A stretch of DNA of 64,000 bases, from the NCBI GenBank assembly GCA_024207135.1, contig CP042428.1, forward strand, positions 4,278,001 through 4,342,000, written 5' to 3'. The first letter of the stretch is position 1. Every line of letters starts with the position of its first letter. Origin of the DNA: Arthrobacter sp. C2 (GTDB lineage Bacteria > Actinomycetota > Actinomycetes > Actinomycetales > Micrococcaceae). Position numbers and translations under genes: made by a program. Shown piece after piece: positions 1-64,000 of this stretch. Below the pieces are notes generated by a model. The model had not been told where the DNA came from. It did not search any database and saw only the letters and a program-made list of their open reading frames with translations.

Positions 1-727
1 CGCCCAGCCAAACCCGGGCGCGCCACGCCGCATCCGGGCCCGGTGCGATGGCGTCGATGGCATCCGCGCCGTGCCACATGGACAGGTAGGCGGTGTTCAG
101 CGCCGGATCCCAGGCGGAGGCCAGGTCCCAGTCGATGATTCCGCGCAGCGTACCCTCGCTCCAGCGCATGTTGTGCCCGGCCAGATCCCCGTGGACCAGC
201 GAGGCGGGCACCGATGCAAAATCCCCGATGGTGTCCAGGACCCGCCGGGCGGCCCCGGCCAGATCGGCGGGCAGCGCCGCCAGCGCCGCGTCGGCCTTCT
301 GCCCGGTCCATGGTCCGCGGAAGGAAAACGGCGGCGCCAGCAGGTGGGCGATCGGCCCGAGGTCCACGACGGCAAGTTCCTCCAGCACCGCGCGCAGCGC
401 GGCCGGATCGCCGGTGTGCGGCGGATGCGCGGCGCCCGGGACATAGCGCTGGACGACGGCGGAGAACCCCGCGCCGTCCCACACCTCGCTCAGGGCGGTG
501 GGCAGCAGGAAGCTGAACCGGCCCGAGAGCGCCTCGATGAGGTCCACGCATCGTTGCATCTCCCGGGCGGCGCCGGGTGTGCGGCTCATGCGCATCACCG
601 CCTCCCCGGGGGCCACCAGCACCAGGTGGAACTGTCCTCCCTCGTCGACGTGCCCGGACTTCCAATTCGGACCCGGGAACAGGGCGTTGGCCAGCTCGTA
701 TTCACGGGGCAGCGCTTCTCTACTCAT
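1..727 (-). CDS. Phosphotransferase family protein (aminoglycoside/choline-kinase fold), 3' end outside window
   Basis: About 242 codons are visible and the C-terminus runs off the left edge. The reverse-strand frame carries the catalytic loop HGDLAGHNM (the HxDxxxxN type of APH kinases) followed about 12 residues later by IIDWDLA, the metal-binding Asp motif. Together these place it in the APH/choline kinase superfamily, which moves the ATP gamma-phosphate to a small hydroxylated substrate. The N-terminus starts MSREALPREY at an ATG with AAGG about 6 bases upstream. The substrate cannot be told from sequence; drug resistance should not be assumed, since most chromosomal actinobacterial members of this family are uncharacterised. 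It is divergent from the CPBP protease gene, with 63 bases between the two starts. Confidence 0.85.
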   Translation of the reverse strand, partial: MSREALPREYELANALFPGPNWKSGHVDEGGQFHLVLVAPGEAVMRMSRTPGAAREMQRCVDLIEALSGRFSFLLPTALSEVWDGAGFSAVVQRYVPGAAHPPHTGDPAALRAVLEELAVVDLGPIAHLLAPPFSFRGPWTGQKADAALAALPADLAGAARRVLDTIGDFASVPASLVHGDLAGHNMRWSEGTLRGIIDWDLASAWDPALNTAYLSMWHGADAIDAIAPGPDAAWRARVWLG

Positions 728-777
728 CCTTCCATCCTTGCAGGTCAGCGGGTGTGTGGGCACACAGGCCCAGCACG

Positions 778-783
778 TAGGAT
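778..783 (+). promoter_or_regulatory. Candidate -10 element of a leaderless promoter for the CPBP gene
   Basis: TAGGAT lies 7 bases before the ATG at 791. A start site 6-7 bases downstream of a -10 hexamer would coincide with the start codon, giving a leaderless mRNA. No convincing -35 is visible. The same arrangement recurs at several other genes in the window. Confidence 0.4.
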
Positions 784-790
784 CGAAGGC

Positions 791-1603
791 ATGAGCCCAA
801 ACGCGTCGGAGAACACCGCATCCAGCGAGTCCCTGGGGCGCACCGGCCCCGAGCCCGTAACCCGCCGCGGGCTGAAGATCGAGTTGCTGATTGTCCTGGG
901 GCTGTCCCTGGGGCAATCGGGCATCTACTCGATCGTGAACCTCATCGACAAGATGACCCGGGCACCGCTGGGCTCGCAGACCACCTCGTTGAACAACTCG
1001 CTGAACCAGCGCCAGTACTTCGACTTGACCTACCAGTTGCTGGATATCTTTTTTGCCCTGGTGCCGGTGATGCTGGTCTTCTACCTGCTCTGGAGGATTC
1101 CGGGAGGCAATCCCTTTGCCCGGCTCGGCTTCGATGCGGCCAGGCCGTTGCGCGACCTGGGGTGGGGAGCCGGATTGTTTCTGGCCATGGGGCTTGGAAC
1201 CCTGGGCGTTTATGCGGCCGGCCGGGCCCTGGGGCTGACCACCATCATCGTGCCGGCGGCGCTGGACGACTACTGGTGGACGGTTCCGGTGCTGGTCTTC
1301 TCCGCGATCCGCCACGGCATCCTGGAAGAAGTCATTGTCGTCGGATACCTCTTTGAGCGCCTGGGGCGCCTGGGCTGGGGCAAGTGGCAGATCATCTGTG
1401 CCAGTGCCGTGCTGCGCGGCAGCTACCACCTGTACCAGGGGATCGGCCCATTCATCGGCAACGTCGCCATGGGAGTTGTTTTTGGCTGGGTGTATTCCAG
1501 GAAGGGAAGGGTTATGCCCCTGGTGATCGCCCACGCCTTGCTGGACATCGCAGGGTTCGTCGGTTACGCGTTGCTCGGCCCGGCCATTGGGCTGGGCACG
1601 TAA
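791..1603 (+). CDS. CPBP family intramembrane metalloprotease
   Basis: This 270-residue membrane protein has several hydrophobic segments and the three CPBP (Abi/CAAX prenyl protease 2) motifs in order: a double Glu in LEEVIVVGYL, an RGSYHLYQG block with its His, and a C-terminal IAHALLD His/Asp. The usual Arg of EExxxR is absent here (the Glu pair is followed by VIVV). The family cleaves peptide bonds within the membrane using a metal held by these Glu and His residues; substrates of actinobacterial members are mostly unknown. The ATG at 791 is chosen because the reading frame upstream is antisense to the phosphotransferase gene. GAAGG abuts the start too closely to act as a normal ribosome site, while a TAGGAT -10 sits 7 bases upstream. 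Confidence 0.85.
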   Translation: MSPNASENTASSESLGRTGPEPVTRRGLKIELLIVLGLSLGQSGIYSIVNLIDKMTRAPLGSQTTSLNNSLNQRQYFDLTYQLLDIFFALVPVMLVFYLLWRIPGGNPFARLGFDAARPLRDLGWGAGLFLAMGLGTLGVYAAGRALGLTTIIVPAALDDYWWTVPVLVFSAIRHGILEEVIVVGYLFERLGRLGWGKWQIICASAVLRGSYHLYQGIGPFIGNVAMGVVFGWVYSRKGRVMPLVIAHALLDIAGFVGYALLGPAIGLGT

Positions 1604-1750
1604 ACCACGGTTTGATGACGTTTGATGCAAAGGCTTGAGTTCCTGGGCAACCCCATTAGGCTCGGGGGAAGCCGGCAACCGCGCCCAAGGCGCGCTTTCC
1701 GGCCGGACGCCCGGCGGCAGGAGCCCGGCGCATCGAGCAAGGAGCCGGAC

Positions 1751-2044
1751 ATGCCCAATCCCATGAGCGCGAAGACGATGTTCCGGCTGGGATTGCTCCT
1801 GGGGATCGTCGGGGTGCTCTTCTACGTCGTCCTGACGCCGCTGCTGGGCTGGGCGATCACCCGGTTCAGCTTCTACAACGCCGCAATCACGATGCTCGGA
1901 GGGCTTTTCTCGCTGCTTCAGCAAGGCACGTTCTTTGGTGGCCTGTTCCTGATGGCGGGATCCTTCGTGGTGCGCTCCGCCGAGGAAGCCGTGGCCGGGG
2001 TGCGTGGTGGCGGAACCCCAAGGCCAGGGTCCTGCGATGGCTGA
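1751..2044 (+). CDS. Small two-helix membrane protein, paralogue of the next gene
   Basis: This 97-residue protein is of unknown function. An AAGGAG site 6 bases before the ATG at 1751 sets the start. The N-terminal MFRLGLLLGIVG and the later FFGGLFLMAGS segments are hydrophobic, predicting two transmembrane helices with a short charged tail after RSAEEA. The adjacent downstream gene encodes a protein with the same plan (MFRLGL near the N-terminus, GGLFLAAGS in the second helix), so the pair looks like a tandem duplication. No catalytic motif is visible. Expression and membrane location are predictions from composition only. Confidence 0.6.
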   Translation: MPNPMSAKTMFRLGLLLGIVGVLFYVVLTPLLGWAITRFSFYNAAITMLGGLFSLLQQGTFFGGLFLMAGSFVVRSAEEAVAGVRGGGTPRPGSCDG

Positions 2045-2128
2045 TTTCCCGCCCCGGACACCGGCACCGAGGGAAGATCCCCGCACGCACGACGGCTCCC
2101 ACGCCGACCTTGGAAAGGCGGGAGACAC

Positions 2129-2419
2129 ATGCCCGGGCCCCTGAGCTCCCAGGCCATGTTCCGGCTGGGACTTGTGATGCTCGTGGCGGGCGCGGCCTAC
2201 GCCCTGATGGGAGACCCGATCGCCAGCTGGTACTACGGCTCGATGTTGCCGGGCGCAGTGATTGTCCGCGCGCTGACCACATGCCTTCAACTGGCGTTGT
2301 TCTTGGGAGGCCTGTTCCTGGCCGCCGGATCGGTCGCTGCCAAGCACTTCGAGATCCTGAAGGACGAACTGCTCAATGCCGCCGAAGGCAACGCATCCGG
2401 TGGCGGGACCAACCAGTAA
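2129..2419 (+). CDS. Small two-helix membrane protein, paralogue of the previous gene
   Basis: This 96-residue protein is of unknown function. Shared features with the upstream neighbour are AMFRLGL at residues 9-15 and the second-helix block LFLGGLFLAAGS. After the second helix it continues with a charged amphipathic stretch (KHFEILKDELL) that the neighbour lacks. A GGCGGGAG purine stretch precedes the ATG. The gene ends 6 bases before a strong hairpin, so the two small genes probably form one short transcription unit. Confidence 0.6.
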   Translation: MPGPLSSQAMFRLGLVMLVAGAAYALMGDPIASWYYGSMLPGAVIVRALTTCLQLALFLGGLFLAAGSVAAKHFEILKDELLNAAEGNASGGGTNQ

Positions 2420-2425
2420 CGAAGC

Positions 2426-2466
2426 AAGGCGGGGGCCGGCCGGTTGAACCGGCCGGCCCCCGCCTT
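2426..2466 (+). terminator. Perfect 18-20 bp inverted repeat, probable (bidirectional) terminator
   Basis: Arm 2426-2445 is exactly complementary to 2447-2466, with an AT-rich tip (TTGAA). There is no long T-run. It lies between the convergent small-membrane-protein and VOC genes, which fits a shared terminator. Confidence 0.7.
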
Positions 2467-2491
2467 GGCGGAGAGTCCTGCGACTGCGTGG

Positions 2492-3136
2492 TTAAAGGGT
2501 GATTGAACCCTTTGGCGTTTCAAAGGTCACCGAGAGGATTCCCGGTGTCCCGTTGGGAGCCTGCCAATCGACAGCGACCTCGCCGACGGGCAGCTGCTCG
2601 GGCTGTCCGAGCCAGTCGGCAACGCGTTCGCTGGAACCGGCAATGCTGATCGAGGAGATCTTGCCAACCGGTTCCAGGGCCTTTGACGGATGCAGGTCCT
2701 CGGTTCCGTCATCCCAGCGCAAAAGGTAAGGAACCTGCGGATCGGCGATCAATCCATTGATGCCGATCTGGCGCCAGGTCAGTTCCTGCCCATCCGGGAA
2801 TTTCCGGTTGCCCGGAACGGATCCGCGGCCCAGTCGTTCTTCCGCCGGAGCCAGGTCGTCAACCGCAACGCACCAGCCCATCCATCCGCCACCAAGTTCG
2901 GATCGGGCGCGAACTGCCTGGCCAAACGGCGCCTTGTCAGACGACGGGTGGTTCAGGACTTCAACAACTTCCAGGTACTGGCCATTCTTCAGCGGGAAGA
3001 TGACATTGCGCGTACCAAAACGTGGGTGTACACCGCCCTTTACAGATTCGAGTCCAAGGGCCTCGCCGATCCGAGCGGCAGTAGCCGCGAGGCCGTCGGG
3101 TCCACAAGCGTAAGTTACATGGTCCAACCTCATCAT
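2492..3136 (-). CDS. VOC family protein (glyoxalase-like domain)
   Basis: This 214-residue cytoplasmic protein begins MMRLDHVTYAC, the typical first beta strand and His of a vicinal-oxygen-chelate fold. It continues with GTRNVIFPLKNGQYLEVVEVL, where the Glu-rich strand normally provides a metal ligand. The C-terminal half (ISSISIAG through FETPKGSITL) resembles a second, degenerate module, as in glyoxalase-like PF13468 proteins. The reaction is not predictable: VOC members include lyases, dioxygenases and resistance proteins. It reads towards the small membrane protein pair and is divergent from the metY riboswitch region. Confidence 0.75.
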   Translation of the reverse strand: MMRLDHVTYACGPDGLAATAARIGEALGLESVKGGVHPRFGTRNVIFPLKNGQYLEVVEVLNHPSSDKAPFGQAVRARSELGGGWMGWCVAVDDLAPAEERLGRGSVPGNRKFPDGQELTWRQIGINGLIADPQVPYLLRWDDGTEDLHPSKALEPVGKISSISIAGSSERVADWLGQPEQLPVGEVAVDWQAPNGTPGILSVTFETPKGSITL

Positions 3137-3304
3137 GTGCCTATCATGGCACTTTGTGATCTGGCTCTCGACTTAGGACTGCCTAACTTGCATCTTGGCT
3201 GTCCGTTCGGGGTAAGCGCAGGAGCGCTGTGCAGTCCAATCGACTTGTCACAATTTGAGACGTGGTTGCGGACTTGCGGCGCCGTGGGCCAGACTTATTG
3301 CCAA

Positions 3305-3404
3305 GGTCATGAGTTTCAGCAAAAGGCCCCGGCTTGCTGAACGGCAACCCTCCACCGCGGTGGGGTGCCCCGGGTGAAGACCAGGCCCCACGTCAAAAAG
3401 ACGC
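3305..3404 (+). ncRNA. SAM-IV riboswitch controlling metY-metX
   Basis: The segment reads GGTCATGAG ... CAGC ... GGCCCCGGC ... GGCAACCCTCC ... GGGGTGCCCCGGGTGA ... GACC, matching the conserved skeleton of actinobacterial SAM-IV RNAs. The closing P1 helix pairs GGTC (3305-3308) with GACC (3379-3382). A further small hairpin, CGTC-AAAAA-GACG (3391-3403), follows 3' of P1, as in SAM-IV. It sits 88 bases upstream of the O-acetylhomoserine sulfhydrylase start, the expected place for S-adenosylmethionine feedback control of methionine synthesis. High SAM should turn expression off. I rely on pattern memory; no covariance search was run. Confidence 0.85.
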
Positions 3405-3492
3405 GGGACAAGCGCGGGAATGCCCCAGCACACCAACGACTCCATCACGGAGCCGGCCATGGGCATACCCCAGAATCCTTGAAGGGGAAGAA

Positions 3493-4836
3493 ATGTCTAA
3501 CGACTGGTCCTTTGAAACACGCCAGATCCACGCAGGGCAGGAGCCCGACGCCACGACCGGCGCACGTGCACTGCCGATCTACCAGACCACCGCCTTCGTG
3601 TTCCCGAGCGCCGAGACCGCCGCGGCACGTTTCGCCCTGGGCGACCTGGGGCCCATCTACACGCGCATCGGCAACCCCACCCAGGACGCCGTCGAACAGC
3701 GCATCGCCAGCCTCGAAGGCGGCGTGGGTGCGCTGCTGCTGGCCTCGGGCCAGGCGGCAACCACCTTCGCGATCCTGAACCTGGCCGAGGCCGGCGACCA
3801 CATCGTGGCCAGCCCCAGCCTCTACGGCGGAACCCAGAACCTGTTCAAGCACTCGCTGCGCAAGCTCGGCATCGAGGTCACGTTCGTCTCGGAACCCGAT
3901 GACCTCGAGGGCTGGAAGGCCGCCGTCAAGCCAAACACCAAGGCCTTCTTCGGCGAAGTGGTTTCCAACCCCCGCCAGGACGTGCTCGACATTGAAGCGG
4001 TCTCCGCGATTGCCCACGAGGCAGGCGTCCCGCTGATCGTCGACAACACCCTGTCCACCCCGTACCTGATCCGCCCCATCGAATGGGGAGCGGACATCGT
4101 CGTGCACTCGGCGACCAAGTACCTCGGCGGGCACGGCACCGCGATGGCCGGAGTCATCGTGGACTCGGGCAACTTCGACTTTGCCGCCGACCCGGAAAAG
4201 TTCCCGGGCTTCAACACCCCCGACGAGTCCTACAACGGCCTGGTGTACGCCCGGGACCTGGGTGTCAACGGAGCCTTGGGTGCGAACCTTGCCTACGTGC
4301 TCAAGGCCCGCGTGCAGCTGCTGCGCGACCTTGGCTCGGCCGTTGCCCCCTTCAACGCCTTCCTCATCGCCCAGGGGCTCGAGACCCTCTCGCTGCGCAT
4401 CGAGCGACATGTCTCCAACGCCGTGGAAGTGGCCCAGTGGCTCGAGGCCCAGCCGCAGGTGGAACGCGTCATCTATGCCGGCATCCCCTCCAGCCCGTGG
4501 TTCGAGCGCGGACGCAAGTACGGCCCCAAGGGAACCGGCGCCATCGTCTCCTTCGAGATCTCCGGCGGCCGCGAGGCCGGCCAGGGCTTTGTCGACGCGT
4601 TGAAGCTGCACTCCCACGTCGCCAACCTGGGGGATGTGCGCTCGCTGGTGGTCCACCCGGCCTCCACCACGCACTCCCAGCTCACCGAGGCCGAGCAGGT
4701 CGCCGCGGGTGTTTCCCCGGGCCTGGTCCGGTTGAGCGTGGGCATCGAAAACATTGCAGACATCATCGCCGACCTGCGCGGGGGCTTCGAGGCCGTGGCC
4801 TCGCTGGGCGATGTTGAGCTGCAAGCCGCCCGGTGA
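3493..4836 (+). CDS. metY: O-acetylhomoserine sulfhydrylase (O-acetylhomoserine aminocarboxypropyltransferase)
   Basis: This 447-residue PLP enzyme makes homocysteine from O-acetylhomoserine and sulfide, the direct-sulfhydrylation branch of methionine synthesis. It carries the Cys/Met-metabolism family signatures: FETRQIHAG at the N-terminus, the YTRIGNPT substrate/PLP loop, and SATKYLGGHG containing the PLP-binding Lys. The start ATG at 3493 follows AAGGGGAAG. The frame is open upstream but that part lies in the riboswitch leader. The gene overlaps metX by 4 bases (GTGA), so the two are translationally coupled, and both should respond to SAM through the SAM-IV element. Confidence 0.95.
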   Translation: MSNDWSFETRQIHAGQEPDATTGARALPIYQTTAFVFPSAETAAARFALGDLGPIYTRIGNPTQDAVEQRIASLEGGVGALLLASGQAATTFAILNLAEAGDHIVASPSLYGGTQNLFKHSLRKLGIEVTFVSEPDDLEGWKAAVKPNTKAFFGEVVSNPRQDVLDIEAVSAIAHEAGVPLIVDNTLSTPYLIRPIEWGADIVVHSATKYLGGHGTAMAGVIVDSGNFDFAADPEKFPGFNTPDESYNGLVYARDLGVNGALGANLAYVLKARVQLLRDLGSAVAPFNAFLIAQGLETLSLRIERHVSNAVEVAQWLEAQPQVERVIYAGIPSSPWFERGRKYGPKGTGAIVSFEISGGREAGQGFVDALKLHSHVANLGDVRSLVVHPASTTHSQLTEAEQVAAGVSPGLVRLSVGIENIADIIADLRGGFEAVASLGDVELQAAR

Positions 4837-5981
4837 GCGTGGAGACCAACGTGGTGCTCTATGACGCAGAAACCGCCGCGGCGCCGGACCGCGTGTCCGA
4901 CGGCATCCTCCGGCATCTGCACACCGGTCCCTACACCTTCGAGACCGGTGCAACGCTTCCGCAGATCGTGCTGGGTTACGAAACCTGGGGCACGCTGAAC
5001 GCCGAGGCGACCAACGCCGTCTACATCGCCCATGCGCTGACCGGAGACAGCCACGTGGCCCGCGGCGCATCGACCGAACCCGGTTGGTGGGACGGTTTCG
5101 TGGGCCCGGGCAAGACGGTGGACACCAACCGCTACTTCGTCGTGGCGGCCAACATGGTCGGCGGCTGCTCCGGTTCCACCGGTCCGGCCAGCCTCGACCC
5201 GGAGGGCGTGCCGTGGGGATCCCGCTTCCCCTTCACCACGATCAAGGATTCGGTGCGCCTGGAGGTGCGGCTCGCCGATGCCCTGGGCATCAAGGCCTGG
5301 CATACCGTGCTGGGCGGTTCGATGGGCGGGGCGCGTGCCCTGGAGTGGGCCGTGGAGTTCCCCGAACGGGTGAAGAACTGCGTGGTGGTGGCTGCCGCCG
5401 CCGAATCCTCGGCCGAGCAGATCGCCTTTGCGCAGGCGCAGTCCGCGGCCATCAGGTTGGACCCGGACTTTGCCGGGGGCGACTACTACGCCAATGAGCG
5501 CGTTCCGTCGGCAGGCCTGGGCATCGCACGGCGCATTGCCCACATCACCTACCGCACGGCAGCTGAACTGGATGTCCGGTTCGGCCGTGCCCCGCAGGGG
5601 GCCGAGCAGCCGGTGGCCGGCGCCGGCCTGGATCGGGGCCGATACCAGGTTGAGAGCTACCTGGACCACCAGGCCGACAAGCTGGTGGGCCGCTTCGACG
5701 CCAACAGCTACCTGGTGCTGACCGAGGCCTTGATGAGCCACGATGTCGGCCGCGGGCATGGATCGCTCCGGGATGCCCTGGGGCGGCTCGAAGAAGTGAA
5801 TTTCCTGGTGGGTGCCGTCGACTCGGACCGCCTCTACTGGCCCGAGCAGTCCGAGCTTCTGGCCAGGATGCTGCCGAACCCGTGCGAGGTCAAGTACATC
5901 ACCTCGCCGATCGGCCACGACGGATTCCTGACCGACATCGAGCAGCTCAGCGAGCCGCTCAAGCGGGAGATTTTCAGCTGA
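4833..5981 (+). CDS. metX: Homoserine O-acetyltransferase
   Basis: This 382-residue alpha/beta-hydrolase-fold enzyme transfers an acetyl group from acetyl-CoA to L-homoserine, supplying the substrate for MetY. Visible landmarks are the early GDSHV block, the nucleophile elbow GGSMGGARALEW with the catalytic Ser, and the C-terminal IGHDGFL containing the catalytic His. Translation starts at GTG 4833, whose bases overlap the metY stop. Acetyl versus succinyl specificity cannot be set with certainty from sequence, but pairing with an O-acetylhomoserine sulfhydrylase favours acetyl. A strong terminator follows 30 bases after the stop, so the operon has two genes. Confidence 0.95.
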   Translation: MSVETNVVLYDAETAAAPDRVSDGILRHLHTGPYTFETGATLPQIVLGYETWGTLNAEATNAVYIAHALTGDSHVARGASTEPGWWDGFVGPGKTVDTNRYFVVAANMVGGCSGSTGPASLDPEGVPWGSRFPFTTIKDSVRLEVRLADALGIKAWHTVLGGSMGGARALEWAVEFPERVKNCVVVAAAAESSAEQIAFAQAQSAAIRLDPDFAGGDYYANERVPSAGLGIARRIAHITYRTAAELDVRFGRAPQGAEQPVAGAGLDRGRYQVESYLDHQADKLVGRFDANSYLVLTEALMSHDVGRGHGSLRDALGRLEEVNFLVGAVDSDRLYWPEQSELLARMLPNPCEVKYITSPIGHDGFLTDIEQLSEPLKREIFS

Positions 5982-6013
5982 CGCAACCTCGCCCGCACAT
6001 CCGCGGCGGGGGC

Positions 6014-6070
6014 AGGCGGCCCGGGGCTCGAAGAAGTGAAACCTTCTTCGGGCCCCGGGCCGCCTTTCTT
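6014..6070 (+). terminator. Rho-independent terminator after metX
   Basis: A 23-bp stem (6014-6036 with 6043-6065, one G-T pair) closes a short TGAAAC loop and is followed by TTCTT. It also serves the convergent SHOCT gene, which ends 9 bases away. Confidence 0.85.
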
Positions 6071-6074
6071 GCCT

Positions 6075-6461
6075 TCAGTCCTCGGTCAGGATCTTCATCC
6101 GCGCCCGTTGGTGCTCCTCGGGCGTGATCACCCGGCGGGCCAGCAGGTCCTCGAGCTCGGCCAGACGCTGTTCGCGGCTTTGCCTGGGTGCCAGCATCTG
6201 CGACTTCGCGGCGCGGACCGCCAGTTCGGTTTGCAGGGTGAAGGGATCGAGGCCCGCGTTCTTGCTGGCCTTGTAGTTCCGGACGGCCACGAAGACGATG
6301 AATCCGATCACCGCCACAAAGGCGACCGCGAAGAGCACGCCGAAAACGCCGAATCCAACCACAAGGTCGTCGAAGGGGTTTGAATTGCCAAAGGGGTCGG
6401 GTTGCACCATGCCAAAGTCGACAATTTCCTGCCCGTCCAGGGACTCCTCGGTGAAGTTCAT
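6075..6461 (-). CDS. SHOCT domain membrane protein
   Basis: This 128-residue protein has a single predicted transmembrane helix at about residues 36-58 (FGVFGVLFAVAFVAVIGFIV) and a short C-terminal SHOCT motif, REQRLAELEDLLARRVITPEE. SHOCT is a small helical oligomerisation or protein-interaction module common in actinobacterial membrane proteins. The topology would put SHOCT in the cytoplasm. Function is unknown. It is a lone gene between the metX terminator and a 168-base gap that contains nothing I can identify. Confidence 0.75.
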   Translation of the reverse strand: MNFTEESLDGQEIVDFGMVQPDPFGNSNPFDDLVVGFGVFGVLFAVAFVAVIGFIVFVAVRNYKASKNAGLDPFTLQTELAVRAAKSQMLAPRQSREQRLAELEDLLARRVITPEEHQRARMKILTED

Positions 6462-6629
6462 GTGTCAACCGTTCTCTTGGGGCCGGCCCGCGGGGTCGGC
6501 GGACATTCTTCGCTTTGCACCAGTAGATCACGGGGCAGGGATCTGAGGCCCTCAGGCCGGGAAACGTTTTCCTACCGTGACCTCACCTTTGATGGTTGCC
6601 TGCCGTTCTGCTGTCGATCCTTCGGGCCC

Positions 6630-7493
6630 CTAGATCGCCGGGCCGTTTCCCAGCGAGTCGTTGGGCGGCTGCATGGTGAATGTCGTGGCCAGCGGGCGCT
6701 TGGCCGAGATTCCATCGCCCGAGGACTGGTGCCGGATACGACGCAGGACCCAGGGGGCCAGGTGCGTGCGTGCCCAGATGAAGTCGTCGCGCCGGGCTTC
6801 GCGCCAGTTCTTGACCTCGGTCTCGCCCGGCTCGAGGTGCTGCAGGTCGTGTGGCACGTTCAGCGCGTCCAGGGCCATGGCCGCAATCGTGTGGTGGCCC
6901 AAGGGGGAGAAATGCAGGCGGTCATCTGCCCACATCCGCGTTTCGTGCAATTCGCGCAGCGACCACAGGTCGGCGACCACCGCGTCGTAGCGTGCGGCGA
7001 TGGTGCGGACGTTTTCGTTGTAGATCGCGACCTTGCCCCGAATACCCCCGAGCATCGGGGTGTCACGGATGTCGGGTCCGGTGAAGAGCAGGATGGTGGC
7101 GTTCGAGGTGGCCAGGATGCGCATCAAGGCATCGAGCTTGTCGGCAATGGCATCCGGGTCCCCGCCGGGCCGGATGACGTCGTTGCCGCCGGCGCAGAGG
7201 CTGATGAGATCGGGCTTGAGCTCGAGGGCCGGGCCGGCCTGTTCGTCAAAGATCTGGTTGATGAGACGGCCTCGGATGGCCAGGTTGGCGTAGGCAAAGT
7301 CGTCAATGCCGTGGCTGAGCTGTTCGGCCACGCGGTCCGCCCAGCCGCGGTACCCGCCGGGGCTCTGTGGGTCGGCATCGCCGATCCCCTCCGTGAAGGA
7401 ATCGCCCAGGGCCACGAAGCGTCGCCAGGGATGAAGGGCGGAGCCGGGTGCGGTTGTTTCCGTCGAAGGGGTCTCACTGATGTTGTTCACCAT
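6630..7493 (-). CDS. SGNH/GDSL hydrolase family protein
   Basis: This 287-residue hydrolase shows the family blocks in order: FVALGDSFTEG with the catalytic Ser (block I), the conserved Gly region ANLAIRGR (block II), CAGGNDV (block III Asn), and DRLHFSPLGH with catalytic Asp and His (block V). No signal peptide is evident, so it is probably cytoplasmic. Family members deacylate lipids, sugars or small esters; the substrate is not predictable. The start ATG at 7493 faces the divergent alpha/beta hydrolase gene across fewer than 90 bases, so both promoters must lie in this short gap. Confidence 0.85.
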   Translation of the reverse strand: MVNNISETPSTETTAPGSALHPWRRFVALGDSFTEGIGDADPQSPGGYRGWADRVAEQLSHGIDDFAYANLAIRGRLINQIFDEQAGPALELKPDLISLCAGGNDVIRPGGDPDAIADKLDALMRILATSNATILLFTGPDIRDTPMLGGIRGKVAIYNENVRTIAARYDAVVADLWSLRELHETRMWADDRLHFSPLGHHTIAAMALDALNVPHDLQHLEPGETEVKNWREARRDDFIWARTHLAPWVLRRIRHQSSGDGISAKRPLATTFTMQPPNDSLGNGPAI

Positions 7494-7581
7494 TTATTCC
7501 TACCAAAGAATACGTAAGTTACCAAGGCGTAGGTTTCTTCCGGATTCCCCCGGGAAGGCGGATTTCTGCTTGACTGGTCGG

Positions 7582-8238
7582 GTGAGTGAAACAAGTTGGA
7601 ACCCCACTGTCATTTGGTCCCGCCCGGAAGCCGAACGTGCCGGCACCCCGCTTTTGGTGCTTCTGCACGGTTACCTGTCCAATGAAGAAGACCTGATGGG
7701 CCTGGCTCCCATGCTGCCCGAGGAGTTCACCGTGGTATCGGTGAGGGCGCCCCAGGCCTTGGGCCCCGGGTACACCTGGTTCCCGCTGATGCAGGACCTC
7801 GACTACTCGTTCGATGCCGTCAAGAAGGCCATCGCCGACCTGTGGGAATGGCTCGAACCTGTTTCCAAGCAGCACTCCTCGGTGAGCCTGCTGGGCTTCT
7901 CCATGGGCATGGCCGTGGCCACCTCCCTGCTGCGCCACCAGCCCCAGGCGTTTTCCACGGTCATTGGCCTGTCGGGATTCGCCGTGCCGGAGGAGGGCGA
8001 AGGCTTCTTCCAGGACGAGGTTCTCAAGGGCATGAAGAAGCCGGTGTTCTGGGGACGCGACCAGGCCGACCCAGTCATCACCCAGGACAAGATCGAATAC
8101 ACCCACGCCTGGGCAACCACCGACGTGCACGTCACCAAGGTTCTCTATGCGAACATGCTCCACTCGGTCAATGCGCAGGAAATGGCGCACGTCCATGAAT
8201 TCCTCAGCCACGTCGTGCTCAAGGGTGCCTCGATCTAG
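7582..8238 (+). CDS. Alpha/beta hydrolase (carboxylesterase/phospholipase type)
   Basis: About 218 residues. The oxyanion region LLVLLHGYLSNEEDL, the nucleophile elbow LLGFSMGMAV (GxSxG) and the late GRDQADPVI and NMLHSV segments supply the expected Ser-Asp-His triad. It resembles the small PF02230 esterases. The start is uncertain. GTG 7582 begins the recognisable protein; TTG 7570 lies 12 bases after a GGAAGG site; an ATG at 7480 is also in frame, but overlaps the start of the divergent SGNH gene and is unlikely. A clear terminator follows 35 bases after the stop. Confidence 0.8.
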   Translation: MSETSWNPTVIWSRPEAERAGTPLLVLLHGYLSNEEDLMGLAPMLPEEFTVVSVRAPQALGPGYTWFPLMQDLDYSFDAVKKAIADLWEWLEPVSKQHSSVSLLGFSMGMAVATSLLRHQPQAFSTVIGLSGFAVPEEGEGFFQDEVLKGMKKPVFWGRDQADPVITQDKIEYTHAWATTDVHVTKVLYANMLHSVNAQEMAHVHEFLSHVVLKGASI

Positions 8239-8272
8239 CGCTTCCGGCGCCTGTCGGGCTGAAGACGTAAAC

Positions 8273-8319
8273 AAAACCTCCTGCTTGCCGTGAACCATTG
8301 GTGCAAGCAGGAGGTTTTT
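8273..8319 (+). terminator. Rho-independent terminator after the alpha/beta hydrolase gene
   Basis: AAAACCTCCTGCTTGC (8273-8288) pairs with 8303-8318 across a 14-base loop and ends in TTTTTG. Confidence 0.85.
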
Positions 8320-8459
8320 GTGCTCGGCCCACGCCGTGGACTGCGCCCTCGATTGGCCGATTGCCGTGCTGCTGTTCATCGGTTTCGCGTCCGAGGCAAC
8401 TCGCTGGTGCGTCCGCTGGAACGCATGGGGGCCGTTGGGCCGCGGCCAGGGCAGGCAAT

Positions 8460-8540
8460 GTACCCGAGCCCGCCGCACCGGTGTGCGCCGGGCGCACCAC
8501 CGGAACCCGGGTGAACTCGGGCCAGGGCCTGGTCGCCGGG
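8460..8540 (+). pseudogene. Fragment of a GntR/YtrA-type regulator gene
   Basis: Read on the + strand, this stretch encodes EPAAPVCAGRTTGTRVNSG and then QGLVAG. That aligns without gaps to EAAGLVRTGRAAGTRVNPG and QGLAAP in the intact GntR regulator at 23073-23507 of this window. At the DNA level 8502-8536 matches 23361-23395 in 32 of 35 positions. Nothing upstream in the frame resembles the winged-helix N-terminus, and the frame continues downstream without the rest of the regulator. The 395-base gap between the terminator and the S4 gene therefore seems to be a decayed regulator gene. The similarity covers only about 27 codons. Confidence 0.55.
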
Positions 8541-8633
8541 ACATCGGCCGCCGGCATGGGCCCGGAAGAAGTGCAGGGGCCGGTGACGGTCAGCCGGTAG
8601 GGCCGACGGCCGCCGCCGGTTCGATGCGAGGTG

Positions 8634-8861
8634 CTAGGCCGTCTCGACCGTGATGGATTCGCCGTTGACGCTCACGGTGTCGCCGTTGCGGATCTGGGCG
8701 CCGCGGCGGGTTTCGATCTCGCCGTTGACCTTCACCAGGCCGTCTTCGATCATCTGCTTTGCGTGGAATCCGTCTTCGGCGAACGAGGCCAGCTTCAACA
8801 GCTGGCCCAGTCGGATCGATTCGTCGCGGATTTGGAGGTGGAATGCTTCGGATTTTGCCAT
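8634..8861 (-). CDS. S4 domain RNA-binding protein (Hsp15/YaaA-like)
   Basis: This 75-residue protein consists almost entirely of one S4 RNA-binding domain: IRLGQLLKLASFAEDGFHAKQMI, then the conserved turn DGLVKVNGE and the basic EIETRRGAQIRNGD hairpin. Such proteins bind structured RNA, often ribosomal, and act in translation or ribosome rescue. The start is taken at the ATG giving MAKSEAFHLQI (8861); ATGs at 8879 and 8903 are in frame but add residues unlike the family. It is a single gene, divergent from the DUF606 transporter pair. Confidence 0.85.
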   Translation of the reverse strand: MAKSEAFHLQIRDESIRLGQLLKLASFAEDGFHAKQMIEDGLVKVNGEIETRRGAQIRNGDTVSVNGESITVETA

Positions 8862-9005
8862 GTATCCATCATGGCGCATGCGAGTCCATGACCTTGCACC
8901 CAAAAGGGGCCAAGGGCCCGCATTGTGCTGTGAACGACAAAATGCCCAGTCCCGACGCGCTTGCCAGTAAGTTTCAGTTGTAGGAAAAACGTCCCGAGGA
9001 GAACC

Positions 9006-9986
9006 GTGGCCCGACCCGAATCACACACGCACGCAGTCCCGCTCGGGCTGGCGGGTGCCGCGGGCCTGTTGATGCCCCTGCAGGCCTTGATCACCTCAAG
9101 TGCGGCCGGCTACCTGGGCGGCTACTTCGCCGCGGCGATGCTCAGTTCACTCACGTCACTGGTCTGCCTGGTGGTGGCCAGCCTCGCGCTGCCCGGAGCA
9201 CGGGAAGGCTGGCGGCGGTTCGGGACGGTATGGCGCGATCGCCCGATCCCGCGCTGGTTCCTGCTGGCGGGACTGGTGGGCGCCTACTACATGGTTGCCC
9301 AGGCCGTCAGCGTGAACAACATCGGTTTGGCGCTCTTCGCCGTCGCGGTGGTCGGCGCCCGGACGTTGACCAGCATCGTCATCGACATGATCGGTTTCAG
9401 CCCGGCGGGAAAGCAACCCATCACCCGGATACGCATCCTGGGCGCTGCACTGTTGGTGATCGGTGCCGTGATTGCCTCCTGGGGGACGGCTGCACGCATT
9501 TCCGAATCGCCCTTGGCGTGGATCTCCTTGGTGGTCGCCCTCGGCGCCGGGATCCTGGTGAGCTTCCAGCAATCAATGAACGGCCGTGCCGGCAAGGCGT
9601 ACGGGTCGACCACCACGGCCACGGCACTGAACTACCTTGCCTCCACCGCGGGCCTGCTTGTGGCCATGGTGACCCTGGCGGTACTTGACATCGAATCCTT
9701 CGGTTTCCAGATCGTGCCGCTGTGGTGGATGTACTTCGCCGGGCCCCTGGGAATCCTGTTTGTGGTCACCGGGGTAACCTTGGTGCCGAGGCTCGGGGCC
9801 CTGGTGCTTGGAATCGGGCTGGTCACGGGCCAGCTGGTGGGCTCCCTGGCGATGGACCTCTTGATCGCTCCCGAGAAAGTGGGAGGCAACGAAATCGTGG
9901 GAACCATCGTGACACTGCTCGCCGTCCTGGTCGCCTCCTGGCAACCCAACGGCAGGCCGCGATTGAGGACAGGAAATGCCACATGA
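9006..9986 (+). CDS. DMT family transporter (DUF606/YdcZ-type), first of a coupled pair
   Basis: This 326-residue integral membrane protein has about ten hydrophobic segments and the DUF606 duplicated-half layout: an N-terminal GLLMPLQALITS block, and a mid-protein FQQSMNGRAGKAYGS block that mirrors the start of the second half. The GTG at 9006 is preceded by GAGGAGA and is a better start than the TTG at 8961. The stop overlaps the next start as ATGA, so it is translationally coupled to a paralogue. DUF606 proteins are presumed transporters in the drug/metabolite superfamily; substrates are unknown. Paired genes suggest a heterodimer. Confidence 0.85.
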   Translation: MARPESHTHAVPLGLAGAAGLLMPLQALITSSAAGYLGGYFAAAMLSSLTSLVCLVVASLALPGAREGWRRFGTVWRDRPIPRWFLLAGLVGAYYMVAQAVSVNNIGLALFAVAVVGARTLTSIVIDMIGFSPAGKQPITRIRILGAALLVIGAVIASWGTAARISESPLAWISLVVALGAGILVSFQQSMNGRAGKAYGSTTTATALNYLASTAGLLVAMVTLAVLDIESFGFQIVPLWWMYFAGPLGILFVVTGVTLVPRLGALVLGIGLVTGQLVGSLAMDLLIAPEKVGGNEIVGTIVTLLAVLVASWQPNGRPRLRTGNAT

Positions 9987-10972
9987 ATCCACCAGCAACA
10001 GCCACCCGGACCAACCAGCGTTCGCTGATGCCCCTGTACCTGGCGACGGCGGTGTTTGCCGGGCTCGCGATGCCGATCCAGAGCCGCATCAACGGAGCCC
10101 TGGGCGCCAAGCTCGGGGACCCTGTGGCAGCCTCGCTGGTCAGCTTCACCACCGGGCTCATCTTGTTGGTGGTCGCCTCGCTGGTTCTGCCGGGGCCACG
10201 GGCCGGGGCGCTGGCCATTCCGCGGGCCCTGCGGGAAAAGCGCTTCCCGCTCTGGTACCTGGCCGCCGGATGCGTCGGCGCGTTCGTGGTGATTTCCCAG
10301 ACGCTCACCGTGCCGCTGGTCGGTGTCGCATTGTTCACGGTCTCCATCGTCACGGGCCAGACCCTGGGCTCCCTGCTGGTCGACAGCCTGGGCTTCGGGC
10401 CCGGGGGACGCCGGCGCATCAGCACCATCCGGGCGCTGGGTGCCATGTTGACCATTGCCGGGGTCATCTGGGCGGTCAGCCCGCGGATGGGGTCGGCCGG
10501 GGCCATCGCCACGTTGCTGGTGCCCATGGCCGTGCCCCTGGTGGTGGGCTTCCTCATGGGTTTCCAGGCCGCCATGAACGGCGTGCAGGCGCAGGCCTAC
10601 GGAACGCCGGTGGCGGCGACACTGGTGAACTTCGTGGTCGGCGGGATCCTGCTGGCCATCCTGTTGCTGGTGCGCCTGCCGATCACGGGCCCCCCGGCGG
10701 CACTGCCGACCGAGTGGTGGTACTACCTCGGTGGTCCGCTGGGCTGCGTGTTCATCGGGCTTTCGGCGTTCCTGGTCAAGCACCTCGGGGTTCTTTTGAC
10801 CGGGCTGGGAATGATCTGCGGGCAGCTTCTCGGTTCCCTGCTGATCGATGTGTTGGTGCCGGCCCCCGGCACCGTCATCGATGCCGCGACCATCGCCGGG
10901 ACGCTGCTCACCCTGGCAGCGGTGTCGCTGGCCTCGATCCCCGGCAGCACGTTCCGGCGCCTGCGCAAATAG
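9983..10972 (+). CDS. DMT family transporter (DUF606/YdcZ-type), second of a coupled pair
   Basis: This 329-residue protein is paralogous to the upstream gene, sharing LAMPIQSRINGALGAKLGD-like and MGFQAAMNGVQAQAYGTP blocks and a WWYYLGGPLG segment matching WWMYFAGPLG. About ten transmembrane helices are predicted. It starts at ATG 9983 inside the stop of the first gene, so expression should be stoichiometric, as expected for two halves of one complex. The substrate cannot be inferred; neighbouring genes give no metabolic clue. Confidence 0.85.
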   Translation: MNPPATATRTNQRSLMPLYLATAVFAGLAMPIQSRINGALGAKLGDPVAASLVSFTTGLILLVVASLVLPGPRAGALAIPRALREKRFPLWYLAAGCVGAFVVISQTLTVPLVGVALFTVSIVTGQTLGSLLVDSLGFGPGGRRRISTIRALGAMLTIAGVIWAVSPRMGSAGAIATLLVPMAVPLVVGFLMGFQAAMNGVQAQAYGTPVAATLVNFVVGGILLAILLLVRLPITGPPAALPTEWWYYLGGPLGCVFIGLSAFLVKHLGVLLTGLGMICGQLLGSLLIDVLVPAPGTVIDAATIAGTLLTLAAVSLASIPGSTFRRLRK

Positions 10973-11018
10973 CGGCGCGGCAGGCTTCCCGGCACGGAGG
11001 CAGCCGCCGCACCCTCGC

Positions 11019-11041
11019 GGGGAAGATGGGGCATCTTCCCC
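11019..11041 (+). promoter_or_regulatory. Perfect palindrome, candidate operator for the AhpD-like gene
   Basis: GGGGAAGATG (11019-11028) and CATCTTCCCC (11032-11041) form an exact 10-bp inverted repeat with a 3-base spacer. It lies about 25 bases upstream of a TACGCT -10-like hexamer (11066-11071), a position suited to activator binding. There is no T-run, so it is unlikely to be the terminator of the DUF606 pair. The regulator is unknown; the LuxR-type regulator encoded just downstream is one candidate. Confidence 0.5.
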
Positions 11042-11115
11042 ATGCGCCAAGGTGTCCGGCGCTTCTACGCTTTGGATGGAACAGGAACATCCGAAGGACC
11101 AAGGAGCAGGACGCC

Positions 11116-11709
11116 ATGGGCATTCTCCAGACCACCAGCGAGGCCGAAGCCGTCGGCGCAACCGCCGCAGCCTACGCCGCGGACCGCGCCGCGCTCGGCT
11201 ACGTCCCGAGCCACACCAGGGTCCTGGCCCTGAACCCCGAGGCCTTCGAGGCGTGGAAGGCCCTGCAGTCCTCGATCGCCAAATCCATGGGCATGCGCCG
11301 CTACGAATTGGTGACCCTGGCCGCGGCGCTGGGCATCGGGTCCCGGCATTGCCGGCTGGCCCACGGGAACAAGGCCCTGAAATACATCGACGAGCAGGAA
11401 CTGCTGGGAATCGCCAGGGACTACCGTTCCGCCGGCCTGGCCGAGGCAGAGGTCGCGATGATGGATTACGCCGTGAAGCTCAGCGGCGACTCGGCCGCCA
11501 TGGACGAGTCGGACAGCCGGCGATTGCGCGACTTCGGCTTCACCGACCGGGAGATCGTTGACATCACGCTCGCGGCGGCGGCCAGAAACTACCTCAGCCG
11601 GATCCTGCAGGCACTGGCCGTGGACATCGATGTGCCCCCGCAACTCAGCGACGACATGCGCGGCGCCCTGCTGGACCCGATCGAGGCCCTGAGGACCTCA
11701 GCCGGCTGA
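11116..11709 (+). CDS. Carboxymuconolactone decarboxylase/AhpD-like family protein
   Basis: This 197-residue, all-helical protein has the CMD-family core MRRYELVTLAAALGIGSRHCRLAHG. The second Cys and the His of the AhpD CxxCxxxH site are present (HCRLAH), but the first Cys is Ser, as in the peroxidase-related subgroup with a single catalytic Cys. The family reduces peroxides or handles related redox chemistry. The start ATG at 11116 is set by AAGGAG 9 bases upstream. It has its own promoter region with a perfect palindrome and is convergent with the giant LuxR regulator, with only 26 bases between the two stops. Confidence 0.8.
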   Translation: MGILQTTSEAEAVGATAAAYAADRAALGYVPSHTRVLALNPEAFEAWKALQSSIAKSMGMRRYELVTLAAALGIGSRHCRLAHGNKALKYIDEQELLGIARDYRSAGLAEAEVAMMDYAVKLSGDSAAMDESDSRRLRDFGFTDREIVDITLAAAARNYLSRILQALAVDIDVPPQLSDDMRGALLDPIEALRTSAG

Positions 11710-11735
11710 CAGCCCCCCGCGGTGGCGCCGGTTGG

Positions 11736-14669
11736 TCAGCGCGGTCCGTCCGGGGAGGAACGTCCCGTGCCGTGGCGGGTTGCCAGGCGAGCCAGGTCCA
11801 GGCGGTTGGCGGCGCCGGTCTTGCGCAGCATGTTTGAGATGTGCGAACTGACGGTCTTTTCGCTGATGACCAGGGACCGGGCGATTTCCCCATAGGTGCG
11901 CCCGGCCACGACGTAGCCGAGGATCTCCCGTTCACGCACCGTCAGCCCCGGCAAATCAAAGGATCCGCCCGATGCCTGCCCGATGCCCGGCAGGTAGGTG
12001 GCGATCCTGGCCCGGGCCGCGATCTCCAGCAGCGAATCCTGGATGGGACGTGCGTGAAGCTCCATGACCAGGGCGAGGCCGCGGCGAAGGAATGTAGCGG
12101 CCCGCCCATGGCCGGAGTGGCCGTGAAGCAGCAGCGCCTGCACCGCCCGCCAGCAGCAATAGGCCTCCTCCCAGCGCAGGGAACCCGATTGGCAGGCATC
12201 GGCGGCGGCGGTCCACTGCGCCGGGTTTCCGGCCTCCGATCGGGCGCGCCCGGTCTCCGCCCGGTAGAGCGACTCGAAGGCGTCGACCTGCACCGAGTAG
12301 TACGGGGTGTCGTTGCCCGATTCCCGCAACACGGAGGGGAACCGTGCCACCAGCTCGTCGGTGGACGCCAGCATGCCGGCCGTGCCGCCGCCTTCGTCGC
12401 GGGCGCCCTGGACCATGTCCGCCAGGGCGCGGGCCGCCAGCGGCACCAGCCACTCGCACATGGTCGGGGGCTGGCCCTCCTTGCCGGCCCCGGCCATGGC
12501 CGCGAGGTAGGCCGCCGCGGGGTCGCCCTCTGCCAGCAGCACCTCCGCGCGGACCGCGTCGAAGTCGAGGTTGTTGTACCCGGACTTGTGCGCGAACAAT
12601 TCCTCCGCCCGGGCCAGGTGCGCCCGGGCCTCGTCCTGGCTGCCCTGCAGGGCAGCCAGGCGTGCGGCCGTCAGGCGGGCGGCGACATCGCCCAACGGGC
12701 CCGGATCCGCGCCCAGGGCCACGCGCAGCGCCTGCCCGCATTCGCGCCAGCGGCCGATCGAAAGATAGCTGCTGGCCTCGTCGGCGGCCATCTTCGACAG
12801 GTACACGTGCGGGGCGCCGAGCAGCGCCAGTTGTTGCCTGCCCGAGCGCATCAGGTCGGCAAACACCTGGCTGGTCCAGGCCTCGGTTGCGTTGGCTTGC
12901 CAGGTCGTGGCGTGGAGCAAGGCCCAGAAATCCCGGGCCCGCGCGGCCGCCCTGGCCCCCTGGGCGGCCAGCAATCGTGCCTCGTCGGGACGTTCCCCGA
13001 GCAGCGCGGCCATGGAATTGGCCGTCAGGGCGTAGGACAGGGCCCGCGGGTTTCCCGCCTCCCGGGCCACCTCCAGCGCCAGTGCTGCCTGCCTCGGTGC
13101 ATCGGGATCGTCCTTCCACAGGCGCACATGGGCGAGCTCGGCCAAGGCATAGGCATATTGCCAGCTCTCGGGGAAGGCCTGTGCCAACTGGACAGCCTGC
13201 AGCAAGGCCTCGACCGAGAGGAATTCGAGCCCCGAGGAAAAACGAAGCAAGGCACGCCGCACCATCAACTCGGCGACGTCCAGTGGCCGCTTGGCGGGGT
13301 CCAGCTCCGCCAACAGGGCCTCCAACGCACCGAGTTCATCATCCATGGCCCCGGATGCCTCGGCAGCGGTGCGCAACCGATGCAGCAGTTCCTCGCGGCT
13401 TTCATCGACCTGCGGCAGCTCTCCGTGCAGGGCCAGCGCCCGATGCAGCAGGCGCAGGATCTCGTTTGACCCGCCGGCCGATCCCGCGGCCGCGGCTGCC
13501 CGCAGCGTCCAGCGGTAGGCCTCGCCGGCGTTCCCGGCATCGTAGTGGTGTTGGGCCAGGGCCGCCATGAATTCGAAGTCCGGGGCGGTTCCCTGGGCCA
13601 GCAGCCGTGCCCCGTACGCGGCGAACAGCGCGTGCCAGTCCCGGCGCTGCCCGCTTTCCAGGCCCTGTTCCAGGACCTCCGAGATCAACGGATGGTGGAA
13701 CCACCAATGCGTCCCGTCCGGCCACCGCTCGGTGATCCCGGCCTCCGTCGTTTCCCGCAGGATGGCCGCGGCGTCGTGCCGTGTCCCGGCCTGCTGCGAC
13801 AGGCCGGCCAGGTCCTGGGCTCGGATGGGCCGCCCGCCCACCGCCATGAGCTGGGTCAGCTGCCGCGCGCCAACGGACATGCCGCGCCAGGACCGCAGCA
13901 CGGCGGACTGGAGGTCCTCAGGCAGCGTCCGGGGCAGGTGCCGCGCCTCGGGGCGTAGGCCGCTGACCATGAGCCGGTTGAGGTAGGCGTTGCCGGCGGT
14001 GCGTGAAAAGACCTCCTGCACCAGCGACTGGTGCGGCGCGGAACCCATGGCCTGGGCAATCTGGGCCCCGGTCGAGGTGCGGTCCAACGGCTCCAGCGCC
14101 ACCCAGGAGATCCGCGGCATGCGCCGGATGTCGGCCAGCCAGCGCTGCAGCGGGTGCAGTTCCCCCAGTTCGCCGCTGCGCAGCGTGGCGAGGATCGCCA
14201 GGCGCCGGCCCGCGGGCCCGGCGATGAGGTACATCAGCGCATCCAGGGTGCCCTGGTCCGCCCACTGCAGGTCATCTACGACCAAGACCACCGGCCGTAC
14301 CAGGCACAGCTCGGTCAACCAGTCATCGATTGCGACAACCACGTCGTTGGCCGCCCAGCCTCCTGGACCGAGACCGGGGGTCGGGATCCCCTCGAGAACC
14401 GGGCCACGCCGGAGGGCCGAGCGCAGCGGCAGGAACGGGACGGTCAACGAGGCCAGCGGCAGCGCGGCCCCGGCCAGGATCCACATCTCGGAGGATACCG
14501 CCGCGCAGGCATGCTGCACGAGAGCGGTTTTCCCGACACCGGGATCCCCGGAAACCACCAGGGTGCAGGCCGCACCGGATATCGCCGCCTCCAAGGACGC
14601 GCCGATGTCGTCGAGCTCCGTCGCCCTCCCCACTAGTTCCGGGCCCATCACCCCAAGTTCCAGTGCCAC
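11736..14669 (-). CDS. LuxR family transcriptional regulator with N-terminal AAA ATPase (LAL type), copy 1
   Basis: 977 residues. Residues 11-48 contain ELVGR then the Walker A GDPGVGKT (41-48); Walker B VVLVVDDLQWAD is at about 127-138. The middle is a long helical, TPR-like region. The last 70 residues form a LuxR/GerE helix-turn-helix: LTVREREILGYVVAGRTYGE, then EIARSLVISEKTVSSHISNM. LAL proteins (MalT-like) are activators that bind ATP and an inducer, oligomerise and activate transcription. This copy is collinear with copy 2 (15190-18120) over its whole length. It is divergent from a small secreted Cys protein at 14817, with 147 bases between the starts. The inducer is unknown. ATG 14669 is used; ATG 14648 (MGPELVGR) is an alternative. 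Confidence 0.9.
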   Translation of the reverse strand: MALELGVMGPELVGRATELDDIGASLEAAISGAACTLVVSGDPGVGKTALVQHACAAVSSEMWILAGAALPLASLTVPFLPLRSALRRGPVLEGIPTPGLGPGGWAANDVVVAIDDWLTELCLVRPVVLVVDDLQWADQGTLDALMYLIAGPAGRRLAILATLRSGELGELHPLQRWLADIRRMPRISWVALEPLDRTSTGAQIAQAMGSAPHQSLVQEVFSRTAGNAYLNRLMVSGLRPEARHLPRTLPEDLQSAVLRSWRGMSVGARQLTQLMAVGGRPIRAQDLAGLSQQAGTRHDAAAILRETTEAGITERWPDGTHWWFHHPLISEVLEQGLESGQRRDWHALFAAYGARLLAQGTAPDFEFMAALAQHHYDAGNAGEAYRWTLRAAAAAGSAGGSNEILRLLHRALALHGELPQVDESREELLHRLRTAAEASGAMDDELGALEALLAELDPAKRPLDVAELMVRRALLRFSSGLEFLSVEALLQAVQLAQAFPESWQYAYALAELAHVRLWKDDPDAPRQAALALEVAREAGNPRALSYALTANSMAALLGERPDEARLLAAQGARAAARARDFWALLHATTWQANATEAWTSQVFADLMRSGRQQLALLGAPHVYLSKMAADEASSYLSIGRWRECGQALRVALGADPGPLGDVAARLTAARLAALQGSQDEARAHLARAEELFAHKSGYNNLDFDAVRAEVLLAEGDPAAAYLAAMAGAGKEGQPPTMCEWLVPLAARALADMVQGARDEGGGTAGMLASTDELVARFPSVLRESGNDTPYYSVQVDAFESLYRAETGRARSEAGNPAQWTAAADACQSGSLRWEEAYCCWRAVQALLLHGHSGHGRAATFLRRGLALVMELHARPIQDSLLEIAARARIATYLPGIGQASGGSFDLPGLTVREREILGYVVAGRTYGEIARSLVISEKTVSSHISNMLRKTGAANRLDLARLATRHGTGRSSPDGPR

Positions 14670-14719
14670 AAATCCAGTTTGCCACCATCGGGCCCCGAGG
14701 GAACCGTAATCTCAGGGGT

Positions 14720-14788
14720 TTGACCGGTTTTTTAAGGGGCCGTTCCCGATGCCCCCGAGTGGGTCCAGCGAGCAAGGTTGAGGTATCG
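14720..14788 (+). promoter_or_regulatory. Shared upstream block of secreted-protein locus 1
   Basis: The 147-base divergent region contains AATCTCAGGGG (near 14708) and then a block ending in GTTGAGGTATCG (14777-14788), 28 bases before the secreted-protein start. The same order of elements, including an identical GTTGAGGTATCG, occurs upstream of the second secreted protein (18237-18248). This identity in noncoding DNA, between loci whose regulators are also paralogues, points to a common promoter or operator. Which protein binds is inference. Confidence 0.5.
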
Positions 14789-14816
14789 GAATCACTGCAC
14801 ACGAAAGGCAAGTCCC

Positions 14817-15071
14817 ATGTATTCCGCACGCAAGACAACACGGATCGCCGGCCTGGTCTTCGCCTCGCTGGCAGTGGCCCTCGCTGCTTCCTCCCCGGCC
14901 TATGCCAGGCTGGATCCCGGAGGACCAATCGTCGATGAACAAACTACGGTCAGCACCGTCACCACGGACACCTCGGCGTGTTCGCTGACACGGATCGGAA
15001 TGCAACTGGTCCACTGCGACAGCCTGACCGGGGCCGGCGTCCAGGCCCCGTCCTGGGTCCCCGAGCGCTAG
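14817..15071 (+). CDS. Small secreted Cys-containing protein 1, paired with LuxR regulator copy 1
   Basis: 84 residues. A clear Sec signal peptide: basic n-region (MYSARKTTR), hydrophobic core (IAGLVFASLAVALAAS) and an AYA cleavage site at about residue 30. The mature part is about 54 residues, Thr/Val-rich, with two cysteines (CSLTRIGMQLVHC) that could form one disulfide, then a GAGVQAPSWVPE tail. It is related to the secreted protein at 18276: both have Cys, about 10-11 residues with GxQxV, Cys, then GxGVxxPxW. The ATG at 14817 has AAAGG 8 bases upstream; an in-frame ATG at 14778 would spoil the signal peptide. I do not recognise the family. Being divergent from a giant LuxR regulator suggests a regulated secreted product or signal. 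Confidence 0.7.
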   Translation: MYSARKTTRIAGLVFASLAVALAASSPAYARLDPGGPIVDEQTTVSTVTTDTSACSLTRIGMQLVHCDSLTGAGVQAPSWVPER

Positions 15072-15088
15072 GCATCAACGACACCGGC

Positions 15089-15118
15089 TTGCCGGCCGGG
15101 CTTCGGCCCGGCCGGCAA
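15089..15118 (+). terminator. Bidirectional terminator between secreted protein 1 and LuxR regulator copy 2
   Basis: A 13-bp perfect stem (15089-15101 with 15106-15118) with a TTCG tetraloop lies between convergent genes. Confidence 0.75.
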
Positions 15119-15151
15119 ACCCATGTCGGATCCGAGGCCCGCGTGGACCGC

Positions 15152-15179
15152 GGTGTCCTGCCGCCGGTGTCCTGCCGCC
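15152..15179 (+). repeat. Tandem duplication of a 14-bp unit
   Basis: GGTGTCCTGCCGCC occurs twice back to back (15152-15165 and 15166-15179), just beyond the stop of LuxR regulator copy 2. It is a short, perfect tandem repeat with no visible role. Confidence 0.7.
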
Positions 15180-15189
15180 GGTGGCCGGC

Positions 15190-18120
15190 TCAGGGCCTGC
15201 CGTGCCCGGGCGCCCGGGCGGTTGCCTGGCCAGTGACAAGCCGGGAGAGTTCCTTGCGGTTTGCCGTGCCCGTTTTGCGCAGCATGCTCGACACGTGCGT
15301 GCTGACGGTCTTCTCGCTGATGTCCAATGCCCGGGCGATCTGGGCGTAGGTGGCACCGGAGACCACATGGCCAAGCAGCTGCCGTTCGCGCACGGTCAGG
15401 CCCGGCCATTGCACCGGGCCACCCGCAGGGGATCCCCGGACCGGTCCGAGCGTGGCGATCCCGGCCTGGGCGGCAATTTCCTTCAGCGAGGCGAGGAGCG
15501 GAAGCGCCTTGAGCCGCCCAGACAGCTCGAGTCCGCGGCGAAGGATTTCGGTGGCCATGGCGCGTTCGGTGCGGGCAGGCACCAGCAGGGCCTCCACGGC
15601 CCGCCAACAGGCATAGGCTTCCTCCCAGCACAGCGAGGTGTCCCGGAATGCATCGGCGGCCAGTACCCATTCCTCCGGGGTTCCGGTGCCGGAACGGGCA
15701 CGGCCGATCTCGGCCCGATACAGCAGCGTGAAGGCCTCGAGCTGCCGGGTGTACAGCTCGGATTCGAAGGCCTCGTGCGGCAGCCGGGGAAAACGCCGCA
15801 GCAGGTCCTCAACGAGCGCCAACAGCCCATCGGTGGGCCGGTCCTCGTCCGTGGCCCGGTGGATCAGGTCGGCCAGCGCGCGGGCGGCCAGCGGCAGCTT
15901 CCATTCGTTCATGTTCCGGCCCATGCGTTCGGGGTTGGCGTTGCGCATGGCGGCCTCATAGGCCGCGCCGGGATTGCCCGCCGCCAGGTGGACCTCGGCA
16001 CTGACGGGATCAAAGGGAAGATTCATGAACTCGGACTTCTGCGCCGAGATTTCCTCGGCACGGGCCAGGTGCGCTTCCGCCTCGTGTTGCCGGCCCTGCC
16101 ACAGCGCCAGCCGGGCGGCCGTCAGCCTGACCCCGGCATCTCCCATGATCCCGGGGTCCGAACCCAGGGCCACGCGAAGCGCCGTGCCGCATTCCCTCCA
16201 CCGGCCGATGGCCATGTAGCTGCTGGCCATGTATCCGGAGATCGTGGCGATGTACACGTGCGGGGCCCCCAACCCGGCCAGGGTCTGGCGCCCCGCCTCG
16301 AGGCAATCGATATAGGGCAGGCTGTCCCAGGCCTCCGTGGCGCTTGCCTGCCACATGATGGCGCTGAACAAGGCCCAGAAGTCCCGGGCGGGCGCCGCCG
16401 CCTCCACCGCCAGTCCCGAGAGCTCGCGGCACCGGGCCAGGTCCCCGGTGGCTATGGCGGCCATGGCGTTGGCGCTCAGGGCCGATGACAGGGCCCGGGA
16501 ATTGCCCGGCCGCCGGGCGGCGGCCAGTGCCTCGGATGCATGGGCGGCACCGCGGGGTTCGTTGTTCCACAACTCGGCAGCGGCAAGCCCGGCCAGGGCC
16601 AGGGCATATTGCCAGCTGTCCGCATCCGCACCGGCCAGTTCGACGGCGCGCTGCATCCGGGCACGTGCCAGGAACTCCCGGCCGGTGGTGAAGCGCAGCT
16701 CGGCATCCCGCACCAGCAACTCGGCCAGCTCGAGCGGCCGCTGGCCGGGGTCGGTCTCCGCGGTCAAGGTTTCGATGGCTTCCAGCTCGTCTTCCATGGC
16801 CCCCGCGTTTGCCGCGGCGGCGCGCAAGGACTTGAGCAGCGCTTCACGTTCCTGCGGGTCGTGGCCGAGGCTTCCTTGGAGCTCCAAGGCGCGGCGCAGC
16901 AGGCGCACTTCACCGACCATTCCGCCGGTTTCGGTGGCGGCCGCTGCGGCGCGCAGGGTGCATGCGAAGGCGTCGGCGGTGTTCCCGGCAGCATCATGGT
17001 GGTGGGCCAAGGCGGCCAGGGTCTCGAAATCCGCGGGGGACCCGCGATCCAGCCGCCTGGCCTCGTGTGCCGCGAAAGCCGCGTGCAACCGCCGTCGATG
17101 TCCGTTCTCGAGCCGTTGTTCGAGGACTTCGGCGATGAGCGGATGGTGGAACCACCACAGGCTTCCGCCGGGTTCGCGGTCGGTGATTCCCGCGGCCGCC
17201 GCCTCGTCCAAGAGCGCCGGTGCCTCGCCGAGTGCCGCTGGTTGCTGTACCAGGTCATCCAGGTCCTCGGCGCGCATCGGATGCCCGCCGACGGCCATCA
17301 CCTCGGTGAGCTCGCGCGTCTGGGGCGAAAGCGAATGCCAGGATCGCAGGACCGCCGCTCTCAGGTTCGCCGGCAGGCGTGGGGGCAGGTGCCGCGCGTC
17401 CGCCGGCAGACCGGAAACCATCAGCCGGTTCAGGTAGGGGTTCCCGGCCGTGTGCGAAAAAACCTCGCTGATCAAGGACCGGTGCGGTTCCGCGCCCAGC
17501 GCCTGGGCCAGCTGGGCCCCCGTCGCCGCGTAGTCCAGGGGCCCCAGCGGCAGCCAGGACACACGTGGCATGCTTCGGACATCCGCCAGCCAGCGCTGCA
17601 ACGGGCGCTCGCCGCCGACAGCGCCGCTGCGCACGGTGGCGAGGATGGACAGTGGCCTGTCGCGGGGCCCCGCGATGAGATACCTCAGGGTGTCGAGGGT
17701 GGCCTCGTCGGCCCAATGCAGGTCATCGATCACCAGCACGACCGGTCGGGCCCGGCTGACCACCGACAGCCAATTGTCGATGGCCGCAATGGAATCATTT
17801 GTTGCCTGGCCGCCGGCTCCGAATACGGGCCGGGGGAAACCTTCCTCGAGACTGGCGCCGCGGAATGCTGTGCGCAGGGGAAGGAAGGGGAGGTTTACCG
17901 AAGCCAGGGGCAGGGACTCGCCCACCAGGACCAAGGCCGCTGGATCCGCCTTTGCGCAGGCATGCCTGACCAATGCGGTCTTTCCAACGCCAGGGTCCCC
18001 GGAAACCACCAGGGTGTCCGCCATATGGGCGACGGCGCTGTGCAGCGTGTCGCCAATGAGATCCAGTTCCAGGGAGCGACCCACGAGTTCCGGACCGCTC
18101 CATTCACGATCGGGGGCCAT
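15190..18120 (-). CDS. LuxR family transcriptional regulator with N-terminal AAA ATPase (LAL type), copy 2
   Basis: 976 residues, same plan as copy 1: ELVGR at 11-15, Walker A GDPGVGKT at 41-48 (identical position), Walker B VVLVIDDLHWAD, a long helical repeat region, and the C-terminal LuxR/GerE domain LTVRERQLLGHVVSG with EKTVSTHVSSM. The two copies align nearly gap-free, so this is a duplication that has since diverged. It is divergent from the secreted protein at 18276, repeating the arrangement of copy 1. The promoter region between them carries CTGAGG-CCC-CCTCAG just upstream of the start, a possible autoregulatory site. Inducer and targets are unknown. Confidence 0.9.
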   Translation of the reverse strand: MAPDREWSGPELVGRSLELDLIGDTLHSAVAHMADTLVVSGDPGVGKTALVRHACAKADPAALVLVGESLPLASVNLPFLPLRTAFRGASLEEGFPRPVFGAGGQATNDSIAAIDNWLSVVSRARPVVLVIDDLHWADEATLDTLRYLIAGPRDRPLSILATVRSGAVGGERPLQRWLADVRSMPRVSWLPLGPLDYAATGAQLAQALGAEPHRSLISEVFSHTAGNPYLNRLMVSGLPADARHLPPRLPANLRAAVLRSWHSLSPQTRELTEVMAVGGHPMRAEDLDDLVQQPAALGEAPALLDEAAAAGITDREPGGSLWWFHHPLIAEVLEQRLENGHRRRLHAAFAAHEARRLDRGSPADFETLAALAHHHDAAGNTADAFACTLRAAAAATETGGMVGEVRLLRRALELQGSLGHDPQEREALLKSLRAAAANAGAMEDELEAIETLTAETDPGQRPLELAELLVRDAELRFTTGREFLARARMQRAVELAGADADSWQYALALAGLAAAELWNNEPRGAAHASEALAAARRPGNSRALSSALSANAMAAIATGDLARCRELSGLAVEAAAPARDFWALFSAIMWQASATEAWDSLPYIDCLEAGRQTLAGLGAPHVYIATISGYMASSYMAIGRWRECGTALRVALGSDPGIMGDAGVRLTAARLALWQGRQHEAEAHLARAEEISAQKSEFMNLPFDPVSAEVHLAAGNPGAAYEAAMRNANPERMGRNMNEWKLPLAARALADLIHRATDEDRPTDGLLALVEDLLRRFPRLPHEAFESELYTRQLEAFTLLYRAEIGRARSGTGTPEEWVLAADAFRDTSLCWEEAYACWRAVEALLVPARTERAMATEILRRGLELSGRLKALPLLASLKEIAAQAGIATLGPVRGSPAGGPVQWPGLTVRERQLLGHVVSGATYAQIARALDISEKTVSTHVSSMLRKTGTANRKELSRLVTGQATARAPGHGRP

Positions 18121-18137
18121 GTGGACAAGTGTCGCAC

Positions 18138-18152
18138 CTGAGGCCCCCTCAG
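18138..18152 (+). promoter_or_regulatory. Palindrome CTGAGG-N3-CCTCAG in the divergent region of locus 2
   Basis: A perfect 6-bp inverted repeat with a 3-base spacer lies about 20 bases upstream of LuxR regulator copy 2. Related half-sites follow at AATCTGAGGGG and near TCTGGGGGTCAG (18171-18203). AATCTCAGGGG in locus 1 is a near match. This is a candidate binding site for the LuxR-type regulators; the assignment is inference. Confidence 0.45.
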
Positions 18153-18204
18153 ACGAGAGCGCCTGGAATCTGAGGGGGGTGGCCTCCTGATCTGGGGGTC
18201 AGGT

Positions 18205-18248
18205 TCCGATGCGGCCGCAATGTGCCCGGGAGCAGCGTTGAGGTATCG
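18205..18248 (+). promoter_or_regulatory. Shared upstream block of secreted-protein locus 2
   Basis: GTTCCGATGC ... GAGCAGCGTTGAGGTATCG parallels GTTCCCGATGC ... GAGCAAGGTTGAGGTATCG at locus 1. The identical 12-base core is at 18237-18248, 27 bases before the ATG. It is conserved between two otherwise diverged intergenic regions. Confidence 0.5.
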
Positions 18249-18275
18249 AATTCAGGAAATATGGAAGGTGGCATC

Positions 18276-18578
18276 ATGTTTTTCCCGCACAAGGCGTCGG
18301 GGGTCACCGGCTTGGCCGCCAGCCTACTGTTTTTGACGGGTCTGGGCTCTCTATCCGCGATGGCAACGGCAGACCCAGCACCGACTGGGACGACGATCCA
18401 AGAGACAACCACGTACTTTTGCGTGCTGCCAGGGGTTGGGGGGCAAGTGGTTCGTTGTGTCTGTCCCGCCGGTGACGGCGTCGGTACTCCGCCGTGGCTG
18501 CATAAGCCTGAACAGGGCCTGGCCCATTTCCCGGTCCTTCCGGGCCACGGTGGAAAGACCCGGGTGTCCCGGACATGA
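18276..18578 (+). CDS. Small secreted Cys-containing protein 2, paired with LuxR regulator copy 2
   Basis: 100 residues. Signal peptide with a short basic start (MFFPHK), hydrophobic stretch VTGLAASLLFLTGLGSLS and likely cleavage after AMATA (about residue 32). The mature part shares the plan of secreted protein 1: a TTT-rich segment, CVLPGVGGQVVRC, then GVGTPPW. It has a third Cys (RCVC) and a 20-residue extension with GLAHFPVLPGHGG that protein 1 lacks. GGAAGG lies 7 bases before the ATG. The stop overlaps an ATG of the downstream lipoprotein frame (ATGA). It is not a family I recognise. A secreted effector, a surface peptide or a signal are all possible. Confidence 0.65.
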   Translation: MFFPHKASGVTGLAASLLFLTGLGSLSAMATADPAPTGTTIQETTTYFCVLPGVGGQVVRCVCPAGDGVGTPPWLHKPEQGLAHFPVLPGHGGKTRVSRT

Positions 18579-18766
18579 CTCGGTCCTTTTGGCGGGAATT
18601 TGCCGGGTGGCGGCGTCCGAGCGCAGTGCACATTCCGTGCGGCCTCGTGGGCACAGCGCTTTTCGGCGAACCACATGAACCCCCTGCTACTGTGCCATCG
18701 CACCCAAGTGAATTCCCGTTTGTGGACCGGCCCGATCTGGCGCCGACCACGACACGTTTCTTCCCC

Positions 18767-19372
18767 TTGGACAAGAAGCACTGGGCGTTTTATCTCATGG
18801 TCGCCATCACAGTTGTCTCGACCCTTTCGGGGTGCACCGCGGTGGTCAATGACGTGGACGTGGCCACCACCGAGCTGTCGTCCCGCCGCACGCCCCAGCC
18901 ACCCGTTGCCATGCTTCCGCCGGCCGTCGCCACCCCCACCATGTCGGCTGCCCCGGATCCACAACAGGCATCGCGCAGCATCGAGGCGCTGCTGCGCTCC
19001 GGCGAACACCCGCTGGCCGGTGCCGTCCCGGGTTCCGAGCAGGTCCTGCTCAGTGTCGAACGTAACCGCGGCTTCTCCTTCGCCCTCCCTGCCCGGGCCA
19101 GGGGCGTGTACTTGTGGATCGCGGTGCGCTGCAGGCGTCCGGTTCCGCTGTCGCTGCTGGCCTTCGACGCCGCCGGCCGCACCACGCTCATGTACACGCC
19201 GGACCACTGCCCTGGGGCCGACTTGGTGGCCGGGCCCCTGGACACCACGGAAACCAGAGGCATCCTCACCATCCCGAACGGCTCCCCGTTGCATTTCACG
19301 CTGGTCTCCGGCCAACTCGCGAACGCCGATGACCGGGCAGGCACCCGTTGGCCGCGAAAATTCCTGCGGTGA
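18767..19372 (+). CDS. Lipoprotein, paralogue of the next gene
   Basis: The likely start is TTG 18767, giving a lipoprotein signal (MDKKHW n-region, hydrophobic core, lipobox LSGC with Cys at residue 23) and 201 residues. The frame is open back to ATG 18575, which overlaps the secreted-protein stop, but those 64 extra codons have low third-position GC and would bury the lipobox, so I reject them. The mature protein has a Pro/Thr-rich linker and then a domain with GEHPLAGAVPGSEQVLLS, LWIAVRC and a second Cys in DHCPG. The neighbouring lipoprotein shares this domain, including the PGSExVL and CR motifs. Function unknown; the location would be the outer face of the membrane. Confidence 0.6.
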   Translation: MDKKHWAFYLMVAITVVSTLSGCTAVVNDVDVATTELSSRRTPQPPVAMLPPAVATPTMSAAPDPQQASRSIEALLRSGEHPLAGAVPGSEQVLLSVERNRGFSFALPARARGVYLWIAVRCRRPVPLSLLAFDAAGRTTLMYTPDHCPGADLVAGPLDTTETRGILTIPNGSPLHFTLVSGQLANADDRAGTRWPRKFLR

Positions 19373-19381
19373 TGAACGGAC

Positions 19382-19999
19382 ATGAAGGATCTCGCCCGCG
19401 AGTCCGGCCCGGCGCGGCGTTCAGGTCCAGGACCACATCCCTTCCTTGCCCTGGCAGCCCGGCTGTGCTTGGTGTGCCTGGCCACCGGGTGCACCCCGCT
19501 CAACGTAGAGCCCCCGCCCACTGGTGAGCCCGGTCCACCGGTTACCGGGCCGTCCTTCATCCCCGAAACCCAGGTCTTGCCCGTGGTCCCTTCCCCGCAC
19601 GAACCCGGCGGGGGCACCAGGCGCCCGACCCATGCAGAGCTCATTGCCCAAGGCAAGAGCCCGTTGCCCGGTGCCCTGCCTGGCAGCGAAAAGGTCCTGA
19701 TGCACTTCCACGGCAAGGGCGAGGCCAGGATCGTGCTGCCGGCCCAACGTTCCGGCGCGCTGCTGTGGATCCTGGTCGGCTGCCGGAGCGAGGCGCCGTT
19801 GACCATCCGGTCGCTGAACCTCTACGGCGTCGTGGTGGCCCGCTACGATCTGGAGCCTTGCCGTGAGGCCGAGGGCGGCGGGGGCACCGAGGACGGCACC
19901 TCGACCCTGGTGGAGATCTGGACCAGCCCGGACGTGGAGTACGACCTGAGTGTCATTTCCTCGGAGCCACGCACCGGCAGGGGCGTGCCCGAACGATGA
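19382..19999 (+). CDS. Lipoprotein, paralogue of the previous gene
   Basis: 205 residues with an Arg-containing n-region, hydrophobic segment LALAARLCLVCLATGC and lipobox Cys at residue 37. A Pro-rich linker follows, then a domain with SPLPGALPGSEKVLMHF, LLWILVGCRSEAPL and a second Cys in EPCRE. This domain matches the upstream lipoprotein position by position around PGSExVL and the two Cys residues, so the pair arose by duplication. It starts 9 bases after the previous stop, in one operon with the secreted protein. Not recognised beyond this. Confidence 0.65.
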   Translation: MKDLARESGPARRSGPGPHPFLALAARLCLVCLATGCTPLNVEPPPTGEPGPPVTGPSFIPETQVLPVVPSPHEPGGGTRRPTHAELIAQGKSPLPGALPGSEKVLMHFHGKGEARIVLPAQRSGALLWILVGCRSEAPLTIRSLNLYGVVVARYDLEPCREAEGGGGTEDGTSTLVEIWTSPDVEYDLSVISSEPRTGRGVPER

Positions 20000-20273
20000 A
20001 AGGGCTGCCGGGGATTCCTTGCGGATCGGCCATGGCCGGTGCCGTATCGGCCGACGGCCATCGGTGCCCGGAGGGCAGGCTGCGGCGGAACGGTCCGGGC
20101 GGTGTTCCCCCCGTGTCGGATCGACGGCTGGCGCCGGAATGCCAAGGCAGGAAACCAGACAGCACCGAGGTGCGCCTGCTGCGCAGGATGGCGCACCGTG
20201 CGGCACCGCATTCAAGCGGTTTTTTCTCCGCCCCGAACCACCTGGAAGGTGCAAACAATACTCGCATTAAGGC
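20000..20273. other. Intergenic region without a recognisable gene
   Basis: After the second lipoprotein the reading frames that cross this stretch lack a ribosome site and any domain. One of them would run into glyS in the wrong frame. I see no hairpin with a T-tail. Confidence 0.4.
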
Positions 20274-20528
20274 ATGGACATGCTACCGATCGTGGTCATC
20301 GCACGGATCGTCCTGTTCTGCCTGTTGTCGACAATATTGGGGCTCACTCGGAACCTGGACAAACGTGCACGTGACGTGCAGGGGAAGGACCCAGCAACGC
20401 ATGAACCTCCTGGCCGAGGCAGCAATCGGGAGGTTCGGACGCCGCCGGTGCGGCGTGGATACGGGGTGCCGCGCATCATGCCCCGGGGCCGAGGCGGAAA
20501 CTCGGACTTCACATGGCAAACGCGTTAG
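20274..20528 (+). CDS. Possible small membrane protein, doubtful
   Basis: An 84-codon frame starts just after TAAGG. It begins with a hydrophobic segment (MLPIVVIARIVLFCLLSTIL) and continues with an Arg/Pro-rich tail. Codon third positions are GC-rich in the first 37 codons but less so afterwards. Its stop codon overlaps the TAGGCT that looks like the glyS -10 box. It may be a short membrane peptide or chance. Confidence 0.25.
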   Translation: MDMLPIVVIARIVLFCLLSTILGLTRNLDKRARDVQGKDPATHEPPGRGSNREVRTPPVRRGYGVPRIMPRGRGGNSDFTWQTR

Positions 20529-20531
20529 GCT
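20526..20531 (+). promoter_or_regulatory. Candidate -10 box for glyS
   Basis: TAGGCT lies 62 bases upstream of the glyS start, with a weak TCGGAC -35 about 18 bases before it. No T-box-like specifier structure was seen in the leader. Confidence 0.35.
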
Positions 20532-20593
20532 TGGCGAGTATGTTTTCGCCCAACGGACCGCAACCAGCGGCCTCGTGAACCATTGGAGTTGTT

Positions 20594-21979
20594 ATGGCGC
20601 CTCAGTCCAAGCTCGATCAAGTCATCTCCCTCGCCAAACGGCGCGGCTTCGTCTTCCAGGCCGGTGAAATCTACGGTGGCTCCCGCTCGGCATGGGACTA
20701 CGGACCCCTGGGCACCGAGCTCAAGGAAAACATCAAGCGCGAGTGGTGGCAGACCTTCGTCCGCGGACGCGAGGACATGGTGGGACTGGATTCCTCCATC
20801 ATCCTGCCCAAGGCCGTCTGGGAGGCCTCCGGCCACGTGGAGACCTTCACCGATCCGCTGGTCGAGTGCACCTCCTGCCACAAGCGCCACCGCGCGGACC
20901 ACCTCCTCGAGGCCTTCGAGGTCAAGAAGAAGCGCAAGCCGGTCGACGGCATGAGCGAAATCGCCTGCCCCGACTGCGGCACCAAGGGCCAGTTCACCGA
21001 ACCGCAGATGTTCTCCGGGTTGATGAAGACCTTCCTGGGCCCGGTCGACACCGCCGCCGGCATGGCCTACATGCGCCCGGAAACCGCCCAGGGCATCTTC
21101 GTGAACTTCAACAACGTGCTCACCGCGTCCCGCAAGAAGCCGCCGTTCGGCATCGGCCAGATCGGCAAGGCCTTCCGCAACGAGATCACCCCGGGCAACT
21201 TCATCTTCCGCACCCGCGAGTTCGAGCAGATGGAAATCGAGTTCTTCACCGCACCCGAGGACGCCCCGGCGTTCTTCGACAAGTGGGTCGAGGACTGCTG
21301 GGCCTGGTTCCTGGACCTGGGCATCAACGAGGAAAACCTGCGCCGCTTCGACGTCCCCGAGGACGAGCGCGCCCACTACTCCGAGGCCACCATCGACTTC
21401 GAGTACCGCTTCGGCTTCCAGGGCTCGGAGTGGGGCGAGCTCATGGGCGTCGCCAACCGCACCGACTACGACCTGTCCAGCCACTCCAAGGCCTCGGGCA
21501 CCGAGCTGTCCTACTTCAATCAGGCCACCGGCGAGCGTTTCACCCCGTACGTGATCGAGCCGTCCTTCGGCCTGACCCGTTCGATGATGGCCTTCCTGGT
21601 CGACGCCTATGTCGAGGACGAAGCCCCGAACGCCAAGGGCGGGGTGGACAAGCGCACCGTGCTCAAGCTCGATCCTCGCCTGGCCCCGGTCAAGGCCGCG
21701 GTGCTGCCGCTCTCGCGCAACGAGGACCTGTCCCCGAAGGCCAAGGCGCTGGCCGCCGAGCTGCGGAAGTCCTGGAACATCGACTTCGACGACGCCGGCG
21801 CCATTGGCCGCCGCTACCGCCGCCAGGACGAGATCGGCACGCCGTTCTGCATCACCGTGGACTTCGACACCCTCGAGGACCAGGCCGTGACCATCCGCGA
21901 CCGCGACACCATGACCCAGGAACGCGTGGCATTGGACAAGGTGCGCACCTACCTGTCCGAGCGCCTCAACGGAGCCTAG
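20594..21979 (+). CDS. glyS: Glycine--tRNA ligase
   Basis: A 461-residue homodimeric class II aminoacyl-tRNA synthetase that charges tRNA-Gly in the cytoplasm. The N-terminus [17 protein letters not shown] and [11 protein letters not shown] are diagnostic of the alpha2-type enzyme. A zinc-ribbon-like CTSCH ... CPDCG insert follows, then class II motif 2 ([23 protein letters not shown]) and the C-terminal anticodon-binding domain with [18 protein letters not shown] precedes the ATG by about 6 bases. It is separated by only 4 bases from the following GNAT gene. In related genomes glyS lies close to dusB-dgt-dnaG, as here. Confidence 0.97.
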
Positions 21980-21983
21980 GGCC

Positions 21984-22901
21984 ATGTCGACACTCGAGTA
22001 CCGGCCCTGGGCGGACGGGGACGATCTGGCGCTGCTGGAGATCTTCGGCGACCCGGCTTCCCCGCACGCCCACCAGGACCGGACGATGTTCCGCAAGGAT
22101 TCGGATGCGCCCTTCAGCCGCGCGCTGGTGGCCACCGACCAGGGCATCGCGGTGGCCGCGGGCGTGGTGTTCGCCTCGACGCTGCATCCGCAGCGGCTGT
22201 GGCTGTATGTGGAGGTTGCGCGGGAGCACCGCCGCACCGGCGTGGGCACCGAGCTGGTGGCGCGCCTTCGGGCGTTGGTCCCGGCCGGGCAAAGCGCCGA
22301 GCTGAAGGCCCGCTACACCGTGACCGCGGGAACCGATGCGGGAGCCGCGGCCGGGTTCTGCGCGTCGCTGGGCATGAAGCAGATCCAGGTGGCCCGCGAC
22401 GTGGTCGTCGAGCCCGGCGGCCTGGCGCTGCCGCACTTCGACGACGACGGGCTGACCCTGGAGGACATCGGAACCGGCAGCGTCGAGCTCACCAAGCTGG
22501 TGATCGGGTTCTACAACTCGATCCACGCGTGGGATCCGGCGAACATGACCCTGGGCAGCGCGCAGAAGATGCTGCTCGATGACGCCACCGGTGCCCAGGG
22601 CGTGATCGTGTTCCGCGACAAGCCCAAGGCCCAGGGCGGGAAGATCCTGTCCTTCGCCATCAGCTACACCCCGGCGCGCGCCGATGCGCCCGCCGACGTG
22701 CTGCTGGGCTGGAACCCGGAACTCGGCCAGGACGAATCGGCCGAGCCGATCCGCGGGATGCTGGCCATGCTGGCCCACCAGTACCCGGTGAAGCTGGAGG
22801 TCGACGGTTCCATGGTCGTGCTCTCCTCGCTGATCGACATCCTGGTCGCGGCCAAGCACGCCACGGTCACCGCCACCACGCACATCGTGGCGACCGCGTA
22901 G
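21984..22901 (+). CDS. GNAT family N-acetyltransferase
   Basis: 305 residues with two GNAT-like halves. The N-terminal half has the acetyl-CoA-binding strand and loop LWLYVEVAREHRRTGVGTELV (Q/RxxGxG/A type). The second half starts near IGTGSVELTKLVIG and is degenerate, lacking an obvious CoA loop. Such tandem GNATs acetylate amino groups of small molecules or proteins. It begins 4 bases after glyS and is very probably co-transcribed, though no functional link is known. It is followed by a strong hairpin. Confidence 0.8.
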   Translation: MSTLEYRPWADGDDLALLEIFGDPASPHAHQDRTMFRKDSDAPFSRALVATDQGIAVAAGVVFASTLHPQRLWLYVEVAREHRRTGVGTELVARLRALVPAGQSAELKARYTVTAGTDAGAAAGFCASLGMKQIQVARDVVVEPGGLALPHFDDDGLTLEDIGTGSVELTKLVIGFYNSIHAWDPANMTLGSAQKMLLDDATGAQGVIVFRDKPKAQGGKILSFAISYTPARADAPADVLLGWNPELGQDESAEPIRGMLAMLAHQYPVKLEVDGSMVVLSSLIDILVAAKHATVTATTHIVATA

Positions 22902-22910
22902 TTTCACCTG

Positions 22911-22970
22911 CAACGCCGATGGCGTCGGATGCTTCCCCTGCTCGGGGAGTGTTCGGCGCCGTTGGCGTTT
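22911..22970 (+). terminator. Probable terminator after the glyS-GNAT unit
   Basis: An outer AACGCC/GGCGTT pair encloses a GCTTCCCC-TGCTC-GGGGAG hairpin and ends in TTTTC. Confidence 0.5.
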
Positions 22971-22996
22971 TCGGGTGGATAACGATGGCACACCAT

Positions 22997-23056
22997 CTTG
23001 TATCACTCTATTGACACAAGGTGCTGGCGGTGCTTGTATTGTTGCACTGGTACAAG
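22997..23056 (+). promoter_or_regulatory. Promoter and candidate GntR operator
   Basis: TTGACA (23011-23016) is followed 18 bases later by TGTATT (23035-23040), a good promoter. CTTGTA (23033-23038) and TACAAG (23051-23056) form a perfect inverted repeat with a 12-base spacer covering the -10. An imperfect second one (CTTGT 22997-23001, ACAAG 23016-23020) covers the -35. This layout suits negative autoregulation by the GntR protein encoded immediately downstream. Confidence 0.6.
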
Positions 23057-23072
23057 TTGGGGAGGGGGAATC

Positions 23073-23507
23073 ATGAACGCATCAATCGCGTCCGACGGAT
23101 CTCCCCGCCCACCCGCGCCGCCGACACCGGAAGCATTGGGCGCCGGTGCGGTCACCGTGGACCCGGCGCATCCGTCGGGTCCCGCCGAACAGGTCCGCAG
23201 CCAGCTCGCTGCACTGATCCAGGGCGGTGTGCTGGCAGCCAATGCCAAGCTGCCCACCGTGCGCCAGCTCGCCGGGGACCTGCGTCTGGCCGCAGGCACC
23301 GTGGCCAAGGCCTACAGGGAACTGGAAGCAGCCGGGCTGGTCCGCACCGGCCGCGCCGCAGGAACCCGGGTCAACCCGGGCCAGGGCCTGGCCGCACCGG
23401 CACGCGCCGAAGCCCTGGTCTTCGCCAGGGCGGCACGCGCCGCGGGCCTGAACCTTGAACAGGCACAGGCGTTGCTCGCGGTGGGGTGGGACCGCACGGC
23501 AAGCTGA
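23073..23507 (+). CDS. GntR family transcriptional regulator (YtrA-type)
   Basis: 144 residues: a winged-helix domain (PAEQVRSQLAALIQGGVL, then LPTVRQLAGDLRLAAGTVAK with the recognition helix, then AYRELEAAGLVRTGRAAGTRV wing) and a short C-terminal helix instead of a large ligand domain, the YtrA hallmark. Such regulators usually repress their own operon together with transporter or membrane genes. GGAGGGGGAA precedes the ATG. The promoter holds two CTTGT/ACAAG palindromes. The likely target is this gene and the membrane protein that follows 129 bases later. A decayed relative lies at 8460-8540. Confidence 0.88.
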   Translation: MNASIASDGSPRPPAPPTPEALGAGAVTVDPAHPSGPAEQVRSQLAALIQGGVLAANAKLPTVRQLAGDLRLAAGTVAKAYRELEAAGLVRTGRAAGTRVNPGQGLAAPARAEALVFARAARAAGLNLEQAQALLAVGWDRTAS

Positions 23508-23636
23508 GAAATCACTTCGTCCCCGCCACCACCTGCCGGCGTCCGCACGCCAGGTGCCGGGGACCTCGAGGGCACGTCGAGGGGCTGCGGATGACGGACC
23601 CCGGCAGGGGTCTCCCGGCTCAAGGTGGGATGAACG

Positions 23637-24881
23637 ATGGATATTCCGACAAGTACGATCCTGATATTGATTGCAGCGACAATCCTCGTGGTGGCCCTGG
23701 TGTGGGTGGTCGCCCGCTCGGTGCCGCGCACCCGTGGCAAACTCAAGGCGGAAACCGGGCGGCTGGATTCGCCAACCCGGAGATCCGCCGCCACGCTGCT
23801 GGCCGGATGGGGCACCGCTGCCGGTTGGGCGCTGGGCGCGGGCGTCGCGGTTTACGTGGCGACGCGCGTGGTCGCCGGTCTCTGGTTGAGGGCCCGGATT
23901 GACGCGGTTCTAGAGCCGTACTCTGCGGTGAGCGACGAGAATTTCCAGGGTTTCATGGCCTGCCAGAGGCTGCCGGAAGCAAGCCCCGGCGCCACGGAGA
24001 CCGACGTTCAGCGCTGCATGGATGCCTTGGTTGAGGCGCCCGCAGGCCCGCCGGAAATCAATGAGGCGTGGCCAATACTGCTTGGCTGGATCGCACCCCT
24101 GGTCGCGGCACTGGTCGTCCTGGCCCTGCTGGCCCTGATGTTGGCCCGGCACCGTGCATCCGCGGCCCCGGAGCCCGTGGTTCTTTCGGCACAGCTACGC
24201 CCACGGGGCATCGTGAGCTTTGGTCCTCGCTGGGCACTGGCCATCCCCGGGATCGCAGCCCTGATGCTGTTCGGATTGCTCCTGGTCACCGGGCTTGCCT
24301 CCAGCCCGGACGGCTGGGGCAGGTTTACCCAGCTGGTTGTTCCGCGCAACAGCTCAGCGCCCTCACCGAGCGGAGGATACGGGCTGCCGTTGACCCCGGG
24401 GACCGAATCGGCACTGTTCCCCGGGTGGTTCTACGGTGTTCCGGTCATCGTGGCGGCGCTGGTGCTGCTGCTTATTGCCGGTGCCTTGCTGCGGTCGCTG
24501 GCCCAGGCCCCGCGTCCGGTGGATCCGGGCCTTCTGGGGGTAGATGACCTGGCACGCACCCTGAAGGCCAAGTTTGTTGCCGGTGTTGCAGGAGCGGGAT
24601 TGCTGACCGCGCTGGGCTCGATGGGGCTCCATGCCGGTGGCGCCATGCTGACCTTGGCGGGGGATGTGCGTCAGGTTGAAGGGCAAGCTGAGTTCTTCTA
24701 TCACGACAGCATGCTCAGCGGTGTTTATCTTGCCGTTGCTGGCTTGCTGTACTGGGTGCTGGCGATCCTGATGCTGGTACTGGCCTTCGCTGCCGTGGTT
24801 GAACTGGTGGCGGCACGTTCGCTGGCGGTTGCGGTGGCCCTGGACGAGGAACCACAGGGTTCGGCATCCCCAACGCCGTAG
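23637..24881 (+). CDS. Multi-pass membrane protein of unknown function, GntR-linked
   Basis: 414 residues with about seven or eight hydrophobic segments: an N-terminal helix (ILILIAATILVVALVWVV), a second near 55-80, a pair around 145-165, and others to the C-terminus. A Cys-containing extracytoplasmic loop (MACQRLPEAS ... VQRCMD) lies between helices 2 and 3. There are no ABC, MFS or protease motifs. YtrA-type regulators commonly sit beside membrane proteins of envelope-stress or transport operons, so co-regulation with the upstream gene is plausible. AAGGTGGG stands upstream of the ATG. Confidence 0.7.
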   Translation: MDIPTSTILILIAATILVVALVWVVARSVPRTRGKLKAETGRLDSPTRRSAATLLAGWGTAAGWALGAGVAVYVATRVVAGLWLRARIDAVLEPYSAVSDENFQGFMACQRLPEASPGATETDVQRCMDALVEAPAGPPEINEAWPILLGWIAPLVAALVVLALLALMLARHRASAAPEPVVLSAQLRPRGIVSFGPRWALAIPGIAALMLFGLLLVTGLASSPDGWGRFTQLVVPRNSSAPSPSGGYGLPLTPGTESALFPGWFYGVPVIVAALVLLLIAGALLRSLAQAPRPVDPGLLGVDDLARTLKAKFVAGVAGAGLLTALGSMGLHAGGAMLTLAGDVRQVEGQAEFFYHDSMLSGVYLAVAGLLYWVLAILMLVLAFAAVVELVAARSLAVAVALDEEPQGSASPTP

Positions 24882-24951
24882 CCGGCAGTAGGAACCCGCT
24901 GGCCGCCAGCCCCGGAACGGGAGGGCTGGATGCCAACGGCATAAGGGATGG

Positions 24952-25971
24952 CTAGTTCTTCCAGCCGATTTCGCGGGCGATGTTCGCGATCTCCGTCATC
25001 ACGTGCGCGTTGTAGTCCACGCCCAGCTGGTTCGGCAGGGCGAAGAGCACGTAGTCGGCCTCGCCGATCGCCTCGTCGGCCATGAACTGGGCCGCGACCT
25101 CCTCGGGGGAGCCCGAGTAGGTGGGGCCCGAGCGGGCCACCGAGCCGTCCAGGATCCCCACCGAGTCCCCGCGTTCGCGGCGCCCGAAGTAGATATCGTC
25201 CTTGTCGGTGGTGATCGGGAACGCGCTGCGGGTCACCGCGGTCATCCCGCCGGTGGTGTGCCCGCTGGCGGCGTATGCAGCCTTGTACCGGCGCAGCTGG
25301 TCGGCCTGCAGCACATGGAAGGGCCGCCCGTCGTCCTCCAGCAGCAAGGTGGAGGAGAGCAGGTTCATGCCCACCCCTCCGGTCCACAGCCCCGAGCCGA
25401 TGGTCGCCGCTCCCCACCAGATCCTGTTTTCCAGGCCGGGGGAGATGGGGTTGATCGGCAGCAGTTCGTCCTGCTCGTGGTGGTGGTGTCCGCCGGGTTC
25501 CGGGTGGGCGATGCCTGCCCCGGAGATCGCCTTGCGGAACAGGGCGGTGCGTTCGCGGGTCTCGTTGGCCCAGCTGTTGCCCGGTTCCAGGTGGTAGCCG
25601 AACTGGTGCTGTCCGTCGCGGGCCGGCTCGGGCGAGCCGCGGCTGACGCCCAGCGGCAGCCGGCCGTTGCTGATCGCATCCACGGCACCGGCCTGCTCTG
25701 CCATGTATAGGGGATTTTCGTACCTCATGTCGATCACCCCGGTGCCGACCTCGAGCGTCGTGGTTTTCGCCGCCATGGCGGCCAACAGGGGGAATGGCGT
25801 GGAGAGCGAATTGCCAAAGTGGTGCACCCGCATCCAGACTCCGTCGAACCCGGATTCCTCGGCCGCCACGGCCAGGTCCACCATTTGGCGCACAGCGTCG
25901 GCGCCGGTGGGCACCGGCGAATTGCTGGAGCCGCCCGAGTGGCCGAAGGTCAAGAAACCGATCTTTTTCAC
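24952..25971 (-). CDS. LLM class flavin-dependent oxidoreductase
   Basis: 339 residues of the bacterial luciferase-like monooxygenase fold: a strand-1 start MKKIGFLTFGHSGG, the early VWMRVHHFGNSLSTPFPLLAAM block where flavin and substrate bind, TTLEVGTGVIDMRYENPLYMAE, and LPLGVSRGSPEP. Members use reduced FMN or F420 to oxygenate or reduce varied substrates; the coenzyme cannot be decided by eye. It stands alone on the minus strand and is divergent from dusB. Confidence 0.9.
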   Translation of the reverse strand: MKKIGFLTFGHSGGSSNSPVPTGADAVRQMVDLAVAAEESGFDGVWMRVHHFGNSLSTPFPLLAAMAAKTTTLEVGTGVIDMRYENPLYMAEQAGAVDAISNGRLPLGVSRGSPEPARDGQHQFGYHLEPGNSWANETRERTALFRKAISGAGIAHPEPGGHHHHEQDELLPINPISPGLENRIWWGAATIGSGLWTGGVGMNLLSSTLLLEDDGRPFHVLQADQLRRYKAAYAASGHTTGGMTAVTRSAFPITTDKDDIYFGRRERGDSVGILDGSVARSGPTYSGSPEEVAAQFMADEAIGEADYVLFALPNQLGVDYNAHVMTEIANIAREIGWKN

Positions 25972-26089
25972 GCTTCACCCTTTTTCATGCAAACGTATCT
26001 ACTTCGGCTACAGCGGCGGGACGCTCGTGAATATTCCCGATGTGATCCACAAGTCTGCCCCGCGGTGACACGGATTTGCATCTATTTGA

Positions 26090-26095
26090 GAGAAT
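26090..26095 (+). promoter_or_regulatory. Candidate -10 of a leaderless dusB promoter
   Basis: GAGAAT lies 6 bases before the GTG at 26102 and there is no Shine-Dalgarno sequence. GTGACA at 26065-26070 is a possible, slightly distant -35. Confidence 0.35.
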
Positions 26096-26101
26096 GGGTT
26101 A

Positions 26102-27298
26102 GTGACTGCAATTGCCGATGTAACCGAAAACGCCGCGCCCACCCCGGCGAAGCTTGAGCTGCCCCCGCTGAAACTGGGCAAGCACACCATTGACACCCCG
26201 GTGATCCTTGCCCCCATGGCAGGCATCACCAACAAGGCCTTCCGCCGGCTCTGCCGCGAATACGGCGGCGGGGTGTACGTCACCGAGATGGTCACCTCCC
26301 GGGCATTGGTGGAACGCAACACCGAGTCGATGCGCATCATCTCCCACGATCCGGACGAGGAACTGCGCTCGGTCCAGCTCTACGGCGTGGACCCCAAGAC
26401 CGTCGGCGCCGCCGTGCGCCTGATCGTCGAGGAAGACCGCGCCGACCACATCGACCTGAACTTCGGCTGCCCGGTCCCCAAGGTCACCCGCAAGGGCGGG
26501 GGAGCGGCGCTTCCATGGAAGACCGACCTGTTCACCGCCATCATCGAGGCCGCCACCACCGAGGCCGCCCGCGGGGAGGTGCCCCTGACCATCAAGATGC
26601 GCAAGGGCATCAACGAGGACCACCTCACCTACATCGAATCGGGCAAGATCGCCCGCGACCACGGCGTCGCGGCCGTCGCCCTGCACGGGCGCACCGCCAG
26701 CCAGTACTACTCCGGCAAGGCCGACTGGGACTCGATCGCACGCCTGCGCGAGGCCCTGCCGGACATGCCGGTGCTGGGCAACGGGGACATCTGGAGCGCC
26801 GAGGACGCCGTGGCCATGGTCCAGCAGACCGGTGTCGACGGCATCGTCGTGGGCCGCGGCTGCATGGGCCGCCCCTGGCTTTTCGGGGACCTGCAGGCAG
26901 CCTTCGAGGGGACCGACAAGCGCTACACGCCCGGTCTGGCCAAGGTCGCCGAGACCGTCTACCGCCACGCGGAACTGCTCACCGAGTACTTCGAGGACGA
27001 ATTCAAGGGCCTGCGCGATATCCGCAAGCACATGGCCTGGTACTTCAAGGGCTACCCGGTCGGCGGGGACATCCGCTCCGCCCTGGCCCAGGTCCCCACC
27101 CTGGAGGTCTTGCGCGAACTGCTGGCCCAGCTCGACCTGGACATGCCCTACCCGGGCAAGGATGCCGAGGGCCAGCGCGGCCGCGCCGGCTCCCCGAAAA
27201 AGACGCACCTGCCCGACGGCTGGCTTTCGACCCGTGAGATGAACGAGAACCACAAGGCCATGATCGCCGCGGCCGAACTAGACATTTCCGGCGGCTAA
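26102..27298 (+). CDS. dusB: tRNA dihydrouridine synthase DusB
   Basis: 398 residues, FMN-dependent TIM-barrel enzyme that reduces uridines in the tRNA D-loop. Family marks are LAPMAGITNKAFR, the DLNFGCPVPKVTRKGGGAAL signature with the catalytic Cys, a KMRKG strand, ALHGRTASQYYSG, and GNGDIWSAEDA for FMN phosphate binding. The GTG start fits the conserved N-terminus. The C-terminal extension after DIRKHMAWYFKG is typical of actinobacterial DusB. It is 8 bases upstream of dgt and almost surely co-transcribed with it. Confidence 0.95.
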   Translation: MTAIADVTENAAPTPAKLELPPLKLGKHTIDTPVILAPMAGITNKAFRRLCREYGGGVYVTEMVTSRALVERNTESMRIISHDPDEELRSVQLYGVDPKTVGAAVRLIVEEDRADHIDLNFGCPVPKVTRKGGGAALPWKTDLFTAIIEAATTEAARGEVPLTIKMRKGINEDHLTYIESGKIARDHGVAAVALHGRTASQYYSGKADWDSIARLREALPDMPVLGNGDIWSAEDAVAMVQQTGVDGIVVGRGCMGRPWLFGDLQAAFEGTDKRYTPGLAKVAETVYRHAELLTEYFEDEFKGLRDIRKHMAWYFKGYPVGGDIRSALAQVPTLEVLRELLAQLDLDMPYPGKDAEGQRGRAGSPKKTHLPDGWLSTREMNENHKAMIAAAELDISGG

Positions 27299-27306
27299 GG
27301 AGCTCC

Positions 27307-28590
27307 ATGTTGCAGATTCCCGGATACACCGAAGCGGATGCCGAACGCTGGGCCCCCGAACCGCCCAAGAAGGCCTACCGCACCGCGTTCGAACGTGACC
27401 GCGCCCGGGTGCTGCACTCCTCGGCGCTGCGCCGCCTGGGCGCCAAGACCCAGGTCGTCGCGCCGTCCTCGGACGACTTCGTGCGCACCCGGCTGACCCA
27501 CTCCCTGGAGGTCGCCCAGGTGGGCCGCGAGCTGGGTGCCACCCTGGGCTGCGACCCGGACGTGGTGGACACCGCCTGCCTGTCCCACGACCTGGGCCAC
27601 CCGCCCTTCGGGCACAACGGCGAGACCGCCCTGAACGAGTTGGCCCGCGACATCGGCGGGTTCGAGGGCAACGCCCAGACCCTGCGCCTGCTGACCCGCA
27701 TCGAGACCAAGACCTTCCGGCACAACGGCGCCTCGGCCGGGCTGAACCTCACCCGCGCCTCGCTGGATGCCGCATGCAAGTACCCCTGGCTGCGCGCCGA
27801 CGCCCCGGAAAGGAACGGGAAGAAGACCTCCAAGTTCGGCGTCTACGCCGACGACGCCCCGATCTTCGACTGGCTGCGCTCCGGCTCGGGCGCCGAGGCC
27901 CGGCAGACCTGCATCGAGGCCCAGGTCATGGACCTGGCCGACGACATCTCCTACTCGGTGCACGACGTCGAGGACGCCATCAACGCCGGGCGCTTCCAGC
28001 TGCGCTGGATCAAGGATCCTGACCAGCGCGCCCGCGTCATCACCTTCACCCGCCAGTGGTACCTGCCGCACGTCGAGGACGCCGTGATCGACGCGGCGTT
28101 CAAGCGCCTGGAGGCCACCGCGGAATGGGTTCCGCACACCGACGGCTCACGCCGCTCCATGGCCGCGCTGAAGGACATGACCAGCCAGTTCATCGGCCGC
28201 TTCTGCCAGTCCGCGATCGATGCGACCCGCGAGCAGTTCGGCCACGGGGAACTGACCCGCTTCAACGCGGCCCTGATCGTCCCCGAATCCACCGAGCACG
28301 AGATCGCCGCCATGAAGGGCCTGGCCACCGCGTACGTGATGACCAGCGACGAGCGCAAGCCCATCTACGCCCGGCAGCGCGAAACCCTCATGGAACTGGT
28401 GACACTGCTCAACGAGACCGGGGACAGGTACCTGGAACCGCTGTTCGCCGCCGACTGGCGCGACGCCGCGGACGACGCCGACCGGTTGCGCACCGTCATC
28501 GACCAGGTGGCCTCGCTCACCGACGCCTCGGCCATCGAATGGCACGCCACCCTGGTGCTGGGCAAGAGCTTTTCCGAGCGGCTCTTCTAG
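27307..28590 (+). CDS. dgt: Deoxyguanosinetriphosphate triphosphohydrolase-like protein
   Basis: 427 residues of the HD superfamily. The metal-binding residues are visible as the His in RLTHSLEVAQVG, the HD pair in CLSHDLGHPPFGHNGE, and the downstream Asp in MDLADDISYSVHDVED. The family removes triphosphate from dNTPs, adjusting deoxynucleotide pools. AAGGAG directly before the ATG confirms the start. It lies between dusB and dnaG, a common actinobacterial arrangement that ties dNTP control to replication priming. Confidence 0.95.
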   Translation: MLQIPGYTEADAERWAPEPPKKAYRTAFERDRARVLHSSALRRLGAKTQVVAPSSDDFVRTRLTHSLEVAQVGRELGATLGCDPDVVDTACLSHDLGHPPFGHNGETALNELARDIGGFEGNAQTLRLLTRIETKTFRHNGASAGLNLTRASLDAACKYPWLRADAPERNGKKTSKFGVYADDAPIFDWLRSGSGAEARQTCIEAQVMDLADDISYSVHDVEDAINAGRFQLRWIKDPDQRARVITFTRQWYLPHVEDAVIDAAFKRLEATAEWVPHTDGSRRSMAALKDMTSQFIGRFCQSAIDATREQFGHGELTRFNAALIVPESTEHEIAAMKGLATAYVMTSDERKPIYARQRETLMELVTLLNETGDRYLEPLFAADWRDAADDADRLRTVIDQVASLTDASAIEWHATLVLGKSFSERLF

Positions 28591-28651
28591 GCCCGGCCCG
28601 CCCGATCCACAGCCCGTGGCCCGGCGGAACCTGCCACCGGTGAATGGTCAC

Positions 28652-28657
28652 TAGACT
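28652..28657 (+). promoter_or_regulatory. Candidate -10 for dnaG
   Basis: TAGACT lies 7 bases upstream of the ATG at 28665, with GGAGGG in between. A start site this close would give a leaderless or near-leaderless message. Confidence 0.3.
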
Positions 28658-28664
28658 GGAGGGC

Positions 28665-30542
28665 ATGGCAGGCCTGATTAAGCGTGAAGATATCGACGAA
28701 GTCCGCAACCGCACGGACATCAAGGAAGTCATCGACGGATATGTGACGCTGAAATCCGCCGGTGTCGGTTCGTGGAAGGGCCTGTGCCCCTTCCACGACG
28801 AACGCTCCCCGTCCTTCCACGTGCGCCCGCAGGTCGGTTCCTTCCACTGCTTCGGCTGCGGGGAATCGGGCGACGTGATCGCCTTCCTGCAGAAGATCAA
28901 CCACGGCACCTTCTCCGAGACCGTCGAGCAGCTGGCCGCCCGCGTCGGCATCGAGCTGCACTACGAGGACGGTGGCACCGGGCCGCGCCGCGAGGAGACC
29001 GGCCGCCGCCAGCGCCTGCTGGACGCCCACAAGATCTCCGAGGAGTTCTTCCGCGAACAACTGACCACCCCCGGTGCAGCGGCCGGCCAAAAATTCCTCT
29101 CCGAGCGCGACTTCGATGCCGAGGCCGCCGCGCACTTCGGCGTCGGCTACGCACCGCAGGGCTGGGACGCATTGCTCAAGCACCTGCGCGGCCGCGGCTT
29201 CCAGGACGAGGAACTCAAGCTGACCGGAATCTTCTCCGAGGGCAACCGCGGGATCTACGACAGGTTCCGCGGCCGGCTCATCTGGCCCATCCGCGACCTC
29301 ACCGGGGCCACCATCGGCTTCGGGGCGCGCAAGCTCTACGAGGACGACCAGGGCCCCAAGTACCTGAACACCCCCGAGACCCAGCTCTACAAGAAGTCCC
29401 AGGTCCTCTACGGGGTCGACCTGGCCAAGCGCGAGATCACCAAGACCCGCCAACTGGTCGTGGTCGAGGGCTACACCGACGTGATGGCCTGCCACCTCTC
29501 GGGCATCGGCACCGCCGTGGCCACCTGCGGCACCGCCTTCGGCACCGACCACATCAAGATCGCCCGCCGACTGCTGCGCGACGACGGATCCGGCGGCGAG
29601 GTGGTCTTCACCTTCGACGGCGACGCCGCCGGCCAGAAGGCCGCGCTGCGCGCCTTCGAGGAAGACCAGAAGTTCATCGCGCAGACCTACGTCGCGGTCG
29701 AACCCACCGGGGCGGACCCGTGCGACCTGCGCCAGACCCGCGGCCCGGAGGCCGTGCGCGAACTCATCGACTCCAAGCGGCCGCTGTTTGAGTTCGCCAT
29801 CAAGGCGGGCCTGAAGAACTACAACCTCAACACCGTCGAGGGGCGGGTGCAGGCGCTGCGCGTCAGCGCGCCGATCGTCGCCGGCATCCGCGACTCGGCC
29901 ATCCGTCCGGCCTACGCCCGCGAACTGGCCGGCTGGCTCGGCATGGACATGGAGGACGTGAACCGCGCCGTGGGCGCCTCGGTGCGCCGCAACCGGATGC
30001 CCAAGAGCGCCGAGCCCCTCCACGGAAACGCGGGCCACGCGGCGCAGGAGCAACCCGCCGCACCGGTCTACTCCCGCCCGGACCCGCGCGACCCCGTGTC
30101 CCGGATGGAACGCGAGGCCCTGGAAGTGGTGCTGCAGCAGCCGGCGCAACTGACCGCCGAGCAGTGGCAGGCGTTCTACGACGCCCGGTTCATGGCCCCG
30201 GCCCATGCCGCGGTCCACGACGCCGTGCGTGCCGCCGGGCTCTCCGGTGCCACCCCCTCGCAGTGGGTCGAGGCGATCCGCCAGGAAGTTCCCGAACCGC
30301 TGCGCTCGTTCGTCTCCGAGCTGGCCGTCACCCCGTTGCCGGCGAGCACCACCGATGCCCTGCTGCGCTATTGCAACGACATCATCAACCGCCTCTTCGA
30401 ACTGCAGATCACGCACCTGAAGGCGGAGAAGATGGGGGAGCTCCAGCGCATGGATCCGGAAGGCGATCCCGAGGGGTTCCAGCGCATCAACCGCGAGCTT
30501 TTGGAGCTGGAATTGCGTCGCCGGGCACTGCGCCAGGAGTAG
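28665..30542 (+). CDS. dnaG: DNA primase
   Basis: 625 residues. It synthesises the RNA primers for replication. Domains in order: the CHC2 zinc finger (CPFHDERSPSFHV, then FHCFGCGESGD), the primase core with FRGRLIWPIRD, and the TOPRIM domain with VVVEGYTDVMA and FDGDAAGQKA whose acidic residues bind metal. The C-terminal helicase-binding region follows from about residue 450, with an acidic, helical tail. The ATG at 28665 follows GGAGGGC; an ATG at 28644 is in frame but not needed. Confidence 0.97.
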   Translation: MAGLIKREDIDEVRNRTDIKEVIDGYVTLKSAGVGSWKGLCPFHDERSPSFHVRPQVGSFHCFGCGESGDVIAFLQKINHGTFSETVEQLAARVGIELHYEDGGTGPRREETGRRQRLLDAHKISEEFFREQLTTPGAAAGQKFLSERDFDAEAAAHFGVGYAPQGWDALLKHLRGRGFQDEELKLTGIFSEGNRGIYDRFRGRLIWPIRDLTGATIGFGARKLYEDDQGPKYLNTPETQLYKKSQVLYGVDLAKREITKTRQLVVVEGYTDVMACHLSGIGTAVATCGTAFGTDHIKIARRLLRDDGSGGEVVFTFDGDAAGQKAALRAFEEDQKFIAQTYVAVEPTGADPCDLRQTRGPEAVRELIDSKRPLFEFAIKAGLKNYNLNTVEGRVQALRVSAPIVAGIRDSAIRPAYARELAGWLGMDMEDVNRAVGASVRRNRMPKSAEPLHGNAGHAAQEQPAAPVYSRPDPRDPVSRMEREALEVVLQQPAQLTAEQWQAFYDARFMAPAHAAVHDAVRAAGLSGATPSQWVEAIRQEVPEPLRSFVSELAVTPLPASTTDALLRYCNDIINRLFELQITHLKAEKMGELQRMDPEGDPEGFQRINRELLELELRRRALRQE

Positions 30543-30608
30543 TCGCCAACGGGGCCGGGAGCGATTTTTGTTTTCCCGAAACCTTGTGTAGAGTATTCCT
30601 CGTTGCAT

Positions 30609-30681
30609 TCCTCCGTAGCTCAATTGGCAGAGCATCCGACTGTTAATCGGAAGGTTACTGGTTCAAGTCCATTCGGGGGAG
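30609..30681 (+). tRNA. tRNA-Asn (GTT), copy 1
   Basis: A 73-base cloverleaf: acceptor TCCTCCG/CGGGGGA (one T-G pair), TA at positions 8-9, D-arm GCTC...GAGC, anticodon loop CTGTTAA with GTT, and T-arm with GTTCAAGTC. The next bases are CCA. A TAGAGT -10-like box is 14 bases upstream. A second copy at 34084 differs at two positions. Confidence 0.97.
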
Positions 30682-30689
30682 CCAGAGAA

Positions 30690-30721
30690 GGAAATCCCGG
30701 TCCAATTGGTCCGGGATTTCC
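30690..30721 (+). terminator. Terminator after tRNA-Asn copy 1
   Basis: GGAAATCCCGG (30690-30700) pairs with 30711-30721 around TCCAATTGGT. Confidence 0.7.
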
Positions 30722-30777
30722 TGGTTTAACACCGGTTTTTGCCCGTTTCAGGCATGGCCGGGACCGCCGCGTGAATC

Positions 30778-30783
30778 TACGCT
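30778..30783 (+). promoter_or_regulatory. Candidate -10 of a leaderless promoter for the lipase maturation factor gene
   Basis: TACGCT lies 6 bases before the ATG at 30790, and no Shine-Dalgarno sequence is present. Confidence 0.35.
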
Positions 30784-30789
30784 GGTGCC

Positions 30790-32214
30790 ATGGAGTGGCT
30801 GGCGGCGTACGACTACGGCATGGCCCGCGAAATCCTGCAACGCGGGGTCGCGCTGATCTACCTCGTTGCCTTCGTTTCCACGCTGAACCAGTTCCCGGCA
30901 CTGGCCGGCGAGCACGGGTTGCTTCCGGTGCCAAGGCTGCTTGCCGGGCCCGGTGCCCGACGGCCTTCGTTGTTCAGCCGGATCGGTTACTCGGACCGGA
31001 AACTGGTGGCGGTGTGCGCCGCCGGGATCGGAATCTCCGCGGTGCTGGTTGCAGGTCTTCCCCAGGCCGGGCCCCCGTGGCTGCCGCTGGCCGCCTTCCT
31101 GGCCCTGTGGGGCCTGTACATGTCGATCGTGAACGTGGGGCAGGTCTTCTACGGATTCGGCTGGGAAATGCTGCTGCTCGAGGCCGGGTTCACCGTGGGC
31201 CTGCTCGGTTCCCGGCAGGTCCCGCCACCGCTGACCATCCTGCTGCTGGTCGCCTGGCTGGTGTTCCGGCTGGAATTCGGTGCCGGAATGATCAAGTGGC
31301 GCCGGGACCCGGCCTGGCGAAACCTCACGGCCATGTACTACCACCACCAGACCCAGCCGATGCCCGGCCCGCTCAGCAGGCTCGCTCACCTGGCCCCGAA
31401 ATGGTGGCACCGCATCGAGGCTGCGGGCAACCACGGAGCCCAGCTGCTGGTCCCGTTCCTGCTCTTTGCGCCCCAGCCGGTTGCCTCCGCCGCGGCCGGG
31501 GTCGTCATCGCCACGCAGCTGTGGCTGGTGATCACAGGCAACTTCGCCTGGCTGAACTGGCTCACCATCGTGCTGGCCACCTGCCGGATCAGCGATCCGG
31601 TGCTGCGGGGGATCCTTCCGTGGCTGCCGCCGGAAAGCGGGGTGCCCGCCGAGGCCCCGATCTGGTGGACCGTGCTGGTGCTGGCCGGCACGCTGTTGCT
31701 GGTGGTGCTCTCCATCCCGGCACTGCGCAACCTCGCCACCCCGGCCCAGCTCATGAATGCCGCGTTCAACAAGTGGCAGCTGGGCAACGCCTACGGTGCC
31801 TTCGGTACGGTCACCCGGGAACGGATCGAGATCGTCATCGAAGGCACCGAGGACGAAGCGGCCGCCGCGGCGAACTGGCTGGAATACGGGTTCAAGGGCA
31901 AGCCCGGGGATCCGGCCAGGCGGCCGCGCCAGTTCGCGCCCTACCACCTGCGCCTGGATTGGATGATGTGGTTCCTGCCGCTGGGCTCGATCCACCAGCG
32001 CTGGTTCTACACGCTGCTGGCCCGGCTGCTGGAGGCCGATGCCCGGACCCTGGCGCTGCTGCGGCACGACCCGTTCGCCGGAAGGAAACCGCGCTTCATC
32101 CGCGTGCTGACCTACCGCTACCGTTTTGCCACCGCGGCCCAGCACCGGAGCACCGGCGACCTGTGGGTGCGCGACCGGCGCCGGTTGGTGATCGGTCCCA
32201 TCGAGCGGCAATGA
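30790..32214 (+). CDS. Lipase maturation factor family protein
   Basis: 474 residues with about seven transmembrane helices. The pattern LIYLVAFVSTLNQFPALAGEHGLLPV at the N-terminus, QVFYGFGWEMLLLEAGF, LEFGAGMIKWRRDPAWRNLTAMYYHHQTQPMP and the soluble C-terminal strand FAPYHLRLDWMMWFLPLGS are the marks of LMF1/LMF2-type proteins. In animals LMF1 helps lipases fold in the endoplasmic reticulum; the bacterial role is unknown. No lipase gene is adjacent. It lies, with the ABC-F gene, between two tRNA-Asn genes. Confidence 0.88.
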   Translation: MEWLAAYDYGMAREILQRGVALIYLVAFVSTLNQFPALAGEHGLLPVPRLLAGPGARRPSLFSRIGYSDRKLVAVCAAGIGISAVLVAGLPQAGPPWLPLAAFLALWGLYMSIVNVGQVFYGFGWEMLLLEAGFTVGLLGSRQVPPPLTILLLVAWLVFRLEFGAGMIKWRRDPAWRNLTAMYYHHQTQPMPGPLSRLAHLAPKWWHRIEAAGNHGAQLLVPFLLFAPQPVASAAAGVVIATQLWLVITGNFAWLNWLTIVLATCRISDPVLRGILPWLPPESGVPAEAPIWWTVLVLAGTLLLVVLSIPALRNLATPAQLMNAAFNKWQLGNAYGAFGTVTRERIEIVIEGTEDEAAAAANWLEYGFKGKPGDPARRPRQFAPYHLRLDWMMWFLPLGSIHQRWFYTLLARLLEADARTLALLRHDPFAGRKPRFIRVLTYRYRFATAAQHRSTGDLWVRDRRRLVIGPIERQ

Positions 32215-32292
32215 ACGGACCTCCGCCAGCTGGCGCGCACCGGCCGGGGATGGCCGTGGGAAGGCTGCAGGTCCGCCGGGCCGGGTGTCAGT

Positions 32293-32298
32293 AGGATG
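32293..32298 (+). promoter_or_regulatory. Candidate -10 of a leaderless promoter for the ABC-F gene
   Basis: TAGGAT lies 5 bases before the GTG at 32304, without a ribosome-binding site. Confidence 0.4.
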
Positions 32299-32303
32299 GG
32301 ACG

Positions 32304-33986
32304 GTGGCTCATATCGACGTATCCGACATCCATTACTTCCTCTCCGACGGCACCCAGTTGCTCGGCGGCGTCACCTTCAAGGTGACAAGCGGCAGCAAGA
32401 CCGCATTGATCGGCCCCAACGGCGCCGGGAAGACGACGCTGTTCAAGATCATCGCCGGCGACCTGAAATCCGACGAGGGTGTGGTCTCCCGCTCCGGAGG
32501 CATGGGCATCATGCGCCAGTTCGTGGGCCAGGTCCGCGACGAGTCCACGGTGCGCGACCTGCTGGTCTCCACCGCCTCGGCGGACCTTGCGGCGGCCGCC
32601 AAGGCCATCGACGAGACCGAGCTGCTGATGATGGAATCCAACGACGAGAAGGTGCAGATGCGCTACGCGCAGGCCATCATCGACTGGGGAGACGCCGGCG
32701 GCTACGAGCTGGAAACCGCGTGGGACAAGGTCTGCATGGCCGCCCTCGGGGTGCCCTTCGACCGCGCATCCCACCGCCTGGCCTCCACGCTCTCGGGCGG
32801 CGAGCAAAAGCGCCTCGTGCTCGAGGCGCTCTTCGAGGGCCCCGACGAGCTGTTGCTGCTCGACGAGCCGGACAACTACCTCGATGTCCCGGGCAAGCGG
32901 TGGCTCGAGGCAACGCTGAACGAGTCGCCCAAGACCGTGCTGTTCATCAGCCACGACCGCGAACTGCTCAACAACGCCGCCAACCGCATCGTCACCCTGG
33001 AACCGGGCCTCTCGGGCGCCACCGCGTGGATCCACGGCGGCGCCTTCGGCTCCTACGTCGACGCGCGCCGGGAACGCAACGAACGCTTCGAGGAGCTGCG
33101 CAAGCGCTGGGACGAGGAACATGCCAAGCTCAAGGAGCTGGTGAACATGTACAAGAACAAGGCGGCGTTCCGCTCCGACATGGCCAACCGCTACCACGCG
33201 GCCCAAACGCGCCTGGCCAAGTTCCTCGAGGCCGGCCCGCCCCAGGCCATCCCGCTGGAACAGAACGTCAACATGAGGCTCAAGGGCGGGCGCACCGCCA
33301 AGCGGGCCATCGTCGCCGAAAAATTGGAGCTCACCGGGCTGATGAAGCCCTTCAGCAACGAGATCTGGTTCGGGGACCGCGTGGCGATCCTGGGCTCGAA
33401 CGGTTCGGGAAAGTCCCACTTCCTGCGCCTGTTGGCTTCCGGTGGCACGGATCCCGAACGCGAGCACCTGCCGGTGGCCGACTTCGAGATCGCCGAGGTC
33501 CCGCACAACGGAACCGTGAAGCTCGGCGCACGGATCCGCCCCGGGTTCTTCGCCCAGACCCACAGCCGCCCGGACCTCATGGGCCGGTCCCTGCTGGAGA
33601 TCCTGCACCGCGGCGACGAACACCGCTCGGGCATGGCCCGGGAGGCGGCCTCGGGCGCGCTGGATGGCTACGGCCTGGCCGGCCAGGCCGAGCAGAAGTA
33701 CGATTCGCTCTCCGGCGGCCAGCAGGCGCGTTTCCAGATCCTGCTGCTGCAGCTTTCCGGCGCGACGCTGCTGCTGCTCGATGAACCGACCGACAACCTC
33801 GACCTGCACTCCGGGGAGGCGCTGGAACGGGCCATCGAATCGTTCGAGGGAACCGTGCTGGCGGTGACCCACGACCGGTGGTTCGCCAGGTCGTTCGACC
33901 GATTCCTGGTGTTCGGTTCCAACGGGAAGGTCTACGAATCCACGGAGCCCGTTTGGGACGAAACCCGGGTGCAGCGGGACCGGTAG
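32304..33986 (+). CDS. ABC-F family ATP-binding cassette protein
   Basis: 560 residues with two ABC domains and no membrane segments. Domain 1 has Walker A GPNGAGKTT, signature LSGGEQKR and Walker B LLLLDEPDNYLD. Domain 2 has GSNGSGKS, LSGGQQAR and LLLLDEPTDNLD. A charged helical linker (RWDEEHAKLKELVNMYKNK) joins them, the ABC-F P-site tRNA-interaction region. ABC-F proteins act on ribosomes as translation factors; some protect against antibiotics. Whether this one gives resistance cannot be told by reading. Gene start GTG 32304. Confidence 0.92.
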   Translation: MAHIDVSDIHYFLSDGTQLLGGVTFKVTSGSKTALIGPNGAGKTTLFKIIAGDLKSDEGVVSRSGGMGIMRQFVGQVRDESTVRDLLVSTASADLAAAAKAIDETELLMMESNDEKVQMRYAQAIIDWGDAGGYELETAWDKVCMAALGVPFDRASHRLASTLSGGEQKRLVLEALFEGPDELLLLDEPDNYLDVPGKRWLEATLNESPKTVLFISHDRELLNNAANRIVTLEPGLSGATAWIHGGAFGSYVDARRERNERFEELRKRWDEEHAKLKELVNMYKNKAAFRSDMANRYHAAQTRLAKFLEAGPPQAIPLEQNVNMRLKGGRTAKRAIVAEKLELTGLMKPFSNEIWFGDRVAILGSNGSGKSHFLRLLASGGTDPEREHLPVADFEIAEVPHNGTVKLGARIRPGFFAQTHSRPDLMGRSLLEILHRGDEHRSGMAREAASGALDGYGLAGQAEQKYDSLSGGQQARFQILLLQLSGATLLLLDEPTDNLDLHSGEALERAIESFEGTVLAVTHDRWFARSFDRFLVFGSNGKVYESTEPVWDETRVQRDR

Positions 33987-34083
33987 GCGGCGCTTTTCCG
34001 GCTGTGGCCAAGGACACGGCCGGAAAATCCGGACCCGGATTTGGGTTCCATTTGGGGCTCTGGTAACGTATAACTCGCTTCAT

Positions 34084-34156
34084 TCCCCCGTAGCTCAATT
34101 GGCAGAGCGTCCGACTGTTAATCGGAAGGTTACTGGTTCAAGTCCATTCGGGGGAG
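34084..34156 (+). tRNA. tRNA-Asn (GTT), copy 2
   Basis: 73 bases with acceptor TCCCCCG/CGGGGGA and the same arms and GTT anticodon as copy 1, from which it differs at acceptor position 4 (C for T) and once in the D-arm region (G for A). The CCA is not encoded. The promoter is clear: TTGGGT (34041-34046), 17 bases, TAACGT (34064-34069), 14 bases to the tRNA. Confidence 0.97.
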
Positions 34157-34166
34157 CGCAAAATGG

Positions 34167-34201
34167 AATCCCCGCTCTCCTTGGGAGAGCGGGGATTTCT
34201 T
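34167..34201 (+). terminator. Terminator after tRNA-Asn copy 2
   Basis: A 14-bp perfect stem (34167-34180 with 34184-34197) closes a TTG loop and is followed by TCTTG. Confidence 0.85.
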
Positions 34202-34318
34202 GTGTCCGGGCAATCTCATACCGTGGGAGTACCCCTTCGGGTTGAGTCGTTTAAGCACGTCCGAGTGGTAGTTTTGGGTTGAGCGGACCGGGCCGGGGCC
34301 GCATGAAATGGAGACAGC

Positions 34319-35194
34319 ATGTCTGGATCGGAATCGACTGGAAGCCAGTACCAGTCAGCGCCAACAACTTTAAAGGGACAAGTGAGCGGTCTGGGCCGCC
34401 TGATCCCGAACCAACTGGCCGACGAAGCCCGCATCGCCGCCAACGTCCTGAAGTCAAAGGGCATCAACGTCGGCGTTGCCGCAGGCGCCGGAATCCTGGC
34501 CCTCGCCCTGCTCGGCCTCATGGTGATCGCACTGGTCGTCGCTCTGGTCATGGGCATCGGCACCGTCATCGCACCGTGGCTTGCCGCGCTGCTGGTGGCC
34601 GCGGGATTCCTGGTCCTGGCCGTCATCCTTGGCTTGTTCGCGTTCCTGAGGGTCAAGAAGGCCATGCCCTTGCTGCCCGAGGAGGCAATCCGCGGATTCC
34701 GGCACGACATCGGCGTGGTGAAGGAAGGCAGCGCCTTCGACGTCTCCACGCTTGACGAGCCACGGCCTTCGAAGAAGAAGGACGAGCAGGATGCGGAGCA
34801 GGCCGGGGAGAAGGAACCCAAGGCCCCGAAGCCGACACACAACGAACTGGTCATCCGCACGCGTGAGCGCCGCGAGGAAATTGCCTTGCACCGCGACGGG
34901 CTGGGGCAGAAACTGGAAGTGCCCCTGCACCTGGGCGAGAAGATCTCCGACGCCGGACAAGCTGCCGGAGATGCCGTGAGCAAGGCCGCCGGCCAAGCCC
35001 GCCACCTCGCGGACACCGCTTCGGAGAAGGTCACCGAAGGCATGGAGCGGGCCACTGAAAAGCTCGCTTCGCTCAGTGGCCTCGAAGGCGAGAACGCCAA
35101 GGAAGCCCTGCGCGAACGCTGGCGTCCGTTGGCCATCATGGCCGGCTCGATGGCGATGTTCGCCGTCTTCCTGCGCAAGCTGCTGCGCAAGTAG
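34319..35194 (+). CDS. Phage holin family/YqjE-like membrane protein fused to a DUF3618-like C-terminus
   Basis: 291 residues. Residues 20-130 have two long hydrophobic helices (GVAAGAGILALALLGLMVIALV and then WLAALLVAAGFLVLAVILGLF) after an amphipathic VSGLGRLIPNQLADEAR start, the YqjE/Act-holin-3 layout. A charged Lys/Glu/Pro linker follows. The C-terminal part starts NELVIRTRERREEIALHRDG, as in DUF3618, runs through an Ala-rich amphipathic coil and ends in a short hydrophobic RPLAIMAGSMAMFAVFL segment. These two modules are usually encoded by separate neighbouring genes. It is probably an inner-membrane envelope or osmotic-stress protein, not a true phage holin. Confidence 0.75.
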   Translation: MSGSESTGSQYQSAPTTLKGQVSGLGRLIPNQLADEARIAANVLKSKGINVGVAAGAGILALALLGLMVIALVVALVMGIGTVIAPWLAALLVAAGFLVLAVILGLFAFLRVKKAMPLLPEEAIRGFRHDIGVVKEGSAFDVSTLDEPRPSKKKDEQDAEQAGEKEPKAPKPTHNELVIRTRERREEIALHRDGLGQKLEVPLHLGEKISDAGQAAGDAVSKAAGQARHLADTASEKVTEGMERATEKLASLSGLEGENAKEALRERWRPLAIMAGSMAMFAVFLRKLLRK

Positions 35195-35318
35195 CCAACT
35201 CCCCGCCCACCGCTTCCGCTTCACCCCCACCCCGGTGGATAAGAGCCGGAGGGCCGAGGCACCCCCCACAACCGGAAAATCTGTCCAAGGATCACGCAGA
35301 CCCACGAAGGAGGCGAGC

Positions 35319-35939
35319 ATGCGCATCATTGGAGCGGGGACACGCGACAATTTCGAATACCGCTTGCTCACCACCTTCTGGACGGTCCCGAACCTGATCA
35401 CCGTTCTCAGGTTCCTGCTGGTTCCGCTGTTCGTCTGGCAGACCCTGGACATGCACTACGGCTGGGCGACGCTCACCCTGGTGATCCTGGGTTCCTCGGA
35501 CTGGATCGACGGCTATGCGGCCCGCCGCCTGGACCAGATCTCAACGGTTGGCAAGTGGCTGGATCCGGTCGCCGACAGGCTTGCCCTGATCGTCATCGCC
35601 ACGACCTTCGTCGCCACCGGCATCGCCCCGGCCTGGCTGGTGTTCTCGATCGTGATTCCCGATATCGTCCTGATCGTCAACACGTGGGTGCTCTTCCGCG
35701 GCAGCCCCAACCTCCCGGTGAGCAACCTTGGAAAGATCCGTACCGCATTGTTGTTGGTCGGGACCCCGTTGCTGCTCATGGGAAACACCGACTGGGGCAA
35801 GGGAACCATCCTGGGGGACATAGCAACGTGGAGCCTGGCACTGGCCTGCGTCCTGCATGTCATCGCGGCGGTCCACTACTTCATACTGGCCCACCGCAAG
35901 GCCAAGGCACTGAAGTCGGGAACTGAATGGTCTGGCTAG
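35319..35939 (+). CDS. CDP-alcohol phosphatidyltransferase family protein
   Basis: 206 residues with about five transmembrane helices. The catalytic motif DWIDGYAARRLDQISTVGKWLDPVADR (DxxDGxxAR-x8-GxxxDxxxD) is complete and binds the CDP-linked donor and metal. The N-terminal TVPNLITVLRF segment is typical of PgsA-like enzymes. The product could be phosphatidylglycerophosphate or another phospholipid head group; the acceptor is undetermined. GAAGGAGG is upstream of ATG 35319. The longer open frame to 35076 is antisense-like and overlaps the previous gene. The end overlaps the next gene by 13 bases. Confidence 0.9.
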   Translation: MRIIGAGTRDNFEYRLLTTFWTVPNLITVLRFLLVPLFVWQTLDMHYGWATLTLVILGSSDWIDGYAARRLDQISTVGKWLDPVADRLALIVIATTFVATGIAPAWLVFSIVIPDIVLIVNTWVLFRGSPNLPVSNLGKIRTALLLVGTPLLLMGNTDWGKGTILGDIATWSLALACVLHVIAAVHYFILAHRKAKALKSGTEWSG

Positions 35940-36838
35940 CGGTCACCGCCGCGATCGCCGGGGCGTTCTTTTTGGCCTTCGGCACCCAACGGCAATCCAG
36001 CGCGGTGCGTGCGAGCGCCGGCGGGTTGAATGTCACGGGTTTGGGGCTGCTGCGACTTTTCCGGACGCCCCGCTGGGTGTTCGGGTTGATCCTGCTGGGG
36101 ATGGGCATGAGCCTGAACGTGTATGCCCTGGCAAGCGCACCCTTGACCGTGGTCCAACCCATTGGCGCCATTGCGCTGGTGATCACCACGGTGGTCAACG
36201 CCAGGGAACACCACATCAAGATGAACCGGCCCACGATCCTGGCGATCACCGCCTGCATGGTGGGCAGCGCGGCATTTGTGTTCCTGGCCATCGAGGTCAG
36301 CGCCAAGGAACACGAGATCACCAGCGGCCAGGAGCTGCTGACGATCATGATCCTGGCCATTGCCGTAGCGGTCTTCGGCGGTGCCGTGGTGCTGTTCCCG
36401 CACAGGCTCAGCGCGTTCTTCTACATCCTCGGGGCCGGGGTCCTCTTTGGATTCGTGGCGGTATTGGTCAGGACCATTTCGGTGGCTCTGCTCGATCCCA
36501 ACGGCCGCTTCATCGCGAATGTTTCCTGGTACTCGATCCTGGCCGTGATCGTCGCGGGACTGCTGGGCTCCTATTTCGTGCAGAACGCGTATTCCAAGGG
36601 ACCGCCCGACCTGGTGATTGCCGGTTTGACCGTGATCGATCCGATCGTGGGCATCTCCATCGGGATTGCGATCTTTGGTGAACTCGATCCCAATGTCCAA
36701 CCCGCCGTGGCGTTGAGCATGGTCGGCGCCGGATGCATTGCTATCGTGGGGGTGATCGCCTTGTCCCGGCACCATCCGGACGTGCTCGAACGCAAGGCAG
36801 AAGCCAAGCGACGAACCAGGATCACCGACGGCAAATAG
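35927..36838 (+). CDS. DMT family transporter (NIPA-like)
   Basis: 303 residues with nine or ten hydrophobic segments. The QPIGAIALVITTVVNA and LTVIDPIVGISIGIAIFGE segments, with the conserved Pro-Ile-Gly pattern repeated in both halves, are typical of EamA/NIPA-type DMT proteins. Eukaryotic NIPA members move Mg2+; bacterial substrates are unclear. It overlaps the phosphatidyltransferase gene by 13 bases, so the two are co-transcribed. The C-terminal tail is basic (KAEAKRRTR). Confidence 0.8.
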   Translation: MVWLAVTAAIAGAFFLAFGTQRQSSAVRASAGGLNVTGLGLLRLFRTPRWVFGLILLGMGMSLNVYALASAPLTVVQPIGAIALVITTVVNAREHHIKMNRPTILAITACMVGSAAFVFLAIEVSAKEHEITSGQELLTIMILAIAVAVFGGAVVLFPHRLSAFFYILGAGVLFGFVAVLVRTISVALLDPNGRFIANVSWYSILAVIVAGLLGSYFVQNAYSKGPPDLVIAGLTVIDPIVGISIGIAIFGELDPNVQPAVALSMVGAGCIAIVGVIALSRHHPDVLERKAEAKRRTRITDGK

Positions 36839-36930
36839 CCGGCATCGATTTCCTGCGACAGCCCAACCAAGACAATGAAACGACAACCGTGGCCTCAAGT
36901 AGTGGTCATGTCAAGGAGTGAACACACCCC

Positions 36931-38118
36931 GTGACGGGCGAGAAACCATTGAAGATCCTGATTGCGGCCGATACCTACCATCCGGATGTGAACGGCGCCG
37001 CGGTCTTTTGCTATCGCCTGGCCACGGCGATGACCGAGCGCGGGCACGAAGTGCACGTCATGGCCACCCGACCGGACAAGGGGCCCACGGTCACCGAGGT
37101 CCTGCCCGAGGCGACCGTCCACCGGCTGCGCTCGCATGGTGTGCCAACGCACGAGTACTTCCGCATTTGCTTCCCCTGGGAGGTCAACCCCGAGATCAAG
37201 GCGCTGATCAACGAGATCAAGCCGGACGTCGTCCACGCCCAATGCCACTACATGATCGGCCAGGGAGCCTTGGCCTACGCGGGCAAGCGGGGCATACGGA
37301 TGGTCGCCACCAACCACTTCATGCCGGAAAACCTGGACCCGTTCCTGCCGTTCCCCAAGTGGTTCAAGCGGATCGTCGCACGCAATTCCTGGCGCGACAT
37401 GGGCAAGATCATGGGCAAGGCGCATGTCGTCACCACCCCGACCCCACTGGCCGCCCGGGCCATGACCCAGTACGCGCGACTGGGCAAGGTGCTCCCGCTG
37501 TCCAACGGCATCGAATCCAGCAATTACGAGCTCGGATCCGCCGAAGCGATCGACCGCAACCCGTATCCCACGATCCTGTTCGTGGGCCGGCTGGCGGTGG
37601 AGAAGAACGTCAACGAACTCATTGACGCCCTGACCCTGATGAAGCACGTCCCGGACGCGCATTTGGAGGTCATTGGCGGCGGCGAGCAGCGGGGCCCGCT
37701 GGAAAAGCTGGCACGCGAAAAAGGCGTGGCCAACCGCGTGCACTTCCTGGGGCACGTCGATGACGAGGAACTGCGCAGCGCCTACCTGCGCTGCGACGTG
37801 TTCTGCCAGCCGGGCACCGCGGAACTGCAATCGCTGGTGACGTTGGAGGCGCTCTCCGCTTCCAAGCCCGTGGTGTTGGCCAACGCCATGGCATTGCCCC
37901 ACCTGGTCGATGACGGCGTCAACGGCTACCTGTTCGAACCGGGGGACCGCGCAGACTTGGCCGACAAGCTGGACTCGATCCTGGCCATGGCCCCCGAGGA
38001 CCTGGCCGTGATGGGCAAGGCGGGCCATGCCAAGGCCGCCCTGCACAGCCACAGCAAGACAATGGACACCTTCGAGGCGATCTATCGGGGCGCGAGCGCC
38101 GAGGACTTCCTGCCCTGA
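36931..38118 (+). CDS. Glycosyltransferase family 4 protein (PimA/MshA-like)
   Basis: 395 residues with the GT-B fold. The N-domain begins KILIAADTYHPDVNGAAVFCYRLA, where the Gly-rich loop binds acceptor and donor, and the C-domain has ILFVGRLAVEKNVNELI and the EX7E-like block PGTAELQSLVTLEALSASKPVV that grips the nucleotide sugar. Related actinobacterial enzymes mannosylate phosphatidylinositol or build envelope glycolipids; proximity to a CDP-alcohol phosphatidyltransferase fits that but does not prove it. Start GTG 36931. Confidence 0.88.
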   Translation: MTGEKPLKILIAADTYHPDVNGAAVFCYRLATAMTERGHEVHVMATRPDKGPTVTEVLPEATVHRLRSHGVPTHEYFRICFPWEVNPEIKALINEIKPDVVHAQCHYMIGQGALAYAGKRGIRMVATNHFMPENLDPFLPFPKWFKRIVARNSWRDMGKIMGKAHVVTTPTPLAARAMTQYARLGKVLPLSNGIESSNYELGSAEAIDRNPYPTILFVGRLAVEKNVNELIDALTLMKHVPDAHLEVIGGGEQRGPLEKLAREKGVANRVHFLGHVDDEELRSAYLRCDVFCQPGTAELQSLVTLEALSASKPVVLANAMALPHLVDDGVNGYLFEPGDRADLADKLDSILAMAPEDLAVMGKAGHAKAALHSHSKTMDTFEAIYRGASAEDFLP

Positions 38119-38244
38119 TCTTCGCGATGGCCAACGGTTTTTGGATGTTGAAGATGAAAACCCGCGACGTAATCCATTAGGATGGCTGGGGATGTTTCAG
38201 TGATCGCCGTTCTTGGCGGATTGTTTGCTGGTCCACCCGGTATT

Positions 38245-38318
38245 GGGGCGGTAGCTCAGTTGGTCAGAGCAGAGGACTCATAATCCTTTTGTCGTGGGTT
38301 CAAGCCCCACCCGCCCTA
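38245..38318 (+). tRNA. tRNA with CAT anticodon (probably elongator tRNA-Met)
   Basis: 74 bases: acceptor GGGGCGG/CCGCCCT (one G-T pair), T8-A9, D-arm GCTC...GAGC, anticodon loop CTCATAA, T-arm GTGGG-TTCAAGC-CCCAC. A CAT anticodon means elongator Met, initiator Met or tRNA-Ile2. The initiator is excluded because the G-C run under the loop is absent. Met is favoured over lysidine-modified Ile2 by overall similarity to actinobacterial elongator Met genes, from memory. Confidence 0.85.
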
Positions 38319-38325
38319 CACCTGG

Positions 38326-38373
38326 ACGGCCTAGTCGGACCCTGCAGACAGGGATTCTGGCTAGGCCGTTTTT
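38326..38373 (+). terminator. Terminator after the CAT-anticodon tRNA
   Basis: ACGGCCTAG (38326-38334) pairs with CTAGGCCGT (38361-38369), followed by TTTTC. Confidence 0.8.
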
Positions 38374-38605
38374 CGTGCTTTCTGCGTTATTTGGCGGGAG
38401 TTTTGGTGGGATTTCCCGCAGAAACCAACCACAACGGGAAACCAAACGGAACGAGGCGCATCCTGCAACCCTCCGCGGCGGTGGCCGCCGACTCCGTTAG
38501 GCTCGAAAGGCCTGGGGGAATCGATCCCGAGGCAGCGACTTCGCCCAAGCAGCGCCCGCAACACGTTAACTCCAAGCATCACCGCCGAAAGGACGAAACC
38601 GGTCC

Positions 38606-39808
38606 ATGCATTGCGTCATCTTCGTCGACCAACACCCCGACACGCTCGGGGGCATGCAAACCTCCGTGCGGCTGCAGCGACGCTTCCTTGAACTGGCCGG
38701 ACACCGGGTCACCATCGTCTCCCCGCGGTACCGCGGCAAGCACGCATCCGACCCGGCAGTCATCGAACTGCCCTCGATTCCGTTGGGTCCGGGGGAATAC
38801 TCGCTGTGCATCCCCGGGAAACGCAGCGACAAGGCCCTGGCACGGGCGATCGCCGGCCGCGGCCCGGTGGACGTGGTGCACATCCAGGCCGATTTCTGGC
38901 AGGCCATCATCGGCTACCGCTTCGCCAAGGAACAGAACCTGCCGGTGGTCCACACCATGCACAACCGCCTCGACGTCGGGATCGCGGCCACCATGCCGTT
39001 CCCGGGACTCGTCCAACGCGGATTCGGCCTGGCCCAGAAGGCCTTCCTGCACACCGGCCGGGGCGTGGCGGCCACGGCGTGGACCTATCTGGCACGTTTC
39101 ACCGACCACGCGCGGCGGGTGACAGCTCCCTCGAGCCACTTCGCCCGGCTGCTGGAACAGGAGGGCGTCTTTGGCGCCGTGGACGTGGTGCCGAACGGCA
39201 TGGACGATGGGATCGCCGCCGAGCTCCTGGCCCAGCCCCCGGCGGCCCGCAATCCGCGCCCGCGCCTGGTGTGGGTGGGCCGGTTCAGCGCCGAAAAACG
39301 CCTGCTTCCCTTCTTGGACGCGGTGGCCCTGGCCAACCTGGATGCCGAGGTCCACGTCTTCGGGGACGGCGCGGACCGCGCCAAGGCCGAAGCCAAGGCC
39401 ACCGCCTTGGACAAGCCAACCGTGCTGATCCGCGGAAAGGTCCCTTACCGGCAAATGCTCGCCGAACTGCGCCGGGCCGATGCCTTGGTGCAGACCTCCC
39501 AGGGATTCGAGACCCAGGGCATGACGGTCTACGAGGCAGCCGCGCTGGGAACCCCGTCGCTGCTCAGCGACCGGGCCATCGCCGAGGACCTGCCCCCGGG
39601 CGTCTACTGGCTCACGGAAGACGACTCGATCGAGGCACTGGCCAAGGCCCTGGACCACTGCGTTTCCCAGGTGCGCGACGGCAGCGGACCGCAGACCGGA
39701 TCCTTCGACCCGGAGTCCTTCCTGCAAAGCCGGCAAACCCGGCTCATGGCCACGGTCTACGAAGAGGCCATCGCGGGCTTTGCCGCCGAGTCGCGCCCGG
39801 GAGCCTAG
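38606..39808 (+). CDS. Glycosyltransferase family 4 protein
   Basis: 400 residues, GT-B fold. N-domain start MHCVIFVDQHPDTLGGMQTS with the Gly-rich acceptor loop, a VVHIQADFW strand, a VVPNGMDDG hinge, then the C-domain with LVWVGRFSAEKRLLPFL and QTSQGFETQGMTVYEAAALGTP, the Glu-x7-Glu donor site. It is distinct from the upstream GT4 gene though of the same family. It may extend envelope glycolipids; no acceptor can be named. A TTAGGCT box near 38498 could be its promoter. The 230 bases before it hold the tRNA terminator and otherwise nothing I recognise. Confidence 0.88.
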   Translation: MHCVIFVDQHPDTLGGMQTSVRLQRRFLELAGHRVTIVSPRYRGKHASDPAVIELPSIPLGPGEYSLCIPGKRSDKALARAIAGRGPVDVVHIQADFWQAIIGYRFAKEQNLPVVHTMHNRLDVGIAATMPFPGLVQRGFGLAQKAFLHTGRGVAATAWTYLARFTDHARRVTAPSSHFARLLEQEGVFGAVDVVPNGMDDGIAAELLAQPPAARNPRPRLVWVGRFSAEKRLLPFLDAVALANLDAEVHVFGDGADRAKAEAKATALDKPTVLIRGKVPYRQMLAELRRADALVQTSQGFETQGMTVYEAAALGTPSLLSDRAIAEDLPPGVYWLTEDDSIEALAKALDHCVSQVRDGSGPQTGSFDPESFLQSRQTRLMATVYEEAIAGFAAESRPGA

Positions 39809-39824
39809 CCAGTCCGCGAAGCGC

Positions 39825-40346
39825 CTACCCCAGCGGCAGCAGGATCGAGGGACGGGTGTCACGGATCGTGAGCAGCGGGTCGATGTACTCCCCGTCCAGC
39901 CGCAGGCCCCAGTGCAGGCAGCGGGCATCGCAGTGGGCACCGGTGGCGATCATCCCGATCTCGTCGCCGGTCCCGACGATCGCACCGACCACCAGGGTGC
40001 TGCGCACCGGTTCGAGGCTGGTGAGCAGGCCCGCGCCGTGGTCGATGACGATGACCGGCCGGTCCACGATGCGCCCCGTGAAGGAAACGATTCCCGCGGC
40101 CGGGGCACTGACGGTGTCCCCGGGGGACCCGGCGAGGTCGACCCCGCGGTGTCCGCTGAGCCAGCGCTTGGCCGGCGGGTCGAAGGCCCTGAGCACCTCG
40201 GGCACCGGCGGCAGCGGCCAGTTCCAGGAACCGGCCGCTGCCGGGGCCGGGTTTGCGCGGACGGGGGACAGCGGGGAGGCCCCGGCCGGGGCCAGCAGCA
40301 CGGCCGCGCCCACCACGAGGCCGGCGAAGGCGGAAACGGTTTTCAT
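39825..40346 (-). CDS. M23 family metallopeptidase, secreted
   Basis: 173 residues with a signal peptide (MKTVSAFAGLVVGAAVLLAPAG) and a LytM/M23 core: the zinc ligands HRGVD and the later C-terminal CLHWGLRLDGEYIDPL, with IDHGAGLLTSLEP and GAIVGTGDEIG strands between. M23 enzymes cut peptidoglycan stem or cross-bridge peptides. A GxHCDARC insert before LHWG offers a disulfide. The start at MKTVS is preferred; ATG 40358 (MLVDMK) is also possible. It is divergent from rpsB, as is common in this group. Confidence 0.85.
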   Translation of the reverse strand: MKTVSAFAGLVVGAAVLLAPAGASPLSPVRANPAPAAAGSWNWPLPPVPEVLRAFDPPAKRWLSGHRGVDLAGSPGDTVSAPAAGIVSFTGRIVDRPVIVIDHGAGLLTSLEPVRSTLVVGAIVGTGDEIGMIATGAHCDARCLHWGLRLDGEYIDPLLTIRDTRPSILLPLG

Positions 40347-40477
40347 GTCCACGAGCATGGGCCCGAACCCGGCGCCCCGCAGCGGGTCGCCGCCGGGCTG
40401 TGGAGCGACTGCTGGGATGTGATGCACGTCCCGCGCTTCTGTGCGGATGGGTCAATTTCGCGGTCCTTGGCCTGTAG

Positions 40478-40782
40478 TACACTGGAACACGCGGTTCTCT
40501 GTGCCTTCTTCTCGCCTGCGCGAAAAGCGGAACACATGAAACCGACTTCGCGCATGAATGATCCATGCAGCCAAATTCCAACACTTTTGTGGCGGATGGC
40601 AGCGTGCGATGGCTAGGCCCACGGTCCGATTCACTTCGGTTGAGGCTTGGCATGACGGTTCTTCCGTTGCTTTCATGCCAGGGGTTGCCTCCAATTCCGG
40701 ATGCGCACCATCAACCGATAACAATGGCAGTTACCGCGGTCCAGCAATGGGCCGGCCAGCTACTGCCGGAAGGAGTTGCGAC
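40478..40782 (+). promoter_or_regulatory. rpsB promoter and long leader
   Basis: TACACT at 40478-40483 is a good -10, placing the start near 40490 and leaving a leader of about 290 bases before rpsB. The leader lacks a convincing gene and is less GC-rich than its surroundings. Long rpsB leaders elsewhere carry an S2-binding feedback structure; here that is inference, since I did not fold the RNA. Confidence 0.35.
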
Positions 40783-41700
40783 ATGCCAGTCGTAACCATG
40801 CGCCAGCTGCTCGACAGCGGCGTTCACTTTGGACACCAGACCCGTCGTTGGAACCCGAAGATGAAGCGATTCATCTTCACGGAGCGCAACGGCATCTACA
40901 TCATTGACTTGCAGCAGTCGCTGTCGTACATCGACCGCGCCTACGAGTTCGTCAAGCAGACCGTTGCCCACGGCGGCACCGTGCTGTTCGTCGGCACCAA
41001 GAAGCAGGCTCAGGAAGCAATTTCCGAGCAGGCAACCCGCGTTGGCCAGCCGTACGTCAACCAGCGCTGGCTCGGTGGCATGCTCACCAACTTCCAGACC
41101 GTTTCCAAGCGCATCTCGCGCATGAAGGAACTGGAAGAGATCAACTTCGAGGATGTTGCCGGTTCGGGCCACACCAAGAAGGAGCTGTTGCTGCTCAAGC
41201 GCGAGCTCACCAAGCTGCAAACCAACCTTGGCGGCATCCGCAACCTGACCAAGACCCCTTCGGTCATCTGGGTTGTTGACACCAAGAAGGAGCACTTGGC
41301 CATCGACGAGGCACACAAGCTGGGCATCCCGGTTGTTGCCATCCTCGACACCAACTGCGACCCGGACGAAGTCCAGTACCCGATCCCGGGCAACGACGAC
41401 GCCATCCGCTCCGTCAACCTGCTCACCCGCGTTGTTGCAGACGCCGTTGCCGCTGGCCTGATCGCCCGCAACAACAAGGCTGCAGGCAACACCGAAGCCC
41501 CGGCCGAGCCGCTGGCCGAGTGGGAGCGCGAACTGCTCGAGGCCTCCAAGGCCGAGGCACCGGCCGCCGAGGCTGCTGTTGAAGCTGCTCCGGCAGCCGA
41601 AGAAGCACCCGTCGCAGAAGCTGCCCCGGCAGCCGAAGAGGCACCTGCCGCAGAAGCAGCCCCGGCTGCAGACGAGGCACCGGCCGCTTCGGCCGAGTAG
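40783..41700 (+). CDS. rpsB: 30S ribosomal protein S2
   Basis: 305 residues. The core from [27 protein letters not shown] through [33 protein letters not shown] is S2, which completes 30S assembly and is needed for binding S1-like proteins and mRNA. From about residue 245 it continues as an Ala/Glu/Pro-rich tail with repeats of the type AAPAAEEAP that most S2 proteins lack; such low-complexity tails occur in Micrococcaceae. GGAAGGAG precedes the ATG. tsf follows. Confidence 0.97.
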
Positions 41701-41720
41701 TCACAAAACCAAGATTCCGG

Positions 41721-41756
41721 ATGCCGGTGTTTCCCCGCACGGGGGAACGCCGGCAT
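41721..41756 (+). terminator. Hairpin between rpsB and tsf (attenuator-like)
   Basis: ATGCCGG (41721-41727) and CCGGCAT (41750-41756) close a stem that continues with TTTCCCC/GGGGGAA. There is no T-run, so it probably modulates rather than ends transcription. Confidence 0.45.
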
Positions 41757-41837
41757 CGGGGACAAACCGCGGGACGGGCCACATTCGGCCCGTCCTTCGG
41801 CGAAAAAGCTCAAAACCACTTATGAATGGGGTTGCAC

Positions 41838-42677
41838 GTGGCAAACTACACCGCTGCTGACATTAAGGCACTGCGCGAGCGCACCGGCGCTGGCATGATG
41901 GACGTCAAGAAGGCCCTCGACGAGGCCAACGGCGACGCCGAGAAGGCCATGGAGCTCATCCGCATCAAGGGCCTCAAGGGCGCCACCAAGCGCGAAGGCC
42001 GTTCGACCTCGGAAGGCCTCGTTGCCGCCAAGGTCATCGACGGCACCGTCGGCGTCATGATCGAGCTTTCCTGCGAGACCGACTTCGTCGCCAAGAACGA
42101 CAAGTTCATCGCCCTGGCCGCCCAGGTCCTGGACGTTGCAGTCTCCTCCGGCGCAGCCGACCTGGAAACCCTGTTGGCCGTCGACGTCAACGGCAAGGCT
42201 CTTGGCGACATCGTCACCGAAGAGGGCGCAGTGCTGGGCGAGAAGGTCATCGTCCGCCGCCTGTCCCGTGTCGAGGGTGCAACTGTTGATGCATACCTGC
42301 ACAAGACCTCCAAGGACCTCCCGGCCCAGGTTGGCGTCCTCGTGGCCGTCGATGGCGCCGGCGACGGTGCCTTCACCGTTGCACACGACGTGGCAGTGCA
42401 CACCGCCGCCATGGCACCGACCGTGCTGTCCCGCGAAGAGATCGACCCGGAGGTCGTCGAGTCCGAGCGTCGCATCGCCATGGAGACCGCCGTGGCCGAG
42501 GGCAAGCCCGAAGCCGCACTGACCAAGATCGTTGAAGGACGCCTGACCGGCTTCTTCAAGGAGCAGGTGCTGGTCGACCAGGCATTCGCCAAGGATGCCA
42601 AGAAGACCGTGGGCAAGGTGCTGGAAGAAGCCGGCGTCAACGCCACTGCTTTCGCACGCTTCCGCGTTGGTGCATAA
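41838..42677 (+). CDS. tsf: Elongation factor Ts
   Basis: 279 residues. It is the guanine nucleotide exchange factor for EF-Tu. The N-terminal UBA-like module ALRERTGAGMMDVKKALDEANGD, the IELSCETDFVAKND signature and the two core subdomains are intact. The start GTG 41838 follows GGGG and gives MANYTAADIK; the upstream ATG at 41826 adds four non-family residues. It is followed by a terminator, so rpsB-tsf can end as a unit before pyrH. Confidence 0.97.
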   Translation: MANYTAADIKALRERTGAGMMDVKKALDEANGDAEKAMELIRIKGLKGATKREGRSTSEGLVAAKVIDGTVGVMIELSCETDFVAKNDKFIALAAQVLDVAVSSGAADLETLLAVDVNGKALGDIVTEEGAVLGEKVIVRRLSRVEGATVDAYLHKTSKDLPAQVGVLVAVDGAGDGAFTVAHDVAVHTAAMAPTVLSREEIDPEVVESERRIAMETAVAEGKPEAALTKIVEGRLTGFFKEQVLVDQAFAKDAKKTVGKVLEEAGVNATAFARFRVGA

Positions 42678-42747
42678 GTAGCTCCAACAGCAGGTAAATT
42701 GGTTCCCGGGCCATAGGCCCCGATGACCGATTGCTTCACACCAAGGT

Positions 42748-42785
42748 AAAGGGGGTGGCCACTTCACGGTGGCCGCCCCTTTTTC
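42748..42785 (+). terminator. Rho-independent terminator after tsf
   Basis: AAAGGGGGTGGCCAC pairs with GGTGGCCGCCCCTTT around a short TTCAC loop, with a TTTTT tail. Confidence 0.85.
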
Positions 42786-42884
42786 CTGCCAGCACCCAGG
42801 CCCCGCGCACGCGCGCGGCGGCCGCCCCCCAACAGCAACGACGTGGGCCGGCACCGACCCGCATGCAGGAGGAATCACACCCCC

Positions 42885-43628
42885 ATGGACGCAACCCCTG
42901 AACCGATTGAACACACCCACGCCCCGCGTCGCCGCCGGGTCCTGCTGAAGCTTTCCGGAGAGGTCTTCGGCGGCGGCAAGCTGGGCGTCGACCCCGTCAC
43001 GGTGCGCGGAGTGGCCGAGCAGATCGCTGCCACCGTGGGCAAGGTCGAGGTCGCCATCGTCGTCGGCGGCGGCAACTTCTTCCGCGGCGCCGAACTCTCG
43101 GCCTCCGGCATGGACCGCTCCCGCGCGGACTACATGGGCATGCTCGGCACCGTGATGAACTGTCTGGCCCTGCAGGACTTCCTGGAACAGGCCGGGGTCG
43201 ACACCCGCGTGCAGTCCGCGATCTCCATGGCCCAGGTCGCCGAGACCTACATCCCGCGCCGCGCCATCCGCCACATGGAAAAGGACCGCGTGGTCATCTT
43301 CGGCGCCGGCGCCGGCCTGCCGTACTTCTCCACCGACACCGTGGCCGCCCAGCGCGCCCTCGAGGTCGACGCGGACGTGGTGCTGATGGCCAAGAGCGGC
43401 GTCGACGGCGTCTACACCGCGGACCCGAAGAAGGACCCCACGGCCACCAAGCTCGAGCACCTCACCTACGACGAGGCCCTCATCAAGGACATCCGCGTGA
43501 TGGACCAGACCGCGATGACCATGTGCAAGGACAACAAGCTGGAGATGATGGTCTTCGGCATGGAGGGCGACGGAAACGTCACCCGCGCGATCCTTGGCGA
43601 AAAGATCGGCACCCGCGTCACCATCTAG
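42885..43628 (+). CDS. pyrH: UMP kinase
   Basis: 247 residues of the amino acid kinase fold. It phosphorylates UMP to UDP. Visible marks are [15 protein letters not shown] for ATP binding, [11 protein letters not shown], the [13 protein letters not shown]-type segment and [32 protein letters not shown] near the C-terminus. The first 18 residues are a basic extension typical of actinobacterial PyrH. The start ATG 42885 lies after GGAGGA. It is followed by frr in the conserved order. Confidence 0.97.
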
Positions 43629-43727
43629 GTGCCCCGTGCCACGGCCCTGCGTGGCATAGGATTGTTCACAAGCCCAGAAACTACCGGTCACCGTACGCAT
43701 ACCTGGCCGAACTCAAAGGAGTAGAAC

Positions 43728-44285
43728 GTGATTGAGGATATCCTCGTCGAGGCAGCCGAGAAGATGGACAGCACCATCGAGAACGCGAAGGAAGACTTCT
43801 CCGCGATCCGCACGGGCCGCGCCCACCCGGGAATGTACGCCAAGGTGATGGTTGACTACTACGGCACCCCGACCCCGCTGCAGCAGCTGGCATCCTTCGC
43901 GATCCCGGACGCACGCACCATCTTGATCAGCCCCTACGACGTCTCCGCCCTGCGCGAGATCGAAAAGGCCCTGGGCGACTCCGAGGTCGGGGCCAACCCG
44001 TCCAACGACGGCAAGACCATCCGCGTGATCATGCCGGTGCTGACCCAGGAACGCCGCAAGGAATACGTCAAGGTCGTCCGCGGCAAGGGCGAGGACGCCA
44101 AGGTCGCGCTGCGCAACGTGCGCCGCCGCGCCAAGGACGGCATCGACAAGCTGGTCAAGGACGGCGAGGTCGGCGAGGACGACGGCGCACGCGCCGAGAA
44201 GGAACTCGACGCCCTGACCAAGTCCCACACCGACGGCATCGACGATTTGCTCAAGCGCAAGGAAACCGAGCTGCTGGAAGTCTAA
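43728..44285 (+). CDS. frr: Ribosome recycling factor
   Basis: 185 residues. It splits post-termination ribosomes together with EF-G. The three-helix-bundle tRNA-mimic sequence is full length, with FSAIRTGRAHPGM, YYGTPTPLQQLASF, RVIMPVLTQERRKEYVK and the C-terminal LLKRKETELLEV. Start GTG 43728 after AAAGGAG. Its stop overlaps the cdsA start as TAATG. Confidence 0.97.
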   Translation: MIEDILVEAAEKMDSTIENAKEDFSAIRTGRAHPGMYAKVMVDYYGTPTPLQQLASFAIPDARTILISPYDVSALREIEKALGDSEVGANPSNDGKTIRVIMPVLTQERRKEYVKVVRGKGEDAKVALRNVRRRAKDGIDKLVKDGEVGEDDGARAEKELDALTKSHTDGIDDLLKRKETELLEV

Positions 44286-45217
44286 TGTCCAACCCCACCG
44301 AGCCGAGCGAGGGAGCCGCAAGGTCCCTTCCGGAGCCGTCGCCGGATTCCGGCGGGCTTGAACCAAAGACGCGGCGAAGCAGCAAGGCCACCGCCAAGAA
44401 GGCCTCGCGGGCCGGCCGGGACCTCCCGGCGGCCATCGTCGTGGGCCTGCTGCTGCTGGCCGTGGTGCTCACCGGGCTGTTCTGGCTGCCGTTGGCATTC
44501 GTCGCCACGGTGGCGGTCTTCGGGGTCGTGGGCTGCTGGGAGGTGTCCCGTGCGCTGAACAGCACCGGCATCGACACCCCGCTGGTTCCGCTGGCCGTCG
44601 GCGGGATCGCCATGCCGTTCTCCGCGTACTACGGGGGGCTCGAGGCCCTGGGCATGGCGTTCACCGCCAGTGCGCTGCTGGTGTTCCTCTGGCGGATCAT
44701 CGAGGGCCCGGCCAAGTCGGTGGCCTCGATCACCGGCAGCCTGTTCGTGCTCTCCTGGGTTCCGCTGATGCTTTCCTTCGCGGTGTTGCTGCTCAACGAA
44801 CCGCGCGGGCACCTGCTGGTGACCACGATGCTGCTGCTGGTGGTCTCCAACGACACCTTCGGCTACCTGGTGGGCGTGCTCTTCGGCAAGCACCCGATGG
44901 CGCCGAAGATCAGCCCGAAGAAGTCCTGGGAGGGCTTCGCCGGCTCGGTCGCCGGTGCCACGGTCGTGGGCGTTGCCGCAGCGGTGTTCCTGCTGGATCT
45001 TCCCTGGTGGGTCGGGATCCCGCTGGCCGTGGCCACGGTTGCCGCGTCCACGGCGGGGGACCTGGCCGAATCCATGGTCAAGCGCGAACTGGGCATCAAG
45101 GACATGAGCAGCATCCTGCCCGGGCACGGAGGGGTCATGGACCGGCTCGATTCGGTGGTCTTCGCGATCCCCGTGACGTATATCCTCACCATTTTGCTGA
45201 TCCCCGGCGCGCTTTAG
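44285..45217 (+). CDS. cdsA: Phosphatidate cytidylyltransferase
   Basis: 310 residues with about eight transmembrane helices after a charged N-terminal region. It makes CDP-diacylglycerol from phosphatidic acid and CTP, the precursor for phosphatidylglycerol and phosphatidylinositol lipids. The signature SMVKRELGIKDMSSILPGHGGVMDRLDS at about residues 260-288 holds the catalytic Asp residues, and SPKKSWEGFAGS is also conserved. The ATG overlaps frr by one base, so it is translated from the same message. Confidence 0.95.
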   Translation: MSNPTEPSEGAARSLPEPSPDSGGLEPKTRRSSKATAKKASRAGRDLPAAIVVGLLLLAVVLTGLFWLPLAFVATVAVFGVVGCWEVSRALNSTGIDTPLVPLAVGGIAMPFSAYYGGLEALGMAFTASALLVFLWRIIEGPAKSVASITGSLFVLSWVPLMLSFAVLLLNEPRGHLLVTTMLLLVVSNDTFGYLVGVLFGKHPMAPKISPKKSWEGFAGSVAGATVVGVAAAVFLLDLPWWVGIPLAVATVAASTAGDLAESMVKRELGIKDMSSILPGHGGVMDRLDSVVFAIPVTYILTILLIPGAL

Positions 45218-45346
45218 TCCCGTGGCCGCCCGCGCCTCCCTAAGATGGATGTGCAGGCAGGTGCAGCCCCGTCCGGGGCCGCGTGTCACCCGCAGCACCA
45301 CAGTGCCGGTTCACCGGTACGCATTACCGAGATCAAGGAAAGAATT

Positions 45347-45931
45347 GTGAGTCAGGAAAAGGCACAGCCGGTCCCCGCCCCTTTTGAGCGCGTGGGGGAG
45401 AAGGAATTCGGTTACAACACCAAACAGGTGGATGTGTTCCTCGCCCGCGCCCGCGCCACGTTCAACGGCGACGGGGACGACGATTCGATTGTCACCAGCC
45501 ACATGGTGCGCCGCACCGTCTTCCCGGCCCAGCGCGGCGGCTACAGCGCCCGCGAGGTCGACGGCGCCCTGGACCGCCTGGAGGACGTCTTCGCCCAGCG
45601 TGAACGCGACGCCCTGATCCAGACCAACGGCGAGGAAGCCTGGCTGCAGCAAGTCGGGCGGCTCTCGGCGATCCTGCGCGGGCGGTTGCACCGCTCCCCG
45701 GGCGAGCGTTTCCGCCGCCCCTCGCGCGCCAACGCGTCGAGCTACAACGTCCAGGACGTGGACAAGCTCTGCAGCCAGCTCATCGACTACTTCGAAAAAG
45801 ACGTCCCGATGAGCGTGGATGCGGTGCGCCGCGCCGAATTCCGCCGGGCCGAGGGCGAGCACGGTTACGAGGAATCGCAGGTCGACGCGTTCCTGGACCG
45901 CGTTGTGGAGCTGATGGCTTCGATCGACTGA
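45347..45931 (+). CDS. DivIVA domain-containing protein with two duplicated halves
   Basis: 194 residues. Four DivIVA N-terminal-type motifs (GY/SY, 3-4 residues, VDxxL) appear at about 22-32, 65-75, 132-141 and 173-183. Residues 54-80 (VRRTVF ... GGYSAREVD ... LDR) and 160-186 (VRRAEF ... HGYEESQVD ... LDR) repeat the same longer pattern, as do 13-32 and 120-141, so the protein is two copies of a roughly 107-residue unit. Such proteins bind curved membranes and take part in polar growth or division. The coiled coil of true DivIVA/Wag31 is missing. GTG 45347 follows AAGGAAAG; the longer frame from 45245 is unlikely. Confidence 0.75.
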   Translation: MSQEKAQPVPAPFERVGEKEFGYNTKQVDVFLARARATFNGDGDDDSIVTSHMVRRTVFPAQRGGYSAREVDGALDRLEDVFAQRERDALIQTNGEEAWLQQVGRLSAILRGRLHRSPGERFRRPSRANASSYNVQDVDKLCSQLIDYFEKDVPMSVDAVRRAEFRRAEGEHGYEESQVDAFLDRVVELMASID

Positions 45932-45970
45932 TCCCTGGGGGGATCGCCGACACAGGTAAAGACGAACAAG

Positions 45971-46013
45971 AATGCGGCCGGTTGCCGGGGGTTCCCCGGC
46001 AACCGGCCGCATT
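45971..46013 (+). terminator. Perfect 20-bp hairpin between convergent genes
   Basis: 45971-45990 pairs exactly with 45994-46013 around GTT. It serves the DivIVA-like gene and the symporter operon from the other side. Confidence 0.85.
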
Positions 46014-46061
46014 ATTTGTGGCGGGGCTAGGACCGCGGAATCGTTCGGCGGCGGCGGCGGC

Positions 46062-47546
46062 TCAGGGAAGCGGTTCGTCCAGCGCCTCGGGAACATGCAG
46101 CCGGGCCATGACCGCATCGATGCGCCCGGGCGCGCGGTGCCGGGTGAACAGGGACACCGTGATCATCACCAGGAAGGCCAGGGGCACGCACCAGGCGGCC
46201 GGCTGGGAGACCAGGGCGTGGAAGGAATCCGGCTCGTTGGGCAGCGCGGCCGCCAGCATCAGGGCCGACCCGCAGCCCAGGGCCCCGGCCACCATCCCGG
46301 AGATTGCGCCGGCCACGGTGAGGCCGCGCCACCAGATGCCCAGCAGCAGCAGCGGGCAGATGGTCGAGGCGGTGAACGCAAAGACCGAGCCGATGGCCCC
46401 GGCCAGCGCGAAGCTGGAAGTGCCCAGGGCCAGCAGCAGCGGGACCGCGGTGGCGATCAGCGTGGAGATCCTGAAACCGCGCACCGTGCCGCGGAACAGG
46501 TCCTGGGAGATGGTCCCGGCCAGCGAGACCACGAGGCCCGAGGAGGTGGAGAGGAACGCGGCGAACGCCCCGCCGATGATGATCGCGGTCAGCGCGTCCC
46601 CGGCCACCCCGCCCAGGATCCGACCGGGCAGCAGCAGCACCGTGGCGTCGGCGTTCCCGCTGGTGGACAGCTCCGGGGTGTAGGCCCGGCCCAGGATGCC
46701 CAGCACCGTGGGGAAGAGGTAGAACAGGGCCAGCAGGCCCAGCACGATCGCGGTGGTCTTGCGGGCCGAGGGCCCGTCGGGGTTGGTGTAGAAGCGCACC
46801 AGCACATGCGGCAGGCCAAGGGTGCCAAAGAGCAGGGCCACCAGCAGCGAGATGTTGTAGTACAGCCCCCGGTTGGCGGACGGGTCGGTGGCCGTATCGA
46901 AGATGGCCCCGTCGAGGGTTGCCGACTCCCCGTTCAGCCCCAGGTGCAGCAGCAGGAACACCGCCGGGATCGCCAGGGCGGCGAGCTTGAGCCAGTACTG
47001 GAAGGCCTGGACGAAGGTGATCGAGCGCATCCCGCCGGCCAGCACCGTGAGGCACACGATCCCCATGACCAGCAACGAGCCCAGCCAGCCCGGCAGCCCG
47101 GTGCTGATGCCCAGGGTCAGCGAGGCGCCGTGCAGCTGCGGGACGATGTAGAGCCAGCAGATGACCACCACCAGGAAGCTGGTGAGCCGGCGCAGTTTCA
47201 TCGAGCCGAAGCGGATCTGCGCGAAGTCGGGGATGGTGTAGGCGCGCGACCGGCGCAGCGGGGCGGCCACGAAGAGCAGCAGCATCAGGTACCCGGCGGT
47301 GTACCCGATGGGGAACCAGAGCCCGTCCTGCCCGGAGACCACGATCAGCCCGGCAATGCCCAGGAACGATGCGGCCGAGAGGTATTCCCCGCCGATGGCG
47401 CTCGCATTCCACCAGGGCTTGACGGTGCGCGAGGCCACGTAGAAGTCCCCGGTGGTCCGGGAGAGCCGCAGCCCGTTGACGGCGATGAGCACGGTGGCCA
47501 CCGACACGAGCAGCACCGAGAGCAGGGCGACGGCGGGATTGATCAT
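46062..47546 (-). CDS. Sodium:solute symporter family protein (monocarboxylate type)
   Basis: 494 residues with about 13 transmembrane helices of the LeuT-like SSS fold. Landmarks are DFYVASRTVKPWWNASAIGGEYLSAASFLG, LPHVLVRFYTNPDGPSARKTT and AFLSTSSGLVVSLAGTISQD, the last close to the sodium-binding helix 8. It resembles ActP/MctP-type acetate or pyruvate symporters but differs from the second copy at 50519. The true start is ATG 47546, overlapping the small partner gene by 4 bases. The operon runs histidine kinase, LytTR regulator, small membrane protein, symporter. Confidence 0.88.
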   Translation of the reverse strand: MINPAVALLSVLLVSVATVLIAVNGLRLSRTTGDFYVASRTVKPWWNASAIGGEYLSAASFLGIAGLIVVSGQDGLWFPIGYTAGYLMLLLFVAAPLRRSRAYTIPDFAQIRFGSMKLRRLTSFLVVVICWLYIVPQLHGASLTLGISTGLPGWLGSLLVMGIVCLTVLAGGMRSITFVQAFQYWLKLAALAIPAVFLLLHLGLNGESATLDGAIFDTATDPSANRGLYYNISLLVALLFGTLGLPHVLVRFYTNPDGPSARKTTAIVLGLLALFYLFPTVLGILGRAYTPELSTSGNADATVLLLPGRILGGVAGDALTAIIIGGAFAAFLSTSSGLVVSLAGTISQDLFRGTVRGFRISTLIATAVPLLLALGTSSFALAGAIGSVFAFTASTICPLLLLGIWWRGLTVAGAISGMVAGALGCGSALMLAAALPNEPDSFHALVSQPAAWCVPLAFLVMITVSLFTRHRAPGRIDAVMARLHVPEALDEPLP

Positions 47547-47968
47547 GGCTTGGCGATGCTCCGGTACTTGGCCTCGTTGCGTGCGGCGGCCTTGTTGTAG
47601 AGGAATGCCGAGATCAGGATCAGCGGGTAGACGCCCACGCCCAGGATCCACCAGGGCAGCGGGATGGTGGCCAGCCGGATGTTGTTGATTTCGGGCCAGG
47701 TGAACACCATCACGGCCAGGCCCACGAGCAGCAGCAGGAAGCCCAGGGCCACGGAGACCGCCAGGCGCAATTGCGAGCGGATCAGCGAATGGACGTAGAA
47801 GGTGTCGGCCGCATCGGGCGCCGAGCGGCGGGCGATGTTCAGCATGGTCCCGGCCGGGGCGCTGACCCGCACGCGGGTCCCGGTGGGCGGGGGCAACATC
47901 CCGTCCGGCGGCGCCGGGACCGGCCCGCCGGCGGGCGGGGGAGGGGTGCCGGGGTCCGGCCCGCTCAC
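47543..47968 (-). CDS. Small membrane partner of the symporter (DUF485-like position)
   Basis: 141 residues. A Pro-rich N-terminus (PGTPPPPAGGPVPAPPDG) precedes two transmembrane helices: LRLAVSVALGFLLLLVGLAVMVF and LPWWILGVGVYPLILISAFLY, then a basic tail RNEAKYR. In ActP/YjcH systems a small DUF485 protein accompanies the symporter, and the plus-strand copy at 50171 does the same. This one is more divergent. It overlaps the response regulator stop (GTGA) and the symporter start, so all three are coupled. Confidence 0.7.
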   Translation of the reverse strand: MSGPDPGTPPPPAGGPVPAPPDGMLPPPTGTRVRVSAPAGTMLNIARRSAPDAADTFYVHSLIRSQLRLAVSVALGFLLLLVGLAVMVFTWPEINNIRLATIPLPWWILGVGVYPLILISAFLYNKAAARNEAKYRSIAKP

Positions 47969-48681
47969 AGCGGCCGGACGCGGTTCGCGGCCAGGCGCTC
48001 GCGCAGGTAGGGCAGCGCGCGGCGGGAGACCGGAAGCTCGATCCCGCCGATGAGCACCGCGGCCTTGCCGGTGGCCAGCTTCACGGTGTCGATCTTGTCC
48101 ATGGCCACCAGGTAGGAGCGGTGGATGCGGACGTACCCGGCCGAAGCCCATTGCTGTTCGAGGTCGTTGAGTGGGACCCGGATCAAGTAGCTGGCGTCCT
48201 TGGTGTGCAGCCGGGCGTAGTCGCCCTGGGCCTGCACGTAGCGGATCTCGTCGCGGCGGATCATCTTGGTGATCCCGCCCTGGTCCACGGTGACCACCTC
48301 GGGCTTGGCGGTGTCCTCCTCGACCAGCTCGCAGATCCGGCGGATCGATTCGGCCAGGCGCTCGGGGCGCACGGGCTTGAGCACGTAGTCCAGGGCCGCT
48401 AGCTCGAAGGCTTCCAGGGCCTGGTCCTCGTCGGCGGTGACGAAGACGACCGCCGGGGGACGGGTGAAGCGGGAGATGACCCGGGCGATGTCCAGGCCGG
48501 ACAGGGCGGGCATGTGGATGTCCAGGAAGAGCGCGTCGACCTCGAACTCCTCCAGGGCCTTCAGTGCCTCGGCACCGGAGTTGGCGCGGTGGATGGTGCC
48601 CACCCTCGAGTCGAGCGACAGCAGATACGCCAGCTCCGCAACGGCAGGCAATTCGTCGTCGGCCACGACCACATTAATCAT
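47965..48681 (-). CDS. LytTR family response regulator
   Basis: 238 residues. Receiver domain: VVVADDELPAVAEL with the acidic pocket, the phospho-acceptor Asp in ALFLDIHMPALSG, VTADEDQALEAFE, and the Lys of LKPVRPERL. The C-terminal LytTR DNA-binding domain has EIRYVQAQGDYARLH and YVRIHRSYLVAMDKI. LytTR regulators bind direct repeats upstream of carbon-source or peptide genes. It sits between its sensor kinase and the symporter pair. ATG 48690 is an alternative start. Confidence 0.92.
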   Translation of the reverse strand: MINVVVADDELPAVAELAYLLSLDSRVGTIHRANSGAEALKALEEFEVDALFLDIHMPALSGLDIARVISRFTRPPAVVFVTADEDQALEAFELAALDYVLKPVRPERLAESIRRICELVEEDTAKPEVVTVDQGGITKMIRRDEIRYVQAQGDYARLHTKDASYLIRVPLNDLEQQWASAGYVRIHRSYLVAMDKIDTVKLATGKAAVLIGGIELPVSRRALPYLRERLAANRVRPL

Positions 48682-48728
48682 GCATGACATTTTACCCGGC
48701 CACGTGGACAAAGTTCTCTGGTGGCGCG

Positions 48729-49928
48729 TTAATGCGGGTTGAGGGCAGGTGCGGTGGGCTCCACGCCGGGACGGAACTTGGGGATGCGCATGGTGATCAG
48801 CGTCCCGGCGCCCGGTGCGGTGTCGATGACCAGCCCGTGGGCGTCCCCGTAGACTTGGCGCAGCCGCACGTCCACGTTGCGCAGCCCCACGTGGATCGAC
48901 TCCGTGGTCCCGGCCAGCACGGAGGCGAGCGCCTTGGGGTCGATGCCGACCCCGTCGTCTTCCACGGTGATCAGCGCGTACTCCCCGGAATCGGAGGCGC
49001 TGATGGTGATGCGTCCGCCGCCTGGCTTGGATTCCAGCCCGTGGCGCACCGCGTTTTCCACCAGCGGTTGCAGGGACAGGAACGGGATGGCGGTGGAAAG
49101 CACTTCCGGGGCAATGGCCAGGGAGACTTTGATGCGTTCGCCGAAGCGCGCCTTTTCCAGCAACAGGTACCTGTCGATGGCGGTGAGTTCCTCGGACAGC
49201 GTGGTGAAGTCCCCGTGCCGGCGGAAGGAGTAGCGGGTGAAGTCGGCGAACTCCACCACCAGTTCCCGGGCCCGGGCCGGATCGGTGATGATGAACGAGG
49301 CGATGGCGTTCAGCGAGTTGTAGATGAAGTGCGGGGAGATCTGGGCGCGCAGCGCGCGGACCTCGGCCTCCATGAGCAGCGCGCGGGAGGCATCCAGCTC
49401 GGCCAGGCCCACCTGGGCCGCGACCCAGGCGGCGACCTCCGCCACCGCGCGCACGAACCCTGCCCCGGCCCGCGGGATGTACGCGCACACCGTGCCCACC
49501 GGGGTGTCCCCGACCATGATCGGTGCGCAGACCATGTCGAAGCCCTCGGAGCGCTTGACCTGGGTGCGGGTGGCGGACAATGCCGCGGCGGCAAGTTCCA
49601 GTGCCGCGGCGCTGCCGCGCTCCTCGGTGTCCGGAAGCGTGCCGTCCAGCGCGAGCACCGCGGAGGTGTCGGTGATGAGAAGGGCGCGGGCGGCCAGCAG
49701 CGCGCGCAGGTGCTTGGAGGCGGTGGCCGCGCCCTCCGGGGTCAATCCCTGGGCCAGGTGCGGGGCCGCAACCGAGACCCGGTGCAGCGTCTCGAAGGTG
49801 GCCTTTTCTGCGTCCGTGCCCAGGTCGCGGGTGGAACGGGCGATCTTGAATCCCAGGTAGCCCACCAGGGCGGCGCCGACCACGACGGTGGCGACAATCA
49901 GGGTCATCTGCAGTGCGGTGGAGAGCAT
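48729..49928 (-). CDS. LytS-type sensor histidine kinase
   Basis: 399 residues. One N-terminal transmembrane helix (TALQMTLIVATVVVGAALVGYLGF), a GAF-like sensory region around residues 75-200, then the His_kinase (PF06580) domain with the phospho-acceptor His in ISPHFIYNSLNAIASFI and the ATPase lid regions LQPLVENAVRHG and VEDDGVGID. It would phosphorylate the adjacent LytTR regulator. The start at ATG 49928 excludes an extended frame with no hydrophobicity. The sensed molecule may be an organic acid, judging by the symporters on both sides. Confidence 0.9.
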   Translation of the reverse strand: MLSTALQMTLIVATVVVGAALVGYLGFKIARSTRDLGTDAEKATFETLHRVSVAAPHLAQGLTPEGAATASKHLRALLAARALLITDTSAVLALDGTLPDTEERGSAAALELAAAALSATRTQVKRSEGFDMVCAPIMVGDTPVGTVCAYIPRAGAGFVRAVAEVAAWVAAQVGLAELDASRALLMEAEVRALRAQISPHFIYNSLNAIASFIITDPARARELVVEFADFTRYSFRRHGDFTTLSEELTAIDRYLLLEKARFGERIKVSLAIAPEVLSTAIPFLSLQPLVENAVRHGLESKPGGGRITISASDSGEYALITVEDDGVGIDPKALASVLAGTTESIHVGLRNVDVRLRQVYGDAHGLVIDTAPGAGTLITMRIPKFRPGVEPTAPALNPH

Positions 49929-50059
49929 GGGCACAAGCCTACGCGGGCAGGAAACGGGCATGCCGCTCGTCGCTGCGCCGCACCGCTTGGCGCATCCGGG
50001 TGACCGCTTGGCGGTAGTTCCAGCCAACCCCCTTCCCGCGCGGTGTCCGCATGGCACAC

Positions 50060-50087
50060 AGTGATCTCAGTCACCATGCCAGGTGAC
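50060..50087 (+). promoter_or_regulatory. CRP/GlxR-like site upstream of DUF485-actP
   Basis: GTGATCTCAGTCAC (50061-50074) is an exact GTGA-N6-TCAC, the core of CRP/GlxR sites. It overlaps a second perfect repeat, GTCACC-N6-GGTGAC (50070-50087). Position is about 100 bases upstream of the DUF485 start. Confidence 0.5.
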
Positions 50088-50170
50088 GCGCCTCGCAGGC
50101 CGGGATGAGCCGGTTCACCAAGCAGAAGGCTCCGCGCCTGGCGCCTGGATCCCTTTGAGAAGGAGGAACC

Positions 50171-50515
50171 ATGAGCACCACCGAAGAGTCTGACCTTGGA
50201 ACCGGCATCGATTTCATGGCGGAACAGGACTCGAAAGAGTTCAGGGAGCTGCGCAAGACCCATCGCAGCTTCGTTTTCCCGATGGCCGTTATTTTCCTGT
50301 TGTGGTACTTCGCCTACGTGCTGTTGGCGGACTATGCACACGAATTCATGTCCATCAAGGTGTGGGGCAACGTCAATGTCGGCATCCTGCTGGGCCTGCT
50401 GCAGTTCGTCTCCACCTTTGGCATCACCGCCGCCTACGTGTCCTACAGCAACAAGAAGCTCGACCCGAAGGCCACGGCGATCCGCCAGCGCCTCGAAGCA
50501 CAGGAAGGGGAGTAG
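50171..50515 (+). CDS. DUF485 domain-containing protein (YjcH-like)
   Basis: 114 residues with two transmembrane helices. The DUF485 core reads KEFRELRKTHRSFVFPMAVIFLLWYFAYVLLADYAHEFM and a second helix LLGLLQFVSTFGITAAYVSYSNKKLDP. These proteins are nearly always encoded just before ActP-type acetate symporters and may stabilise them. It has GAGAAGGAGG upstream and ends 3 bases before the symporter ATG. Confidence 0.92.
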   Translation: MSTTEESDLGTGIDFMAEQDSKEFRELRKTHRSFVFPMAVIFLLWYFAYVLLADYAHEFMSIKVWGNVNVGILLGLLQFVSTFGITAAYVSYSNKKLDPKATAIRQRLEAQEGE

Positions 50516-50518
50516 GCC

Positions 50519-52147
50519 ATGAACGTCCTTTCCTCAACGCTCCTCGCCGCTGCCGGCGAATCGACCAAGGTCGGCAACCCGTGGGTCAACATCGGGATCT
50601 TCGGCCTCTTCGTGGGCATCACCCTGGTGGTGGTGCTCAAGGCCTCGAGCAACAACAAGACCGCTGCGGACTACTACGCCGGCGGGCGTTCCTTCACCGG
50701 CACCCAGAACGGCACCGCGATCGCCGGTGACTACCTCTCGGCCGCATCGTTCCTGGGCATCGTCGGGGCCATCGCCATCAACGGCTACGACGGCTTCCTC
50801 TACTCCATCGGCTTCCTGGTCGCCTGGCTGGTGGCCCTGCTGCTGGTCGCCGAACTGCTGCGCAACACCGGCAAGTTCACCATGGCCGACGTGCTTTCCT
50901 TCCGCCTGAAGCAGCGCCCGGTGCGCATCGCCGCGGCGATCTCCACCCTCGCGGTCTGCGTCTTTTACCTGCTCGCGCAGATGGCCGGCGCCGGTGCACT
51001 GGTTTCCCTGCTGCTGGGCATCGACGGCAAGCTGGGACAGTCCCTGGTCATCGTCGTGGTCGGCGCGCTGATGATCGTGTACGTGCTGATCGGCGGCATG
51101 AAGGGCACCACCTGGGTGCAGATCATCAAGGCCTGCCTGCTGATCGCCGGCGCCTTCATCATGACCATCATGGTGTTGGCCGCCTACGGCTTCAACTTCT
51201 CCGCCCTGCTCGGTGCGGCGGTCGAGTCGGCCGGAACCCCTGACATCCTGAACCCGGGCCTGCAGTACGGCAAGTCCGAAACCTCGAAGATCGACTTCAT
51301 CTCCCTGGCCCTGGCCCTGGTGCTCGGCACCGCCGGCCTGCCGCACGTGCTGATGCGTTTCTACACCGTTCCCACCGCCAAGGAGGCCCGCCGCTCGGTG
51401 GTCTGGGCGATCTGGCTCATCGGCGGCTTCTACCTCTTCACCCTGGTGCTGGGCTACGGTGCCGGTGCCATGATCGGTGCCGAGAAGATCAAGGCCGCCC
51501 CGGGCGGTGTGAACTCCGCGGCCCCGCTGCTGGCCTTCGAACTCGGCGGCCCGCTGCTGCTGGGCTTGATCTCCGCGGTCGCCTTCGCCACCATCCTCGC
51601 GGTGGTGGCCGGGCTGACCATCACCGCCGCGGCATCCTTCGCCCACGACGTGTACTCCTCGGTCATCGCCAAGGGCAAGAGCACCCCGGCGAAGGAAATG
51701 AAGGTGGCCCGCCGCACGGTGGTTGTCATCGGCATCTTCGCGATCGTCGGCGGCATCGGCGCCCAGGGGCAGAACGTCGCGTTCCTGGTGGCGCTGGCCT
51801 TCGCGGTCGCCGCCTCGGCCAACCTGCCCACCATCCTGTACTCGCTGTTCTGGAAGAAGTTCACCACCCAGGGCGCTGTCTGGTCCATGGTCGGCGGACT
51901 GGTCTCGGCCATCTTGCTGATCGTCTTCTCCCCGGTCATGTCGGGCCAGCCGACCTCCATGATCCCGGGTGCGGACTTCGCGCTCTTCCCGCTGGCCAAC
52001 CCGGGCATCGTCTCGATCCCGCTGGCCTTCGCACTGGGCTGGCTCGGTTCGGTCCTGGACAAGAACACCGAGGACCCGATCAAGTCCGCGGAAATGGAAG
52101 TACGCTCGCTCACCGGTGTCGGCGCCGAAAAGGCCGTCGACCACTAG
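50519..52147 (+). CDS. actP: Cation acetate symporter (SSS family)
   Basis: 542 residues, about 13 transmembrane helices. The ActP-like N-terminus KTAADYYAGGRSFTGTQNGTAIAGDYLSAASFLG, the LPHVLMRFYTVPTAKEARRSV block and FATILAVVAGLTITAAASFAHDVY are well conserved. It imports acetate or related short-chain monocarboxylates with Na+. A GTGA-N6-TCAC site lies upstream of its operon, suggesting cAMP-type carbon control, and the flanking LytS/LytTR pair may add a second signal. Substrate is inferred from family similarity. Confidence 0.88.
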   Translation: MNVLSSTLLAAAGESTKVGNPWVNIGIFGLFVGITLVVVLKASSNNKTAADYYAGGRSFTGTQNGTAIAGDYLSAASFLGIVGAIAINGYDGFLYSIGFLVAWLVALLLVAELLRNTGKFTMADVLSFRLKQRPVRIAAAISTLAVCVFYLLAQMAGAGALVSLLLGIDGKLGQSLVIVVVGALMIVYVLIGGMKGTTWVQIIKACLLIAGAFIMTIMVLAAYGFNFSALLGAAVESAGTPDILNPGLQYGKSETSKIDFISLALALVLGTAGLPHVLMRFYTVPTAKEARRSVVWAIWLIGGFYLFTLVLGYGAGAMIGAEKIKAAPGGVNSAAPLLAFELGGPLLLGLISAVAFATILAVVAGLTITAAASFAHDVYSSVIAKGKSTPAKEMKVARRTVVVIGIFAIVGGIGAQGQNVAFLVALAFAVAASANLPTILYSLFWKKFTTQGAVWSMVGGLVSAILLIVFSPVMSGQPTSMIPGADFALFPLANPGIVSIPLAFALGWLGSVLDKNTEDPIKSAEMEVRSLTGVGAEKAVDH

Positions 52148-52203
52148 CAAGCAGGCATTCCCCCCTGGCGGGGGAGGGCAGCGTCCCACCCCCCGCCGAA
52201 CCG

Positions 52204-52252
52204 CACAGGCGGTGTCGTTTCCTCCCACCATGGGGAAACGGCACCGCCTGTG
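52204..52252 (+). terminator. Terminator after actP
   Basis: A 19-bp stem (52204-52222 with 52234-52252, one G-T pair) closes an 11-base loop. Confidence 0.7.
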
Positions 52253-52350
52253 TCGTGCCCGGGAGGCTGCCCTTCCGGCCCCGGATCGACGGTCATGGAA
52301 GGGCCCTGGCCGGGGCCCATCGCCGTGCAGCCGCCAGGTGGCGGAAGGAT

Positions 52351-53346
52351 TCAGGCTACGTGGTTCCCCCGATCCAGCTGCAGCACGAAATCCGTCCGTG
52401 CCGAGGCGATGCGGAACCCCGCCTTCCGAAGCGTCCGCAAGATCGGTGGATTGGCCCTTGCCACGCTGGCTGTCACCAACGGAACTCCTGCCTGCGCGGT
52501 GGCCGCCAGCACGGCCGATGCCAGCCGGGCGCCCACCCCGGTACGCCTCGCTTCAGGCAGCACGGCCAGGTAACCGAGATTCCAGTCGGCGGGGTACGCC
52601 TGGATCGCGGCGATGCCGCTGATCCCTGACCGATCGCGGTGGGCCAACCACGGCACCCTGACCTGCCTATCGGCCATCATGTCCCGGTAGGCAATGGCTG
52701 CCTGCTGCGCGCCTACCTCGGCGACTCGGGTCCGGTCGTAGTCGTCCAGGCTGTTGCCCATGGCGGCCGCCATGACGCGGACGACGTCCTCGTCCGTCGG
52801 GTCGATCTCGATGATCCGGCTTTCCCTTGGGTCCGCTCCCGGCCGGGCCGCGGGACCGGTCCCGCGGGCATCGACGGGGAGGGAGCGGCCTTCGGTGCCC
52901 GCCTCCAATTCGAGCCGATCGCTGTCCACCACCCACCCGAGTGACTGAAGTGCCGCGCGCTTGGCCTCCGGCGCAGGGTCCCGGCGGTCGATCACCGACA
53001 CTTCGGCTCTCCGCAGGCCGGTCGCCCGGGCGGCATGGGCGAGGCCGTCGAGAAGGACGCGGTACAGTTCTTCGGCGTCGGTCCACCCCGGGCCGAACTG
53101 GAAGGCGTAGGCGACGGTGGTGCCGTCGGGATGGGTGAACAGGCCGGCCCGGCCCACGTCGACGCCGTCCTCGTCGCTGGCGACGACCAGGTGGCGGGCC
53201 TTGACCGAGCCGCGTTCGATGTTGTGCGTCAGCCGCTCCAGGTCCGCGCCGCGGTCGGGCGCGAGGGAGCTGAATCGTTCCGGTGATGCCGTACTGAAAT
53301 GCAGGATGGAGGCTCCTCTGGGGGTCCCGGCCGTGGTGTCGAACAT
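52351..53346 (-). CDS. GNAT family N-acetyltransferase
   Basis: 331 residues with a degenerate N-terminal GNAT half (SVKARHLVVASDEDG, then VAYAFQFGPGW) and an intact C-terminal half with LGYLAVLPEARRTGVGARLASAV, the acetyl-CoA pyrophosphate loop, and LRKAGFRIAS. It probably acetylates an amine; the acceptor is unknown. The chosen ATG at 53346 gives MFDTTAGTPRGA; a longer open frame to 53577 is Pro/Arg-rich and likely noncoding. The gene stands alone. Confidence 0.8.
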   Translation of the reverse strand: MFDTTAGTPRGASILHFSTASPERFSSLAPDRGADLERLTHNIERGSVKARHLVVASDEDGVDVGRAGLFTHPDGTTVAYAFQFGPGWTDAEELYRVLLDGLAHAARATGLRRAEVSVIDRRDPAPEAKRAALQSLGWVVDSDRLELEAGTEGRSLPVDARGTGPAARPGADPRESRIIEIDPTDEDVVRVMAAAMGNSLDDYDRTRVAEVGAQQAAIAYRDMMADRQVRVPWLAHRDRSGISGIAAIQAYPADWNLGYLAVLPEARRTGVGARLASAVLAATAQAGVPLVTASVARANPPILRTLRKAGFRIASARTDFVLQLDRGNHVA

Positions 53347-53628
53347 CTTGCCACGAGGGCGCCCGGTCGTCCATGCCTCCTCCTGGCTCCGTGCGACCCA
53401 TGGCCCCGGGGTGGAATCGGGAACGCCCCCCGTCCGCATGGGGGAAGCGCAAGCTCGTTGCCCTCCCGGAACCGGTGGCGGAACCGCCGAACGCGGCATC
53501 GCCAGGGGGCGGCCTCGTGAATGCCGGCGGGCAAGAGCGTCCTGGCCTGCACGGCCGCCATTGGCGATTGCCGGCAAGCGCCAGGCACCGGGTCCGGGAC
53601 GACCGAAATCCCCTGGAGCCGCCCCGGT
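53347..53628. other. Intergenic region without a recognisable gene
   Basis: 282 GC-rich bases between two minus-strand genes. Reading frames cross it on both strands but have no ribosome site or domain. It should carry the promoter of the GNAT gene, which I cannot place. Confidence 0.4.
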
Positions 53629-54156
53629 TCAGCCGGCGGTCTCCGGGTCGGAGGCCGTGGACCGGGCCCTGGAACCGTTGCCCGGGCCGCTGGCCAGGCG
53701 CAGGTCCATCAGCGAAGTGGTGCGGTGCGGTATGAGTTCGGCCATCGACAGCGAGGTGTCCGCACGCTCGACCCCCTCGATGGCCAGGATCTGCCCGTTG
53801 ACCCGGAAGAGTTCCTCGGCGCCGCCGGCGACCACGCGGGCGAGGATGTCCGCGGAGCCGGTCACCCCGTGCGCCTCGATGATCTCCGGGATTGCCTTGA
53901 GCTGCTCGACGATCTGGCCCAGCAGCCGCTGCTGGAGGTGGATGTGCACGAAGCTGACCAGCCCGAAGCCCAGGGCCGCCGGGTTCACGCGTTGTTCGAA
54001 GGGCAGCAGCGCACCGCTGGATTCCAGGCGGACCAGGCGCGCCTGCACCGTGTTGCGGCTCAGCCCCAGGTCGGTGGCCAGCGCCACGGCGCTGGCCTTG
54101 GGGCGTTGGCACAGTGCGGAGAGGATCCGCAGGTCTGTCGCGTCAAGTTGTTGCAT
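53629..54156 (-). CDS. Lrp/AsnC family transcriptional regulator (BkdR-like)
   Basis: 175 residues. The N-terminal helix-turn-helix (LDATDLRILSALCQRPKASAVALATDLGLSRNTVQARLVRLESSG) is followed by the RAM effector domain with IIEAHGVTGSADILARVVAG. Placement directly divergent from E1alpha suggests control of the 2-oxoacid dehydrogenase operon, with branched-chain amino acids as plausible effectors. The start is ATG 54156, giving MQQLDATD. A C-terminal Ser/Gly/Arg tail is extra. Three TGCGCA-type elements in the intergenic region are candidate binding sites. Confidence 0.9.
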   Translation of the reverse strand: MQQLDATDLRILSALCQRPKASAVALATDLGLSRNTVQARLVRLESSGALLPFEQRVNPAALGFGLVSFVHIHLQQRLLGQIVEQLKAIPEIIEAHGVTGSADILARVVAGGAEELFRVNGQILAIEGVERADTSLSMAELIPHRTTSLMDLRLASGPGNGSRARSTASDPETAG

Positions 54157-54240
54157 AATGCGCAAGATTAGCACCGTCGAACCTCGACCGATAGTGCAAG
54201 TTGCGCAGTTTCTCAGCCAAGGATTGTGCGCACTGCATTG
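54151..54240. promoter_or_regulatory. Candidate Lrp/BkdR operator array
   Basis: TTGCATAATGCGCAA (54151-54165, overlapping the regulator start codon), TGCAAGTTGCGCA (54195-54207) and TTGTGCGCAC (54224-54233, containing the palindrome GTGCGCAC) all share a TGCGCA core. Multiple sites spread over a divergent region are usual for Lrp-family proteins. Confidence 0.5.
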
Positions 54241-54251
54241 AGTGAGTAGCA
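54224..54251 (+). promoter_or_regulatory. Candidate promoter for the E1alpha-E1beta-E2 operon
   Basis: TTGTGC (54224-54229), 16 bases, TAGCAT (54246-54251). The third TGCGCA element overlaps the -35. Confidence 0.4.
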
Positions 54252-54349
54252 TCACATGTAGGTGGGGCGATGAGGCCGCACCCGCAGGCACGGCACGTCC
54301 CACCGGAATGCCGGACCTGAATCCGCAATCGACGCAAAGGATGCTGACC

Positions 54350-55471
54350 GTGTCCATCACGTTTGACTCTTCGACCCCCGAAGGCGCCGAGGACTACCTC
54401 CAGATCCTGGCACCCGACGGCACCCGCCACCCCTGCCCCGAGCTTGACCATTGGGTGGAGGAGATCGATATCCCGGCCCTGGAAAACCTCTACATCGACA
54501 TGGCCTGCATCCGCCGCCTCGACACGGAGGGCACAGCCCTGCAGCGCCAGGGCGAACTGGGGCTTTGGGCACCGCTGCTCGGGCAGGAAGCCGCACAGAT
54601 CGGCTCCGGCCGGGCGCTGGAACACGACGACTTCATCTTCCCCTCCTACCGCGAACACGGCGTGGCCTATTGCCGGGGCATCGACCCGCACGATTTGCTG
54701 CGCATGTGGCGCGGGGCGGCCCCCAGCGGCTGGAACCCCTACGAGGTCAACATGGCCAACCAACAGATCGTCATCGGGGCACAGACCCTGCATGCGGCCG
54801 GCTACGCCATGGGACTGAAATTCGACGGCTCGTCCGCAGCGGCCATCACCTACTTCGGGGACGGGGCCACCAGCCAGGGGGATGTCAGCGAGGCCATGGT
54901 CTTCGCCGCCAGCTACCAAGCACCGGTGCTGTTCTTCTGCCAGAACAACCACTGGGCCATCTCCGAACCGGCCACACGGCAAACCGCCGGCTACATCGCC
55001 GACCGGGCCAAGGGCTTCGGCCTGGCCACCTGGCGGGTGGACGGCAACGACGTCGTCGCCGTGCTGGCCGCCACCCGTGCGGCCCTGGCCCACGTGCGCA
55101 CCGGCAGCGGCCCGGCATTCATCGAGGCCGTCACCTACCGGATGGGTGCACACACCACGGCGGACGACCCCACGCGCTACCGCGACGCCCTGGAGCTCGA
55201 GGAATGGGCCGCGAAGGACCCGCTGGACCGGGTTGCCGCGCACCTGGACACCCTGGGCGCCGACCTGGCCGCACTGAAGGAACGGGCCAAGCAGGCCACC
55301 GACGACATGGCCGCCGGGCTGCGCGAGGCCATCACCACGATGCCCGACCCCGGGGTCGAGGACCTCTTCGACCACGTATACAGCCATCCGCATCCCTGGC
55401 TTGAGGAGCAACGCGAGAACTACGCCAACTACCTTGCCGGCTTTTCCGAGAATGTGCAGGCCTCCAAATGA
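54350..55471 (+). CDS. 2-oxoacid dehydrogenase E1 component, alpha subunit (branched-chain/pyruvate type)
   Basis: 373 residues. Thiamine diphosphate is bound by GDGATSQGDVSEAMVFAASY (GDG then about 26 residues later NN in FCQNNHWAIS). FPSYREHGVAYCRG and YRMGAHTTADDPTRYR form the active site and the phosphorylation-loop region. With E1beta it decarboxylates a 2-oxoacid and acylates the E2 lipoyl group. The divergent BkdR-like gene favours branched-chain 2-oxoacids, though automated names often say pyruvate. GTG 54350 has AAAGG 9 bases upstream; ATG 54341 directly abuts that site. Confidence 0.93.
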   Translation: MSITFDSSTPEGAEDYLQILAPDGTRHPCPELDHWVEEIDIPALENLYIDMACIRRLDTEGTALQRQGELGLWAPLLGQEAAQIGSGRALEHDDFIFPSYREHGVAYCRGIDPHDLLRMWRGAAPSGWNPYEVNMANQQIVIGAQTLHAAGYAMGLKFDGSSAAAITYFGDGATSQGDVSEAMVFAASYQAPVLFFCQNNHWAISEPATRQTAGYIADRAKGFGLATWRVDGNDVVAVLAATRAALAHVRTGSGPAFIEAVTYRMGAHTTADDPTRYRDALELEEWAAKDPLDRVAAHLDTLGADLAALKERAKQATDDMAAGLREAITTMPDPGVEDLFDHVYSHPHPWLEEQRENYANYLAGFSENVQASK

Positions 55472-56475
55472 AAACCCTCACCTTCTCCCAGGCCCTGAAC
55501 ACCTCGCTGCGCGACTCCATGGAACACGATGCGAAGGTCGTGCTCATGGGCGAGGACATCGGCAAGCTCGGCGGCGTCTTCCGCATCACCGACGAATTGC
55601 AAAAGGACTTCGGGGAGCACCGGGTCATCGACACCCCGCTGGCCGAGTCCGGCATCGTGGGCGCCGCCATCGGGCTGGCCTTCCGCGGGTACCGCCCGGT
55701 GGTGGAGATCCAGTTCGACGGATTCGTCTACCCGGCCTTCGACCAGATCGTCTCGCAGCTGGCCAAGATGCACTTCCGCTCCCGCGGCAACGTCAAGCTC
55801 CCGGTGACCATCCGCATCCCCTTCGGCGGGGGCATCGGCTCCCCGGAGCACCACTCCGAATCGCCCGAGGCCTACTTCGCCCACACCGCCGGCTTGCGCG
55901 TGGTCTCCCCGTCGAACCCGCAGGACGCCTACACGATGTTGCAGCAGGCCATCGCGGACGACGACCCGGTGATCTTCCTGGAACCCAAGCGGCGCTACCA
56001 CGTGCGCGGGGAGGTGGACACGGATCTGGTTCCGGAGCCCGGGTCCCTGTACCGGGCCAAGGTGGCGCGCGAGGGTGCCGACCTGACCCTGATCGCCTAC
56101 GGACCGCTGGTGAAGACCGCTCTGGATGCGGCCGATGCCGCGGCGGACGAGGGCATCGACATCGAGGTCATCGACCTGCGCAGCATCGAACCGGTGGACT
56201 TCGCCACGCTGAGCACCTCGGTGCGCAAGACCGGGCGGGTGGTCATCACCCACGAGGCCGGGAAATTCGCCGGCATCGGGGCCGAGCTTGCCGCAAGCCT
56301 CACCGAGCGCTGCTTCGACCACCTGGACCACGCTCCGGTGCGGGTCACGGGATTCGACATCCCCTACCCGCCGGCGAAGCTGGAGAACCACCACCTGCCC
56401 GATCTTGACCGGATCCTTGACGGGGTCGACCGTGCCATGAGGCGCACCGCGCCGCTGCTGGGAGAGGACGGATGA
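55468..56475 (+). CDS. 2-oxoacid dehydrogenase E1 component, beta subunit
   Basis: 335 residues, transketolase-like pyrimidine and C-terminal domains. Marks are LMGEDIGKLGGVFRIT, DTPLAESGIVGAAIGLAFRG with the catalytic Glu, PFGGGIGSPEHHSESPEAYF and VITHEAGKFAGIGAELAA. It forms the alpha2beta2 E1 with the preceding gene, with which it overlaps by 4 bases (ATGA). Confidence 0.95.
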   Translation: MKTLTFSQALNTSLRDSMEHDAKVVLMGEDIGKLGGVFRITDELQKDFGEHRVIDTPLAESGIVGAAIGLAFRGYRPVVEIQFDGFVYPAFDQIVSQLAKMHFRSRGNVKLPVTIRIPFGGGIGSPEHHSESPEAYFAHTAGLRVVSPSNPQDAYTMLQQAIADDDPVIFLEPKRRYHVRGEVDTDLVPEPGSLYRAKVAREGADLTLIAYGPLVKTALDAADAAADEGIDIEVIDLRSIEPVDFATLSTSVRKTGRVVITHEAGKFAGIGAELAASLTERCFDHLDHAPVRVTGFDIPYPPAKLENHHLPDLDRILDGVDRAMRRTAPLLGEDG

Positions 56476-57896
56476 GCAACACCATGGAGAAACTATTCAA
56501 CCTGCCGGACCTCGGCGAGGGCCTGACCGAATCCGAGATCCTGTCCTGGCACGTGGCCGAGGGCGACACCGTTGCGCTGAACCAGGTGATTGCCGAGGTG
56601 GAGACGGCCAAGGCCATCGTGGAACTTCCTTCCCCGTTTTCGGGCGTGGTGAAAAAGCTCTACGAGCCGGTGGGCGCCGTGGTGAATGTCGGCAGCCCGC
56701 TGATTTCCTTTGACGTGCCGGACCACTCCGCTACCGCCGCCCGTGACCCCAAGGAACCTGCGGGGGGCACGGCCCGGGAACCATCGGGGGGCGCGGCCCA
56801 GCGCCAGCCGACCCTGGTCGGTTACGGGGCCGCAGCAGAACCCGGAGGACGTCCGGCCCGCCGGGCACGCGTGGGTGCCCCGGCGCCCGTGGCCGCGGCG
56901 GCACCCGATCCGGTGCCGGCCGGCCGGGATTCACAGGCGGGAGCCCCGGTTTCCGCTGATTCCGGCCCGGGCCTGCGCCTGGTCGAGCCGCACGACCCGG
57001 CCCCGCAAGGCATTGGCTACCTGCGGGCCACCCCGCCGGTGCGCAAGCTCGCCAGGGACCACAACATCGACCTGCGTTCGCTGCGCGGCACCGGCACCAA
57101 CGGCCTGATCACCCGCCAGGACGTGGTGCAAGCACTCGAGGCAACGGCGATCCCGGAGGCATTGCCGCAGGGGCCGGTCCCGCAGGCAGCTGCCGCGGGG
57201 GAGACGCGCACCCCGATCAGGGGCGTGCGCAAGGCCACTGCCGCGGCCATGGTCGCCAGCGCCTTCACCGCCCCGCACGTCACCGAGTTCCTGAGCGTGG
57301 ACGTCACGGAGACCATGGCGCTGCTCGAGCGGCTGCGTGCCTCGAGGCGTTTTGCCGACGTGAAGATCACCGTGACCACCCTGGTGGCCAAGGTGGTCAC
57401 CCTCGCCCTGGCCAAGCACCGCACGCTGAACTCCCGTTGGGACGAGGAACACGGCGAAATCGTCGAGTTCGGGCACGTGAACCTCGGCATCGCCGCGGCC
57501 ACCGGGCGCGGGTTGATGGTCCCGGTCATCCACAACGCCCAGGACCTTGATCTGGCCCAGCTTGCCGCTGCCTCCGGGGAGTTGACCCGAGCTGCCCGCG
57601 AGGGAACGATCACCCCGGCCCAGCTGGGCGGCGGGACCTTCAGCATCAGCAACGTGGGTGTCTTTGGCATCGATGGCGGAACCCCGATCCTGTCGCCGGG
57701 CCAAGCCGGAATCCTTGCCGTGGGCCAGGTGCGGAAGATGCCATGGGAACACCTTGACGAGATCGCGCTGCGGCAAGTCATGGTGCTTTCACTGTCCTTT
57801 GACCATCGGTTGGTTGACGGCGAACAGGGCGCCAGGTTCCTCTCGGAAGTCGGAGCGATCCTTGAGGATCCGGCCCTGGTCATGGGTTTGGTTTAA
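56472..57896 (+). CDS. 2-oxoacid dehydrogenase E2 component (dihydrolipoamide acyltransferase)
   Basis: 474 residues: an N-terminal lipoyl domain with the lipoylated Lys at about 47 (EVETAKAIVE), a long Pro/Ala/Arg linker, a peripheral-subunit-binding domain (ATPPVRKLARDHNIDLRSLR, about 185-215) and the catalytic domain ending in SLSFDHRLVDGEQGARF with the active-site His and Asp. It transfers the acyl group to CoA and forms the complex core. It overlaps E1beta by 4 bases. No E3 gene follows, so dihydrolipoamide dehydrogenase must come from elsewhere in the genome. Confidence 0.95.
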   Translation: MSNTMEKLFNLPDLGEGLTESEILSWHVAEGDTVALNQVIAEVETAKAIVELPSPFSGVVKKLYEPVGAVVNVGSPLISFDVPDHSATAARDPKEPAGGTAREPSGGAAQRQPTLVGYGAAAEPGGRPARRARVGAPAPVAAAAPDPVPAGRDSQAGAPVSADSGPGLRLVEPHDPAPQGIGYLRATPPVRKLARDHNIDLRSLRGTGTNGLITRQDVVQALEATAIPEALPQGPVPQAAAAGETRTPIRGVRKATAAAMVASAFTAPHVTEFLSVDVTETMALLERLRASRRFADVKITVTTLVAKVVTLALAKHRTLNSRWDEEHGEIVEFGHVNLGIAAATGRGLMVPVIHNAQDLDLAQLAAASGELTRAAREGTITPAQLGGGTFSISNVGVFGIDGGTPILSPGQAGILAVGQVRKMPWEHLDEIALRQVMVLSLSFDHRLVDGEQGARFLSEVGAILEDPALVMGLV

Positions 57897-57902
57897 GTGA
57901 TG

Positions 57903-57929
57903 CGGACCGGGAGTCTCCCCCGTCCGCAG
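57903..57929 (+). terminator. Hairpin after the E2 gene
   Basis: GCGGAC ... GTCCGC with inner GGG/CCC pairing, 6 bases after the stop, lacking a T-run. Confidence 0.45.
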
Positions 57930-57937
57930 GTGCTTGT

Positions 57938-57966
57938 TGACAATGAACGATGTTGAATGTTGTCTG
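57938..57966 (+). promoter_or_regulatory. Candidate promoter upstream of the peptide-transporter operon
   Basis: A perfect TTGACA (57938-57943) is followed 17 bases later by TTGTCT, a weak -10. GACAA and TTGTC form an inverted repeat across the same region. Confidence 0.4.
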
Positions 57967-58039
57967 GTCATAAGTTGCAGGTTCATAAAGATTCTGCATC
58001 TGGCCAGTCGTTCATTAGTTGTTTCAGAGATTTATGAGT

Positions 58040-58067
58040 AGTCTCACCTATGAGTGATGAGACTCAC
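58040..58067 (+). promoter_or_regulatory. CRP/GlxR-like site and hairpin in the oppA leader
   Basis: GTGATGAGACTCAC (58054-58067) is an exact GTGA-N6-TCAC. AGTCTCA (58040-58046) also pairs with TGAGACT (58058-58064). It lies about 64 bases before the substrate-binding protein start. Confidence 0.4.
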
Positions 58068-58130
58068 CATGGTCCGGCGAGGTTGCAAAACCCCTTCCCC
58101 GCCGGCCAACAAACTCGTTGAGGAGAAAGA

Positions 58131-59771
58131 ATGCGTTACAACCGCACCTCGAAGGCACTTGTGCTTTCCGCAGCTCTGGCCCTGACCCTAACTGCCTGTG
58201 GCGGCGGCGGCGGAGAAAACCCCAGCGCAAGCTCCGGTGGAGACGCGTCGAAGGTCATCACCGCGAACTCGACCGAACCGCAGAACGGACTGCTGCCGGC
58301 AAACACCAACGAGGTTGGTGGCGGACGCGTGATGGACCTGATCTTCACCGGTTTGGTCAGCTACGACGCCACCGGCAAGCCGGTCAACGAGCTGGCCGAG
58401 TCGATCGAGACCACCGACGCCCAGAACTACACCATCAAGATCAAGGCCGGCCAGAAGTTCACCAACGGCGAGCCCGTCAATGCCAAGTCCTTCGTGGATG
58501 CCTGGAACTTCGGTGCAGCGGCGAAGAACGCACAGCTGAACTCGTACTTCTTCGAGTCCATCAAGGGCTACGACAAGGTCAGCGCGGAGAAGTCCACCCT
58601 GGACAAGATGGAAGGCCTGAAGGTCGTCGACGACACCACCTTCACCGTCGAACTCAGCCGCCCGGAGTCCGACTTCCCGTTGCGCCTTGGCTACACCGCC
58701 TTCTACCCGCTGCCGGAAGCCGCGTTCAAGGATCCGAAGGCCTTCGGCGAGAACCCCGCTGGCAACGGCCCGTACAAGCTGGCCGAGGGCGGCTGGAAGC
58801 ACAACGTGGAACTGAACTTGGTCCCGAACGCTGACTACTCCGGCCCGCGCACCCCGGCCAACGGTGGCGTGACGTTCAAGATCTACAACTCCTTTGACGC
58901 CGCATACACCGACCTGCAGGCCGACAATCTCGACGTGCTGGACCAGATCCCGCCAAGCGCACTGCAGAACTACAAGACCGATCTGGGCGACCGCTGGGTC
59001 AACCAGGCCTATGCGGGCAACGCCACCATGACGATCCCGAGCTACCTGCCGGAGTTCAAGGGCGAGGCAGGCCAGCTGCGCCGCCAGGCGATCTCCATGT
59101 CGATCGACCGCCAGCAGATCATTGACAACATCTTCTTCGGTGCCAAGCAGGTTGCCAAGGACTTCACCTCCCCGGTGATCGACGGCTACTCGGATGCCCT
59201 TCCCGGCAACGAGGTGCTGACCTTCAACGCCGACAAGGCCAAGGAACTATGGGCCCAGGCCGACAAGATCGATCCGTGGCCGGCAGACAAGGTCTTCACC
59301 ATCACCTCGAACATCGATGGCGCAGGCAACAAGGAATACATCACGGCCATGGCCAACCAGATTTCCAATACCCTGGGAATCAAGGCCGAGTTGAACCCGA
59401 TTCCGACGTTCAAGGAAATGCGTACACTGGTCGGCGAGAAGAAGCTCACCGGCGCCTCGCGTGCCGGCTGGCAGGCCGACTACCCGTCGCTGTACAACTT
59501 CCTTGGCCCGCTCTACGGAACCGGCGCCGGCTCCAACGACGGCGACTACTCGAACCCCGCGTTCGACCAGAAGCTGGCAGACGGTCTTGCCGCTACCTCC
59601 GTCGAGGAAGGCAACAAGATCTTCAACGAGTCCCAGCAGATCCTCCTCAAGGACCTGCCGGTCGTGCCCCTGTGGTACCAGGCCGTCCAGGGCGGCTGGA
59701 GCAACAATGTCACCGACGTGAAGTTCGGTTGGAACGGTGTTCCGATCTACAACGCCATCACCGGCAAGTAG
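58131..59771 (+). CDS. Peptide ABC transporter substrate-binding lipoprotein (family 5, OppA/DppA-like)
   Basis: 546 residues. Lipoprotein signal with lipobox LTAC (Cys at residue 23) and a Gly/Ser linker. The SBP_bac_5 pattern is clear: GGGRVMDLIFTGLVSYDATGKPVNELAESIE, a FTNGEPVNAKSFVDAWNF segment, NGPYKLAEGGW, and ISMSIDRQQIIDNIF. It captures oligopeptides outside the membrane and delivers them to the permeases. GAGGAGAAAG precedes the ATG. A hairpin after it may lower expression of the downstream permeases relative to the binding protein, as in many such operons. Confidence 0.93.
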   Translation: MRYNRTSKALVLSAALALTLTACGGGGGENPSASSGGDASKVITANSTEPQNGLLPANTNEVGGGRVMDLIFTGLVSYDATGKPVNELAESIETTDAQNYTIKIKAGQKFTNGEPVNAKSFVDAWNFGAAAKNAQLNSYFFESIKGYDKVSAEKSTLDKMEGLKVVDDTTFTVELSRPESDFPLRLGYTAFYPLPEAAFKDPKAFGENPAGNGPYKLAEGGWKHNVELNLVPNADYSGPRTPANGGVTFKIYNSFDAAYTDLQADNLDVLDQIPPSALQNYKTDLGDRWVNQAYAGNATMTIPSYLPEFKGEAGQLRRQAISMSIDRQQIIDNIFFGAKQVAKDFTSPVIDGYSDALPGNEVLTFNADKAKELWAQADKIDPWPADKVFTITSNIDGAGNKEYITAMANQISNTLGIKAELNPIPTFKEMRTLVGEKKLTGASRAGWQADYPSLYNFLGPLYGTGAGSNDGDYSNPAFDQKLADGLAATSVEEGNKIFNESQQILLKDLPVVPLWYQAVQGGWSNNVTDVKFGWNGVPIYNAITGK

Positions 59772-59801
59772 CCCACACCACCGCTTGAACTGACACGTGA
59801 G

Positions 59802-59830
59802 AAAGGGGGGCCCGACCCGGGTCCCCCTTA
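59802..59830 (+). terminator. Hairpin between the binding protein and permease genes
   Basis: AAGGGGGGCCCG pairs with CGGGTCCCCCTT around ACC. It is likely a partial terminator or mRNA stabiliser inside the operon. Confidence 0.6.
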
Positions 59831-59896
59831 CTTGCGTGGAACGGCAATCCAACGTTCCCCATCTCCCACAAAAACTTCCTTACAAGGAGTAGTTCC

Positions 59897-59944
59897 TTGA
59901 TCGACTCGATCACAACCACAACACCCACGGTGGCAGCTCCATGA
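59897..59944 (+). CDS. Putative 15-codon leader ORF coupled to the first permease gene
   Basis: An excellent AAGGAG (59884-59889) lies 7 bases before a TTG at 59897. The TTG opens a frame encoding MIDSITTTTPTVAAP that stops at TGA 59942-59944, overlapping the permease ATG (59941) as ATGA. The permease itself has no good ribosome site. The likely meaning is translational coupling through a short leader peptide. The peptide is Thr-rich, with four consecutive ACA/ACC codons. Whether it also senses something is unknown. Confidence 0.5.
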   Translation: MIDSITTTTPTVAAP

Positions 59945-60867
59945 TCACGTTCACCCTCAAACGGATCCTGCAGCTGATCCCGGTGTTCTTCGGGGCCACG
60001 TTGCTCGTCTATTTCCTCGTCTTTGCCACACCGGGCGACCCCATCGCGGCGCTGTCCGGCGGCAAGCCGATGAGCCCGGCCGTTGCAGATGCCCTGCGTG
60101 CCCAGTACAACCTTGACCAACCCTTCTGGGTGCAGTACTTCCTGTACCTGAAGAACCTGGTCTCCTTCGACCTCGGCCAGACCTTCTCAGGCCAGCAGGT
60201 CTCGGACGTCATCGCCCGGGCCATGCCGGTGACTGCACGCCTTGCCGTGATGGCGCTCGCAATCGAAGCCGTCTTCGGCGTCATCTTCGGCGTCTTCGCC
60301 GGCCTGAAGAAGGGCAAGCTCTTCGATTCGACCGTCCTGGTCGCCTCGCTGCTGGTCATCGCCGTTCCCACCTTCGTGCTGGGCTTCGTGCTCCAGTTTG
60401 TCGTGGGCGTGAAACTTTCTTGGGCCAAGCCCACCGTCAGTTCAGGCGCCCCCTGGGGGGATTTGATATTGCCGGCCGTGGTGCTGGGGCTTGTGTCCCT
60501 GGCGTACGTGATCCGGTTGACCCGCACCTCGATCATCGAGAACAAGAGTGCCGACTACGTACGCACGGCAACCGCCAAGGGACTGAGCCGGCGCCGCGTG
60601 GTCGTGGTCCACATCCTGCGCAACTCATTGATCCCCGTGGTCACCTTCCTGGGTGCCGACCTGGGATCCTTGATGGGCGGCGCGATCGTCACCGAAGGCA
60701 TCTTCAATGTCCCCGGCATCGGCAACCTGTTGTACCAGGCCATCCTCAAGGGCGAGAGCGCCACCGTGGTGGCAGTCGTCAGCGTGCTTGTGCTTGTATT
60801 TGTTATCGCCAACCTCGTCGTTGATTTGCTCTACGCGTGGCTCGACCCAAGGATCCGCCTTGTCTGA
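59941..60867 (+). CDS. Peptide ABC transporter permease (OppB/DppB-like)
   Basis: 308 residues with six transmembrane helices. N-terminal LKRILQLIPVFFGATLLVYFLVFATPGDPIAAL, and the EAA-loop region YVRTATAKGLSRRRVVVVHILRNSLIPVVTFLGADLG that contacts the ATPase. It forms the channel with the next gene. The ATG is embedded in the stop of a short leader ORF and lacks its own Shine-Dalgarno site. Confidence 0.95.
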   Translation: MITFTLKRILQLIPVFFGATLLVYFLVFATPGDPIAALSGGKPMSPAVADALRAQYNLDQPFWVQYFLYLKNLVSFDLGQTFSGQQVSDVIARAMPVTARLAVMALAIEAVFGVIFGVFAGLKKGKLFDSTVLVASLLVIAVPTFVLGFVLQFVVGVKLSWAKPTVSSGAPWGDLILPAVVLGLVSLAYVIRLTRTSIIENKSADYVRTATAKGLSRRRVVVVHILRNSLIPVVTFLGADLGSLMGGAIVTEGIFNVPGIGNLLYQAILKGESATVVAVVSVLVLVFVIANLVVDLLYAWLDPRIRLV

Positions 60868-61873
60868 GAACCCAACTCCCGAAATCATTGAACCGGTCGC
60901 ACCCGCACCGAAGGTGCGCGCCGGAAAAATCTCCAGCCGCCACATCGAGCACTACGTGGCTCCGCTGGCTGAAACCCCGCTGCAGTCCGTGGACAAGGTC
61001 GACGAGACCGCCGAGCCACTGAGCATGTGGGCGCAGGCCTGGCGTTCCCTGCGGATCCAGCCGCTGTTCATCATTTCCGCACTGCTCATCATCTTGGTGA
61101 TCCTTGTGGCGGTCTTCCCGGGTCTCTTTGCCAAGGCAGACCCCACCTTTTGCAAACTGGACTTTGCACGCCAGGGCCCGTCAGCGGGCCACCCGTTGGG
61201 CTACACCTTCCAAGGCTGCGACATCTACGCGCGCGTCATCTACGGTGCAAAGGCCTCGGTTCTGGTCGGGCTGTTCACCACGATCGCCGTGCTCATCGTT
61301 GGCGGCACCTTCGGTGCGCTGGCGGGCTACTACGGCGGCTGGCTCGATGCCGTCCTGGCCCGCATCACCGACATCTTCTTCGCCCTGCCGTTGATCCTCG
61401 GCGCCATCATCATCATGCAGCTGCCCGCATTCCGGGAAAACAAGAGTATCTGGACGGTCATCATCACCCTGGCGATCTTTGGCTGGCCGCAAATGGCCCG
61501 CATCACCCGGGGAGCGGTCATCGAGGCCAAGAGCGCCGACTACGTCATGGCCTCGCGCTCGCTGGGCCTGTCCAAGTTCAAGACGCTTGTCAAGCACGTG
61601 GTGCCCAACTCGCTGGCTCCCATCATCGTGATTGCCACGATTTCGCTGGGCATCTACATCGTCGCCGAGGCGACACTCTCGTTCCTGGGCCTGGGCCTTC
61701 CACCCAGCATCATGAGCTGGGGCAACGACATCGCCAACGCACAGATCTCGCTGCGCAACAATCCGGCGATCCTGATGTGGCCGGCACTGGCGCTGTCCGT
61801 CACGGTGTTGAGCTTCATCATGCTCGGCGATGCGGTCCGCGATGCGCTCGACCCGAAATCACGCAAGGGATAG
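60860..61873 (+). CDS. Peptide ABC transporter permease (OppC/DppC-like)
   Basis: 337 residues. A hydrophilic N-terminus of about 70 residues, then six helices. SLRIQPLFIISALLIILVILVAVFPGLFA starts the membrane part and the EAA loop reads YVMASRSLGLSKFKTLVKHVVPNSLAPIIV. Start TTG 60860, with AAGGA 6 bases upstream, overlaps the end of the previous permease gene. It completes the two-subunit pore. Confidence 0.94.
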   Translation: MSENPTPEIIEPVAPAPKVRAGKISSRHIEHYVAPLAETPLQSVDKVDETAEPLSMWAQAWRSLRIQPLFIISALLIILVILVAVFPGLFAKADPTFCKLDFARQGPSAGHPLGYTFQGCDIYARVIYGAKASVLVGLFTTIAVLIVGGTFGALAGYYGGWLDAVLARITDIFFALPLILGAIIIMQLPAFRENKSIWTVIITLAIFGWPQMARITRGAVIEAKSADYVMASRSLGLSKFKTLVKHVVPNSLAPIIVIATISLGIYIVAEATLSFLGLGLPPSIMSWGNDIANAQISLRNNPAILMWPALALSVTVLSFIMLGDAVRDALDPKSRKG

Positions 61874-61877
61874 CACC

Positions 61878-63578
61878 ATGAGCAAACTATTGAAGGGACC
61901 ATCCGTGAATCGGCCATCCGACGAAGACCGTCCACTGCTTGAAATCAGGGACCTGGCCATCACCTTCTCGACCCCCGAGGGGCCGGTCCACGCCGTGCGC
62001 AACGGACGTCTGACCGTGATGCCCGGGGAAACCGTGGCGATCGTGGGGGAGTCGGGTTCCGGAAAGTCCACCACGGCGCTTGCCGCCATCGGGCTGCTGC
62101 CGGGCAATGGCAAGGTCACCGGCGGGCAGATCATCTTTGACGGCGAAGACATCACCCATCCCACCGAGGAACGGATCGTAGCCCTGCGCGGCAGCTCCAT
62201 CGGCATGGTTCCACAGGATCCCATGTCGAACCTCAACCCGGTGTGGAAGATCGGGTTCCAGGTCAAGGAGACCTTGAAGGCCAACGGCCTGGCCGGCAAC
62301 AACTCCAAGGAACGCGTCGCCCAGGTCCTGGCCGAAGCGGGACTTCCGGATGCCGCGACCCGTGCCGGGCAGTACCCGCACGAGTTCTCCGGCGGCATGC
62401 GCCAGCGTGCGCTCATCGCCATTGGCCTGGCCTGCCGGCCGCGCCTGCTCATTGCCGACGAACCGACCAGCGCACTGGACGTGACGGTGCAGCAGCAGAT
62501 CCTGGACCACCTGGACACCATGACTTCCGAGCTGGGCACCGCGGTCGTGTTGATCACCCACGACCTGGGCCTTGCCGCCGAGCGCGCCGAGAAGATCGTG
62601 GTGATGTACAAGGGGCAGGTGGTTGAATCGGGTCCGGCACTGGAAATCCTGCGCAACCCGGTTCACCCCTACACCCAGCGACTGGTCGCCGCGGCGCCTT
62701 CGCTGGCCTCGAAGCGACTGCAATCCCAGCCGACCGAGGTCGCCGAGGAAATCAACGCCGTGGTGAAGGTCGAACACGAAATCGTCGACGAGGACATCCT
62801 GCAGGTCAAGGACCTGACCAAGGTCTTCAAGATCCGCCGGGGACTGGGCAGAAGCGACGACTTCACCGCGGTGGACAACGTGTCCTTCTCGGTCAAGCGC
62901 GGCACCACCACGGCCATCGTGGGGGAGTCCGGGTCGGGCAAATCCACCGTCGCACAGATGGTCTTGAACCTGCTCAAGCCGACCAGCGGGTCGATCACCT
63001 TCGACGGACAGGTGATGACCGACCGCACCGAGAACCAGCTGTTCAAGTTCCGCCGCCGCGTGCAGCCGATTTTCCAAGACCCCTACGGGTCCTTGGACCC
63101 GATGTACAGCATCTTCAGGACCATCGAAGAGCCGCTGCGGATCCACGGCATCGGGGATGCCAAGTCCCGGCAGAGCCGGGTCAAGGAGTTGCTCGAGCAC
63201 GTCTCGATGCCGTCTTCGACGATGCACCGGTTCCCCAACGAGCTCTCCGGCGGGCAGCGCCAGCGCATTGCCATTGCCCGGGCGTTGGCGCTCAAGCCCG
63301 AGGTGATCATTTGCGACGAAGCGGTTTCGGCCCTGGATGTGTTGGTGCAGGCACAGATCCTGAACCTGCTCAACAAGTTGCAGGAAGAGCTGAACCTGAC
63401 GTACCTGTTCATCACGCACGACCTTGCGGTGGTGCGCCAGATTGCAGACGACGTTTGCGTGATGGAACATGGACGGATCGTTGAGCATTCCACCACCGAT
63501 GAGGTCTTCAACAACCCCCAGAGCGAGTACACCAAGAACCTACTTCGGGCGATTCCCGGAGCCACGTTGATGCTTTAG
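61878..63578 (+). CDS. Peptide ABC transporter ATP-binding protein with two fused ABC domains (DppD-DppF type)
   Basis: 566 residues. Domain 1: Walker A GESGSGKSTT, signature FSGGMRQRALIAIGLA, Walker B LLIADEPTSALD. Domain 2 from about 315: GESGSGKST, LSGGQRQRIAIARALALKPEVIICDEAVSALD. Each domain ends with the HPYTQRL / SEYTKNLL oligopeptide-type C-terminal segment. One polypeptide thus replaces separate OppD and OppF. AAGGGA stands 8 bases before ATG 61878, with 4 bases after the permease stop. It powers the importer encoded upstream. Confidence 0.95.
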   Translation: MSKLLKGPSVNRPSDEDRPLLEIRDLAITFSTPEGPVHAVRNGRLTVMPGETVAIVGESGSGKSTTALAAIGLLPGNGKVTGGQIIFDGEDITHPTEERIVALRGSSIGMVPQDPMSNLNPVWKIGFQVKETLKANGLAGNNSKERVAQVLAEAGLPDAATRAGQYPHEFSGGMRQRALIAIGLACRPRLLIADEPTSALDVTVQQQILDHLDTMTSELGTAVVLITHDLGLAAERAEKIVVMYKGQVVESGPALEILRNPVHPYTQRLVAAAPSLASKRLQSQPTEVAEEINAVVKVEHEIVDEDILQVKDLTKVFKIRRGLGRSDDFTAVDNVSFSVKRGTTTAIVGESGSGKSTVAQMVLNLLKPTSGSITFDGQVMTDRTENQLFKFRRRVQPIFQDPYGSLDPMYSIFRTIEEPLRIHGIGDAKSRQSRVKELLEHVSMPSSTMHRFPNELSGGQRQRIAIARALALKPEVIICDEAVSALDVLVQAQILNLLNKLQEELNLTYLFITHDLAVVRQIADDVCVMEHGRIVEHSTTDEVFNNPQSEYTKNLLRAIPGATLML

Positions 63579-63619
63579 GAGAGATTCGTTCCCAATGGGA
63601 ATTGGGAATTGATATGAAA

Positions 63620-63660
63620 AAGTGGAGGGGCAAGCCAAAAGGCTTGCCCCTCCACTTGCT
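63620..63660 (+). terminator. Rho-independent terminator of the peptide-transporter operon
   Basis: A 17-bp perfect stem (63620-63636 with 63641-63657) has an AAAA loop and ends TTGCTT. Confidence 0.9.
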
Positions 63661-64000
63661 TATCATGAATGACTTATTGGAAGGCAATCAGTGCCGGGTC
63701 GAACGTCATGTTGGGCGATGTTTCCAAACTGTTATAAATGGGGCCTCGCCGGATGCGCCTACTTACGAGTAGTAATTGGTGAAGTTCAATGTGAAGCAGA
63801 TCCTTGAGTTTTCGCGGCTGTAGCGTCCATCACGTTTGCGGGCGCCCTTGGAGTGTCGCTGGTCACCAGGCCACGGCCCGAATGGCACGCCAAATATGAA
63901 GCGGTGTTTTTATATCCAACCGGCGGAATCGCGGCTATGGTTCTAGATTGTGGGGCATCGCACACTGCATGGACCGCATTCGAGCGAAAGCTCGGTTACA
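63661..64000. other. Region without an intact gene; possible remnants on the minus strand
   Basis: The stretch is less GC-rich than the rest. On the minus strand a frame from about 63907 to a TAA at 63773-63775 encodes about 44 residues including FGVPFGPWPGDQRHSKG and ENSRICFTLNFTNYYS. A different frame ends at TAA 63674-63676 with NSLETSPNMTFDPALIAFQ. Both read like protein C-termini, but each is short, they are in different frames and neither has a start. They may be pieces of a decayed gene, or the end of a gene with a frameshift. Confidence 0.25.

What the first reader, a model, noticed from the sequence alone, without database searches (positions are those of the whole stretch)
11736..19999. 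Duplicated regulator/secreted-protein modules: two giant LuxR ATPases each facing a small Cys-containing secreted protein
Two collinear 976-977 aa LAL-type regulators each have a divergent gene for a small Sec-exported protein. The two small proteins are themselves related (Cys, GxQxV, Cys, GxGV, PxW). Three components match between loci: regulator, intergenic DNA and exported product. The second locus adds two paralogous lipoproteins. I know of no named system with this composition. A possible reading is a secreted signal or surface system controlled by its own LAL activator; duplication with divergence would give two specificities. Seen: paralogy and gene order. Known: LAL proteins are inducer-dependent activators. 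Inferred: the signalling role.
Basis: partly seen in the sequence, partly recalled or inferred. Interest (0 to 1): 0.8.

Follow-up and report, generated by a model that had tools for sequence, protein, structure and literature searches.

The report
Giant regulator dedicated to secreted mini-protein
In soil actinobacteria a very large ATP-driven gene switch sits back to back with a gene for a tiny exported protein, joined by a DNA control site found almost nowhere else in the genomes checked, which makes a small testable circuit whose trigger and purpose are not yet known.

Summary
Two LAL regulators (ATPase, predicted helical repeats, LuxR HTH) each face a small predicted Sec-exported protein (sp). 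In 395 genomes of the family, 27 of 29 genes of this LAL subfamily have an sp beside them; the other two face a diverged small exported ORF or a broken sp. The pair also occurs in Agromyces and Microbacterium, while neighbouring genes change. sp matches nothing in Pfam or NCBIfam (consensus CPLxRIGTQLVRCDxLTGAGVxAPxWIPEQ).

New central result: a three-part operator, TYTSAGG-N13-15-TYTSAGG-N6-7-CCSGATG, in 41 of 43 LAL-linked or LAL-remnant loci tested and 0 of 11 scored sp genes without LAL. In six genus genomes its right half matches perfectly only at these pairs. LAL therefore looks like a dedicated regulator of sp.

The second module is an in-genus duplicate. Its regulator plus operator is an exchanged allelic block that leaves sp2 behind, which argues against sp2 being its matching ligand. 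Best reading: an inducible switch for a secreted mini-protein. A STAND-based peptide pheromone remains possible (0.2). DNA binding, trigger, secretion and activity are untested.

The parts
11736..14669 (-). LAL1 regulator, 977 aa: AAA_16 ATPase, helical repeats, GerE HTH
14710..14751 (+). operator 1 (two TYTSAGG direct repeats and CCSGATG), 1 of 21 mismatches
14817..15071 (+). sp1, 84 aa, predicted Sec-exported, Cys-x11-Cys, conserved C-terminus
15089..15118 (.). perfect 13-bp hairpin after sp1, likely shared terminator with LAL2 (inference)
   Evidence: -41.6 kcal/mol for 15072-15130, z -6.3
15190..18120 (-). LAL2 regulator, 976 aa, duplicate; lies in an exchanged allelic block of about 15120-18240
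18169..18211 (+). operator 2, one base longer spacer, 2 of 21 mismatches
18276..18578 (+). sp2, 100 aa, predicted Sec-exported, third Cys and C-terminal tail
18575..19372 (+). lipoprotein-like ORF 1 (true start probably downstream); local, not part of the conserved module
19382..19999 (+). lipoprotein-like ORF 2, paralogue of ORF 1; local, not part of the conserved module

Best explanation
A self-contained inducible switch dedicated to an exported mini-protein. LAL is a MalT/Apaf-1-like STAND protein. On binding an unknown inducer (probably a small molecule, as reported for the LAL RevU) it assembles with ATP and binds the three-part operator through its GerE HTH domains: two direct repeats about 21 bp apart plus a third element. 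This turns on sp, its main or only target, and probably affects its own divergent promoter, which must overlap the operator. sp is exported by Sec, forms one disulphide in most lineages and acts outside the cell as the output of the circuit (binding, competition or protection). In the window the module is duplicated and the copies have diverged. Shown by sequence: the pairing, the operator and its rarity, the duplication, the block exchange, selection on sp. Inferred: DNA binding, activation, inducer, secretion, disulphide, what sp does.
For: 27 of 29 LAL genes have a divergent sp in neighbourhoods that differ between lineages. Operator in 33 of 33 LAL-linked or remnant loci (0 of 100 shuffles each as good) and 8 of 10 more; 0 of 11 sp genes without LAL, also with 450 bp upstream. 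Perfect right-half matches only at the pairs in six genus genomes. Where the order of genes differs (L197, LAL downstream and co-directional) the operator is still in front of sp. Both genes are broken together in G217, G090 and G234. dN/dS of sp below 1 in every pair with a usable value. LAL model: ATPase, repeats, HTH; Foldseek lists a STAND-TPR protein first, then Apaf-1 and MalT among the top ten. LAL2 and its operator moved as one block.
Against: No binding, expression or secretion data. Ten of 39 sp loci have no LAL beside them, so sp can live without it. Two frameshifted LAL copies in G144 sit beside intact sp. Nine one-mismatch right-half sites lie elsewhere in the six genomes (3 in the reversed-pattern control) and were not examined, so other targets are not excluded. 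Foldseek TM-scores are low (0.15-0.35 by query length) and the sp model is poor (pLDDT 54). The sp activity is a guess.
Confidence: 0.6

Rival explanations
1. Peptide pheromone circuit. sp is a propeptide; its exported, processed C-terminal part re-enters the cell and binds the repeat domain of its own LAL, giving autoinduction and density sensing: an actinobacterial analogue of RRNPP systems built on a STAND protein, here with two channels.
For: Adjacent exported peptide of 84-100 aa and a repeat-containing intracellular regulator with HTH; strongest conservation at the sp C-terminus; duplicated pairs with diverged operators; LAL2 alleles exchanged between species, as recognition types can be.
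Against: The LAL2 allele changed (65%) while the sp2 core did not (83% overall); sp core is constant across genera; ten sp loci lack LAL; the operator gives hardly any downstream regulon; Cys pair suggests a folded product rather than a short free peptide.
Confidence: 0.2
2. Exported bacteriocin-like or competition protein under a LAL that senses rivals or stress; duplication and allele swapping track an arms race. A special case of the best explanation in which the sp activity is killing or inhibition.
For: Small, exported, disulphide-prone product; fast change and exchange of the regulator.
Against: No immunity gene is conserved beside sp; the sp core is highly conserved, not diversifying; no match in Pfam, NCBIfam or PADLOC.
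Confidence: 0.13
3. Coincidental neighbours: the small ORFs are not functional partners of the regulators.
For: Ten of 39 sp loci lack LAL; no expression data.
Against: 27 of 29 pairing in changing neighbourhoods, operator linkage 41 of 43 against 0 of 11, joint decay, dN/dS.
Confidence: 0.03

Closest known systems
LAL regulators of the MalT type, including RevU of Streptomyces
   Same: Size above 900 aa, N-terminal ATPase, C-terminal LuxR HTH (RevU and its beta-carboline ligand BR-1 from passages of PMC9659744); MalT appears in the Foldseek list
   Different: Output here is a tiny exported protein rather than a metabolic or antibiotic gene set; operator appears private to the pair; inducer unknown
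PimR (SARP-LAL) and its operator in Streptomyces natalensis
   Same: A LAL-containing regulator with a unique target gene and direct-repeat operators (abstract of PMC5930380)
   Different: PimR binds heptamers with 4-nt spacers through a SARP domain and targets a regulator gene; here there is no SARP, the repeats are about 21 bp apart and the target is an exported protein
RRNPP peptide quorum sensing (Rap, PlcR, Rgg and others)
   Same: Adjacent exported propeptide of 10-100 aa and an intracellular regulator with TPR-like repeats (criteria from passages of PMC10075063)
   Different: Receptors there are 250-500 aa and described from Firmicutes and their elements; here about 970 aa with an ATPase; ligand role untested

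Membership tests
[quoted passage not shown]
   977 and 976 aa; AAA_16 E 1.6e-18 and 1.8e-21; GDPGVGKT and VVDDLQWAD-type motifs in A5
[quoted passage not shown]
   GerE E 2.1e-16 and 1.1e-14 at residues 908-963
[quoted passage not shown]
   No biochemical data; recalled for MalT
RRNPP quorum sensing | Receptor of 250-500 aa | tested here: not met
   976-977 aa; criterion from PMC10075063 passages
RRNPP quorum sensing | Receptor with TPR-like repeats | tested here: inconclusive
   Helical repeats in the model, STAND-TPR and other TPR proteins in the Foldseek list, but low TM-scores; no TPR family in Pfam at E <= 1
RRNPP quorum sensing | Adjacent exported propeptide of 10-100 aa | tested here: met
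   84 and 100 aa, adjacent; export judged by eye from the N-terminus, no signal-peptide program was available
RRNPP quorum sensing | Imported peptide binds the receptor | not testable with these tools
   None

The most novel reading that the evidence does not exclude
A new class of actinobacterial cell-cell communication: a STAND/LAL receptor with its own exported disulphide mini-protein as autoinducer, duplicated into two channels whose receptor alleles are swapped between species like recognition types.
Probability: 0.2. Interest if true: 0.85.

Novelty: new variant of a known kind. Interest (0 to 1): 0.58.

Why it matters
LAL regulators are common in actinobacteria, yet few of their triggers and direct targets are known (recalled). 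This module offers a LAL with a sharply defined operator, one evident target, natural duplicates, natural broken copies and a natural receptor swap, so inducer and specificity can be attacked directly. It also defines a family of exported mini-proteins without a match in Pfam or NCBIfam.

Tried and rejected
PDB sequence search with the sp profile: best E 1.8, no relative. Defence-system reading: PADLOC matched only the HTH region. A sigma-70 promoter scan found nothing, and its two terminator-like hits do not exceed the shuffles. A first motif regex printed nothing because its spacing was wrong. The corrected one is insensitive: it missed sp genes known in L151, L156 and L195-L201. So its failure to find sp beside the eight distant LALs of L072-L076 and L078-L080 (about 30% identical) is weak evidence, and these were not followed further. 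Lipoproteins as a core part: rejected, absent in G003. Rows dropped before counting: hits above E 1e-10, nearly all of which reach only the N-terminal or middle part of the model; G883, G915 and G936 for the same reason; near-identical copies of loci already counted (L136-L143, L146, L147, L153). The orphan sp starts are uncertain, so their operator test was repeated with 450 bp upstream with the same result.

Full report
Observation. The window holds two collinear modules, each a LAL regulator on the minus strand facing a small gene (sp) on the plus strand. Both regulators match AAA_16 and GerE. The small proteins and the two lipoprotein-like genes match nothing in Pfam or NCBIfam at E <= 1, or PADLOC at E <= 0.001. 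sp1 and sp2 are homologous (E 4e-06). Export is judged by eye from a basic start, a hydrophobic stretch and an Ala-x-Ala-like site; no signal-peptide program was available.

Where it lies. The modules sit between an AhpD-like gene and glycyl-tRNA synthetase (gene names from sequence, recalled). Of 15 genus genomes, 6 carry the regulator: G000, G003, G006 and G010 have both modules, G005 and G011 one. All six have an sp beside it. G008 keeps only about 100 residues of a LAL there and had no sp hit.

Conservation of the pair. In 395 genomes of the family 24 carry this LAL subfamily at E <= 1e-100: 30 rows, two of them halves of one G090 gene, so 29 genes. 27 of 29 have an sp divergently adjacent, counting the truncated LAL of G234, whose sp has lost its start region. 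The exceptions are G231, which faces a small exported-looking ORF without the Cys motif, and G090, where sp has lost its C-terminal motif and LAL is split. In the other direction, 39 sp hits in 31 genomes reach E <= 1e-10: 29 lie beside a LAL or its remains and 10 do not within the stretches read, two in genus g45 and eight in g10. Named relatives include three Agromyces and Microbacterium ulmi, with LAL at 46-50% identity to LAL1. In 396 genomes of the order 8 had an sp hit; in 326 of the phylum 5 did, three of which match only the N-terminal part, leaving G000 and G1055. G1055 shows only short LAL matches near its sp. Flanking genes differ between lineages.

The small protein. Thirty members share a variable N-terminus followed by a conserved end, CPLxRIGTQLVRCDxLTGAGVxAPxWIPEQ. 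Two Cys, 11 residues apart, are present in 29 of 30. G165 has lost both together, which fits a disulphide (inference); the order-level member in L200, outside that alignment, lacks the first. sp2 has a third Cys and a tail. dN/dS is 0.15-0.64 among sp1 orthologues, 0.16-0.84 among sp2 orthologues and mostly 0.1-0.4 in 28 wider pairs. The high values come from close pairs with few changes. The AlphaFold model is poor (pLDDT 54), with short strands between the Cys.

The operator. Upstream of sp lies TYTSAGG-N13-15-TYTSAGG-N6-7-CCSGATG. In one search, 33 of 33 LAL-linked or LAL-remnant loci scored have at most 4 of 21 mismatches, and in no case is one of 100 shuffles as good. The 11 sp genes without LAL that could be scored have 5-9; all are shuffle-like except L196 (2 of 100); one locus was masked. 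With 450 bp upstream the same 11 have 5-7, and 7 to 97 of 100 shuffles are as good. L114 keeps a CCCGATG at the usual place, perhaps a remnant. One search adds 10 LAL or remnant loci: 8 have 0-2 mismatches (G231 and G090 have none), while truncated G234 has 8 and remnant G008 has 6. Together that is 41 of 43 against 0 of 11. The pattern was built from part of these loci, so the order-level members (L195, L197-L201), G231, G090 and the loci without LAL are the fairer tests.

Rarity. In six genus genomes the zero-mismatch right-half matches fall only at the pairs. Nine one-mismatch sites lie elsewhere, against three for the reversed control pattern, and were not examined. The G003 sp2 site is too diverged for that pattern. 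The full fixed-spacing pattern with up to 2 mismatches hit 1 of 198 genomes in the order and 2 of 183 in the class, the window's own site counted in both; the other is a two-mismatch site in G912. It misses spacer variants such as operator 2 and L195, so these are lower bounds. Where LAL is co-directional and downstream (L197), the operator is still in front of sp.

Regulator. The model (mean pLDDT 81) shows ATPase, long helical repeats and HTH. Foldseek lists the STAND-TPR protein 6mfv first, with Apaf-1 and MalT in the top ten, at low TM-scores. This fits a ligand-gated switch but does not name the ligand.

Duplication and exchange. A tree of 36 regulators places the ten genus copies in one clade (100/100), with LAL2 sister to LAL1 plus the single copies. 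The duplication is thus within the genus, and G005 and G011 probably lost module 2 (inference). Between the window and G010, LAL1 is 95% identical but LAL2 only 65%. Nucleotide identity is 63-80% across LAL2 and 88-98% in LAL1, sp1, sp2 and the lipoprotein genes. The window groups with G006 and G010 with G003, unlike the flanks. The edges are sharp, near 15.12 kb just after the sp1 hairpin and near 18.24 kb between the operator and the sp2 start region. Regulator and operator moved together and sp2 stayed (83%). Fast divergence without exchange is possible, but the edges and the conflicting grouping favour recombination.

Decay. G217 (LAL in several frames, sp with an in-frame TGA), G090 and G234 have both genes broken. 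G602 (L201) keeps an HTH remnant, a good operator and an sp with a worn C-terminus. Against this, G144 has two LAL copies split by frame beside sp genes that look intact, besides a third complete pair, and ten sp loci have no LAL.

Literature. Five searches listed no paper whose title or abstract start describes such a pair; the library lacks most subscription journals. I saw the outline and abstract of PMC5930380 and passages of PMC3466318, PMC9659744, PMC10075063 and PMC4748050.

Reading. Best supported: a dedicated inducible switch for an exported mini-protein (0.6). The pheromone reading is kept at 0.2: adjacency, repeats and the conserved C-terminus speak for it; the near-private operator, the receptor swap without sp2, sp genes without LAL and the constancy of sp across genera speak against it.

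Noticed in passing
window 15120-18240: Allelic exchange block of LAL2 plus operator with sharp edges; two allele types shared across species of the genus.
   Followed up: partly
L069 6500-7100: G003 has a short nucleotidyltransferase-like ORF and another ORF where the window has the two lipoproteins; variable cargo behind sp2.
   Followed up: no
L107, L112, L113, L119, L121, L122: In some Arthrobacter-type genomes (g45) a very large exported-looking protein lies in the same neighbourhood as the pair (cluster 7).
   Followed up: no
L197 6430-7150: Between sp and a co-directional LAL lies a small lipoprotein-like ORF with two Cys and a PPW.
   Followed up: no
   Followed up: partly
L147 and L122: A record titled Sporosarcina beigongshangi REN13 has the contig length of G234, which the genome collection places in the window's family; the title may be wrong.
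   Followed up: no
window 8961-10972: Two adjacent paralogous membrane transporter genes (DMT-like by recall), 37-39% identical to each other's orthologues.
   Followed up: no
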